Assembly: GCA_012517065.1 (NCBI GenBank)
Contig: JAAYVR010000075.1
Location: 1-41,574, forward strand
DNA length: 41,574 nt
Reading direction: 5' to 3'
DNA from: Verrucomicrobiota bacterium
GTDB lineage: Bacteria > Verrucomicrobiota > Verrucomicrobiia > Limisphaerales > J093
Part shown: piece by piece, positions 1 to 41,574 of the stretch
How the letters are laid out: every line of letters starts with the position of its first letter
Position numbering within the stretch: position 1 is the stretch's first letter
Made by a program: the position numbers and the translations under genes
The notes under the pieces: model-generated
Database searches by the model: none
What the model was told of the DNA's origin: nothing
Seen by the model: only the letters and a program-made list of their open reading frames with translations

Positions 1-120
1 CGCAAAACTCGCTTCCGGCTGGTGGTTAGCCTTTGCCGGGTGGGATTGGTTACCCACAGAGTTCCGTTTGAGAGTTTTGTGCCTTTTAAGCACGCCCCTC
101 TCACTGGGCTTTTCATGACG

Positions 121-184
121 CGATATGGGGACAGACACGTTGTTCGCGGCGTCATGCCGATGTGGTTCCAGGCACGTTGTTTGG
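121..184 (+). repeat. Two-box GGGGACAGACAC dispersed element, copy 1
   Basis: The first box, CGATATGGGGACAGACACG, is followed about 37 bases later by a related second box, CGATGTGGTTCCAGGCACG; each ends in TTGTT(T/C)G. The same two-box layout recurs at 28430-28492 and 31181-31240. It resembles the short repeats spread by REP-associated transposases, but no such transposase lies in this window. It sits in the gene-free 294 bases before the sigma factor gene, where I see nothing else convincing. Confidence 0.7.
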
Positions 185-294
185 GTGTGTGCCCGGCAGA
201 TTGAGTTATGCGGGATTTCCTGCAACGTATGGCGCGGGGTCGGTCGCTTTGCATACGGCGTGACATTTGATGGGGAGTCGGGTCAATATCCCCT

Positions 295-873
295 GTGGAA
301 TCCGTTGTGCGAACTGGCGAGACAAATCGGCCGGTGCAACTCGGCACGTTCGAATCGGCTGCGTGGGACAAGACCGGGTTTGGCGCGGTTTATTCTGAGC
401 ATGTGGCGGCGATATACTATCTTGCGCTGCGCATGCTCGGTAATCCCGATCAAGCGGAAGACGCCACGCACGATATTTTTCTGAGGGCATTTCGGAATTA
501 CGGGGAGTTCAGGGGTGAATCGGCTGTTCGCACATGGCTTTATCGGATCGCAATCAACCATTGCCGCAATCTGGTGAAATCATGGCATTCGCGGACGATG
601 GTGACGGAATCAGATCCTGGGTTCTGGGAGCGAGCGGCAACCGTCCCAGACACCCCGTTTCGGATTCTGGAGATGAAAGAGCTGGGCCAGCAAATCCAGC
701 GCGCGCTGGACATGTTGCCGGAGGAATACAGATTGCTCCTTCTGCTGGTAGCGGACGAGAAACTGAGTTACGAGGAAGTCGCAGATTTGACAGGCCAAAC
801 AATCGATGCGGTTCGCGGCAAGCTGCATCGAGCTCGCAAAGCGTTTGCGGCCGCATTCGCGAGCACACATTGA
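295..873 (+). CDS. ECF-family RNA polymerase sigma factor (sigma-70 regions 2 and 4)
   Basis: This 192-residue protein has the two-domain layout of extracytoplasmic-function sigma factors, which redirect RNA polymerase to a small regulon. Region 2 lies at about residues 36-90, with the core-binding and -10-binding helices (YLALRMLGNPDQAEDATHD, then FRGESAVRTWLYRIAINHC). Region 4 lies at about 140-188, with the helix-turn-helix LSYEEVADLTGQTIDAVRGK. The reading frame opens with GTG at 295; family similarity begins near residue 28, so a later GTG (for example 334) is also possible. The next gene starts 8 bases after the stop, which suggests co-transcription. No classical transmembrane anti-sigma factor follows, so the small protein next door is the best candidate partner. 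The family call is firm; regulon and signal are unknown. Confidence 0.9.
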   Translation: MESVVRTGETNRPVQLGTFESAAWDKTGFGAVYSEHVAAIYYLALRMLGNPDQAEDATHDIFLRAFRNYGEFRGESAVRTWLYRIAINHCRNLVKSWHSRTMVTESDPGFWERAATVPDTPFRILEMKELGQQIQRALDMLPEEYRLLLLLVADEKLSYEEVADLTGQTIDAVRGKLHRARKAFAAAFASTH

Positions 874-880
874 AGAGCCC

Positions 881-1123
881 ATGGAAGAACACTCACAATC
901 GCACAAAGCAACGCACGGGACACGGCAGGAACAACACCTGCGTCAGGAAGAAACCACTGCGCAGAAGACAAGCGCGGTCGAGTTTCAAACAGCGGAGGAA
1001 TTGATTCGCCACGATGCGAAAAGAACCTCGCCTCCGGAAGGTTTGGAAAAGCGCGTGAAGGAATCGGTCGAACGCGAGGCTGGTTCAAAGCGCCGTTGGT
1101 GGCATCGTTTCCTTGGCCGTTGA
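881..1123 (+). CDS. Small charged protein following the sigma factor
   Basis: This protein has 80 residues, and its ATG lies 8 bases after the sigma factor stop. It is very hydrophilic: a Gln/His/Thr-rich N-terminal half, then a more conserved-looking part ([19 protein letters not shown], then a Lys/Arg/Glu helix) and a basic, tryptophan-containing end ([11 protein letters not shown]). There is no membrane segment, signal peptide or HxxxCxxC zinc motif of ZAS anti-sigma factors. Its position directly behind an ECF sigma gene suggests a regulatory partner or regulon member. That is inference; I do not recognise the family. Confidence 0.65.
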
Positions 1124-1191
1124 CGCTTGGCAGACGTGCTTGGCAGAATGCGGTCCATGCGGCTGTCACAGTGCTTGAGCCGGTCCGTCCG

Positions 1192-2709
1192 ATGAGCATC
1201 CATGCAGAAATCGAGCATTTGATCCGCGCCCGGTATCCGATCTTGTATCTGGTCACCAGCGAAGAAGACCGTGTTCTGGCCCTGGTGTCGGACATTGCGA
1301 GGCGGTGGGACAAAGCGGTGTTCGAGTGGACATGCACTTCCGGGATTGTGCCGATTGGGACATCGGTTCAGTCGCAGAAACCCCGTCATGCGGCCACCAA
1401 GGACCCGTTGTCTGCGCTCGATCATGTTGTTGATCAGGTTGACCCGGCACTTTTCGTCTTCAAGGATTTCCACCCCTTCCTGACAAGGGCGAACCATGCT
1501 GTGATCCGGAGGCTCAAAGACATCGCGCCCCATCTTAAGAGCAGCCGGAAAACGATTATCATAGTCTCGCCGGTGTTGGAGATGCCTGCAGAAGTCGAAA
1601 AAGAAGTCACGGTCTTGCAATTCCCCCTCCCGACATTGGAAGAGATGATGGAGCTGTTGGACCGCGTCGTTGAAGAGGTCAGTCTCCTGCCCAATGTGGC
1701 AATCGATCTTGATTCGCATGGCCGCGAACGAATTGCGCAGGCGGCCCTCGGGCTGACGCTTGGCGAAGCCGAGAATGTTCTGGCCAAAATCATAGTCAAG
1801 CACGAGCGCCTCGCCGCAGACCTTGTTGAAGAGGTGTTTTCCGAGAAACAGCAGATAATCAGGAAAAGTGGTTTGCTCGAGTATTATGCCACAGCCGAGA
1901 CGTTCGATGCTGTGGGCGGGCTTGACGTATTGAAGGATTGGGTGCGGAAACGTGCGAGAGCGTTTACTCCCGAAGCGCGCGCATTTGGTCTGCCGGCTCC
2001 GAAGGGGGTGCTTCTGTTGGGGGTGCAAGGATGCGGCAAGAGCTTGTGTGCCAAAGCGGTCTCGACACTATGGCAGGTGCCGCTTCTGAGGTTCGACATT
2101 GGCCGTGTTTTCGGTAGTTTGGTTGGGTCTTCCGAGGAGAACATCAGGCGCGCAATTGCAGTGGCGGAGTCTGTCGCGCCGGCGGTGCTTTGGGTGGACG
2201 AAATCGACAAAGCCTTTGCAGGATCAGCGGGGTCTGGCGTGGTTGATGGCGGCACCACAGCTCGTGTGTTCGGCACGTTCCTGACATGGTTATCGGAGAA
2301 AACAGCGCCGGTGTTCGTCGTCGCAACAGCCAATGACATCTCTCAACTGCCGCCCGAACTTCTCAGAAAAGGGCGTTTGGACGAAATATTTTTCGTGGAC
2401 CTGCCAAACGAGAAAGAACGAATCGAAATCTTCCGGATTCACATTCGCAAACGGCATCGTGACGACGCACGATTCGATCTTGGAAGGCTGGCGGCTGCGA
2501 GTCAGGCGTTCAGTGGGGCTGAGATCGAGGAAGCCGTGATTAGCGCGTTGTACGATGCATTTGACGAGGGGCGCGAGCTGACTACCGAGGATGTGTTGGC
2601 CGTGCTCGAACAATCGGTCCCACTGGCACGCACAATGGCGGAACATATCCAGCGTCTGCGGCAATGGGCTGAAGGCCGCGCCCGAAATGCGAGCATGGAA
2701 CGTGAATAA
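1192..2709 (+). CDS. Ycf46-like AAA ATPase
   Basis: This 505-residue protein resembles the Ycf46 AAA family of cyanobacteria, plastids and other bacteria. The N-terminal half (about residues 1-220) is the ATPase-like but non-canonical region of that family: it starts with a helix bearing [19 protein letters not shown] and contains [10 protein letters not shown]. The C-terminal half is a true AAA module: Walker A GVQGCGKS with Lys283, Walker B LWVDEID with Asp336 and Glu337, and the sensor/arginine-finger stretch [20 protein letters not shown] followed by [12 protein letters not shown] 1192 was chosen because the frame upstream of it shows no family-like sequence and overlaps the preceding small gene. 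In cyanobacteria Ycf46 has been linked to inorganic carbon use; the role here is unknown. It may be co-transcribed with the sigma gene. Confidence 0.85.
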
Positions 2710-2780
2710 CCACAGTGCGGTACAGGCGCAACCGAATGATCACGGCAAGATAAAGGCGATCGTTGCAGGATTGGCGCTCT

Positions 2781-2820
2781 GCCGCGCCGGGCTGTCCGCT
2801 GCGACTTCGTAGCCCGCGGC
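2781..2820 (+). other. GC-rich hairpin after the AAA ATPase gene
   Basis: The arms CGGGCT and AGCCCG, extended by GCCG and CGGC, can fold into a bulged stem. No U-tract follows, so this is not a clear intrinsic terminator. It lies in the 209-base gap before the PEP-CTERM gene, where I see nothing else. Confidence 0.35.
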
Positions 2821-2918
2821 GAAATGGGCGAGTGCTCAAAACCCGTATCGCTTCAAGGCAAGAGTTTCGCTCGACGAGAGAATTCGCGGCGCATGCGAAG
2901 GTCTTGCTGGATAGTATT

Positions 2919-3608
2919 ATGAGAAGATCCATGGCGTCGGAGAACAGGCGTCGTTGTTTGATGGGCCGTTTGGCTCTGGCGGTTCTGCTGTTCAGCAGCG
3001 CTGGCCGGATTCTGCAGGCTGGCGTCACGGTGGTGGTTTCGGAATCAGATTTTTTGCTGCTGCTCGGCTCGGGGTACTACATCGAGCGTTTCGACAAGTT
3101 CCCGGCTGCGTATGTCAACCTCCCAAGCCCGCAAAGTTTTGTGAGTGGAACGGGGGAGTATTCCTACAGTATTACTTCCACATCAGGCGAAGACCTTTAC
3201 ATAATCAGCCCTGAGGGCGTGGGCAGGGCCGTCTCGGTTCTCGATTCCAAGGACCATCTGCTGGTCAACTTCGCCAGGCCAAACGTGACGGCCGTGGGCG
3301 GGCGATTTTTCATGACCGATTACGCAGGAAACCTTGCAACAGGCTCGGTGACGGTCCGGCTGAGCGACGGTACGTCAGTGTCAATAGACAGCGGCGCCAG
3401 CGGCGTGGAAGGCCTGTTTCGGGGTTTCAGCAGCGACACTCCTATAGCATGGTTGCTGGTCCAGGGCACCGAAACGCCGGGGGCAACACAGTGGCCGGCG
3501 TTTGGCCAGTTTTACGTCGGCACTGCTGTGCCCGAACCGAGTTCGTTTGCGCTGGGAATGTGGGGACTGGCATCCATCGTTCTGTGGCACAAGCTGCAAA
3601 GAAAATGA
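2919..3608 (+). CDS. PEP-CTERM sorting-domain protein
   Basis: This exported protein has 229 residues. The N-terminus has a basic stretch (RRSMASENRRR) followed by a hydrophobic segment (LMGRLALAVLLFSSAGRIL) that fits a signal peptide. The C-terminus is a classic PEP-CTERM tail: the VPEPSSFALG motif, a hydrophobic helix and the basic end KLQRK. In known systems an exosortase cleaves this tail and attaches or releases the protein at the cell surface; no exosortase gene is in this window. The central region (IERFDKFPAAYVNLPSPQSF onward) looks like the beta-rich body common to such proteins and has no catalytic motif I recognise. ATG 2919 was chosen to place the signal peptide near the start. 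The stop overlaps the next start by ATGA (3605-3608), so the two are translationally coupled. Confidence 0.85.
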   Translation: MRRSMASENRRRCLMGRLALAVLLFSSAGRILQAGVTVVVSESDFLLLLGSGYYIERFDKFPAAYVNLPSPQSFVSGTGEYSYSITSTSGEDLYIISPEGVGRAVSVLDSKDHLLVNFARPNVTAVGGRFFMTDYAGNLATGSVTVRLSDGTSVSIDSGASGVEGLFRGFSSDTPIAWLLVQGTETPGATQWPAFGQFYVGTAVPEPSSFALGMWGLASIVLWHKLQRK

Positions 3609-5590
3609 AAACGACCATGGCATCTGAAAGAGCAAGTGGACGATTCTCAAGCCGAGGCGGACGGGCTGGTCTTGGATTGCGAATTGTGGGAATTGGCCTG
3701 TTGTGCCTGCTTGTCCGTGGAGGCGAGCATCCGGCTCAGAATAATCGAGTTGGCAGGACGATTTACGTCTCGAAGCTTGGCGATGACTCCGACGGCTCGT
3801 CTTGGGTTCATGCGTTCAGAACGATCCAACGCGCTCTTTATGCTGTGCCTGACGAACGCGGCGGCCACCATATTATTGTTCGGCCGGACACTTACATGGA
3901 AGCGAACCTTTACCCTGCACACAAGGGAGCCGCAGGTGCCTTCAACGTGCTTGAAGGCGACTACGATGGCAGGCTTGGATCAGGCACCAGTGGTTTGGCG
4001 GTGATTGATTCGGGTGATCCGGCGCGTGGTTTCAAGAGCTACGACTGGTGGGGGCCAATACGGGCGTACAAGAAAGGATGGTCAACGGCACACAAAGAAG
4101 AAACGTTCTCCGCTGTTGGCTGGGACCGATGGATTATCCGGCAGATGTACGTCACCGGCGGGGACGGAGGGCTGTTCTTTGATCTGGTTGACAAGCCGGA
4201 ACCGTTCACGGTCGTCGTTGAAGACTGCGTGAGCATCGGACGGGCCTTTGGCGGTGGAGTGGCAAACTTCCTCTCACGCCCTGATGAACCCTGCGTGTTT
4301 CGACGCTGCAAGCTGTGGTGCCTGGACTGGTGGGGAGACGCTGCAGGCGCTTACGTTCGGGCCGAGCATACTGCTATGCCATCACACTCTGATGTGGTCT
4401 TTGATGATTGCACTTTGGCCGGGCCGGACAACGCCCTGCAGGCAGGCAACCCGGGATACGCGGGATTTACGCGGGTCAAACTGAAGAATTGCCGACTGGT
4501 TTCATTCAATTTCTCGCAACCCAGCGGGAAACCAGGGACTGGCGTAATTCACAGCACGATTGACGGGAAACTGCTGCGAGTCGATCTCGAAGATTGCACC
4601 CTGATGGGTTACAAAGTGTTTGGCGCTGGAACCAACGACGTCGTTTACACCACCAAAGGCGACGTCAAAGCTTATGTCCAATTCCAACAGGATGTGCCCA
4701 AAGGCATGCACAGGCTCGGGCATTGGCCTGTTGAGGCCTTCCAGACCATCATGCCGTCGTCCGTTCCGCTCCGGGCCAGCCTGCTGAGGCCAGATCAAGG
4801 TGACCTCGGAGACACATGCGAGGCAGCACCAATCGTTTGGGAGGGTCGTTTGATGCTGATGAAATGCGTTCGCCCGGCAAGTGGAGGAACAAAAAGTGAC
4901 TATTACATGACACTTGAAGATGCTGTCTCAGGACGCGTCCTCGCCAAGTTCGGCGAAGGATACGGTCTCGCTTCGGCTCTTGTGCACGACGGCACTTTGC
5001 ATGTGTTCGCGTCCAGATACGAGTCGGGCACATGGAATGACATCACGCTTTTCAGGTCAACGAATCTCCGTGATTGGCAGCGAAAACAGGTCGTTACCCA
5101 GGAGAATGAGCATCTGTTTAACAGTTCGGTCTGCTCAGATGGCAGTGGCCAGTTTGTGATGGCGTATGAGACAGACGACTCGAGGTTCACGCCTTTCACG
5201 GTGAAATTTGCGGTCTCAAGCAACCTTGTGGATTGGGTAAAACTCCCGGACGCAATTTTTGGGCCGGACCGCTATGCGGCATGTCCTTGCATCCGGTTTA
5301 ACGGTGGCTGGTATTACCTGCTCTATTTGGAGCACCGCACTCCGAGGTGGTACTTCGAAACGTACATCGCCAGATCAAAAGACCTCAAGTCATGGGAATT
5401 GTCTGCAGCTAATCCGATCCTTGCCCCTGGCATTGCTGACGGAATTAACGCTTCCGACCCGGACCTTGTCGAATTTGAGGGGCGCACCTTCGTGTATTAC
5501 AGCGTTGGAGACCAGCAGACATGGTCGAAACTCAGGCGCGCTGTCTATCCCGGCCCGGTGTCAGAGTTCTTCCGAGCGTGTTTTCCGTGA
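3605..5590 (+). CDS. Secreted beta-helix plus beta-propeller protein (glycoside hydrolase 43-like fold)
   Basis: This protein has 661 residues. A basic N-terminus (about residues 1-20) and a hydrophobic segment (LRIVGIGLLCLLVRGG) indicate export. Residues about 40-360 look like a right-handed parallel beta-helix: TIYVSKLGDDSDGSSWVHAF followed by TIQRALYAVP is the usual entry motif, and then come repeats of the type VVFDDCTL / VKLKNCRL / VDLEDCTL. Residues about 390-661 carry repeated blades typical of five-bladed propeller glycosidases (SSNLVDWVKL, SKDLKSWELS, DPDLVEFEGRTFVYYS). The combination suggests polysaccharide binding or cleavage at the surface; catalytic acids were not assigned. The start overlaps the PEP-CTERM stop by 4 bases, so the pair probably works together. 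A hairpin repeat begins 7 bases after the stop. Confidence 0.75.
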   Translation: MKTTMASERASGRFSSRGGRAGLGLRIVGIGLLCLLVRGGEHPAQNNRVGRTIYVSKLGDDSDGSSWVHAFRTIQRALYAVPDERGGHHIIVRPDTYMEANLYPAHKGAAGAFNVLEGDYDGRLGSGTSGLAVIDSGDPARGFKSYDWWGPIRAYKKGWSTAHKEETFSAVGWDRWIIRQMYVTGGDGGLFFDLVDKPEPFTVVVEDCVSIGRAFGGGVANFLSRPDEPCVFRRCKLWCLDWWGDAAGAYVRAEHTAMPSHSDVVFDDCTLAGPDNALQAGNPGYAGFTRVKLKNCRLVSFNFSQPSGKPGTGVIHSTIDGKLLRVDLEDCTLMGYKVFGAGTNDVVYTTKGDVKAYVQFQQDVPKGMHRLGHWPVEAFQTIMPSSVPLRASLLRPDQGDLGDTCEAAPIVWEGRLMLMKCVRPASGGTKSDYYMTLEDAVSGRVLAKFGEGYGLASALVHDGTLHVFASRYESGTWNDITLFRSTNLRDWQRKQVVTQENEHLFNSSVCSDGSGQFVMAYETDDSRFTPFTVKFAVSSNLVDWVKLPDAIFGPDRYAACPCIRFNGGWYYLLYLEHRTPRWYFETYIARSKDLKSWELSAANPILAPGIADGINASDPDLVEFEGRTFVYYSVGDQQTWSKLRRAVYPGPVSEFFRACFP

Positions 5591-5596
5591 TGACTC

Positions 5597-5670
5597 TTGG
5601 CCCAGAAATCTCACCAAACCGAAGCTTTGGGTGTCTTTGGCTTTTGAGGTGGCGAGATTTCCGGGCCAAG
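5597..5670 (+). repeat. Hairpin repeat H, copy 1
   Basis: Two 19-base arms (5597-5615, TTGGCCCAGAAATCTCACC; 5651-5669, GGCGAGATTTCCGGGCCAA) pair at 17 of 19 positions around a 35-base loop. The element begins 7 bases after the stop of the beta-helix gene, between convergent genes. Related copies lie at 12646-12714, 20048-20175, 25913-25991 and 28061-28182. A smaller perfect stem CGAGGC/GCCTCG follows at 5701-5719, before rpmB. Confidence 0.75.
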
Positions 5671-5765
5671 CAATCAGAGCAGCGAGAGTCCGCTGGCTGT
5701 CGAGGCAGCTCCCGCCTCGTCAATCGATGTCGCAGCGGGGCTAACCCCTTTGCAAGTGCAACTGT

Positions 5766-6035
5766 TCAACCTTTGACGGCTTTTTCTTCCTTCTTCCAGG
5801 TCCGTTTCGGCGGCTTGACGATCAAGCCTTTCTTGATTGCGCTGGTGGCAACCCGGACGTAGCGCACCTGCCCATCGACCACAGCTTTGACGCGCTGGAG
5901 GTTGGGCAAAAACTTGCGTTTGGTGATGGCGGTAACGTGCGTGCCGATGCCGCCCTGCCTTTTAGGTTTGCCACTTCGCCAAACCACGTTGCCCTTTATT
6001 GAGCCTTTGCCTGTCAGTTCACATCGCCTGGACAT
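5766..6035 (-). CDS. rpmB: Large ribosomal subunit protein bL28
   Basis: This basic protein has 89 residues. The family's start is recognisable: MSRRCELTGKGSIKGNVV, followed by a variant of the usual histidine/asparagine turn and then KRKFLPNLQRVKAVVDGQVR, VRVATSAIKKGLIVKPPK. It is a structural component of the 50S subunit. ATG 6035 gives the normal N-terminus; the frame is open further upstream, but that part is not L28-like. A short Lys/Glu-rich tail makes it slightly longer than the usual 70-80 residues. It is transcribed away from rpmI; the two share a 177-base divergent promoter region. rpmB is usually near rpmG, which is not seen here. Confidence 0.95.
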   Translation of the reverse strand: MSRRCELTGKGSIKGNVVWRSGKPKRQGGIGTHVTAITKRKFLPNLQRVKAVVDGQVRYVRVATSAIKKGLIVKPPKRTWKKEEKAVKG

Positions 6036-6068
6036 AGTAAAATCGAGTTTCGTCTTGAAAGAACGCTC

Positions 6069-6098
6069 ATTATAGGCACAGATACCTCCAACATGCAA
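6069..6098 (-). promoter_or_regulatory. Predicted sigma-70 promoter of rpmB
   Basis: Read on the minus strand, TTGCAT (6098-6093) and a perfect TATAAT (6074-6069) are separated by 18 bases. Transcription would start near 6062, about 27 bases ahead of the rpmB ATG. This was found by eye from the hexamers and their position. Confidence 0.6.
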
Positions 6099-6151
6099 GG
6101 GCAATTCTCCCGGCGAATGCTGCAATGCTGCAAAAAATCAGCAGATACGGC

Positions 6152-6179
6152 TTGCACTTGGAAGCTGGCTTGCTATGCT
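6152..6179 (+). promoter_or_regulatory. Predicted sigma-70 promoter of rpmI-rplT
   Basis: TTGCAC (6152-6157) and TATGCT (6174-6179) are separated by 16 bases. A start near 6186 would leave a leader of about 27 bases before rpmI, too short for the long L20-binding leader known from Escherichia coli. infC is absent upstream, so the operon appears to start here. Confidence 0.55.
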
Positions 6180-6212
6180 GTTCGTTCTTTTAGCGAGACA
6201 AATCGAAAGACT

Positions 6213-6422
6213 ATGCGAAGACCCAGAGCTGCGAAAACTCGGAAGTCAGTGGCCAAACGATTCAAGATTACGGCCACCGGCAAGGTACTGCGTTCGCATG
6301 CGGGCCGGCGTCACCTGCTTGCAGGGAAAAACCCGAAACGCCGCCGGCGTCTGCGCGAGCAGGTGCTTGTGGACCCAACGGATGTGCATCGGGTTAAGGA
6401 AAGCCTTCCGTTTGGGCGTTGA
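6213..6422 (+). CDS. rpmI: Large ribosomal subunit protein bL35
   Basis: This highly basic protein has 69 residues and the L35 signature: AAKTRKSVAKRFKITATGKV, then RSHAGRRHLLAGKNPKRRRR and a C-terminus ending in VKESLPFGR. It is a 50S subunit component, usually encoded as infC-rpmI-rplT. Here infC is missing and rpmI opens the cluster behind its own predicted promoter. ATG 6213 gives the family-length protein; the upstream open frame is not L35-like. Seventy-one bases separate it from rplT, and they contain a small inverted repeat. Confidence 0.95.
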   Translation: MRRPRAAKTRKSVAKRFKITATGKVLRSHAGRRHLLAGKNPKRRRRLREQVLVDPTDVHRVKESLPFGR

Positions 6423-6445
6423 GTTTTTGAGTGCATTGAAGGTAA

Positions 6446-6460
6446 ACAACAACTTGTTGT
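6446..6460 (+). other. Inverted repeat between rpmI and rplT
   Basis: ACAACAACTTGTTGT is a 15-base near-perfect palindrome (7-base arms around one central base) located 34 bases before the rplT start codon. It may shape translation of L20 or be chance; there is no direct evidence for a role. Confidence 0.3.
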
Positions 6461-6493
6461 GCAATTTGAGTTTTATCTAGGGAGATTCGAGCC

Positions 6494-6865
6494 ATGCGTG
6501 TGACCAATGCTCCTGCGTCCCGGAAACGCCGCAAGCGAACGATCAAAGCCGCCAAGGGCTTCCGAATGCGGCGATCGAAACTTTATCGGTATGCGTCTGA
6601 CGCCCTCGACCATGGCAGGCAATACGCTTACCGGGACCGGCGAACCCGCAAACGTGATTTCCGTGCGCTGTGGCAGATTAGGATCAATGCTGCCGTGCGC
6701 GCAGCCGGTTTGACCTACAGCCGATTCATCGAAGGACTTAAAGCTGCCAAGGTGGAACTGGACCGCAAGATTCTTGCTGATCTCGCGGCCACGGACGGGA
6801 AAGCTTTTGGCGAGATAATCAAAGTCGCCCAGAACGCTCTCCAGACCAAAACGGCCAAGGCTTGA
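6494..6865 (+). CDS. rplT: Large ribosomal subunit protein bL20
   Basis: This protein has 123 residues, normal for L20 (115-120) plus a short tail. Diagnostic segments are the basic N-terminal arm ([20 protein letters not shown]), [21 protein letters not shown], then [20 protein letters not shown] and [21 protein letters not shown]20 is needed for early 50S assembly and in other bacteria represses its own operon by binding mRNA. A good ribosome-binding site, AGGGAG, lies 9 bases before the ATG. It is followed after a 155-base gap by pheS, the order seen in many genomes. Confidence 0.96.
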
Positions 6866-7020
6866 TCACGACGAGCCTGGGCTCTCGGTGGGCGGTATGT
6901 GCTTTTCGAGTCGGAATCGGCCAGGTCGCGCGTGCGGCCAACCGCCAGATCAAGAACAAATGCGGCTGGGTTCGTGTTTTGCGGAACGGACCTTGAGACA
7001 CGGCGGGAGGAAACTGAGTT

Positions 7021-8028
7021 ATGCCTGGATTGGTTGAAGAAATTGAACCGCTGAGAGCAGAAGCAATTGCGGCATTTCAGGCTGCGTCGGACATTGCAGC
7101 CCTCGATCGCGCTCGCGCGACATACCTCGGATCAAACGGCCGTCTCACTTTGCTGATGAAACAACTCGGCAGCCTGCCGAAGGAGGACAGGCCTGCTGCA
7201 GGCAAATTGATCAACACGGTCAAAGCCGACCTGGAAGAGGCCCTTGCGAGGCGCAAGGAAGAACTGAGCGCCGAGGCTTTTCTTCCGAAGTTGCCGACTG
7301 ATTTCACATTGCCGGGCCGACGCCGGGCTTTGGGCCGCCTGCATCCGCTCACACAGGTTACCGAGGACATTGTCCGCAGCTTCCGAAAACTTGGATTTGC
7401 CGTGGCCGACGGCCCGGAAGTTGAAGATGATTATCATTGTTTTGAGGCGTTGAACATCCCGCCGGATCACCCTGCGCGTGACACCCAAGACACGTTTTAT
7501 GTCGCCGGGACCAATGGGCTTTTGCTCAGGACCCACACGTCCCCGGTGCAAATCAGGGTGATGAAACGGCAACAGCCGCCTGTACGGATTATTGTTCCGG
7601 GTCGCGTTTACCGGCGTGACAACGCAGATGCCACCCACAACCCGACTTTTCACCAGGTGGAAGGTCTGTACGTGGACCGTGGAGTGACTGTCGGAGACCT
7701 GAAAGGGACTGTCGAATTCGTGTTCAAGGAGTTGATGGGGCCTGAAACCCGCATCCGGTTCCGTCCTCATTACTTCAGCTATACCGAACCCAGCTTTGAA
7801 ATCGATTTCTCGAATCCGCTCACGCGCAAGATGGGCAAAGAATGGCTCGAAATCGCCGGGTGCGGAATGGTCCATCCGCAGGTATTTGAAAACGTCGGTT
7901 ACGATCCGGAGGTCTGGACCGGTTGGGCATTCGGATTTGGGATCGAACGAATCGCGATGATTCGGTACGGCATTACTGATATCCGGTTGTTTTACGAAAA
8001 CGATCTGCGGTTTCTGACGCAGTTCTGA
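7021..8028 (+). CDS. pheS: Phenylalanine--tRNA ligase alpha subunit
   Basis: This protein has 335 residues, the usual size. It charges tRNA-Phe as the alpha part of an alpha2beta2 enzyme. The N-terminal coiled coil (about residues 1-85) includes ARATYLGSNGRLTLLMKQLG. The class II catalytic core follows: PGRRRALGRLHPLTQVTEDI, LLRTHTSPVQIRVM, the motif 2 region with PTFHQVEGLYVDRG, and motif 3 GWAFGFGIERIAMIRYGI. GGAGG lies 9 bases before the ATG. The beta-subunit gene pheT, very often next to pheS, does not follow; after only 6 bases a 1211-residue phosphohexomutase-like gene starts. pheT must therefore be elsewhere in the genome. Confidence 0.97.
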   Translation: MPGLVEEIEPLRAEAIAAFQAASDIAALDRARATYLGSNGRLTLLMKQLGSLPKEDRPAAGKLINTVKADLEEALARRKEELSAEAFLPKLPTDFTLPGRRRALGRLHPLTQVTEDIVRSFRKLGFAVADGPEVEDDYHCFEALNIPPDHPARDTQDTFYVAGTNGLLLRTHTSPVQIRVMKRQQPPVRIIVPGRVYRRDNADATHNPTFHQVEGLYVDRGVTVGDLKGTVEFVFKELMGPETRIRFRPHYFSYTEPSFEIDFSNPLTRKMGKEWLEIAGCGMVHPQVFENVGYDPEVWTGWAFGFGIERIAMIRYGITDIRLFYENDLRFLTQF

Positions 8029-8034
8029 GATTAC

Positions 8035-11000
8035 ATGAACGCCGACAGAATCCTTCTGGGACAGGCGACTGTACTCAGGTTCCCGCTCTCATTGATGGCT
8101 GATTGCCGTTTGAGCTTCCCGGCATGGGATGCTGTGGCCAAAACCAACGGCTTGTGCCGCGACAACATCCGCGCGCAGGCCGACATCAGCCCTCAACGAG
8201 GTGCCACGGAAACACAGCTCGCCGTTCGGCAGCCCCTGCCGTATCGGTCTTACGACACCGACGCCTGTCTTGTGCGCCACACCTGCCATCTGCAAGAAGC
8301 CGGCCTCAAACCGGATGAGCCATGGTTTTTCGTCAGCGCACGCAACCTCGGCAATAACCTGCGAATTGTGGCGTGGGCCAAAGGCCGTGGACTTTTTGAG
8401 TTGAATGGCGAAGAAGCAGTGTCAAGCGGCCGGGTTTACACCTGCTTGTGCCAGACCGAATCGGGGTTGGTGATCGACCGCCTGACTTTTTCTTCGAACG
8501 GGCCATTGATTCGCGGGCGGGCGCCAAAGGGATTGCTTTGGGCATGCAGTGGCCAGGAGTTGGTTTGGGACGGAAAACCGAACCCCGTCGAGAAAATCAT
8601 CCCTTACACTTATGATTTGCGGCACGTTTGGCAGATTCCCGTCTCAGAAACACCAGCGAAGGATGGATTGCGGCAGTCGTCCAAAGAACTGGAGGAGATG
8701 ACCGATCTGTTCGTTCAGCTCGGCGATCGCCCGCCCGAGGAAATGGCAAAGGAACTGGTTAGAGTGGCGGCTGAACGCGGGTATGAACGTGCATTTGATT
8801 GTCTTCACAATGCGGTGGGAATTACAAAAGACGGGCGTGAAGCGGTCTTTGTGCAGTGCGTGGGTACATTCGAAGATGTGGCAGGCAGGCTCATTCAGGC
8901 AGGCGCATGGCGCGCCATCGAGCTGGATCAAGGTGGATCGTGTGTGTGGATGGTGAGCGACAGGGAGTGCTCTGATGGACGCGTGTTGGCAGTCAGCCAT
9001 TATTACCGTCCTCGCGGCCTTGCCGCCCTTGTATTCCGATTGAGAAAAATGGATGACTGCGCTGTCATGGGGCGCGGAGAACTGGTTCGCCAAGGCGTGC
9101 TTGAGACAGTCGGAGATGAAACCCTCCCGAGCAAAGACCCGCGCGTCCAGGCGGCGCTCGACATACTAAGGCGGGATGGGCAACTTGATTGGCGGCGAAT
9201 AGCCGACGCGCAGCCGGCACTAAAACGCCGCTATTTTCTTCAGCATCGGGAACGATGGGCAGAAGTGAAGGCGGGCTTCGAGCGGCAGCACGGGGTGCCG
9301 TTGGTTCCGCCATTCGACCTCGACACGGAGGAGTGGCACATTGACCGTCGCATCTCCGAGCGGTACGGGCTGCCCTTTCTGTTCGGGCCGGACATGTACC
9401 AAAAGTTTTCGCAGATCGCAACTGCAGGAGTGCGGCATCTGTGCAATCCGCTGCCTGAGGGCGCATGGGATCCGACGCGCCTTTACAGTGACGCGTTTGT
9501 GGCGGTGCATGCGTGTGCGCTTGCGAAGTTTTTGAAAACCGACATTTACCCGGCCGTGCGCCGTCGGCTGGATCGGCCTGCCAAAGACGTCGCAAGGTTC
9601 GTCGGAACCACCACAGTGCGGCTGGTTGAAGATTTGTTTGGCGGGATGAAGTTTGACGCGGTGGTTCGGCTGCTCAAACGTCAGCCTGTGTTCGTATTGG
9701 CCGGGGAAACACGTCCGCACACTGCGCGTTGGATTGAATTGCAGGCGCGAATCCTTGCAAGCGCAGGCATAACAGTGGTCACGACCAAGGATTACCGAAC
9801 CAGTACTGCGGTCAACATAGTGTCGCTTCTGACCCAGATTCTGGGCGCGAGCGGTGGTGGGATGTGGACTTCGAGCCATAGCTCTGTTGAAACAGGCGGG
9901 TTCAAAATCATGGGGCCAAACGGCGGCCAATTGTTGCCTGAAACCTATGAGGCGCTCGTCCGGTATTGTGTGGAGCACGTTGACCTTGCGATGGGACCGG
10001 GTCTGACGATCAAAGCCCGGCGTGATGATCAGAACATTTTCCGAACCATTACACACGAGCTGAACGGGCGATTGCTCGCGCACGTGCTGAAACCATCGCC
10101 CGCCGAAGTCGAATCCATAAACATGGCCTTGAGCCGCGGCTTTCCGGTCGTCGTCAACAGCGTCAATGGCGCTGGTTACAGGAACTTCGTGGCCTACTTG
10201 CGGGCGATCGGCGTAAGCGCGACGAATCTGCAGCGCATCAGATTTGTGCTGACCTCTGAGGACGGGCCTGAGTCCGGGTTTGTCATCTCCAAAGGCAGAG
10301 ACGGTTTGTTGACCGTCTTGCATGACGGGTCCGATATGACCCGTCTTTCAGCTCTGAAGACCGTGCCTTACCATCGGTTCACCGCGGACATGCCGGTGGG
10401 GACAAAAATCTGGGAGTTGGACAATGACGCAGACCGGTTCACCGTGGGGGAAATCGTCTCGGAGGACGAGGTGGCCAAATGCAAAGAGTTCGCTCTTGAA
10501 GTCGTCGATCTCGGTAATCGCCGCGCCATGGCAAGATACTCGCCAAACAAGAGCTTCCTGACACTCGACCGCATCGATTTCGAACAGGAAATAAAGGCCG
10601 CGCTGGACAAAGGCGACACCACCGTGATCCACCTGCACACGGTCGTTTCAGGCGAAACATGGAAGGAATTCGATCAGGATTTGCGCCGGCGGTATGGTGA
10701 CAAGTACGACTTCGCTTACTGCCGCGTGGGCTTCAAGAACCTCAAGGAAACGCTGGATCGCATCGAAAGCTGGTTCTTTAATTCACGGCAGCGCACCCTG
10801 ACGTTCGTTGACCAAGCCGGAGTAACACACACAATCCGCCGGCGCCGCCGATTGCTTATCCTGAGTCTCGAGGAAGAAAGCGGGGGACGCGGAAGTGGAT
10901 ACCGCACGCCGCTTCGCACCTTGACCATGGAGAAAACGCTGGCATCACCCGAGAAAAGCGCCATCGATTCAGCGAGCGCCACTTTTGCGTATTTTGCCCG

Positions 11001-11670
11001 CCAGTTTTTGAACTGCGACTGCGACCCGCGCGCCGCAGCCTTCAGTCAACTTCATTTGTTGGAAGAAACCCACGCCGAGCATCGGCTGAGAAGCCGCGTG
11101 GACGAGCGCGTTGATGTGCGGTTAACAACCAATGAAGAAATTGGACGGCTAAAGTCCGGCGCCGAATACGCGAGGAGAATGGCCGAGTTGGAGGCAATTC
11201 GAGACAACCAATGCAATTTCTGGTTGTCACTCGCGCGCTGCGTTCAGCTCGAGGGCCAAACCGGTCTTCGCAAGGCCAGACAGGTTCTGAACGAGGTTGT
11301 GCCCGAGTGGACGGAGTTGTGGCAGAGGATGACCAGCGCGCTTTACATGGAAGAGCCCTTGCCTGGCGGACAGTCGAGACCTGAGGGCGCGTACTTCGGT
11401 TTCGAACCCGGCGACCGGATAACCGCCTTGAAATTCCGAGCATCCGCCACGGATATCACATTTGGCTTGAAGTACTATTTCGATTCCGATGGGAAGACGC
11501 CTGCGCCCGAGCTCCGCAAGCAAACATGGGAATTGTTGGGCGAGCGGTTGATTCGCAGAAACCTTTACCCGGTGCTCGAACGTTATGTGGTGCCGTGGGT
11601 TTACCGAAAATCCGAAGCTGAAGTTGCGTTAGTTGACCGCCTTGCTCCGTCTCAGGCGTTGTATCGCTGA
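8035..11670 (+). CDS. Giant fusion: phosphodiester-glycosidase-like domain plus divergent alpha-D-phosphohexomutase
   Basis: This protein has 1211 residues, no signal peptide and no membrane segment, so it is probably cytoplasmic. Residues about 80-345 resemble the NAGPA/DUF2233 phosphodiester-glycosidase fold: NAVGITKDGREAVFVQCVG, then a helix and AIELDQGGSCVWM (Asp298, Gly300-Gly301, Ser302; the family usually has LDGGGSST). Residues about 440-1200 show every phosphohexomutase landmark in order, each slightly altered: ATAGVRHLCNP (462-472); AGETRPH (556-562; usual GxDTRP); the catalytic loop TSSHSS with Ser614 (usual TASHNP); the metal loop DNDADR at 796-801, all three Asp kept; RVGFKNL (897-903); the sugar loop EEESGG (946-951; usual GEESGG); and the phosphate loop FRASATD (1134-1140; usual RPSGTEP). 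Normal phosphohexomutases have 450-600 residues. The start is 6 bases after pheS. Substrate unknown. The mutase homology is confident; the N-terminal assignment is moderate. Confidence 0.75.
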   Translation: MNADRILLGQATVLRFPLSLMADCRLSFPAWDAVAKTNGLCRDNIRAQADISPQRGATETQLAVRQPLPYRSYDTDACLVRHTCHLQEAGLKPDEPWFFVSARNLGNNLRIVAWAKGRGLFELNGEEAVSSGRVYTCLCQTESGLVIDRLTFSSNGPLIRGRAPKGLLWACSGQELVWDGKPNPVEKIIPYTYDLRHVWQIPVSETPAKDGLRQSSKELEEMTDLFVQLGDRPPEEMAKELVRVAAERGYERAFDCLHNAVGITKDGREAVFVQCVGTFEDVAGRLIQAGAWRAIELDQGGSCVWMVSDRECSDGRVLAVSHYYRPRGLAALVFRLRKMDDCAVMGRGELVRQGVLETVGDETLPSKDPRVQAALDILRRDGQLDWRRIADAQPALKRRYFLQHRERWAEVKAGFERQHGVPLVPPFDLDTEEWHIDRRISERYGLPFLFGPDMYQKFSQIATAGVRHLCNPLPEGAWDPTRLYSDAFVAVHACALAKFLKTDIYPAVRRRLDRPAKDVARFVGTTTVRLVEDLFGGMKFDAVVRLLKRQPVFVLAGETRPHTARWIELQARILASAGITVVTTKDYRTSTAVNIVSLLTQILGASGGGMWTSSHSSVETGGFKIMGPNGGQLLPETYEALVRYCVEHVDLAMGPGLTIKARRDDQNIFRTITHELNGRLLAHVLKPSPAEVESINMALSRGFPVVVNSVNGAGYRNFVAYLRAIGVSATNLQRIRFVLTSEDGPESGFVISKGRDGLLTVLHDGSDMTRLSALKTVPYHRFTADMPVGTKIWELDNDADRFTVGEIVSEDEVAKCKEFALEVVDLGNRRAMARYSPNKSFLTLDRIDFEQEIKAALDKGDTTVIHLHTVVSGETWKEFDQDLRRRYGDKYDFAYCRVGFKNLKETLDRIESWFFNSRQRTLTFVDQAGVTHTIRRRRRLLILSLEEESGGRGSGYRTPLRTLTMEKTLASPEKSAIDSASATFAYFARQFLNCDCDPRAAAFSQLHLLEETHAEHRLRSRVDERVDVRLTTNEEIGRLKSGAEYARRMAELEAIRDNQCNFWLSLARCVQLEGQTGLRKARQVLNEVVPEWTELWQRMTSALYMEEPLPGGQSRPEGAYFGFEPGDRITALKFRASATDITFGLKYYFDSDGKTPAPELRKQTWELLGERLIRRNLYPVLERYVVPWVYRKSEAEVALVDRLAPSQALYR

Positions 11671-11998
11671 AGCGTTCAAAAAAAACCGGTTATCGACACT
11701 TCGCCTCAGACCGACCGGCCAGCGCACCGTGTCGGAGAGCCACGCCCTCAACGAACGCGTCAATCTCGCCGCGATCAGTCCGTTGCGCGTGCGCCGAGCC
11801 GACGAGGCTTTCCCCCTTAGCCCGGGGCAACGTATGGCTGCTCCGCTCCGGGAAACGACACGTTCCAGAATCGCACCGCCCTGACGGGCCGAAACCTTGG
11901 ACAGGAGTCACGGGGCGGAGTCGCAGGTCAGGCATCGATCCCCCATGCGGCCGTTCATTCGCCCGGCTTGATCAGGCCAGCGTGATTGACTTGGTTCC

Positions 11999-12245
11999 AA
12001 ATACCGTGTCTGTCCCTCTATTTGTTCAGCCTGCACCAAAACCTCGCCAACACCACTCAACAGTCCTTGGAAACTTCAGGCCTAACGCGCCAATCCCTGC
12101 CCAGCCCGGTTCGACGCGGCCGCCATAATACCGTGTCTGTCCCTCTATTTGTTCGGCGAGCGCCAACCCCTCCTTAACCGCCCGCAACGGTTCTCGGAAA
12201 CTCCAGATGTGACGCTACAATCCCTGTTCAGCCGGCATGAACATA
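11999..12245 (+). repeat. Tandem pair of 127-bp-period repeats, locus 1
   Basis: The core ATACCGTGTCTGTCCCTC followed by TATTTGTTC starts at 12001 and again at 12128, exactly 127 bases apart. The units share blocks such as CCAGCCCGGT...CGACGCGGCC and GGAAACT(T/C)CAG, and the second ends with TTCAGCCGGCATGAAC (12227-12242). The same structure, period and end block recur at 41309-41555. The core reads GGGACAGACAC on the other strand, as in the two-box elements. Confidence 0.75.
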
Positions 12246-12645
12246 ACCCCCCCACCCCCCACTGGGGATTTCACTGTGATCACCAAGCTGACCGAGCGGG
12301 CAATGACGACATGTGAAAACAATCCCCCCTCGCCGATCAGCTTCACCAGGCCTTCGGCATCCCACAACTCCGATCTCTGAAGGCGTTCCTGCCCTCTTTG
12401 CTCGACTTACTCCTCCCAGCCCTTACTCGATTGCCTTCACCTTCAGATCACGTAACACATACATTTAGCGTGGCTCCGCCTCAGACCGAACGTCCGTGTC
12501 GTGCCACAACACCCAACTCAATACTCGCCGTTGTCTGTCTTTGGTTCGCCTCGCTAATATGTGGCCGCGCTGCGGGCACTTTGTTTCTTGGCACAGGAAA
12601 TTCATTTAGCACTCGCCACTACCACGGCCGTGTTTCCCTGCCCTA

Positions 12646-12714
12646 ACCCGGGGATCTCGCCGCCTGACCAGGCCAAGACAACCAATGCTTCATTCCAGTG
12701 AGATTTCAGGGCTG
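12646..12714 (+). repeat. Hairpin repeat H, degenerate copy
   Basis: The left arm ACCCGGGGATCTCGCC and right arm CCAGTGAGATTTCAGGG match the arms of the hairpin family at 5597, 20048, 25913 and 28061, with several substitutions. It lies in a non-coding gap between convergent genes. Confidence 0.45.
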
Positions 12715-12954
12715 GACATGCAGCGACAAAACAGCGGTTTTACCCTGAAGTTTGATTCTGGGTAGTCTCATTACAACCTCCTCAATTTGTCTTGTTCTTC
12801 TCCTCGCAACAGAGCGACACGCTCGCAGCCGGCCTCCCGGCCGACTGCTTGGGCAGGTCCGGGTCAGAACCTCGGGCGCCCAAATAAAGTGTCTGTCCCT
12901 CTATTTCAGGGTAAAATTGCACAACACAATCCGGTAGTCAAACAGGGCTCGTGT

Positions 12955-15405
12955 TTAAAGTGCAATTGCTCGTCTCAACCGCTTGTTTGCAAGCAGCACG
13001 GCGAGGCCGAGCCCGAGCAAAACGTATGTGGAAGGTTCGGGAATCGACGGCACCGTCGCCGGGTCCACTGGCTGCAAGCCGTGCGCTTTGTACTGGTCGG
13101 CTGTTTCGAGAACAACAGCGCCCGTCACCCTCGTGACCAACTGATAGAGCATCGCCAGTTCGGCGGCTTCTTTTGTCTTCCGTTGCGAAATCAAACGTCC
13201 CACCTCGTCGCATGCCCAAAGTCGCACAATGTGTGATGTGGCATTTGTGGTCGCGCTGGCGGGAAACTCCGCGACCTTGGTTCGTTGTGCGACAAGGATT
13301 CTTGAATTCGGCTGCCATGAGCGCAAAAGCCGGTCCAACGTTTCGGGGAGGCTTGTGAACAACGCAACACTCTTGACGCTGCTGATGTCGCTGAGTTGTT
13401 CAAGGATTCTGTTCGGGCCGGACTCTGTTTGCAAAGCCAACAGAACCGGTCCAGGTGCACGCCGTTGATAGCGCTGCCGCAACGGCTCGATACTACTCAA
13501 AAGAATCGGCTGTGGCCCGTGGATCCAGAGCACGACACTATTGGTTTTTTCTGCTGCGGCATCCCACGCCTGTTCCAGAGCGGGCAAGTTGTCTTGTCCG
13601 CCGACCGCCCTGATGTTCGAAATACATTCGGCCAGTTTGGCCCGGAAATCGGCCTCTGTCTTGATGTTTGCCGGACGAACAGCCGTAACAGTGTCGCCTG
13701 CAATGAATACTTCGATCTCAATTCCTTCGGGCATTTTACGAACACAATTCGCAACAGATGGATAGACATGTTCCATTCCAGTGGATGCGTCGATGACCAA
13801 GACAACGCGCTGCGGCGGAGTTGTCGGGACTTCAACCAGCTTCTGGCAAACGACGGTTGTCGGAGACGAGAATGTGTCTCTCGCCCATACCTCTCTGACA
13901 CCAGCGTCGCGTGTTATTCTGATGTTGTGGGCGGAGAGAGCCGAATCGGTCAATTCCCCGCGCAGAGCAAAAACCCCCGGTTTTGGTTGTTCTGCAGCCA
14001 GCGCCCCGTTCTTTGATGTGATTTCGCCCTGCGATTCCACCCAGACTGAGTGACGGAACACGTCGCGGATTGTGAAGTTGCGTTCGGCGAAGTGCGGCCA
14101 TGTCAGCAGCGCATTGGTTTCATCGAGAAGCACCATAGGGCTTGTTATGCCGATGCGGACTTTCATGGTTTTGCCGTCCGGAGGCACTGGAAAGCATTGC
14201 ACCAGTATTCGGTCCGGTCCGCATGTCGTTACAAGAACAGGGTCGCGGCGTTGTCGGATTGCCACCCGTTCATATGCGGTACGGACTTGCGAGCGTGTGC
14301 CGAAGGCTGCCTCCCGCTCTTCATCATTGATCCACAATGTGAGCCTTGAAACGACGCTGCCCGCCGGGAGGATGATCTGAGCGCGTGCTTCTGCCTGCCG
14401 GGGCGAATCATTTCTGAAAACCATTGTCCACTCGGTGTAGGCGGTGGCAGCTTCCGGTTGAATGACAGCATCAATGCGCGAACTCTCGAGGTAAAGCCCG
14501 GTCACGCGAGCGCCGACTCGGTCGCCGCCCTGGTCTCTGTCCCATGACCAATTGGCGAGCTCCCCCCATGCGCCCCGGCCCGTCCGCACAGGCGGCGCAG
14601 GAACACTGTTGAAAGGGCGGCCTGTGACCCTGTAGTAGAGTTCGCGCGCTTTCTCAGGGGTGATGCGATTGCCCATCCCAAGAATCAAGGTGAACATATC
14701 CATGTTGGCGGCCGTTGGCGTACGACCGTAACATTCGCGCAGAATCAGGTCCTCGTCGCCAATCGTTCGCAGCAATCTGAGCGCGCGCCGTTGCGTTGAC
14801 TCCTCGTCGGAGAGAGCCATTTGCATTGCTGAGCGAGTGAGCCAGACCGGCGCACTGGCGGCGATCAACAGCACGCACGCGAAGGTTGCTCCGCGCCAAA
14901 ACCCGGGCAGTCTCTTGTTTGCACAGCCTGTGGCCAGCTTCAATCGTCGGCGCAGCACAAGAGTGGATGCAAGTGCGAGGGCAGGTGCCCAAGGCAACAA
15001 TCCCCATCCGAAAAACACAATGGCGAACAGTCCGGGCAACAAGAGTGGAATGAACAGGAACGTGTAGTACAGCGAGATGGCAAAAGCAAAGCCGTTGGCC
15101 CAGCTCTGGAGAGACAGACGCCACGTCGCCGGGCGCGTGAGACTCCACCACGTCAAACCGTTTATAATCGGCACGCTCGCCACAAGAAGTGCATGCCAAA
15201 AGGATGGCATTGGATCAAAGAATGCACCTGCACACATCCCCGTCAGCAACTCAACCAGAAAGGCAACCGCGGGCAATAGCACCCCGAAGAACAGAGGGAA
15301 AAGAGGCGGTTTACCCCCCCGGGGCAATCGGTGGCGGCTTGTCCTCTGAAGCCGATGAAGTTGCGGGTTGAGTTGGTGTCTGCGGTGGTTCGGGTTGCGG
15401 CGCAC
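12955..15405 (-). CDS. Polytopic membrane VIT/VWA protein with PEP-CTERM tail
   Basis: The frame spans 816 codons; the biologically meaningful part begins near residue 31 (KPPLFPLFFGVLLP), because residues 1-30 are the out-of-frame reading of the upstream HAAS gene. About five or six membrane helices fill residues 34-195. A VIT domain follows at about 320-425 (TEWTMVFRNDSPRQAEAR, LPAGSVVSRLTLWINDEER, VRTAYERV). A von Willebrand A-like domain starts at about 533 with VVLVIDASTGM, a partial MIDAS motif with Asp539. The tail SIPEPSTYVLLGLGL plus a helix and the basic end NKRLRR is a PEP-CTERM sorting signal. It resembles other large VIT-domain proteins with sorting tails. It is last in a padR operon, and its true N-terminus is probably the HAAS-like protein, joined across a G7 run. 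Confidence 0.8.
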   Translation of the reverse strand: MRRNPNHRRHQLNPQLHRLQRTSRHRLPRGGKPPLFPLFFGVLLPAVAFLVELLTGMCAGAFFDPMPSFWHALLVASVPIINGLTWWSLTRPATWRLSLQSWANGFAFAISLYYTFLFIPLLLPGLFAIVFFGWGLLPWAPALALASTLVLRRRLKLATGCANKRLPGFWRGATFACVLLIAASAPVWLTRSAMQMALSDEESTQRRALRLLRTIGDEDLILRECYGRTPTAANMDMFTLILGMGNRITPEKARELYYRVTGRPFNSVPAPPVRTGRGAWGELANWSWDRDQGGDRVGARVTGLYLESSRIDAVIQPEAATAYTEWTMVFRNDSPRQAEARAQIILPAGSVVSRLTLWINDEEREAAFGTRSQVRTAYERVAIRQRRDPVLVTTCGPDRILVQCFPVPPDGKTMKVRIGITSPMVLLDETNALLTWPHFAERNFTIRDVFRHSVWVESQGEITSKNGALAAEQPKPGVFALRGELTDSALSAHNIRITRDAGVREVWARDTFSSPTTVVCQKLVEVPTTPPQRVVLVIDASTGMEHVYPSVANCVRKMPEGIEIEVFIAGDTVTAVRPANIKTEADFRAKLAECISNIRAVGGQDNLPALEQAWDAAAEKTNSVVLWIHGPQPILLSSIEPLRQRYQRRAPGPVLLALQTESGPNRILEQLSDISSVKSVALFTSLPETLDRLLRSWQPNSRILVAQRTKVAEFPASATTNATSHIVRLWACDEVGRLISQRKTKEAAELAMLYQLVTRVTGAVVLETADQYKAHGLQPVDPATVPSIPEPSTYVLLGLGLAVLLANKRLRRAIAL

Positions 15406-15601
15406 CGATTTTCGCCAACAACTGGTTTACGTCCGAGCTCGTGAGAACAGTCAGGTGCGCTGCCGCAGCTTCCTGTTCAATGTGCCGGCGAATGTCTTCG
15501 ATGACCTCGGAGGCATCCGCTCCCGAAGCTTCAAGGCCCGGCCGGATTCGATTGAAGTAATTCTCGAGCTCCTCCTTTGCTGTGTCAGTCCAAGTGATCA
15601 T
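15311..15601 (-). CDS. HAAS-like domain, probably the N-terminal part of the VIT membrane protein
   Basis: This 96-residue frame begins ITWTDTAKEELENYFNRIRP and continues with ADASEVIEDIRRHIEQEA and VNQLLAKIGAP. That helix pattern is typical of the HAAS/DUF1700 signalling domain, usually fused to membrane helices and encoded behind a PadR regulator. Its ATG overlaps the padR stop by ATGA (15598-15601). The frame ends in a Pro/Thr-rich linker and stops just after a run of seven G (plus-strand C at 15314-15320). Removing one G would continue it into KPPLFPLFFGVLLP of the membrane protein. Either the gene is broken, a frameshift or slippage is used, or the base run is miscounted. Confidence 0.75.
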   Translation of the reverse strand: MITWTDTAKEELENYFNRIRPGLEASGADASEVIEDIRRHIEQEAAAAHLTVLTSSDVNQLLAKIGAPQPEPPQTPTQPATSSASEDKPPPIAPGG

Positions 15602-15945
15602 TCAGCGCCTCCTTTGCGACGCAGGATGCCCGTGCCCGCGTTCAATGCGTCAAGGTACTCTCGCATCATTGCAAGGGCTTTGCGTCCCTCGTGGGTTATT
15701 GCGTAGTATTTCCGGGCAGGTCCTTCCGGGGATTCTTCGAGCCAGGTCCGCACGAGACCTTGAACGCGAAGGCGGGACAGGAGGGGATAAAGTGTGCCCT
15801 CGGTAACTCCGAGCCCCGGCAGAGCCGCGAGCGTTTTGACCAGCTCGTATCCGTACCGCTCTTTTTCTGCGAGTGCATTCAACACGCAGAATTCGAGCAG
15901 GCCTTTTCGGACCTGAACCGTCCAGTTATCAAAAAAGTCGCTCAC
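15598..15945 (-). CDS. PadR-family transcriptional regulator
   Basis: This protein has 115 residues from GTG 15945 (SDFFDNWTVQVRKGLLEFCV). The winged helix is clear: CVLNALAEKERYGYELVKTL, then GVTEGTLYPLLSRLRVQGLV and KYYAITHEGRKALAMM, followed by a short C-terminal helix. PadR proteins repress their own operon and often pair with HAAS-domain membrane proteins, as here. An ATG at 16014 would add 23 residues, but those codons cover the predicted -10 box and operator, so the GTG start is preferred. The stop overlaps the next gene by 4 bases. The ligand or signal is unknown. Confidence 0.88.
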   Translation of the reverse strand: MSDFFDNWTVQVRKGLLEFCVLNALAEKERYGYELVKTLAALPGLGVTEGTLYPLLSRLRVQGLVRTWLEESPEGPARKYYAITHEGRKALAMMREYLDALNAGTGILRRKGGAE

Positions 15946-15983
15946 ATCCCAACTGTTAACGGTCGATTCAGAACAACTCGCTC

Positions 15984-16002
15984 TACCTTGCATAGCATAG
16001 TA
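15984..16002. promoter_or_regulatory. Candidate PadR operator (19-bp palindrome) over the padR -10 box
   Basis: The plus strand reads TACCTTGCATAGCATAGTA. The blocks TAC, TGC, GCA and GTA are symmetric about 15993. It covers the predicted -10 hexamer of the padR operon and lies 39 bases ahead of the GTG start. This is the position expected for autorepression; binding is inferred, not shown. Confidence 0.55.
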
Positions 16003-16021
16003 CACGGCATTCAAATGTCAA
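15994..16021 (-). promoter_or_regulatory. Predicted sigma-70 promoter of the padR operon
   Basis: On the minus strand, a perfect TTGACA (16021-16016), 16 bases, then TATGCT (15999-15994). The start of transcription would fall near 15987, inside the palindrome. Confidence 0.65.
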
Positions 16022-16059
16022 ACAGTTTTTCGCTTGTTTCTCACACCGGGCAATTCTGC

Positions 16060-16086
16060 TTGACAAACCGTTCTCATTTGTAAAAT
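16060..16086 (+). promoter_or_regulatory. Possible promoter of the PEP-CTERM propeller gene
   Basis: TTGACA (16060-16065) and TAAAAT (16081-16086) are 15 bases apart, shorter than ideal. They lie about 30 bases before ATG 16119 and are divergent from the padR promoter, only 38 bases away. Confidence 0.4.
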
Positions 16087-16118
16087 TGACGGCGCCTAAA
16101 ACAACTCGAGTGCAAACC

Positions 16119-17213
16119 ATGAAATCTGCTAACGTTTTGTTGGGAGTGGCTGCATTCTGTGGCCTCAATATTGCCGCTGTTGCTCAGCTTCAACTTGAGC
16201 CTTTGTGGACGCTCTCCCCCGGAGATCGCCCCTATTTGACGACGGACAACACACAGCGTGGGATGGATTACAATCCTGTGACTGGCCATCTGCTGGTGGC
16301 AAATCGTGCTGGCGGCTTGAGTGTTGCGATACTTGACGCCACCACAGGTGCCGATCTTGGTTCTCTCGATCTCGGTACTGGTATAATCACCGGCGGCACG
16401 TTTACCGGCAACATGCTGGGGGTTGCCAACGACGGCGCGATTTATCTCGGCAACCTGACACTCAATTCGACGACCACGCCGTTCAAGCTTTACAGGTGGG
16501 CAAACGAAACTGCCGCGCCAACACTTGCTTTCGAAGGCGACCCGTCGGCGGGCATCGCATTGGGCGGCAACAACAGCAAGCGGTTTGGTGACACCATGGA
16601 CGTTCGCGGAGCTGGCACTGACACCCAGGTTTTGCTTGCCGCACGTGGCGGCGGCGACGCAGCCGTCCTGGTGACAGGCGACGGCGCAAACTTTGTCGGT
16701 TATGGCATTGCCACTGACGCTGGGGCCAGCGCTTCTGACAATTCGAGCAATATTGGTTTGGGCGTGGCTTTTGGTGAAGGCAACACTTTCTGGGGCACGG
16801 CTCTCGGGCGCTCACTTCGGCACATTGGAGTTGACGTTGGTGTTTCGCCGTTTTCAGGCACAACCGTCGGCAATTTCACTGATGCTGAGGGTGTTCCTGT
16901 CAACGTCACGCTGATTGGTGTTGATACATCACTTGGCTTGCTGGCGGGCGTTGAACTTGCAACTGGACCGGACAAAGTCCATCTGTTTGATATCAGCAGT
17001 GGGACGCCTGTGCTTTTGGACACTGAGACGCTCACCGTGGACAACGCAAATCTGAATGGTGTGGGCGCGGTTGCGTTTGGCGATGGCAAACTGTTTGTCC
17101 TTGACTGCAACAATGGCATTCACGCCTATCAAGTTGTGCCCGAGCCATCGACATACGTTCTGATTGGGTTGGGTGTCGGTGCTTTGTGGCTTGTGCGGCA
17201 GCGAAAACGTTAG
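16119..17213 (+). CDS. PEP-CTERM protein with propeller-like body (DUF4623-like)
   Basis: This protein has 364 residues. The signal peptide MKSANVLLGVAAFCGLNIAA is followed by the likely cleavage at AVAQ. The body has repeated glycine/threonine-rich strands (GMDYNPVTGHLLVANRAGG, LGVANDGAIYLGNLTLNS, FKLYRWANE), like beta-propeller lectin or YncE-type domains and the DUF4623 family often found with PEP-CTERM tails. The tail VVPEPSTYVLIGLGVGALW with the basic end RQRKR is a textbook sorting signal. It is divergent from the padR operon, whose VIT protein bears a very similar tail (PEPSTYVL), so both could use the same exosortase. ATG 16119 was chosen over the upstream frame because it opens the signal peptide. 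A strong terminator follows. Confidence 0.88.
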   Translation: MKSANVLLGVAAFCGLNIAAVAQLQLEPLWTLSPGDRPYLTTDNTQRGMDYNPVTGHLLVANRAGGLSVAILDATTGADLGSLDLGTGIITGGTFTGNMLGVANDGAIYLGNLTLNSTTTPFKLYRWANETAAPTLAFEGDPSAGIALGGNNSKRFGDTMDVRGAGTDTQVLLAARGGGDAAVLVTGDGANFVGYGIATDAGASASDNSSNIGLGVAFGEGNTFWGTALGRSLRHIGVDVGVSPFSGTTVGNFTDAEGVPVNVTLIGVDTSLGLLAGVELATGPDKVHLFDISSGTPVLLDTETLTVDNANLNGVGAVAFGDGKLFVLDCNNGIHAYQVVPEPSTYVLIGLGVGALWLVRQRKR

Positions 17214-17237
17214 TGGTTATCATCTCGATTTGAACGG

Positions 17238-17268
17238 AGGGCGCGGAAAACCGCGCCCTTTGTGTTTT
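17238..17268 (+). terminator. Intrinsic terminator of the PEP-CTERM propeller gene
   Basis: The stem GGGCGCGG / CCGCGCCC closes an AAAA loop and is followed by TTTGTGTTTT. It begins 25 bases after the stop codon. Confidence 0.9.
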
Positions 17269-17320
17269 GGCTTGGCAACACGGAGCCTTCTGGTTAGTAG
17301 TTCCGCAACAAATCTGAACC

Positions 17321-18511
17321 ATGCAACCTTCACCATCGGAATCGCCGACTCGTCTGACCTCGATTGATGCTTACCGTGGATTTGTAATGATCTTGATGGC
17401 CTCGGGTGGGTTTGGCATTGCCCAAGTTGCGAGGCATTACAATGAAAGTGGGTTTTGGCAGTTTCTTGCGCGTCAAACCGAGCATGTGCCGTGGGCTGGC
17501 TGCAGTCTGTGGGATTTGATTCAGCCATCGTTCATGTTCCTCGTGGGCGTTGCGCTGCCTTTCTCGATCGCCAACAGACAGGCTCGCGGGCAATCATTTG
17601 CTGTGATGCTGGGCCACGCGATATGGCGTGCCGTCGCGTTGGTTTTTCTGGGTATTTTTCTTCGTTCCGTGGGACGAAAGATGACCTACTTCACATTCGA
17701 AGATGTTCTGACGCAAATTGGGTTGGGATACGTGTTCTTGTTTCTGTTGGGGTGGACGAAGGCGCGCACTCAGGCGATTGCAGCCGGTTTGATTCTGTTC
17801 GGTTACTGGCTTGCATTTGCTCTGTATCCGTTGCCGCCCAACGGATTTGATTGGTCGCAGGTTGGAGTTCCGGCGGACTGGCCACATCATCCGACCGGTT
17901 TTGCGGCGCACTGGGACAAAAACACGAACCTTGCGGCGGCATTTGACCAATGGTTTCTGAACCTGTTTCCTCGCGAACAGCGCTTTGTGTACAATGGGGG
18001 TGGGTACCTGACGCTCAATTTTGTGCCATCGCTTGCCACGATGATTTTCGGGCTGCTGGCCGGTGGCCTTCTGCGCAGCGCCCAACCCAAAGAAGTAAAG
18101 GTGAAGGTCTTGGTCGGCGCAGGCGTCGTGGGGCTGGTGGTGGGTTGGTTGTTGGGGTGGCTGGGGATATGTCCCGTGGTGAAACGCATTTGGACGCCGT
18201 CATGGGCGATCTATGCAGGTGGTTGGACATGCCTGTTGTTGGGTGCGTTCTATTGGTCGATCGACAACCGTGGTTGGCGCAGATGGGCGTTTCCCTTGGT
18301 GGTCGTGGGAATGAACTCGATCATGATGTACTGCATGGCGAATCTGACCAGGGGCTTTTTCGCGGACAGTCTCAAGACTCACTTTGGCCAGCAGTTTTTC
18401 CAGATCTTGGGCGCGCCGTTTGAAGGGATGGTTAGGTCGGTAGTACTGCTAATTATTTGGTGGCTGATTCTTTTCTGGATGTATAGGCGGCGTATTTTCC
18501 TGCGCATTTGA
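17321..18511 (+). CDS. DUF5009/HGSNAT-like membrane acyltransferase
   Basis: This protein has 396 residues with about ten membrane helices. The N-terminal signature RLTSIDAYRGFVMILM is that of the YeiB/HGSNAT acyltransferase group, whose human member acetylates heparan glucosamine across the lysosomal membrane; bacterial relatives are called NagX or DUF5009. Further matches are WDLIQPSFMFLVGVALPFSI, RSVGRKMTYFTFEDVLTQIG and, near the end, VVVGMNSIMMYCMANL. A periplasmic loop rich in Trp, His and Pro (residues about 165-215) is typical. It probably acetylates or otherwise acylates a sugar; the substrate cannot be told. The gene sits after the terminator as its own unit. Confidence 0.85.
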   Translation: MQPSPSESPTRLTSIDAYRGFVMILMASGGFGIAQVARHYNESGFWQFLARQTEHVPWAGCSLWDLIQPSFMFLVGVALPFSIANRQARGQSFAVMLGHAIWRAVALVFLGIFLRSVGRKMTYFTFEDVLTQIGLGYVFLFLLGWTKARTQAIAAGLILFGYWLAFALYPLPPNGFDWSQVGVPADWPHHPTGFAAHWDKNTNLAAAFDQWFLNLFPREQRFVYNGGGYLTLNFVPSLATMIFGLLAGGLLRSAQPKEVKVKVLVGAGVVGLVVGWLLGWLGICPVVKRIWTPSWAIYAGGWTCLLLGAFYWSIDNRGWRRWAFPLVVVGMNSIMMYCMANLTRGFFADSLKTHFGQQFFQILGAPFEGMVRSVVLLIIWWLILFWMYRRRIFLRI

Positions 18512-18568
18512 GTGTTGGGTGTGTCTGGACCTTGAAAGAACATCTTTTTGCCATATTTTGACCGAGCG

Positions 18569-19420
18569 ATGCATCACTCGAAGCTAACCTTGGGGCATTC
18601 GCCAGACCCGGACGATGCTTTCATGTTTTATCCGCTGGCCAAGGGCCTTATCCCAACCGACGGTTTGACCTTTGAACACCGGTTGGAGGATATACAGACG
18701 TTGAACGAACGCGCCGTCAGAGGTGAGCTGGACATATCAGCCATCAGTTTCCACGCGTATGCATATGTCAGTCACCTCTACGCCCTGCTCCCTTGCGGTG
18801 CGAGCATGGGAGACGGATATGGTCCGATGCTTGTCGCCAAACAACGGTTGAGTCGAAAGGAGATTCTAGCAAGCCGGATCGCGGTGCCCGGCAAGATGAC
18901 CAGCGCTTTTCTGGCGCTTGAATTGTGGCTTGAACGGCCGGTCCCCGCGACCAATCTGGTGGTTGTGCCGTTCGACCGAATATTCTCCGCGGTAAAATCG
19001 GGCGCGGCAGATGTGGGATTGATAATCCACGAGGGCCAACTGACTTGGGATCGGGAAGGACTTGTGAACTGTCAGGACCTTGGAAAATGGTGGTCGGAGA
19101 CCAATGGTGGTTTGCCTCTGCCGCTCGGCGGGAACGTGATCCACAAACGAATCCCTGCGGACGTGAGGGTCCTGGCCGCCAGAATAATCAAAGAGAGCAT
19201 CAGATACGCGTTGGATCACAGAGCCGAGGCGGTCGAATACTCTCTGCAGTTCGCGCGTGACATGGGGCGGGACCTTGCCGACCGATTTGTCGGGATGTAT
19301 GTGAACCATTGGACACTCGATTACGGGGAACGCGGGCGCGAAGCAATCCGTCGTTTTCTGGGCCAGGCCCATGCGGCGGGCTTGACGCCTGCCGCCCCGG
19401 AGCTGGAGTTCGTGCAGTAG
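18569..19420 (+). CDS. mqnD: 1,4-dihydroxy-6-naphthoate synthase
   Basis: This protein has 283 residues. MqnD converts cyclic dehypoxanthine futalosine to 1,4-dihydroxy-6-naphthoate in the futalosine route to menaquinone. It has the periplasmic-binding-protein-like fold without signal peptide: LTLGHSPDPDDAFMFYPLAK, ELDISAISFHAYAYV, GDGYGPMLVAK, IAVPGKMTSAFLALEL, SGAADVGLIIHEGQLTW, LPLPLGGNVI. ATG 18569 is preferred; the frame also has a TTG at 18548. No other mqn gene is visible here, so the rest of the pathway must be elsewhere. Confidence 0.92.
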   Translation: MHHSKLTLGHSPDPDDAFMFYPLAKGLIPTDGLTFEHRLEDIQTLNERAVRGELDISAISFHAYAYVSHLYALLPCGASMGDGYGPMLVAKQRLSRKEILASRIAVPGKMTSAFLALELWLERPVPATNLVVVPFDRIFSAVKSGAADVGLIIHEGQLTWDREGLVNCQDLGKWWSETNGGLPLPLGGNVIHKRIPADVRVLAARIIKESIRYALDHRAEAVEYSLQFARDMGRDLADRFVGMYVNHWTLDYGERGREAIRRFLGQAHAAGLTPAAPELEFVQ

Positions 19421-19512
19421 CCAGCGACGAACTCGGCGAAGCGCAGTCCGTCACGCGCAAGTTGACAAGGAAGCTTGTTTGTTCGACGTTTGTTGAGGCA
19501 GCACAATAACTT

Positions 19513-19944
19513 ATGCGCATGAGTGCCAACCGAATGCAACAGGGTTCGTCGCCGATCATGGCAGTGGCGGTCGTGGCCGTGTTTATGATGATTGTGACCG
19601 CATTGAGTCAGCAAACCGACCTTATGGGCTCGGTGACGGGAACCTCCACGAACAAGTCAACCGACTCAACGCTCGAGCGGCCGATCACCCCGGGCACTCT
19701 GACGCCTCCGGAGCCCCTTGACTCGCGCAAGCCATTGGGGGGCGCGCTGCCGGCCTTTTTCAGAAGCCCGCAACCACTGCAAATGATCAATCCGCTCGCC
19801 CCGCGGGAGTATGGTGACGGGACCCAGCATCTCTCGACAAACCTTCTCACAGGGGAGGCAGAAGGGGTGACTTTGCTGTCCATAAGACTGCCAAGCAAAC
19901 CTCACAAACTGAAAAAAAGCACCCCACCAAAAAAGACGCGCTGA
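19513..19944 (+). CDS. Small membrane-anchored protein of unknown function
   Basis: This protein has 143 residues. One N-terminal hydrophobic segment (IMAVAVVAVFMMIVTAL, residues about 15-31) should anchor it or act as a signal peptide. The remainder is Pro/Thr/Ser-rich and disordered-looking (TLERPITPGTLTPPEPLDSR) and ends in a strongly basic tail (KPHKLKKSTPPKKTR). I do not recognise the family. It lies 92 bases after mqnD on the same strand and converges on the M16 protease gene. Base composition and lack of stops support a real gene, but it has no homology anchor. Confidence 0.55.
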   Translation: MRMSANRMQQGSSPIMAVAVVAVFMMIVTALSQQTDLMGSVTGTSTNKSTDSTLERPITPGTLTPPEPLDSRKPLGGALPAFFRSPQPLQMINPLAPREYGDGTQHLSTNLLTGEAEGVTLLSIRLPSKPHKLKKSTPPKKTR

Positions 19945-20047
19945 TTCCTTAGCCAGGCTTCTTATTAGCACAACCATGCGTGAGGTTGTCATAGCGGCCA
20001 TCTGGCTCGCGCCGTTGTTTGTGCTTGTTCCGCCTCGCCGCCTCGAA

Positions 20048-20175
20048 AATCTCACCGGTCACCCCCTCGGATTCGCCCGTGCCTTTACTCCGGTGAGATT
20101 TCCGGGGCCCGCATATTCCTTGGTTGCTTGAAGACACCCGTTTCGCAGACTGCTCAGGGTATGAAATATGCGGGC
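20048..20175. repeat. Hairpin repeat H, long copy between convergent genes
   Basis: Two nested inverted repeats are present: AATCTCACCGG (20048-20058) with CCGGTGAGATT (20090-20100), and GCCCGCATAT (20107-20116) with ATATGCGGGC (20166-20175). The stretch from 20091 to about 20160 is nearly identical to 28112-28181. The element ends exactly at the stop of the M16 protease gene. Confidence 0.8.
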
Positions 20176-22916
20176 TAAAGAGCGCTGGCGTCGAGGAGTT
20201 CAATCGGGCCGTATTCGAGCTTGCGGATGTTTTCCTCGATCTTTTCCTTGTCTCCGACGATGACCCAAATCAGTTTGTCAGGTTGCAACAAGACCTTGGC
20301 TGCGCGAGCCACGGTTTCCTCTGTCTGCGCCATAACTTCGTCGGCGTAATTGGCAAAATAATCGTCGGGGTAATTGAATCTGACCATTTCCGCCAAGGAC
20401 GCTGCGATGGCTGCCATGGTTTCCCATCGCCCAGCCAGTTCAAGGGCGGCCTGTTTCTTGGTTTCTGCGACTTCGGATTGAGACGGCGGGCGCACACCGG
20501 TTATGTCTGTGAGCTCTTTGCGAATCTCCGCCATGGCATCAGTGGTCTTGTCGGTCTGAACCGGCGCAACTGCAAAGAACGGGCGTTGACCGCAGGCGTC
20601 GAAGACAACCGTCGAAGCACCGTATGTCCAGTGCTTGGCTTCGCGCAGGTTCATGTTGACGCGGGAGGTGAACTTGCCGCCAAGCAGAGTATTCAGGATT
20701 TCTATTGCGCGTTCGTCCGGGGTCGATTTCGGCGGTGCGAGATGAGCAGCAAAGATGACCGATTGTTCTGCGCCGGGTTTGTCGATCAGATAAACCGGTG
20801 CTCTTGACCGAAGGGGGACAGGAGGCAATTGTTTGCGCGGGGAATCTCCCGGCCGCCACACTCCAAACCTCTCCTCGAGAATCGGCAAAATCTGCTCTGG
20901 TTTGGTGTCGCCCACAACAATCAGTGTGGCATTACCTGGTTTGAACCATTTGGCATGGTATTGAACAAGATCTTCGCGGGTCATTTTCTGGGTGGATTCC
21001 TCCGTGCCAGTGCCGGTGAGAGGGGCGCTGTAGGGATGGCCTTCGCCGTAAAGAAGCCGGGGGAGAACGCGGAGGGCCATTGCATTGGGGGTAACTTTTT
21101 CGTGTTGGATGGAGGCAATGCGTTCCTTTTTCAATCTCACCAGCTCTTTTTCGGGGAAGGAAGGGTTGAGGATGATGTCCTGATACAGTTCGAGTGCTTC
21201 CTCCAAGGTTGTCTTGAGTGTGGTGAGAGTGACGACGCATTGATCAGGATTTGCTCCCGTGTCCAATTCGGCGCCGAGCATCTGGAGTTGATCGCTGATC
21301 TGCAGTGCGTCGCGCTTTTGCGTTCCCTCGTCGATCATTTCCATCGTCATGCTGGCGAGCCCGGGCAATTCGGGAGGATCGGAAGCGTAACCTGCATCCA
21401 CCACGAGCCGGAAATGCAGAGCGGGCACGGCATGGTTCTCGGCAATAATGACTTTGAGCCCGTTCTTGAGCTGGGTCTTTGTGAATTCGGGGAACTTCGC
21501 TTTTGGCGGGTTACCGCTTGAAGGCCGCACAGAGCGGTCCATGTCGGTCTTGTTGGTTTGATAATCAGGAAATGGCGTTACCGTAAGCACGAATTTCCCG
21601 TCCGAAAGCCATTCTCGAGCGGTCCTGAGCACATCATCGCGAGTGGCAGTTTGCATCCGGCGGAACTGGACCTTGTAGAATGCCGGGTCGCCCGCAAACA
21701 CCTGGCTGTAGCAAAGGATGTCAGATTTGCCGCCGAACCCGCCGATGCGTTCAACTCCGCGGACGAAAGCTGCGACGCGCTGGTTTTTTGCTCTGCGCAA
21801 TTCGTCTTCTGTTGGACCGTCTTTGAGGAACCGCGCCAATTCCTCGTCCATGGCTTGCTCGACCTTGCGTATGTCAATTCCGGGCCTGACCATGGCCGTG
21901 ATGCCGAAAGCGCCGGCGATTTCAAGGGATATGGGGTAGGCGGAGACCGACACGGCAATCTGCTCGTCGTACACGAGTCTCTTGTATAGCCGCGAGGTTT
22001 TACCCGAGCTCAACACGTCGCCAGCCAGAGACAGATACTCATTCTCTTCGGATATAGCAGGTGGGGTGTTCCAAACTTGGAGAATCATGGGAAGCTTTAC
22101 CCGGTCTTCCAGTGTGGCGCGTTTGATTCCAGTGCGCTTGGCGATCCATTGCCCGGGACGAACGATTGGCGGCCCCGACGGAATTTCACCGAAGTATTTC
22201 TCCACTTTCTCGAGAGCGGTGGCACGGTCGATGTCGCCTGCGAGACAAATGACCGCGTTTGCGGCTCCGTAGTACGTTCGGAACCACTCCCTGACATCGT
22301 CCAAAGTGGCCGCCTTCAGATCCGCCTCGTTGCCGATTACCTCCCACGAATACGGGTGGCCGGCGGGAAAGATGTTTTCGAGAAGCACGCGAAGGACTTT
22401 GCCGTAAGGCTGGTTTTCGCCCTGGCGTTTCTCGTTCAGAACCACGCCGCGTTGTTCATCGAGCTTGGCCTGGTCAATTGCGCCCAGCAACCAGCCCATT
22501 CGGTCGGATTCAGCCCAAAGAACAACATCCAGCGCGGAAACGGGGACGTCTTGGAAATAATTTGTGCGGTCCCAGTCGGTTGTGCCGTTCAGGGTGGTGG
22601 CGCCTTCGGGCTCGAGCAGCTTGAAATAGTCGTCGTTGAAATGCTCGCTTCCGTTGAACATGAGATGCTCGAACAAATGTGCGAACCCGGTCCGGCCCGG
22701 GCGCTCGTTCTTCGAGCCGACATGATACCAAATATTGACGGAAACGATCGGCGCTTTGTGGTCCTCGTGCACAATCAAGGTCAAGCCGTTTTTGAGAACG
22801 GTGCGTGTGAAAGGAATATCGACGTCGATAATGTCCTGCTGTGCGGCAAGACCGGTCATGCCAAAGGCAAGCAGTAAAGCCAGCACAGACGCGCATATCA
22901 ATCCAGAGACGTTCAT
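20175..22916 (-). CDS. M16-family zinc metalloprotease, two-domain
   Basis: This protein has 913 residues from ATG 22916, opening with an export signal (SGLICASVLALLLAFGMTGL, then AAQ). The inverted zinc motif HLFEH is at residues 80-84 (His80, Glu83, His84), with the distal zinc ligand Glu162 in LNEKRQ. The second, catalytically empty half (from about residue 470) keeps the substrate-binding Arg/Tyr pair in NLREAKHWTYG. This matches the single-chain pitrilysin-like/M16B proteases of the periplasm or outer membrane that degrade peptides. Alternative starts are ATG 22931 and GTG 22967; 22916 places the hydrophobic core nearest the N-terminus, with GGGA 9 bases upstream. Monocistronic; it faces terC divergently. 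Confidence 0.92.
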   Translation of the reverse strand: MNVSGLICASVLALLLAFGMTGLAAQQDIIDVDIPFTRTVLKNGLTLIVHEDHKAPIVSVNIWYHVGSKNERPGRTGFAHLFEHLMFNGSEHFNDDYFKLLEPEGATTLNGTTDWDRTNYFQDVPVSALDVVLWAESDRMGWLLGAIDQAKLDEQRGVVLNEKRQGENQPYGKVLRVLLENIFPAGHPYSWEVIGNEADLKAATLDDVREWFRTYYGAANAVICLAGDIDRATALEKVEKYFGEIPSGPPIVRPGQWIAKRTGIKRATLEDRVKLPMILQVWNTPPAISEENEYLSLAGDVLSSGKTSRLYKRLVYDEQIAVSVSAYPISLEIAGAFGITAMVRPGIDIRKVEQAMDEELARFLKDGPTEDELRRAKNQRVAAFVRGVERIGGFGGKSDILCYSQVFAGDPAFYKVQFRRMQTATRDDVLRTAREWLSDGKFVLTVTPFPDYQTNKTDMDRSVRPSSGNPPKAKFPEFTKTQLKNGLKVIIAENHAVPALHFRLVVDAGYASDPPELPGLASMTMEMIDEGTQKRDALQISDQLQMLGAELDTGANPDQCVVTLTTLKTTLEEALELYQDIILNPSFPEKELVRLKKERIASIQHEKVTPNAMALRVLPRLLYGEGHPYSAPLTGTGTEESTQKMTREDLVQYHAKWFKPGNATLIVVGDTKPEQILPILEERFGVWRPGDSPRKQLPPVPLRSRAPVYLIDKPGAEQSVIFAAHLAPPKSTPDERAIEILNTLLGGKFTSRVNMNLREAKHWTYGASTVVFDACGQRPFFAVAPVQTDKTTDAMAEIRKELTDITGVRPPSQSEVAETKKQAALELAGRWETMAAIAASLAEMVRFNYPDDYFANYADEVMAQTEETVARAAKVLLQPDKLIWVIVGDKEKIEENIRKLEYGPIELLDASAL

Positions 22917-23000
22917 AAAATCAAATCCCATGCGTCGAGTGTAAGCATGCGTGTCAAGACACGCCACAGTTTAGTGGCGGGCACTGCAATTTTCATTTTT

Positions 23001-23111
23001 TGGCCAGCCTATGACGCAGCCAGGCGTGCCGGAACCAAAGTGGCCTGACGGGCACTGACACGGCTCCCGCCCCCCTGTGGCTGTCGCCACGCCGGGCTGC
23101 GAGATTTTCGG
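23001..23111 (-). repeat. 126-bp element, copy A (inverted)
   Basis: Read on the minus strand, it matches the elements at 28608-28733 and 31516-31641. Shared blocks are CTCGCAGCCCGGCGTGG, GACAGCC, GGAGCCG, CAGTGCC and CTTTGGTTCCGG, in the same order. It ends 49 bases before the terC start and may carry or disturb its promoter. Confidence 0.65.
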
Positions 23112-23159
23112 TTTGGACAATGGAAATCCGGTTCCTCTCATGCTAGGCTTGAGTCGGCA

Positions 23160-24128
23160 ATGCTTGCTTTCACTGAGATACGGTGGTGGCACTGGGGCAG
23201 TTTTGTGGTCCTCGTATTGGTGTTCCTTGCCCTCGACCTCGGGGTTTTGCACCGGCGCGCGCGTGAAGTGAGGTTCAAGGAAGCGCTCGCGTGGACTGCG
23301 GTATGTTTTGTTTCGGCAATGGTTTTTGCCGGGACCCTTGTGCCGGTGCGGGGGAAAGGCGAGGCAATCGACTTTGTGCAGGGTTATCTGATCGAGCTGT
23401 CGCTTTCGATGGACAACGTTTTTGTGATCGCGCTCATATTTCAGTTCTTTGGCGTGCCGCGGCAGTATCAACACCGGGTCTTATTTTGGGGAATAATTGG
23501 AGCGCTGGTCATGCGCGGCACAATGATCGGAATCGGCACGGAATTGATTCACAGCTACGAATGGGTTTTGTATGTGTTTGGAATCTTTTTGGTAATCACG
23601 GGAATCAAAATGCTGGTTGCAGACCACACCGAAGAAATCCGGCCCGACCAAAACCCGCTCGTGCGCTTTGTGAGGCGGTATTTTCCTGTGACGGCGCATT
23701 ACGACGGGCAAAAGTTTTTCACGTGGCATGAAGGGCGCAGAATGCTGACACCGCTTGTGCTGGTGCTGGTGATGGTTGAAAGCACAGATCTTGTGTTTGC
23801 ACTGGACTCGATCCCGGCGATTTTTGGCGTCACAACCAACCCGTTCATTGTTTTCACATCGAATGTGTTTGCAATCCTTGGTCTGCGGTCGTTGTACTTT
23901 GTGCTGGCTGGTGCCATTGCTTATTTCGAGCACCTGAAGTTCGGCCTCGCAATCGTGTTAATATTCATCGGATTCAAGCTGCTGATAGTTGATTGGATCA
24001 AAATTCCAAGTACAGTCTCGCTGTTGATTGTGGCGAGCATTATTGCCGCATCCGTGATTTCATCGATTTTGAGCGTGCGGCGCAAACAGGCCCTCGCCCA
24101 AAACCAAAGCAATTCATTGGCGGAGTGA
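23160..24128 (+). CDS. TerC/Alx-family integral membrane protein
   Basis: This protein has 322 residues and about eight membrane helices. Conserved acidic motifs within helices are ELSLSMDNVFVIALIFQFF and VMVESTDLVFALDSIPAIF, both diagnostic of TerC proteins. These are linked to tellurite resistance and, in recent work, to manganese export during membrane-protein metalation. ITGIKMLVADHTEEIRPDQN and TSNVFAILGLRSLYFVLAG are further family stretches. I looked for a yybP-ykoY manganese riboswitch upstream and did not find one; the leader is occupied by a repeat. recJ begins 1 base after the stop, so the two are likely co-transcribed. Confidence 0.93.
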   Translation: MLAFTEIRWWHWGSFVVLVLVFLALDLGVLHRRAREVRFKEALAWTAVCFVSAMVFAGTLVPVRGKGEAIDFVQGYLIELSLSMDNVFVIALIFQFFGVPRQYQHRVLFWGIIGALVMRGTMIGIGTELIHSYEWVLYVFGIFLVITGIKMLVADHTEEIRPDQNPLVRFVRRYFPVTAHYDGQKFFTWHEGRRMLTPLVLVLVMVESTDLVFALDSIPAIFGVTTNPFIVFTSNVFAILGLRSLYFVLAGAIAYFEHLKFGLAIVLIFIGFKLLIVDWIKIPSTVSLLIVASIIAASVISSILSVRRKQALAQNQSNSLAE

Positions 24129-24129
24129 C

Positions 24130-25863
24130 GTGAAAAACCGATGGTTGGTTTCATCCTGCCGCACCAATGAGGCTGCCCGCCTTGCAGCCGACCTCGGCTG
24201 TTCCCTTTTGCTTGCTAAATGCCTTATCAACCGCAATCTGCGCGAGCCCCAAACAGCCGCTGCTTTCCTCAATCCGAAGCTGAAAGAGTTGGCTGACCCG
24301 TTCGATTTGCCCGACATGGATCGGGCAGTCGAGCGCCTTTGGCAAGCACGTCAAAGAGGCGAACTGATTGTTGTCTTCGGCGATTACGATGTCGATGGCG
24401 TGACATCCACAGCTCTTCTTCTGGAGGTGCTTCGGCCACTCGGCTGGCAGGTCGAAGCATACCTGCCGAACAGACTCGCAGAAGGCTACGGCCTGACCCG
24501 AGAGGCGGCAGAGAACTGCCACGGACAGTATGGGGCGCGGTTGATTTTGGCTGTGGACTGCGGTTCGGGCGCCCACGACACAATCGCGTGGCTCCACAAA
24601 AATGGCGTCGAGGTGATAGTCCTCGATCATCACCAAATCACAACCCCACCACCACACGCCGCAGCAGTCGTTAACCCGCAGTTGCGCCAGTCCAAATCAG
24701 CAAAAAACAATGAGCTCTGTTCTGCAGGCCTTTCGTTCAAACTCGCTCACGCACTGCTCAAACGCGCACGCGAGCTCCGAGAGCCATGGGCTAGAATTGT
24801 GGACCTCCGAACAACTTTGGACCTCGTCGCACTGGGCACAATCGCAGATCTCGCCCCGGTTCTCGGCGAAAACAGAATCCTCGTGACCACAGGGCTGGAG
24901 AAACTCAACCGCACGAATCGACCCGGCTTGCGCGCCCTTCGCAAGGTTGCCCAAATCAGCGGAACAATCGGCCCTTACGAAGTCGGATTCCAAATCGGCC
25001 CGCGACTCAATGCCGTGGGCAGGCTCGAAACAGCCACAGACGCCCTCGAGCTGTTGATGACCTCTGACCCCGAACAAGCCCACTTGTTGGCGCAGGCTCT
25101 TGACAAACGAAACCGCGAACGTCAGCAAATCGAACGGCTGATTCTCGCGGACGTGATCAAGACCGTGAATTCCTCTTTGGACTTCGACGCCGACTACGTC
25201 ATCGTTCAAGGAAACCCAGAATGGCACGTCGGCGTCGTCGGAATCGTCGCGTCGCGAATCCAACAGCAATTCCACCGCCCAACAATCATCTTCGGCGGCG
25301 ACGGTCCGTTGTTGCGCGGTTCTGGCCGAAGCATTGATGGTTTCGACCTCGCACATGCTCTGAGGAATTGCAGCGACCTTCTTGTGCGCCACGGCGGTCA
25401 CGCAATGGCCGCAGGCGTCACAATCCAACCCGAAAACCTCCCGCGGCTCCGCAAACGGCTGAACGAGTTGGCCCGTGCGTGTCTCCAGCCCGAACAACTC
25501 GTGCCCGTGCTCACCCTCGAGGCCGAAGTCCCACTGAGCGCGTTGACACTCGACCAAGTGCTCGAGCTCGAAAGATTGCATCCGTGTGGCCCTGGAAATC
25601 CCATTGCGCAATTCGCCGTCTGTGGACTCAGATTGAAAAGGGAACCGCAGCCTATCGGACGCGATCAGCAACACCTCAAACTCTGGGTTACGGACGGAAC
25701 CAATTCTGTCGAAACCGTTTGGTGGTCATGGGCAGGACAGCCAATGCCCTCAGGCACTTTCGACCTCGCTTGTGTGCCCATGATCAACCGATACAACGGC
25801 CGCTGCTCGGTCCAACTGAAGTTGCTGGATTGGCGGCCATCAGAAGCACAGCGCGCAAATTAG
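24130..25863 (+). CDS. recJ: Single-stranded-DNA-specific exonuclease RecJ
   Basis: This protein has 577 residues, close to the usual 560-580. RecJ degrades single-stranded DNA 5' to 3' in recombination and mismatch repair. DHH phosphoesterase motifs: VVFGDYDVDGVTSTALL with Asp85, Asp87 and Asp89; ILAVDCGSG; and VLDHHQI with Asp166-His167-His168. The DHHA1 part includes WHVGVVGIVASRIQ, then RGSGRSIDGFDLAHAL and HGGHAMAAGVTI. A C-terminal OB-like domain follows. The start is GTG, 1 base after the terC stop, with no good ribosome-binding site, suggesting coupled translation. Confidence 0.95.
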   Translation: MKNRWLVSSCRTNEAARLAADLGCSLLLAKCLINRNLREPQTAAAFLNPKLKELADPFDLPDMDRAVERLWQARQRGELIVVFGDYDVDGVTSTALLLEVLRPLGWQVEAYLPNRLAEGYGLTREAAENCHGQYGARLILAVDCGSGAHDTIAWLHKNGVEVIVLDHHQITTPPPHAAAVVNPQLRQSKSAKNNELCSAGLSFKLAHALLKRARELREPWARIVDLRTTLDLVALGTIADLAPVLGENRILVTTGLEKLNRTNRPGLRALRKVAQISGTIGPYEVGFQIGPRLNAVGRLETATDALELLMTSDPEQAHLLAQALDKRNRERQQIERLILADVIKTVNSSLDFDADYVIVQGNPEWHVGVVGIVASRIQQQFHRPTIIFGGDGPLLRGSGRSIDGFDLAHALRNCSDLLVRHGGHAMAAGVTIQPENLPRLRKRLNELARACLQPEQLVPVLTLEAEVPLSALTLDQVLELERLHPCGPGNPIAQFAVCGLRLKREPQPIGRDQQHLKLWVTDGTNSVETVWWSWAGQPMPSGTFDLACVPMINRYNGRCSVQLKLLDWRPSEAQRAN

Positions 25864-25912
25864 GCCAATTGGTTCCGTGCCACACCCCAAGGCACAACCT
25901 GCGGCACGTGCA

Positions 25913-25991
25913 CCTTGGCTCGGGAATCTAGCCGGCTCAAAGGCCGAATTCACCCATCTGTTCAATCAACTGAGATTCCCGCGAGCTAAGG
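25913..25991 (+). repeat. Hairpin repeat H, copy after recJ
   Basis: The left arm CCTTGGCTCGGGAATCTAGC (25913-25932) and right arm TGAGATTCCCGCGAGCTAAG (25971-25990) pair with a 2-base bulge. It starts 50 bases after the recJ stop. Confidence 0.6.
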
Positions 25992-25995
25992 TAAC

Positions 25996-26018
25996 CGCGA
26001 TTTGGGCTGGAAATCGCG
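25996..26018 (+). other. Perfect 8-bp stem-loop before the pseudopilin gene
   Basis: CGCGATTT and AAATCGCG enclose a 7-base loop. It could end recJ transcription or lie in the leader of the next gene. Only a short T-run (TCTTTG) follows, so it is not a clear terminator. Confidence 0.4.
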
Positions 26019-26095
26019 TCTTTGCCAATTAAAGTTATTGCGCGTGGTTTATGGCAGAGTCGCTGCGCAATACAACAAACGTTGTAACAACGCTT

Positions 26096-26893
<798 letters not shown>

Positions 26894-26961
26894 CCCGCCT
26901 CTCGCACTGCACATACCCGCTGTTGTCAAACCAAGGCAAACATGCTGTTCTTGGTTCGAGA

Positions 26962-28038
26962 ATGGCATGCCAAATGAAATCGCAATCTGCTTGTGACAGA
27001 TTCTACGCCGCCGCTTGCCAGGTGGACTTCCCGCCTGCCAACGACCGAACTGACATCGCCCCGCGAGTTGCGCGCATGCTCGAAATGATCGACTCCGCAG
27101 TCACGGGTTACGAACCGTTTTTCGACGTCCGGCTCGTCGTTTTTCCCGAGTTCGCTCATGCCGCCCCGGTTTACACCACCGTGTCCGAACTGCTGAGCAA
27201 ACTGGCCCTGCCAATACCCAACGAACACACCGACCGTTATGTCGCCAAGGCCCGCCAGTACGGCATCTACATCCAAACCGGCACTTTTCTCGAAGCCGAC
27301 CCGCTTTGGCCCGGACATGTATTCAACACAACGTGCCTGATCGGCCCAGATGGCCTCCTTGCCAAATACCGCAAAGTGCATACATGGTTGCCGTGGGAAA
27401 TCAGCACCAGCCCTCACGACCTGCCAAACTACGACAAACCGTTGTTCCCCGTCGTTGAAACCGAAATAGGCAGGATCGGCGCTGCAATCTGTTACGACTG
27501 GTTGTTCCCGGAAGCAATCAGACAACTGACAATCGCCGGAGCGGAAATCCTGATTCGTGTCTCAGCTTACATGGATCCATGGGGCACCGCGTCACCCATG
27601 GACTGGTGGACACTTGTCAACCGCACACGCGCGATCGAAAACGTCGCCTATGTCGTTGCTGCAAACCAGGGCGCAACACTCGTTCATTACCCACCCTTCA
27701 GTTGGCCGGGGGGCAGCATGATCGTCGATTTCGACGGACGCATTCTTGCTCAGGCCGAACCCGGACCGGGCGAGCGCATAGTCGTCGGGCCGGTTGACCT
27801 AGCCGCCTTGCGATCGGCCCGTGAACGGCGGCGTGGTCATGCGATGTTGTCCCATCTGCGAACCGAAGCCTACGCCGCATATGCGCATCCTGTGTTCCCT
27901 GCCGGGCGCGCTGCGCGCTCGAGCATAAGCAAGGAAACAAACGAAACCGCCACTGAGCAAGCCAGCGCGCGCCTCGAGATTCTCCACGACAGCCTCATCA
28001 ACAAATCGGCAGCCAAGACCGCTACTGTTCCAGGTTAA
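26962..28038 (+). CDS. Carbon-nitrogen hydrolase (nitrilase superfamily)
   Basis: This protein has 358 residues. The catalytic triad is visible: Glu63 in VFPEFAHA, Lys137 in KYRKVHTW and Cys176 in AAICYDWLFPEAIRQL. These enzymes hydrolyse nitriles, amides or N-carbamoyl compounds through a cysteine thioester. Other family stretches are YGIYIQTGTFLE, NTTCLIGPDGLLAKY, NRTRAIENVAYVVAANQG and GGSMIVDFDGRILAQA. A C-terminal tail of about 40 residues is low in conservation. Nearby starts are TTG 26923 and ATG 26974. The substrate is unknown. Just 68 bases separate it from the pseudopilin gene, but the functions do not suggest a link. A hairpin repeat follows the stop. Confidence 0.9.
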   Translation: MACQMKSQSACDRFYAAACQVDFPPANDRTDIAPRVARMLEMIDSAVTGYEPFFDVRLVVFPEFAHAAPVYTTVSELLSKLALPIPNEHTDRYVAKARQYGIYIQTGTFLEADPLWPGHVFNTTCLIGPDGLLAKYRKVHTWLPWEISTSPHDLPNYDKPLFPVVETEIGRIGAAICYDWLFPEAIRQLTIAGAEILIRVSAYMDPWGTASPMDWWTLVNRTRAIENVAYVVAANQGATLVHYPPFSWPGGSMIVDFDGRILAQAEPGPGERIVVGPVDLAALRSARERRRGHAMLSHLRTEAYAAYAHPVFPAGRAARSSISKETNETATEQASARLEILHDSLINKSAAKTATVPG

Positions 28039-28060
28039 TCTGCCTGTTCGGACCATACCA

Positions 28061-28182
28061 TGGCCCGGAAATCTCACAGGCCACGCCCTCCGATTCATCC
28101 ATGCCTTCACTCCGGTGAGATTTCCGGGGCCAGAATATTCCTTGATCTCTTGAAGACACCCGTTTCGCAGGCTGCTCAGGGC
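28061..28182. repeat. Hairpin repeat H, copy after the nitrilase gene
   Basis: GCCCGGAAATCTCAC (28063-28077) pairs with GTGAGATTTCCGGGGC (28115-28130) with one bulged base. From 28112 on, it is almost the same as 20091-20160, including TGAAGACACCCGTTTCGCAG. It starts 23 bases after the stop. Confidence 0.8.
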
Positions 28183-28429
28183 ATATGAAGTTATTGAACA
28201 GTCCTTCATATTCCCGAAGATTCTCAGGCTGCGAGTTTGGTCAATTTCTCCGTATCTGCTTCTCTCGCGCCCGGTAAGGCAGTCACCACGGGGCGACCTT
28301 TGGCAGTAACCCGGAATAAGGTGACAGGCTCGCAGTTTGGGTTTTGCCCCCGGATTGGGGCGTGGCCCGCACATTGTCCCTTGTTCCAATCGGCGGCTGC
28401 CGAAGTCTGCGGAGGAACCCCTCGGATAC

Positions 28430-28492
28430 CGATATGGGGACAGACACGTTGTTTGCGGTGTCACGCCGATCTGGTTCTAGACACGTTGTTTG
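28430..28492 (+). repeat. Two-box GGGGACAGACAC dispersed element, copy 2
   Basis: CGATATGGGGACAGACACG, then CGATCTGGTTCTAGACACG, each followed by TTGTTTG. It is nearly identical to copy 1 at 121-184. Confidence 0.75.
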
Positions 28493-28607
28493 TGCATGAA
28501 AACAAGGCGGCAGCAAGCTTCCGCACTACAAGAGCTTCGCGGCTGCCAACGCCCACTGCATCCGCGGCAGCGCGTGAGAATCCATTGGAATCAGCGCGCT
28601 CCTCCTT

Positions 28608-28733
28608 GCGACGGAGTCGCAGGGCACATTTTCCAGCCCGTCGTGGCTAAGGGTCCGGGGGCGCAAGAACCGGGGCAGTGCCTGGCAGGCGACTTTGGTT
28701 CCAGTTAAGCCGGGCTGGGAAATATGCGGGCCA
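28608..28733 (+). repeat. 126-bp element, copy B
   Basis: It begins GCGACGGAGTCGCAG and ends GGGAAATATGCGGGCC. Same length and block order as copy C (31516-31641). It lies against the 3' end of amrB. Confidence 0.75.
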
Positions 28734-28750
28734 GGAAGATGGCAGGCAGA

Positions 28751-29569
28751 TCAACCCGGCTCGAATACAAAAGCGCCGTATCCGACAACTTTGTCCCGCG
28801 AACCGGCTGTGTCGCCGGAATTGCGCAAATCTACAAGGCGGCAAACAAGACCGCGCTTGCGCGCGACGTAAAGCAGCCCTCTGATGGCTTCGCGTCCGCA
28901 CGCGCTTTCTTCAGTGAGCAGATCGCCTCTGAGACTCTCAATTGCTCTTGCAGTCTTGCGGTCCATCGCAGTCGCACTGGCATAGTCGTAATAGTGGCTC
29001 AGGTCCGAACTGACAACAACCCGTGTTTCCGGGCCGCCCCACAGCGCATCTATTACTTCGCCGACCTGCTGTTCATCGGCGCAACCGACGAGCAACGGGA
29101 CGAGCTTGAAATCGGACAAAACAAGCTGCAGGAACGGCAGATGAACCTCGAGGCTGTGTTCGGCGCGGTGGATTGAATCGCTCACGCACACCTGCGGCAT
29201 TGCACTGGCCCTTGTTATCGCGTCTTTGTCGAGTGGGATGGTCCCAAGAGGTGTTGCAAATGCGTCCGCGGCCGGCGCGGCCAAACCCTCAAACAACGAG
29301 AAATGAGACGGCCCAACAAGCACAATCCGACGAATCACGTCCCGTGCCGGCTTAAGTCTGACATATGCCGACGCCGCGACCGGCCCTGAATAAATGTAGC
29401 CGGCGTGCGGAGCAATTATTGCCTTGGGCGCAATCCCGCCATCGCCTTTTGCGTCGGCAAGCATCGCGAGCACTTCGCTTCGCAGATGCTCGGGATTGGC
29501 TGGGTAAAACTGTCCTGCCTGTGCGGGTGGCCGCACTCGGCCGAACTCTTTTCTTTCTGCCTTTTCCAT
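28751..29569 (-). CDS. amrB: AmmeMemoRadiSam system protein B (MEMO family)
   Basis: This protein has 272 residues. The MEMO fold is related to extradiol dioxygenases. Motifs are VRPPAQAGQFYPANPEHL, APKAIIAPHAGYIYSGPVA with His55, VLVGPSHFSLFEGLA, then AEHSLEVHLPFLQLVL, VVVSSDLSHYYDY and ACGREAIRGLLYVARKRG. It is encoded 79 bases after the partner radical SAM gene on the same strand. The system normally has a third member, AMMECR1 (amrA), which is not seen here. The biochemical role of the trio is unknown. ATG 29569 was chosen over 29584 because it fits the gap and family length. Confidence 0.93.
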   Translation of the reverse strand: MEKAERKEFGRVRPPAQAGQFYPANPEHLRSEVLAMLADAKGDGGIAPKAIIAPHAGYIYSGPVAASAYVRLKPARDVIRRIVLVGPSHFSLFEGLAAPAADAFATPLGTIPLDKDAITRASAMPQVCVSDSIHRAEHSLEVHLPFLQLVLSDFKLVPLLVGCADEQQVGEVIDALWGGPETRVVVSSDLSHYYDYASATAMDRKTARAIESLRGDLLTEESACGREAIRGLLYVARKRGLVCRLVDLRNSGDTAGSRDKVVGYGAFVFEPG

Positions 29570-29648
29570 AATTTGGAAAATCAACTGAGGCTGCGCTCAA
29601 TATGGGCCGAGTTTTCTTTGGCAGCGAGACAACGATGCTGCGACCCGG

Positions 29649-30752
29649 TTATTGCCAGATTCCTGGAATAATTCGTCCACATCGCGGGCACTTCCCATCG
29701 GATCCGAGCCGATTTGCATGGACAGTGAAGCCGGTTCGTTCGATCACCGTTTCGCCGCAATCAGGGCAGCGGGTGTTCTCCCACTGACCGGTGTTGCCGG
29801 GGAGATTGCCGGCATAAACAAACCGCAAGCCCGAGCCGGTGCCGATTTGGACTGCTCGCAACAAATCCGATGCTCGGGTGGGCCGCGCATCTGTCATCCG
29901 ATAGTCCGGATGAAACGCTGTCACATGCCACGGAATGTCAGGGCTGACTGAAGCAATGAACTGGGTGAGATCACGGAGTTCCTGTGGATCATCGTTCAGC
30001 CCCGGCACAAGCAATGTCACTATCTCAACCCAAAGACCCATGCCGTGGGCGCGGCGGATCGTGTCCATCACAACAGCCAGAGTTCCTCCAAGAAACCTAT
30101 AGCGCTGGTCGTTGAAACATTTGAGGTCGATCTTGAGCGCTTTCAGCCACGGCGAAAGGTACTTGAGCAACTCCGGCGTGCCGTACCCATTGGAAACCAT
30201 GGCGCAAAGCAGACCGGTCTTTGTAGCAGACTCAAAAACCGCCCCCGCCCACTCCGCCGTGATGAATGGTTCGTTGTAACTCGAAACCACGGAGCTGGCG
30301 CCGCACCGCTTGGCCGCATCAATCAGTTGGTCGGGCCGAACAACCTCGATGCTTCCCCCGGACGCTCTGTCGCGGAGAGCCTGGCTGCTGATCCAGTTCT
30401 GACAAAACGCGCAGTGGAAATTGCAGCCGAGCATGCCGAATGTGAGCGCGGCACTGCCGGGCTGCACATGAAAAAACGGTTTCTTTTCGATTGGATCGCA
30501 TGCTGCGCCTGCGACGTAGCCGAAAGGAACGCGCAATTTACCCTGCTCGTTGAATCGGATCTTGCAAATGCCACGTTGGCCGGGCGCGAGCCGGCACCGG
30601 TGTCCACACGCCAGACAACGCACGCGTCCGTCGGCTTCGGGGGTCCAAAGAGTGCCTTCTCGCGTATGGCGATCCAGCAACGCCGCCAGTGTACTGTCTG
30701 CAACGCGGGATCGTTGGTTTTCACCCTGCGTCTCCTTTTCCGGCTTGTTCAT
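29649..30752 (-). CDS. amrS: AmmeMemoRadiSam system radical SAM enzyme
   Basis: This protein has 367 residues. The radical SAM cluster motif is CNFHCAFC (Cys110, Cys114, Cys117). An N-terminal cysteine group (CLACGHRC at 46-53, Cys63 in GICKIRF) and a C-terminal ribbon (CPDCGETVIERTGF, then KCPRCGRIIPGIWQ) match this family. Other typical stretches are VSSYNEPFITAEWAG, GYGTPELLKYLSPWLKALKI and WHVTAFHPDYRM. The family resembles pyruvate-formate-lyase-activating enzymes; its target is unknown. It is upstream of amrB in one transcription unit. Confidence 0.95.
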   Translation of the reverse strand: MNKPEKETQGENQRSRVADSTLAALLDRHTREGTLWTPEADGRVRCLACGHRCRLAPGQRGICKIRFNEQGKLRVPFGYVAGAACDPIEKKPFFHVQPGSAALTFGMLGCNFHCAFCQNWISSQALRDRASGGSIEVVRPDQLIDAAKRCGASSVVSSYNEPFITAEWAGAVFESATKTGLLCAMVSNGYGTPELLKYLSPWLKALKIDLKCFNDQRYRFLGGTLAVVMDTIRRAHGMGLWVEIVTLLVPGLNDDPQELRDLTQFIASVSPDIPWHVTAFHPDYRMTDARPTRASDLLRAVQIGTGSGLRFVYAGNLPGNTGQWENTRCPDCGETVIERTGFTVHANRLGSDGKCPRCGRIIPGIWQ

Positions 30753-31180
30753 GCGTCATGAATCGTCGCGAACACGTTTAGTATTCCCGCCGGGGTTTCA
30801 TCCAGCCGCCTGGCATGCAGTGCCGCAATGTTGCCCGGCTGACAAACCGTTCATGCAACAGACACACAATAACGCTGTTTCCGACGATTTCCAAGCGCAA
30901 GAACTGTATTCGACTTCCATTAACGGGGCCGCCTCCCGCCCGCGTGTGTTGCTGCCGACCTGAGTCGGGAGTGGATTTCGAGCCAATGGCTTGTGTTCAT
31001 CGGGGAAACCAGCTATACGGTGAACGTGCCGTATCGAAGGCGATCTCAACCCCGACGAACCCGTACCAACTCAGGTGCACAAACCCAATGAGAACCTCAT
31101 CACGAATCAATCGATGCGACTTCACAAGAGGCGTTTTTGCAGCCGGCATCGGCATCGGCTTATCCCGTGGTGCGGATATG

Positions 31181-31240
31181 GGATATGGGGACAGGCACGG
31201 TGTTTGGGCGTTATCCCGATATGGTGCCAGGCACCGTGTA
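31181..31240 (+). repeat. Two-box GGGGACAGACAC dispersed element, copy 3
   Basis: GATATGGGGACAGGCACGG, then CGATATGGTGCCAGGCACCG. It is more diverged than copies 1 and 2. The second box contains the palindrome GGTGCCAGGCACC. Confidence 0.65.
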
Positions 31241-31345
31241 CGCTACTTTCTGCGCACGCGGATGGCCCGCCCGGCCTCATGCAAGGTTTCATGAACGGCA
31301 GGGGGCCGTCGTTGACGCTCCGGAGGTGTGACAAGCAGTCTTCTC

Positions 31346-31444
31346 GTTTCCGCGTAAACGCGGGACTCTAACGGCGATGGGTTGTCCCGGACATTGGGCG
31401 AAGCCACGCCCACGGCTGTTAAAGTCCCGCCTTTAGGCGGAAGA
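31346..31444. repeat. Long inverted repeat with 27-base arms
   Basis: The arms 31346-31372 and 31418-31444 are reverse complements at 23 of 27 positions; the shared core is GTTA(G/A)AGTCCCGC. The right arm contains its own small stem CCGCCTTTAGGCGG. The arms enclose 45 bases. Confidence 0.6.
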
Positions 31445-31515
31445 GTTTCATGTGTTTGGGAGGTGTTCTGGCAGCGCCGCGTCGAGTGGGGGATCCTGAT
31501 CGGAGCACTTTTCGT

Positions 31516-31641
31516 GACGACGGAGTCGCAGCAGATATTTCGCAGACTGGCGCGGCCGACAGCCCCAAGAGGCACAGGAGCCGGGTCACTGCCCTTCATG
31601 CCTTTGGTTCCGGCTACGCCGGACTGCGAAATATGCAGGCC
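31516..31641 (+). repeat. 126-bp element, copy C
   Basis: It begins GACGACGGAGTCGCAG and ends CTGCGAAATATGCAGGCC. Internal arms ATATTTCGCAG (31535-31545) and CTGCGAAATAT (31624-31634) are exactly complementary. It ends 68 bases before the isomerase-like gene. Confidence 0.75.
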
Positions 31642-31709
31642 AAGCCATGCTGCAATTCTGCTTTTTCGGCTTGGAACCTGCTCGGCCGGCGCTATAGCTT
31701 TCTTCCAAG

Positions 31710-33335
31710 ATGAAACCGAAAACCACATCAAAAACAGTCTATCTGATCGCAAACGGCGATCTGCGTCTTTCTGCAAATCAAGAATGTTGGGCTGAACAGG
31801 CAAAAATGGAAGCCGCTTTGACGGCGGCAGTCCGCGCTGAGGGCTGGAAAGTGGTGCGCGCCCATCCATACGACCCTGCAAAACGGCATGGGTTTATAGA
31901 TTCACAAAAAATGGGGCTGGAGGTTTTCCGCAAGATCGATCCTTGCACGCCTCTCATCGTAGCCGAGTCAGTCTGGCAATACAGCCAGCATGTGTTGCCG
32001 GGCCTTTATTCACACCGCGCGCCAATACTGACAGTTGCCAATTGGAGCGGCACATGGCCGGGGCTGGTCGGCATGCTCAATCTGAACGCGTCGCTTACCA
32101 AAATGGGCGTGCCATACAGCACACTCTGGAGTGAAAGGTTCACCGACAAGCTTTTCCGGAACGGGTTGCGGCAATGGCTGACGCAGGGCGTTGTCACACA
32201 TGACCAAAGCCACGTCAGGGACCTTGCATTGCTCAAGCTCCCCCCAACTGAGGAGCAATTCGGACGTGAGTTTGCACGCAGGTTCAAACAGCAAAAGGCG
32301 ATAATGGGCATTTTCGACGAGGGATGCATGGGAATGTACAACGCCATTATCCCAGACGAACTGCTCAATGCGACCGGCGTTTTCAAGGAGCGCCTCAGCC
32401 AGTCCGCCCTTTACGCAGCAATGCGCGAAGTGCCAGATGCAGATGCGCGGGCGGTGCTTGACTGGCTGCTCCGCAAAGGCATGCGGTTCGCATGGGGCAA
32501 GGATGAAGCAACCGAGTTGACGGAAGCCCAAACCCTCGAGCAGTGCAAGATGTACGTTGCCGCACTCCGAATTGCCGATGAGTTCGGTTGCAGCACGATC
32601 GGAATTCAGTACCAGCAGGGACTCAAAGACCTCGCCCCCGCAAGTGACCTTGTCGAGGGCATGTTGAACAATTGCGACAGGCCGCCGGTCAAGTGCCCGA
32701 AAACGGGGCGCCTCTTGTACGCCGGCGAAGCACTCCCGCATTTCAACGAGGTCGATGAATGCGCCGGTTTGGATGGGCTTGTCACGTACTGGCTATGGCG
32801 TGAACTAGGATTCCCGCCGGAGAACACGCTGCACGACGTTCGCTGGGGCGATCATTTCCGGGGCGATGGCGTGGATGATTACGTCTGGGTGTTCCTTATT
32901 TCCGGCGCGGTTCCCCCAGCGCATTTCATCGGCGGTTGGAAAGGCGCAACGAGCGAACGTCAGCCGCCGATGTACTTTCGACTGGGCGGTGGAACGCTGA
33001 AAGGCGTTTCGAAGCCCGGATACATTGTATGGAGCAGGGTTTTTGTCATGGGCGGGAAATTGCACGCCGATCTTGGCGTGGGTGAAGTGGTCCGTCTGCC
33101 CGACGCCGAAATCGAGCGCCGCTGGCGTGAAACAACGCCGCAGTGGCCGATCATGAATGCGGTTCTGAAAGGCGTGTCCAGGGATCAAATGATGGCCCGG
33201 CACAAAGCGAACCACATCCAGGTCGTGTACGCACCAAACGAAAAGCAAGCCCACCGCGCATGCCGAATCAAGGCCGCTGCGTTGGCCGAGCTTGGCCTCG
33301 ATGTGCACCTTTGCGGACAGGTTAATCTGGAATAA
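31710..33335 (+). CDS. L-fucose/L-arabinose isomerase-family protein
   Basis: This protein has 541 residues. The overall pattern fits the fucose/arabinose isomerase superfamily, which interconverts aldoses and ketoses with a divalent metal: LIVAESVWQYSQHVLPGLYS, PILTVANWSGTWPGLVGMLN, MGIFDEGCMGMYNAIIPDEL, FGCSTIGIQYQQGL and the C-terminal KANHIQVVYAPNE. It lacks the exact sequences of FucI from enteric bacteria, so the substrate is open. A class II aldolase follows 256 bases downstream, as in isomerase-kinase-aldolase sugar pathways, though no kinase is here. The intervening gap holds no gene that I can see. Confidence 0.75.
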   Translation: MKPKTTSKTVYLIANGDLRLSANQECWAEQAKMEAALTAAVRAEGWKVVRAHPYDPAKRHGFIDSQKMGLEVFRKIDPCTPLIVAESVWQYSQHVLPGLYSHRAPILTVANWSGTWPGLVGMLNLNASLTKMGVPYSTLWSERFTDKLFRNGLRQWLTQGVVTHDQSHVRDLALLKLPPTEEQFGREFARRFKQQKAIMGIFDEGCMGMYNAIIPDELLNATGVFKERLSQSALYAAMREVPDADARAVLDWLLRKGMRFAWGKDEATELTEAQTLEQCKMYVAALRIADEFGCSTIGIQYQQGLKDLAPASDLVEGMLNNCDRPPVKCPKTGRLLYAGEALPHFNEVDECAGLDGLVTYWLWRELGFPPENTLHDVRWGDHFRGDGVDDYVWVFLISGAVPPAHFIGGWKGATSERQPPMYFRLGGGTLKGVSKPGYIVWSRVFVMGGKLHADLGVGEVVRLPDAEIERRWRETTPQWPIMNAVLKGVSRDQMMARHKANHIQVVYAPNEKQAHRACRIKAAALAELGLDVHLCGQVNLE

Positions 33336-33591
33336 CGCAGCGCTAATCCGTCGGGAGCGCCAACTCAGTCCTTGTCCAGCGCGGCGCGACACGCAGGCGT
33401 CTTTGTAACCAGCGCAGTTTTCTTTGGAGAACCGTTCGGTTGTGCCTGCGCCGCGCTGAGGCGATTTGCGGTTTGCCCGTTCGTGTGCGTATGTACTGTC
33501 GGATGTTCGGCCGGTGGCGGCGCTGGTGGGCTGTTCGAGATTCAGCCCGAGAGCAAAGCCAAACGGTTCAGCTGCGGTTCGCATCGAGATC

Positions 33592-34383
33592 ATGACTGAC
33601 ACTGTTAATCAATTGCTGACGCTCGCGCACGAGCTCGGGCGCGAAGATCGCCATCTCGCAATTCTGGGCGAAGGCAATGTTTCTGCCAGGCTCGACGGAG
33701 GTCTGTTTGCTGTGAAAGCCAGTGGAACCAGACTCGCTGCGCTTGAGGCAGGACAAGTCACCATTTGCCGATCCGACAAAGTGTTGCCCTTGCTGGAAAA
33801 GCGGCTGCTCACGGACACGGCGGTTGAATCTGCTTTGCTGGAAGCACGCGTTGACTCCAACGCGCCACGTCCCAGCATCGAGGCAGTGTTTCACGCATGG
33901 CTTCTCACGGTGCATGAAGTGCGGTTTGTCGGGCACTGCCATCCGCTCGGGGTCTGTCAGGTGCTCTGTTCGCCGCGCGCGCGGGACTTTGCCGAGCAGC
34001 GCATGTTTCCGGACGAAATCGTCTTTTGCGGGCCCGCGTCCGTCTATGTGCCGTATGCGGACCCGGGTTTACCGCTTGCATGGCAGATTCGGGAGCGGAC
34101 TCGTGACTTCATGAATTTGCAGGGGCGCGTGCCGCGCTTGATCCTGCTGCAAAACCATGGCGTGATCGCTCTGGGATCAACCCCTGAAGAGGTGCTGGCT
34201 TCCGTGCTGATGGCGGAGAAAGCCGCCAGAATATTTGCCGGCGCTGCCGCAATGGGCGGTCCGAACTTCCTTTTGCCACAGCATGTGGAGAGAGTAGCAG
34301 GACGACCGTCAGACCTGTTTGACAAGTCTGACAAGTCTGACAGGTCCGACAGGTCTGGCCCATTCACCTCATCCTTTTCATGA
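33592..34383 (+). CDS. Class II aldolase/adducin-family protein
   Basis: This protein has 263 residues. The fold's zinc ligands are His115 and His117 in GHCHPLG and His189 in LLQNHGVIALG; the likely catalytic acid is Glu97 in PSIEAVFHAW. The phosphate/substrate loop GEGNVSAR is near residues 27-34. Such enzymes split sugar phosphates such as fuculose 1-phosphate, or act as epimerases. A relation to the isomerase-like gene upstream is plausible. The last 25 residues (DKSDKSDRSDRSGP and onward) are encoded by a 9-base tandem repeat and look acquired; the natural protein probably ended near VERVAGRPSD. GAG lies just before ATG 33592; the frame upstream is not aldolase-like. Confidence 0.88.
   Translation: MTDTVNQLLTLAHELGREDRHLAILGEGNVSARLDGGLFAVKASGTRLAALEAGQVTICRSDKVLPLLEKRLLTDTAVESALLEARVDSNAPRPSIEAVFHAWLLTVHEVRFVGHCHPLGVCQVLCSPRARDFAEQRMFPDEIVFCGPASVYVPYADPGLPLAWQIRERTRDFMNLQGRVPRLILLQNHGVIALGSTPEEVLASVLMAEKAARIFAGAAAMGGPNFLLPQHVERVAGRPSDLFDKSDKSDRSDRSGPFTSSFS
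34317..34360. repeat. 9-base tandem repeat, about 4.9 units
   Basis: The units are GTTTGACAA, GTCTGACAA, GTCTGACAG, GTCCGACAG and a partial GTCTGGCC. On the plus strand it codes for (DKS/DRS) at the aldolase C-terminus; on the minus strand it follows the four-helix-bundle remnant, in whose relatives I recall similar Ser-Asp-Lys runs. Confidence 0.8.
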
Positions 34384-34681
34384 TCTCATACAGTCTCTCG
34401 GTGCATCCCCCGTTCTGTTCAAGAGTCCTCCACTGGCTTTCGAGCTGGCGCCCGAGCAGGTATGCGGCCTGATTCACCGCGTAGATCATCGCGGTTGCCG
34501 CGATCTCGGGGGCGGCCTTCTCGACAAACTCGGCCAATCCAGCCAAGCCATTCAATCGCACGACACCTTGCGGTGCCGGTGCAAGATTCTTGACATAATC
34601 CTCTGCAAGCCATGCTCGCATGGCACGAGCTTCCCGGGAGTCTTTCGGCCAACCCTGAGCCCGTGCTGCACAAGAAATGTT
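34364..34681 (-). pseudogene. Remnant of a four-helix-bundle (S23-type) suffix-domain gene
   Basis: The open frame reads ARAQGWPKDSREARAMRAWL, then VVRLNGLAGLAEFVEKAAPE, IAATAMIYAVNQAAYLLGRQ and EQNGGCTERLYEIMKRMR. This resembles the C-terminal suffix domain of four-helix-bundle proteins related to 23S rRNA intervening-sequence proteins. The N-terminal bundle is missing and there is no good start; the first usable ATG is at 34621, giving 85 residues. It is probably a decayed end fragment. It overlaps the aldolase stop by 20 bases and, at its 5' end, the open frame of the next gene. Confidence 0.55.
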
Positions 34682-34787
34682 TCATGAGGTTCCAGTTGCA
34701 CAGGGCATGCGCAAGTCTTACTCTCATTTCAACCGTGGCATGAACCATAACTCCCACACAGTAAACGGACCGTCGGTGGCCCGCCGC

Positions 34788-37505
34788 ATGCGCGCCATAT
34801 CACGAAAAATCCAAGCCCCTTTCGTCCGCCTGCTATCCCCGTGTGCAGGACTTATTATCGGACTAACGACTGTGCTGTCCCAACCGTCACCCGGTAAAGT
34901 CACGCTCAGCGCCGAGCAGTTCAGGTTTGATTTGGAACCTGGCAGCGGCAAATGGGAACTCACCGACCTGAAAAGCTCTGTCACATGGAGGTCGAACCCT
35001 TCACAACCGCGGTTCGGAGAAATCACCATCGAAAGAGCCGGCAAACGCGACACTGTGCCGTTGGACAAGTGCGAAGCCAAAAGCAGCGAACGCACTCTCA
35101 TCTTGACGTTCAGCCCCGTCGCAAATGACGCCCAAGCCAAGGTCCAGGTCCAACTCCGCGCTGCCGCGCCGGATACGCTCGAGGTATCTTACGACGCGAC
35201 GCCGAGTTTAACTGTGCACTCCGTCCGGCTTCTTGACAGGGCAATGTGGATCACTGACGGCGATCGCGGTTACGTGGTAGTGCCCGTCCGGGAGGGGCTG
35301 TTGATTCCATCAGACAATCACGTCGAATTCACGCGTTCGTTCGACACTTACGCCTATGAGGGATGTCACATGACAATGCTCGGCCTTGTCAAAAGCGGTT
35401 CTGCCGCATTGCTGACGTGGAACGACCCGTACGTTGTTGCCGAAGTGCGAAGTGTTACCGGAACGGCCGCGCCTCAAGGTAACGCTCAAAACCTCATGGT
35501 TTCCATGGTGCTGAGCAAAACCGCAAAAGCTTTCAGCATCAGGCTGCTCGGCCAAGGCGATTACGTTGCCATCGCAAGAGCATATCGAGATGCGGCTGCA
35601 AAACGCGGCTGGCTCGTGCCATGGGAAAAGAAGCTCGCCAATCACCCGGAAAGAGCCAAGCTGTTCGGCGCAATCAACTTCAAACTCTGGAGCGCCCTCG
35701 ATCGGCAGATGAATGAAGACAGCACACGCGAACAACGCGTGCGCGTTAACTGGACATTCGACGAAGCAGCCGCAATCGCTGAACACCTGTACCGTGATCT
35801 CGATCTCAAGCGTGTCCTATTCCTCATGGGCGGCTGGATTCACCGCGGCTACGACAATCAGCATCCCGATATTCTCCCCGCCGCGCCCGAGTGCGGCGGA
35901 AACGAAGGTTTGGCCGATTGCGCGCGCCGTGTCATGAACCTCGGATACGTCTTCGGCTTGCACGACAATTACCAGGACATCTACCGTGATTCGCCTTCAT
36001 GGGACGAATCGCTCATAATGAAAGCCCCCGACGGCAGCCTTGTTAAGGGCGGTCACTGGGCCGGCGGACGCGCTTACCTCACCTGTTCGCAAAAGGCGCT
36101 CGAACTTGCGCAACGCCCGCAAAACCTTCCAGCCGTCCAAAAGCTCACTCGGGCGAACGCCTACTTCATCGATACCACTTACGCGGCAGGACTGCAGGAG
36201 TGTTTCGATCCCAAGCACCCGCTCACAAGGCAGGACGACATGAAATGGAAACAGGCGCTTTCGGATTATGCGAGAAAGGTGTTTGGGATTTTCGGCAGCG
36301 AATGCGGACGCGAATGGGCGTTGCCGCACAGCGATTTCTTCGAGGGCCTTACTGGCGTCAGCGGGCAGCCATATCACGACGCGAACCTTGTTCGAAGCGT
36401 TGGCGGTTACGTTGTGCCGCTGTTCGAATTGGTCTATCGCGACTGCATCGCAATGTACGGCAAGTACGGCTACGATCCCGCCAATTCGGCCGAGTACGTT
36501 CTTCAACACTTGGTATTTGGCCGCCCTCTCCATTATCACAACATCCCTTCTCACCTTTACTGGAAGGATAAGGTTTCTGAAACGACGTTGGCAGTGCGGC
36601 CCCTTGCCCCTGAAGTGGATGTAACGGGACCGCGCGAGCTGGAAATAAGCTATCAGTGGCAAATCGAGAAACCGCCCGGCGATGACTGGCATGTGTTCGT
36701 TCACTTCACCGATTACCGAGGAACAAATGTCTTCCAAAACGATCATGTCCCGCGCACACCCACTTCCAAATGGCACACAGGCCGAATGGAATCCGGGTCG
36801 TTCACACTTCATTTGCCGGAAAAACTGAAGGCTAGCGTCGATGTGCGGGTGGGATGGTGGCAACCAAGCTCGGGCAAACGCGCCCTTTTGCGCGGCGTGC
36901 ACGACGGTTCACGCCGGTACATCGTCGGCCGTTTGGATGTCACTGACACCGGCCTGCGATGGTTCCCTCTGGACAAAACCAAGCAGGCCATGCACCCCGA
37001 TCCAGCATTGTTTGTCCGCGCTGACAACGGATGGGCAGACGGCCTGCATCCATTGGATAGATTCGTCAAAAACACATACGAAATCCTGTCCCCATTGTAC
37101 GAGCTGACCGCCACAGTCCCCATGACCAAGCACGAATTCCTCACGCCGGATCGACTCGTCCAGCGAAGCAATTTCGGCAGCGGTGAAAACACGCTTTCTG
37201 TCACGGCCAATTTTGGGTCGAACCCAATTGAGCTCCAAACCGCCACCGGCGGCAATGTTGTGTTGCCCCCTTATGGTTTTGTAGTCGAATCGCCACGGTT
37301 TGTGGCCTTCTGTGCGCTAACCTGGAACGGCTTGAATTACTCGGACCCGTCTCTGTTCGCCTTGCGGAGCCTTGACGACCGCCCACTCGAAAAATCCGAA
37401 CAAATCCGAGTGTTCCACGGTTTTGGTGATGCACGAGTGAAGCTCGGGAACCGGGTTTGCACCGTCGCCAGAGAAGACATTGTTCGGCTCGAGAGCTCAA
37501 GATGA
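34788..37505 (+). CDS. Large secreted glycoside-hydrolase-like protein (DUF5696-like)
   Basis: This protein has 905 residues from ATG 34788, which opens a signal peptide: a basic start (RAISRK), then LLSPCAGLIIGLTTVLSQ. ATG 34740 is an alternative. Residues about 35-280 are beta-rich. Residues about 290-640 look like a TIM barrel: FGAINFKLWSAL, KRVLFLMGGWIHRGYDNQHP, YVFGLHDNYQDIY, ANAYFIDTTYAAGLQECFDP, FGIFGSECGREWALPHSDF. That layout is like the DUF5696 and related retaining-glycosidase families; the acids in IDTTYA and GSECGRE are candidate catalytic residues. Residues about 670-760 look like a beta-sandwich (DDWHVFVHFTDYRG). Substrate unknown. The stop overlaps the ThuA gene by ATGA. Confidence 0.7.
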   Translation: MRAISRKIQAPFVRLLSPCAGLIIGLTTVLSQPSPGKVTLSAEQFRFDLEPGSGKWELTDLKSSVTWRSNPSQPRFGEITIERAGKRDTVPLDKCEAKSSERTLILTFSPVANDAQAKVQVQLRAAAPDTLEVSYDATPSLTVHSVRLLDRAMWITDGDRGYVVVPVREGLLIPSDNHVEFTRSFDTYAYEGCHMTMLGLVKSGSAALLTWNDPYVVAEVRSVTGTAAPQGNAQNLMVSMVLSKTAKAFSIRLLGQGDYVAIARAYRDAAAKRGWLVPWEKKLANHPERAKLFGAINFKLWSALDRQMNEDSTREQRVRVNWTFDEAAAIAEHLYRDLDLKRVLFLMGGWIHRGYDNQHPDILPAAPECGGNEGLADCARRVMNLGYVFGLHDNYQDIYRDSPSWDESLIMKAPDGSLVKGGHWAGGRAYLTCSQKALELAQRPQNLPAVQKLTRANAYFIDTTYAAGLQECFDPKHPLTRQDDMKWKQALSDYARKVFGIFGSECGREWALPHSDFFEGLTGVSGQPYHDANLVRSVGGYVVPLFELVYRDCIAMYGKYGYDPANSAEYVLQHLVFGRPLHYHNIPSHLYWKDKVSETTLAVRPLAPEVDVTGPRELEISYQWQIEKPPGDDWHVFVHFTDYRGTNVFQNDHVPRTPTSKWHTGRMESGSFTLHLPEKLKASVDVRVGWWQPSSGKRALLRGVHDGSRRYIVGRLDVTDTGLRWFPLDKTKQAMHPDPALFVRADNGWADGLHPLDRFVKNTYEILSPLYELTATVPMTKHEFLTPDRLVQRSNFGSGENTLSVTANFGSNPIELQTATGGNVVLPPYGFVVESPRFVAFCALTWNGLNYSDPSLFALRSLDDRPLEKSEQIRVFHGFGDARVKLGNRVCTVAREDIVRLESSR

Positions 37506-38350
37506 ACACAAACAATCAGAATCAAGTCCCATATTGGAGAAACTGTTGTATGAAGACTCTTGAAAAAGATCGGCCGGGCCACGCCAGTACCGGGCATTCT
37601 ATTGTTGATCTCGCAATTGTTTTGCTGCTGATCTCTCTGACGTTTTGCCCACAGTTGTGGGAATCACAAGCAGCAGACAAGGAAAATACCCCCTTGAGAC
37701 TGTTGATCGTAACGGGAGGCCATGATTACGAAACCAACATGTTTTACCGCATGTTCGACGGGTTCAGCGGCATGACTTATCAGGCCGTGGCGCACCCGAA
37801 AGCGCACGATTGGTTGAAATCGGAAAAGGCCGCACAATACGACGTCATCGTGCTGTATGACATGTGGCAGGAAATAAGCGACGCTGCGAAGAATGATTTC
37901 GTCAACAGGCTCAAGCAGGGCAAGGGATTGGTCGTGCTCCATCACGCTATCGCCAGCTACCAAGCATGGCCGGAGTATGAAAAAATCATCGGCGGCAAGT
38001 ATTACCTTCAGAAAACTGTCGTCGCCGGAATCGAAAAACCCATGTCAACCTACCTCCACGACGTGACGTTCAAGGTCCAGGTCCTGGACAAAACTCATCC
38101 CGTGACCCGCGGGGTGTCAGACTTCGATATCCACGATGAAACGTATAATCTGTTCGACGTTTCTCCAAGCGTTGTCCGGTTGCTCGGCACCGATGAGCCC
38201 ACCAGCGGCAAGATAATCGGATGGGCCAAGAGCTATGAGAGCGCAAAGGTCGTTTATTTGCAGCTCGGCCATGATCATCTCGCATGGGAAAACCCGGCTT
38301 TCAAAAGACTGCTGAACCAGGCCATCCGCTGGACAGCGGGACGCGAATGA
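37502..38350 (+). CDS. ThuA-like domain protein, exported or membrane-anchored
   Basis: This protein has 282 residues. A hydrophobic segment (DLAIVLLLISLTFCPQLW, residues about 36-53) precedes the domain. The ThuA/glutamine-amidotransferase-like fold then starts with LRLLIVTGGHDYETNMFYRM and continues with YDVIVLYDMWQEIS, GKGLVVLHHAIASYQAWPEY, THPVTRGVSDFDIHDETYNL and VVYLQLGHDHLAWENPAFKR. ThuA proteins accompany sugar utilisation genes and are linked to ketosugar metabolism. ATG 37502 overlaps the glycosidase stop by 4 bases; ATG 37550 is the alternative. Its stop in turn overlaps the DUF1638 gene by ATGA, so the three form a tight operon. Confidence 0.85.
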   Translation: MNTNNQNQVPYWRNCCMKTLEKDRPGHASTGHSIVDLAIVLLLISLTFCPQLWESQAADKENTPLRLLIVTGGHDYETNMFYRMFDGFSGMTYQAVAHPKAHDWLKSEKAAQYDVIVLYDMWQEISDAAKNDFVNRLKQGKGLVVLHHAIASYQAWPEYEKIIGGKYYLQKTVVAGIEKPMSTYLHDVTFKVQVLDKTHPVTRGVSDFDIHDETYNLFDVSPSVVRLLGTDEPTSGKIIGWAKSYESAKVVYLQLGHDHLAWENPAFKRLLNQAIRWTAGRE

Positions 38351-39111
38351 ACAGTATGTACCTGAAAGTCATAGCCTGTGAGGTCTTGTTTCGCGAGATC
38401 TGTTACCTAACAGCCACTTCACAGCACACAATCGATTTGGAGTTTCTCACCCAGGGTTTGCATGACACCCCAGCGGCCGGCCGGCTCGAAATCCAACGCC
38501 GCCTCGATGCCTTGCCAGCGGGCAAGTACGACGCAGTGCTGTTGGGTTACGGATTGTGCAGTAAGATTCTCGCTGGTTTGCGAGCTGCCAACACGAGGCT
38601 TGTCGTTCCCCGCGCGCATGATTGCATTACTCTTTTTCTCGGATCCCGAGAACGCTACCAGAAGCACTTCAACAATCGACCCGGCACATACTATTTCACG
38701 TCCGGATGGTTGGAATGCCGCCGGCGCCGGAGCGATATTGCGCGCAGCGGATACGCGGGCTTTTTGCCCGCGCCTTCAACCCCGGCACATGACCGCTTGT
38801 ACGCCGAGTGGGTTGAAAAATACGGAGCAGACCAGGCCGAGTACCTTGCCAAAACAATGGCACAGTGGGCCCAGAACTACACTCACGGCGTCCTAATCGA
38901 CTTCGATTTCACTCGCCATCTTGATCTGCGAAAAGAGGTCCAGACCATTTGTGCCGAACGCGGTTGGGAATACGAGGAAACCGATGGGAACCTCGACCTG
39001 ATAAAGCGCTGGCTCAACGGCGAGTGGCCAGAATCGGACTTCCTGATTGTCCCCCCCGGCCGGACCATCACTCCGGCCTTCGACGAGAGCGTTATTGGCC
39101 TGGAACTTTGA
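38347..39111 (+). CDS. DUF1638-family protein
   Basis: This protein has 254 residues and is cytoplasmic. It starts MNSMYLKVIACEVLFREICY; the pattern KVIACEVLxRE is the DUF1638 hallmark. It continues with DAVLLGYGLCSKILAGLRA, LVVPRAHDCITLFLGSRERY, PGTYYFTSGWLE and VPPGRTITPAFDES. In methanogens and acetogens such proteins accompany corrinoid methyltransferases; no such genes are here. Conserved Cys, His and Asp (Cys-Glu near the start, GLCS, AHDC) could bind metal. The start overlaps the ThuA stop by 4 bases. A small stem GAGCG/CGCTC sits at the stop (39110-39123). Confidence 0.85.
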   Translation: MNSMYLKVIACEVLFREICYLTATSQHTIDLEFLTQGLHDTPAAGRLEIQRRLDALPAGKYDAVLLGYGLCSKILAGLRAANTRLVVPRAHDCITLFLGSRERYQKHFNNRPGTYYFTSGWLECRRRRSDIARSGYAGFLPAPSTPAHDRLYAEWVEKYGADQAEYLAKTMAQWAQNYTHGVLIDFDFTRHLDLRKEVQTICAERGWEYEETDGNLDLIKRWLNGEWPESDFLIVPPGRTITPAFDESVIGLEL

Positions 39112-39240
39112 GCGTGGTCGCTCGAACATCGCCAGAAAAGGTTGAGAACCAAAATCTTTGGCTTGATTGCCGCTGCAAAACGCGTCTTGCCACTTTTCAA
39201 CGTACCGGACGTGACGTAACTTCTGCGCACGCATTGTCGC

Positions 39241-40605
39241 ATGCCGACTGTGTTCATCAAGACCTACGGTTGCCAGATGAACGAGCGCGATTCCGAAGCT
39301 GTCGCCGCTCTGTTCATCGCACACGGTTTTTCCATTGCCGAGTCGGAAGCGTCGGCTGACGTTGTTCTCCTCAACACTTGCAGCGTGCGCGATACTGCAG
39401 AACAAAAGGCGCTGGGCAAGATGCGGCAACTCGTCATGTCGCGTACTCACGCAAGACGGCGTCAAGTGCTGGGTTTTCTCGGCTGCATGGCGCAGTGCCG
39501 TGGCGAAGAGTTGCTCGGTCGTATTCCCGGTGTGAACCTCGTTCTGGGTACTCACAAGCTGCATCGCGCGCCTGAATACGTCCAGCGGTTGATTGACGCA
39601 CCCGAACAGCCAATTTGCGACGTGGAACAAGACGCAGAAGGTGATCGGTTGCTGTGCGAGCATTTGACGTCCCCAGACGGACAAGCCCCGGCTGTGACGG
39701 CGTTTGTCACGATAATGCAGGGATGCAACAGGCGTTGCGCGTTTTGCATCGTGCCATCCACACGCGGCCGCGAGCGAAGCCGCCCGATGGCGGAAATTGT
39801 TGCCGAGTGTCGAACGCTTGCCGAACGCGGCGTTCGGGAGGTGACGTTGCTGGGACAGATCGTGAACAATTACGGTCGAACAAACCGCGAGCCCGGCGCA
39901 ACCGTGTCGCCTTTCGTGAGGTTGCTCGAAGAAATCAACGCAGTGAATGGCATCGAGCGAATCAGGTTCACATCGCCCCACCCAACCGGGTTCAGTGACG
40001 ATCTCATAGAAGCGTTCGGACGCCTGTCGAAGCTTTGCGAACATGTCCACCTGCCGCTGCAAAGCGGGAGCAATCATGTGTTGCGCCAGATGCGCCGCGG
40101 GTACACCCGGGAACAGTACATCAAAGTGATCGCCAAGCTCCGGCAGGTTCAGCCTGAAATCGGGATCAGCACAGATTTGATCGTGGGTTTCCCGGGCGAA
40201 ACCGAGGCGGATTTCGAAGAAACACTGCAAATGGTCGAAGAGGTCCAGTTTGACAGCGCATTTGTTTTCAAGTACTCACCGCGACGGGGCACGGCTGCGG
40301 AAAACCGGACCGACCTTGTTCCCGGCCCGGCCATCGCAGAGCGGCACGCGCGCTTGTTATCGGCGGTAAACAAAGTGGCCGAGCACAGGTTCTGTCGTAT
40401 GATCGGAAAAACCGTCGAAGTGCTTGTCGAAGGACCGAGCAGGCGGAATCCGGCGCGCTTGGAAGGCCGCACAAGATGCAACAAGATTGTTGTGTTTTCG
40501 GCCGGGCCGGGGCATGTTGGGCAGCTCTTAAATGTGAATATCACGCGCGCATCTGCCGTGACTCTGTACGGGGATGCCGCCGTCACGGATCGTCAAACAG
40601 CATGA
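39241..40605 (+). CDS. miaB: tRNA-2-methylthio-N6-dimethylallyladenosine synthase
   Basis: This protein has 454 residues, normal length. MiaB adds a methylthio group to i6A37 of tRNAs, using two iron-sulfur clusters. The N-terminal UPF0004 domain holds Cys11 (TYGCQMNERDSE), Cys47 (LNTCSVRD) and Cys82 (LGCMAQC). The radical SAM motif is CNRRCAFC with Cys162, Cys166 and Cys169. Next come PSTRGRERSRP, TSPHPTGFSDDLIEAF, HLPLQSGSNHVLRQM, GISTDLIVGFPGETEADFEE and a C-terminal TRAM domain (IGKTVEVLVEG, GQLLNVNITRASAVTLYG). NERDSE supports MiaB rather than MtaB or RimO. The stop overlaps the next gene by ATGA. Confidence 0.95.
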   Translation: MPTVFIKTYGCQMNERDSEAVAALFIAHGFSIAESEASADVVLLNTCSVRDTAEQKALGKMRQLVMSRTHARRRQVLGFLGCMAQCRGEELLGRIPGVNLVLGTHKLHRAPEYVQRLIDAPEQPICDVEQDAEGDRLLCEHLTSPDGQAPAVTAFVTIMQGCNRRCAFCIVPSTRGRERSRPMAEIVAECRTLAERGVREVTLLGQIVNNYGRTNREPGATVSPFVRLLEEINAVNGIERIRFTSPHPTGFSDDLIEAFGRLSKLCEHVHLPLQSGSNHVLRQMRRGYTREQYIKVIAKLRQVQPEIGISTDLIVGFPGETEADFEETLQMVEEVQFDSAFVFKYSPRRGTAAENRTDLVPGPAIAERHARLLSAVNKVAEHRFCRMIGKTVEVLVEGPSRRNPARLEGRTRCNKIVVFSAGPGHVGQLLNVNITRASAVTLYGDAAVTDRQTA

Positions 40606-41171
40606 AGTTGTGGGTACTAGCTTTGTTGTTGGGACTGGGGATTGCCTTGCCCCAAATCTACGGACTGCTCAAACCGGGTAAGTTTGGCGAAATGCTCCGG
40701 AAGTTCCCGAGGTCTGAGTTCTGGGGGTTCGTTCTGATGCCCTTGGGAACACTCTGGTTTCTCTACAATTTGAAGACCGACGACATTTCGGACTTCGCAG
40801 CGTTCAAGCCGATTCTGTTCATTGGATTCGCCGTGATAGGTTTCGGATCGTGCGTGTTTGTTCGAGATTTCCTCGCTGTGCGCGGCCTTGCCGTTGTGAT
40901 GCTTCTGCTGGCTAAAGTCGTTCTGGACACAGCCCGCTGGGTTGACACCGAATGGCGTCTGGTGCTGGTCGTGTGGGCCTACGCATGGATTTGCGCCGCA
41001 CTCGTGTTTACCGTGTCGCCATGGCGTATGCGTGACCTCATAGCTTTCGCAACCGCTAACGAAAACCGCGTCCGTCTCGGCAGTGCAGCAAGATTGGCCT
41101 TCGGCGTGTTCATAATCCTGTTGGCGCTCACGGCGTATCGCCACGCCGAACTTCAGGCAGCCGGCCAATAG
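40602..41171 (+). CDS. Small integral membrane protein
   Basis: This protein has 189 residues with about five or six hydrophobic segments (LWVLALLLGLGIALPQI, FWGFVLMPLGTLWFLYNL, ILFIGFAVIGFGSCVFV, GLAVVMLLLAKVVL, LVLVVWAYAWICAALVF, LAFGVFIILLALTAY). No catalytic motif or family is recognised. ATG 40602 overlaps the miaB stop by 4 bases, so its translation is tied to miaB. A function with miaB is not implied beyond shared expression. Confidence 0.7.
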   Translation: MKLWVLALLLGLGIALPQIYGLLKPGKFGEMLRKFPRSEFWGFVLMPLGTLWFLYNLKTDDISDFAAFKPILFIGFAVIGFGSCVFVRDFLAVRGLAVVMLLLAKVVLDTARWVDTEWRLVLVVWAYAWICAALVFTVSPWRMRDLIAFATANENRVRLGSAARLAFGVFIILLALTAYRHAELQAAGQ

Positions 41172-41574
41172 CCATGCCTCAATAGAACCAGGCTTCTTGC
41201 CAAGGATACATTCGCAACTTCAATGTCCGCTTGATTGCCCGGACAAAGCCTTAACCACCACCCCCGATCCGTCTGACTCGATCAGGCCGCTGACATCGAG
41301 CCGGGCAAATATCGTGTCTGTCACTCTATTTGATCCGCCAGCGCCAACTCCCGCCAACTTCACTCGCCCGTCATCGTAAACTCCACTCATGACGCCGCCA
41401 GGCCAAGTCCAGCCCGGTCCCACGCGGCCACCACAATATCGTGTCTGTCACTCTATTTGTTCAGCCACCGCCAAACCCTCACCAACCCCTCAAAACAGTC
41501 CCCGGAAACTTCAGATGTGACGCGACAACGCCTATTCAGCCGGCATGAACGCCGGTCCCACTGCCCTCCTCACC
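41172..41574. other. Gene-free end of the window with repeats
   Basis: It contains the second tandem pair of 127-bp-period repeats (41309-41555). No convincing open frame or RNA gene is seen, and the window ends inside this region. Confidence 0.6.
41309..41555 (+). repeat. Tandem pair of 127-bp-period repeats, locus 2
   Basis: The core ATATCGTGTCTGTCACTC followed by TATTTG starts at 41309 and again at 41436, a spacing of exactly 127 bases. CCAGCCCGGTCCCACGCGGC precedes the second core, and CAGCCGGCATGAAC ends the array, as in locus 1 at 11999-12245. Here the core carries GTCACTC instead of GTCCCTC. Confidence 0.75.

Follow-up and report, generated by a model that had tools for sequence, protein, structure and literature searches.

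A divergent phosphohexomutase-like protein with an N-terminal NAGPA/DUF2233-like module in a genus of Verrucomicrobiota

Introduction

The alpha-D-phosphohexomutases (PF02878 and its partner domains; PGM2-like and GlmM-like proteins among them) carry their catalytic loops in a standard order, and the roles of the corresponding residues have been described for human PGM1 (PMC7761743). Herring PGM5 is inactive, with substrate binding intact (PMC7761743), and some alpha-phosphohexomutase subfamilies draw on another phosphate donor, Slr1334 for instance on fructose-1,6-bisphosphate (PMC9426568). NAGPA/DUF2233 enzymes (PF09992) release sugars from phosphodiesters. Our literature searches found no description of a mutase fused to an NAGPA-like domain.

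Here we analyze such a two-part gene on contig JAAYVR010000075.1 of a Verrucomicrobiota bacterium (assembly GCA_012517065.1); the window is the whole stretch examined, 41,574 nucleotides in length. An earlier note on this DNA had described a giant, altered phosphohexomutase joined to a phosphodiester-glycosidase-like domain, and had proposed that one protein could unmask a sugar phosphate and then move the phosphate.

Results

Translation of the window yields an uninterrupted open reading frame of 1211 residues, with the following features:

7021–8028, + strand: pheS, encoding the alpha chain of phenylalanyl-tRNA synthetase; precedes the fused gene in both genomes of the genus (ortholog-side copy at L044 8987–9994)
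8035–11670, + strand: whole fused gene, 1211 aa; ortholog L002/L044, 91% amino acid identity over residues 1–1211
8545–9075, + strand: NAGPA/DUF2233-like module, residues ~171–347; core recognizable, DQGGS at 298–302, PRTA and DGRQ loops deleted
9115–9345, + strand: linker and helical region, residues ~361–437; matches no known family, codons conserved
9418–9435, + strand: loop 0, ATAGVR, residues 462–467, with candidate general acid Arg467; from motif comparison with 35 mutases
9661–9960, + strand: mutase domain I, residues 543–642, including TSSHSS with Ser614/His615; Pfam PGM_PMM_I, E=2.6e-9
10420–10437, + strand: domain II metal loop DNDADR, residues 796–801; from sequence, reached by hhalign to short mutases
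10870–10887, + strand: domain III sugar loop EEESGG, residues 946–951; by motif only
11434–11454, + strand: domain IV phosphate loop FRASATD, residues 1134–1140; by motif only

Only 6 bases separate the pheS stop codon from the ATG of the fused gene, so the two are probably co-transcribed. The full-length ortholog lies in a second Verrucomicrobiota MAG, A05DMB-I-23 (JARYMD010000049.1; L002 and L044 are this one contig, obtained via two collections with identical coordinates), again behind pheS, a neighbourhood whose conservation the earlier note had proposed to check. The idea that the fused gene displaced pheT was discarded, as pheT sits on another contig; ORF lists of same-family genomes showed no pheT-sized gene directly 3' of pheS in the same direction. 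Around the fused gene we found no sugar-pathway neighbour that would name a substrate. Upstream of rplT and pheS, positions 3449–5590 of the window encode a 713-residue protein whose C-terminal part weakly matches GH130 (mannooligosaccharide phosphorylase). PADLOC assigned the fused protein to no defence family, and searches of virus, phage and plasmid sequences gave no match.

Codon comparison of the two orthologs revealed a dN of 0.047 and a dS of 0.337, an overall dN/dS of ~0.14. The lowest ratios fall in the mutase part (~0.06–0.10 for residues 546–1000; 0.06–0.13 per block over residues 426–1211), whereas residues 71–360 of the N-domain show a higher value of 0.19. The junction (residues 361–545) is under purifying selection and shows no break, with a dN of 0.064 and a dS of 0.40 for residues 361–425. 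Because the fusion is intact in an ortholog of 91% identity, evolves at a dN/dS of ~0.14 and has an unbroken junction, it represents a genuine gene rather than an assembly artefact confined to one contig. In the first 70 codons, a small sample, dN (0.08) is close to dS (0.105), and the true start may therefore lie downstream of 8035. Past the end of the fused gene the resemblance between the two genomes soon declines; in this region an open reading frame at L044 13994–14452 looks transposase-like by eye and has no match in Pfam.

The whole protein was searched against three overlapping sets: 97 relatives, the class (384 genomes) and the phylum (388 genomes). Within them, the fusion was found in the two genomes of the genus and in no other; the remaining matches are ordinary mutases, aligned over part of domains I–II. 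The gene was likewise not found in same-family genomes, though pheS is present there. A contig scan with just two peptide patterns recovered only the ortholog, a search that leaves room for distant members elsewhere. As far as searched, the fused protein is so far genus-specific.

Homology of the C-terminal part (residues ~440–1211) to the mutases is significant in domain I, where the Pfam match scores 37.3 bits and so exceeds the 22.5-bit cut-off. An HMM built from ~40 mutases of relatives scored 56 bits over residues 511–682 (E=3e-16 in a set of ~2000 sequences), compared with a best of 7.2 bits on 2000 shuffled sequences, and hhalign alignment with short mutases extends through DNDADR. When the domains were searched singly, domain II matched weakly and domains III and IV fell below significance, with their motifs EEESGG and RASATD present. 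NCBIfam returned weak GlmM matches far below cut-off. Identity to alpha-D-phosphohexomutases is ~22–39%, over the short alignable part only.

The loops listed in the earlier note all occur in the correct order, with AGETRP (556–561), TSSHSS (612–617) and RVGFK (897–901, preceding EEESGG) in addition to those tabulated above. The C-terminal part holds all six test motifs in order, whereas the best of 20,000 shuffles reached no more than four and most had none. TSSH (612–615) matches the phosphoserine loop T/S-x-S-H, and DNDADR the metal loop D-x-D-x-D-R. In our own mapping of the PGM1 residue roles by motif alignment, the retained positions comprise Arg467, Ser614, His615, Lys624, Asp796/798/800, Arg801, Glu947, Ser949, Arg1135, Ser1137 and Thr1139, and possibly Lys974 after EEESGG as a candidate general base; retention of the serine and the three metal-binding aspartates had been correctly noted before. 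Lys624 and Arg801 we take to be catalytic.

The earlier statement that nearly every loop is substituted at a normally fixed position proved overstated. Compared with 35 mutases of related genomes, the oddities are SHNP to SHSS after the catalytic serine, a change absent from these relatives, SGTE to SATD, and ATAG for GT.G; DNDADR, GFK, EESGG and R-x-S-x-T all lie within known variation. Nor does the SAT loop on its own argue for an unusual substrate, because the Arg, Ser and Thr that contact phosphate are kept. The spacing between the serine and metal loops (184 residues) falls within that of relatives' mutases (142–198), whereas the spacing between the sugar and phosphate loops is longer, at 188 against mostly 84–117. 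A further difference is the N-terminal extension of ~440 residues.

AlphaFold2, run on a two-sequence alignment, gave a mean pLDDT of 35 for residues 425–1211. In a tree of domains I–II, the protein's branch, 4.41 changes per site long, lies beside PGM2-like mutases (91/81), a position flagged as long-branch joining; the PGM2-like assignment was therefore dropped and no subfamily assigned. The same genome encodes two further mutases, of 512 and 599 residues, which would leave the fused copy free for a special role. The 599-residue protein, the second mutase of the genus (L095 (G000 C20), L058, L062), has a TGSHIP phosphoserine loop and DGDSDR, and represents another divergent group within this bacterial family.

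The N-terminal part (residues ~1–360) probably shares descent with NAGPA/DUF2233, although the similarity is weak. The two-part anatomy described earlier stands, but the NAGPA assignment is sub-threshold: PF09992 scored 18.5 bits, short of its 25-bit cut-off, over residues 259–307 only. In a profile search of the PDB, the top three hits were DUF2233/NAGPA chains, yet with E=0.38–0.49, while hhalign against 20 genuine NAGPA proteins from the same order gave a local match at 260–307 (E=4e-7 for one comparison). An HMM of these 20 relatives scored 11.6 bits on the fused N-terminal part and 7.6 on a related module in genome G053, against 5.7 for the best of 2000 shuffles, a thin margin. The shared core reads AVGI..DG...GAW.A..LD.GGS, and SGQELVWDGKP resembles the family's GGGP.LV.DGK. 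Mean pLDDT for residues 1–430 was also 35, and no signal peptide was obvious by eye.

The hallmark loops of the family, whose active-site residues we judged from conservation, are missing. The alignment shows LH--NAVGI where relatives have IHPRTAVGI, and a nine-residue deletion removes the RQ..S.G loop. Motifs of the PRTA (or PRS/PRT), DGR, DGGGS and N.PS types are present in 20/20 bona fide relatives, whereas PRTA, DGRQ..S.G and N.PS occur in none of the three module copies (both orthologs and G053). DGGGS is replaced by DQGGS in the fused protein and its ortholog and by DNGGS in G053, with Asp and GGS kept. Since these signature loops are deleted here and kept in all 20 relatives, hydrolase function has probably been lost.

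The G053 copy belongs to an 853-residue protein from the same order (loci L003/L092; blastp E=9e-20), whose N-module is 25% identical to that of the fused protein over ~270 residues and has the same loop deletions. Its C-terminal part is not a mutase but an ASKHA (ROK/BadF-like) sugar-kinase-like domain, whose matches to BadF, ROK and FGGY are weak and stay below cut-off. A profile of the N-module, run on 320 genomes from the order and 388 from the phylum, matched strongly only in G000, G001 and G053. The G053 gene is flanked on one side by an integrase gene and on the other by Hma/pAgo-like defence genes, which match HmaC and pAgo. The adjoining region, L092 9957–15892, looks like a defence island, in which an HmaC-like AAA+ ATPase carrying a Swt1-like HEPN is accompanied by a pAgo_I-like gene and an unassigned gene of 313 residues. 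Divergent from the module-kinase gene, L092 8837–9865 encodes an Xre-type HTH and TPR protein that possibly regulates it.

Discussion

We consider it slightly better than an even bet that the protein is a genus-specific, divergent alpha-D-phosphohexomutase paralogue, likely active, with a non-hydrolytic binding or regulatory N-domain of probable NAGPA/DUF2233 descent. The C-terminal part would shift phosphate from one position of a sugar phosphate to another via phospho-Ser614, with the catalytic metal held by Asp796/798/800. The N-domain, having lost its signature loops, would serve in binding or regulation, with a sugar phosphate or glycan as its putative ligand. Against this reading count the lack of significant profile matches for domains III and IV, the branch of ~4.4 changes per site, HSS beside the catalytic serine, the low-confidence structure models and the missing substrate-naming neighbour. 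If active, the enzyme would be a phosphohexomutase of extreme divergence, testing how far active-site loops can drift.

The same divergence of the mutase part, together with HNP to HSS and SGTE to SATD at otherwise fixed positions and a stripped NAGPA half, could also mean that both halves are degenerate and that the protein is a non-catalytic sugar-phosphate sensor, regulator or scaffold, like PGM5. We judge this somewhat unlikely: the residues that known mutases use directly in catalysis are kept, and purifying selection is strong around the active-site loops of the C-terminal part. An alternative that retains chemistry, a sugar-1,6-bisphosphate synthase or other non-mutase phosphotransferase drawing on a different phosphate donor, has precedent in some alpha-phosphohexomutase subfamilies (PMC9426568) and would suit the loop changes near Ser614 and within domain IV. 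It seems improbable to us, as no specific sequence feature links the protein to the Slr1334-type subfamily and the tree gives no firm subfamily placement.

The pairing first suggested, in which the N-domain cleaves a sugar phosphodiester and the C-domain isomerizes the resulting sugar phosphate, is chemically coherent in its order of reactions, draws on the NAGPA-like core at 259–307, and would extend to the G053 kinase-like fusion, which would likewise suit a sugar released by hydrolysis. The deletion of the family's hallmark loops from all known copies of the module leaves this double activity unsupported, and with PF09992 under its cut-off we regard it as very improbable.

Recurrence of the N-module before a sugar-kinase-like domain fits a non-hydrolytic accessory role beside the mutase, and suggests that sugar-phosphate enzymes share an accessory domain that can be reused. 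A bolder version, which we think unlikely, is that the stripped domain acts as a mobile, cytosolic module for binding sugar phosphates and feeds or gates different sugar-phosphate enzymes, a previously undescribed regulatory domain; with only two fusions known, its mobility is suggestive at most.

The window also contains five copies of the repeat GTGTCTGTCCCTCTATTT (12006–12150, 12889–12906 and 41314–41458), including two pairs 127 bases apart. With 77 exact copies in the genome against none expected by chance, it is probably a REP-like or transposon-end element.
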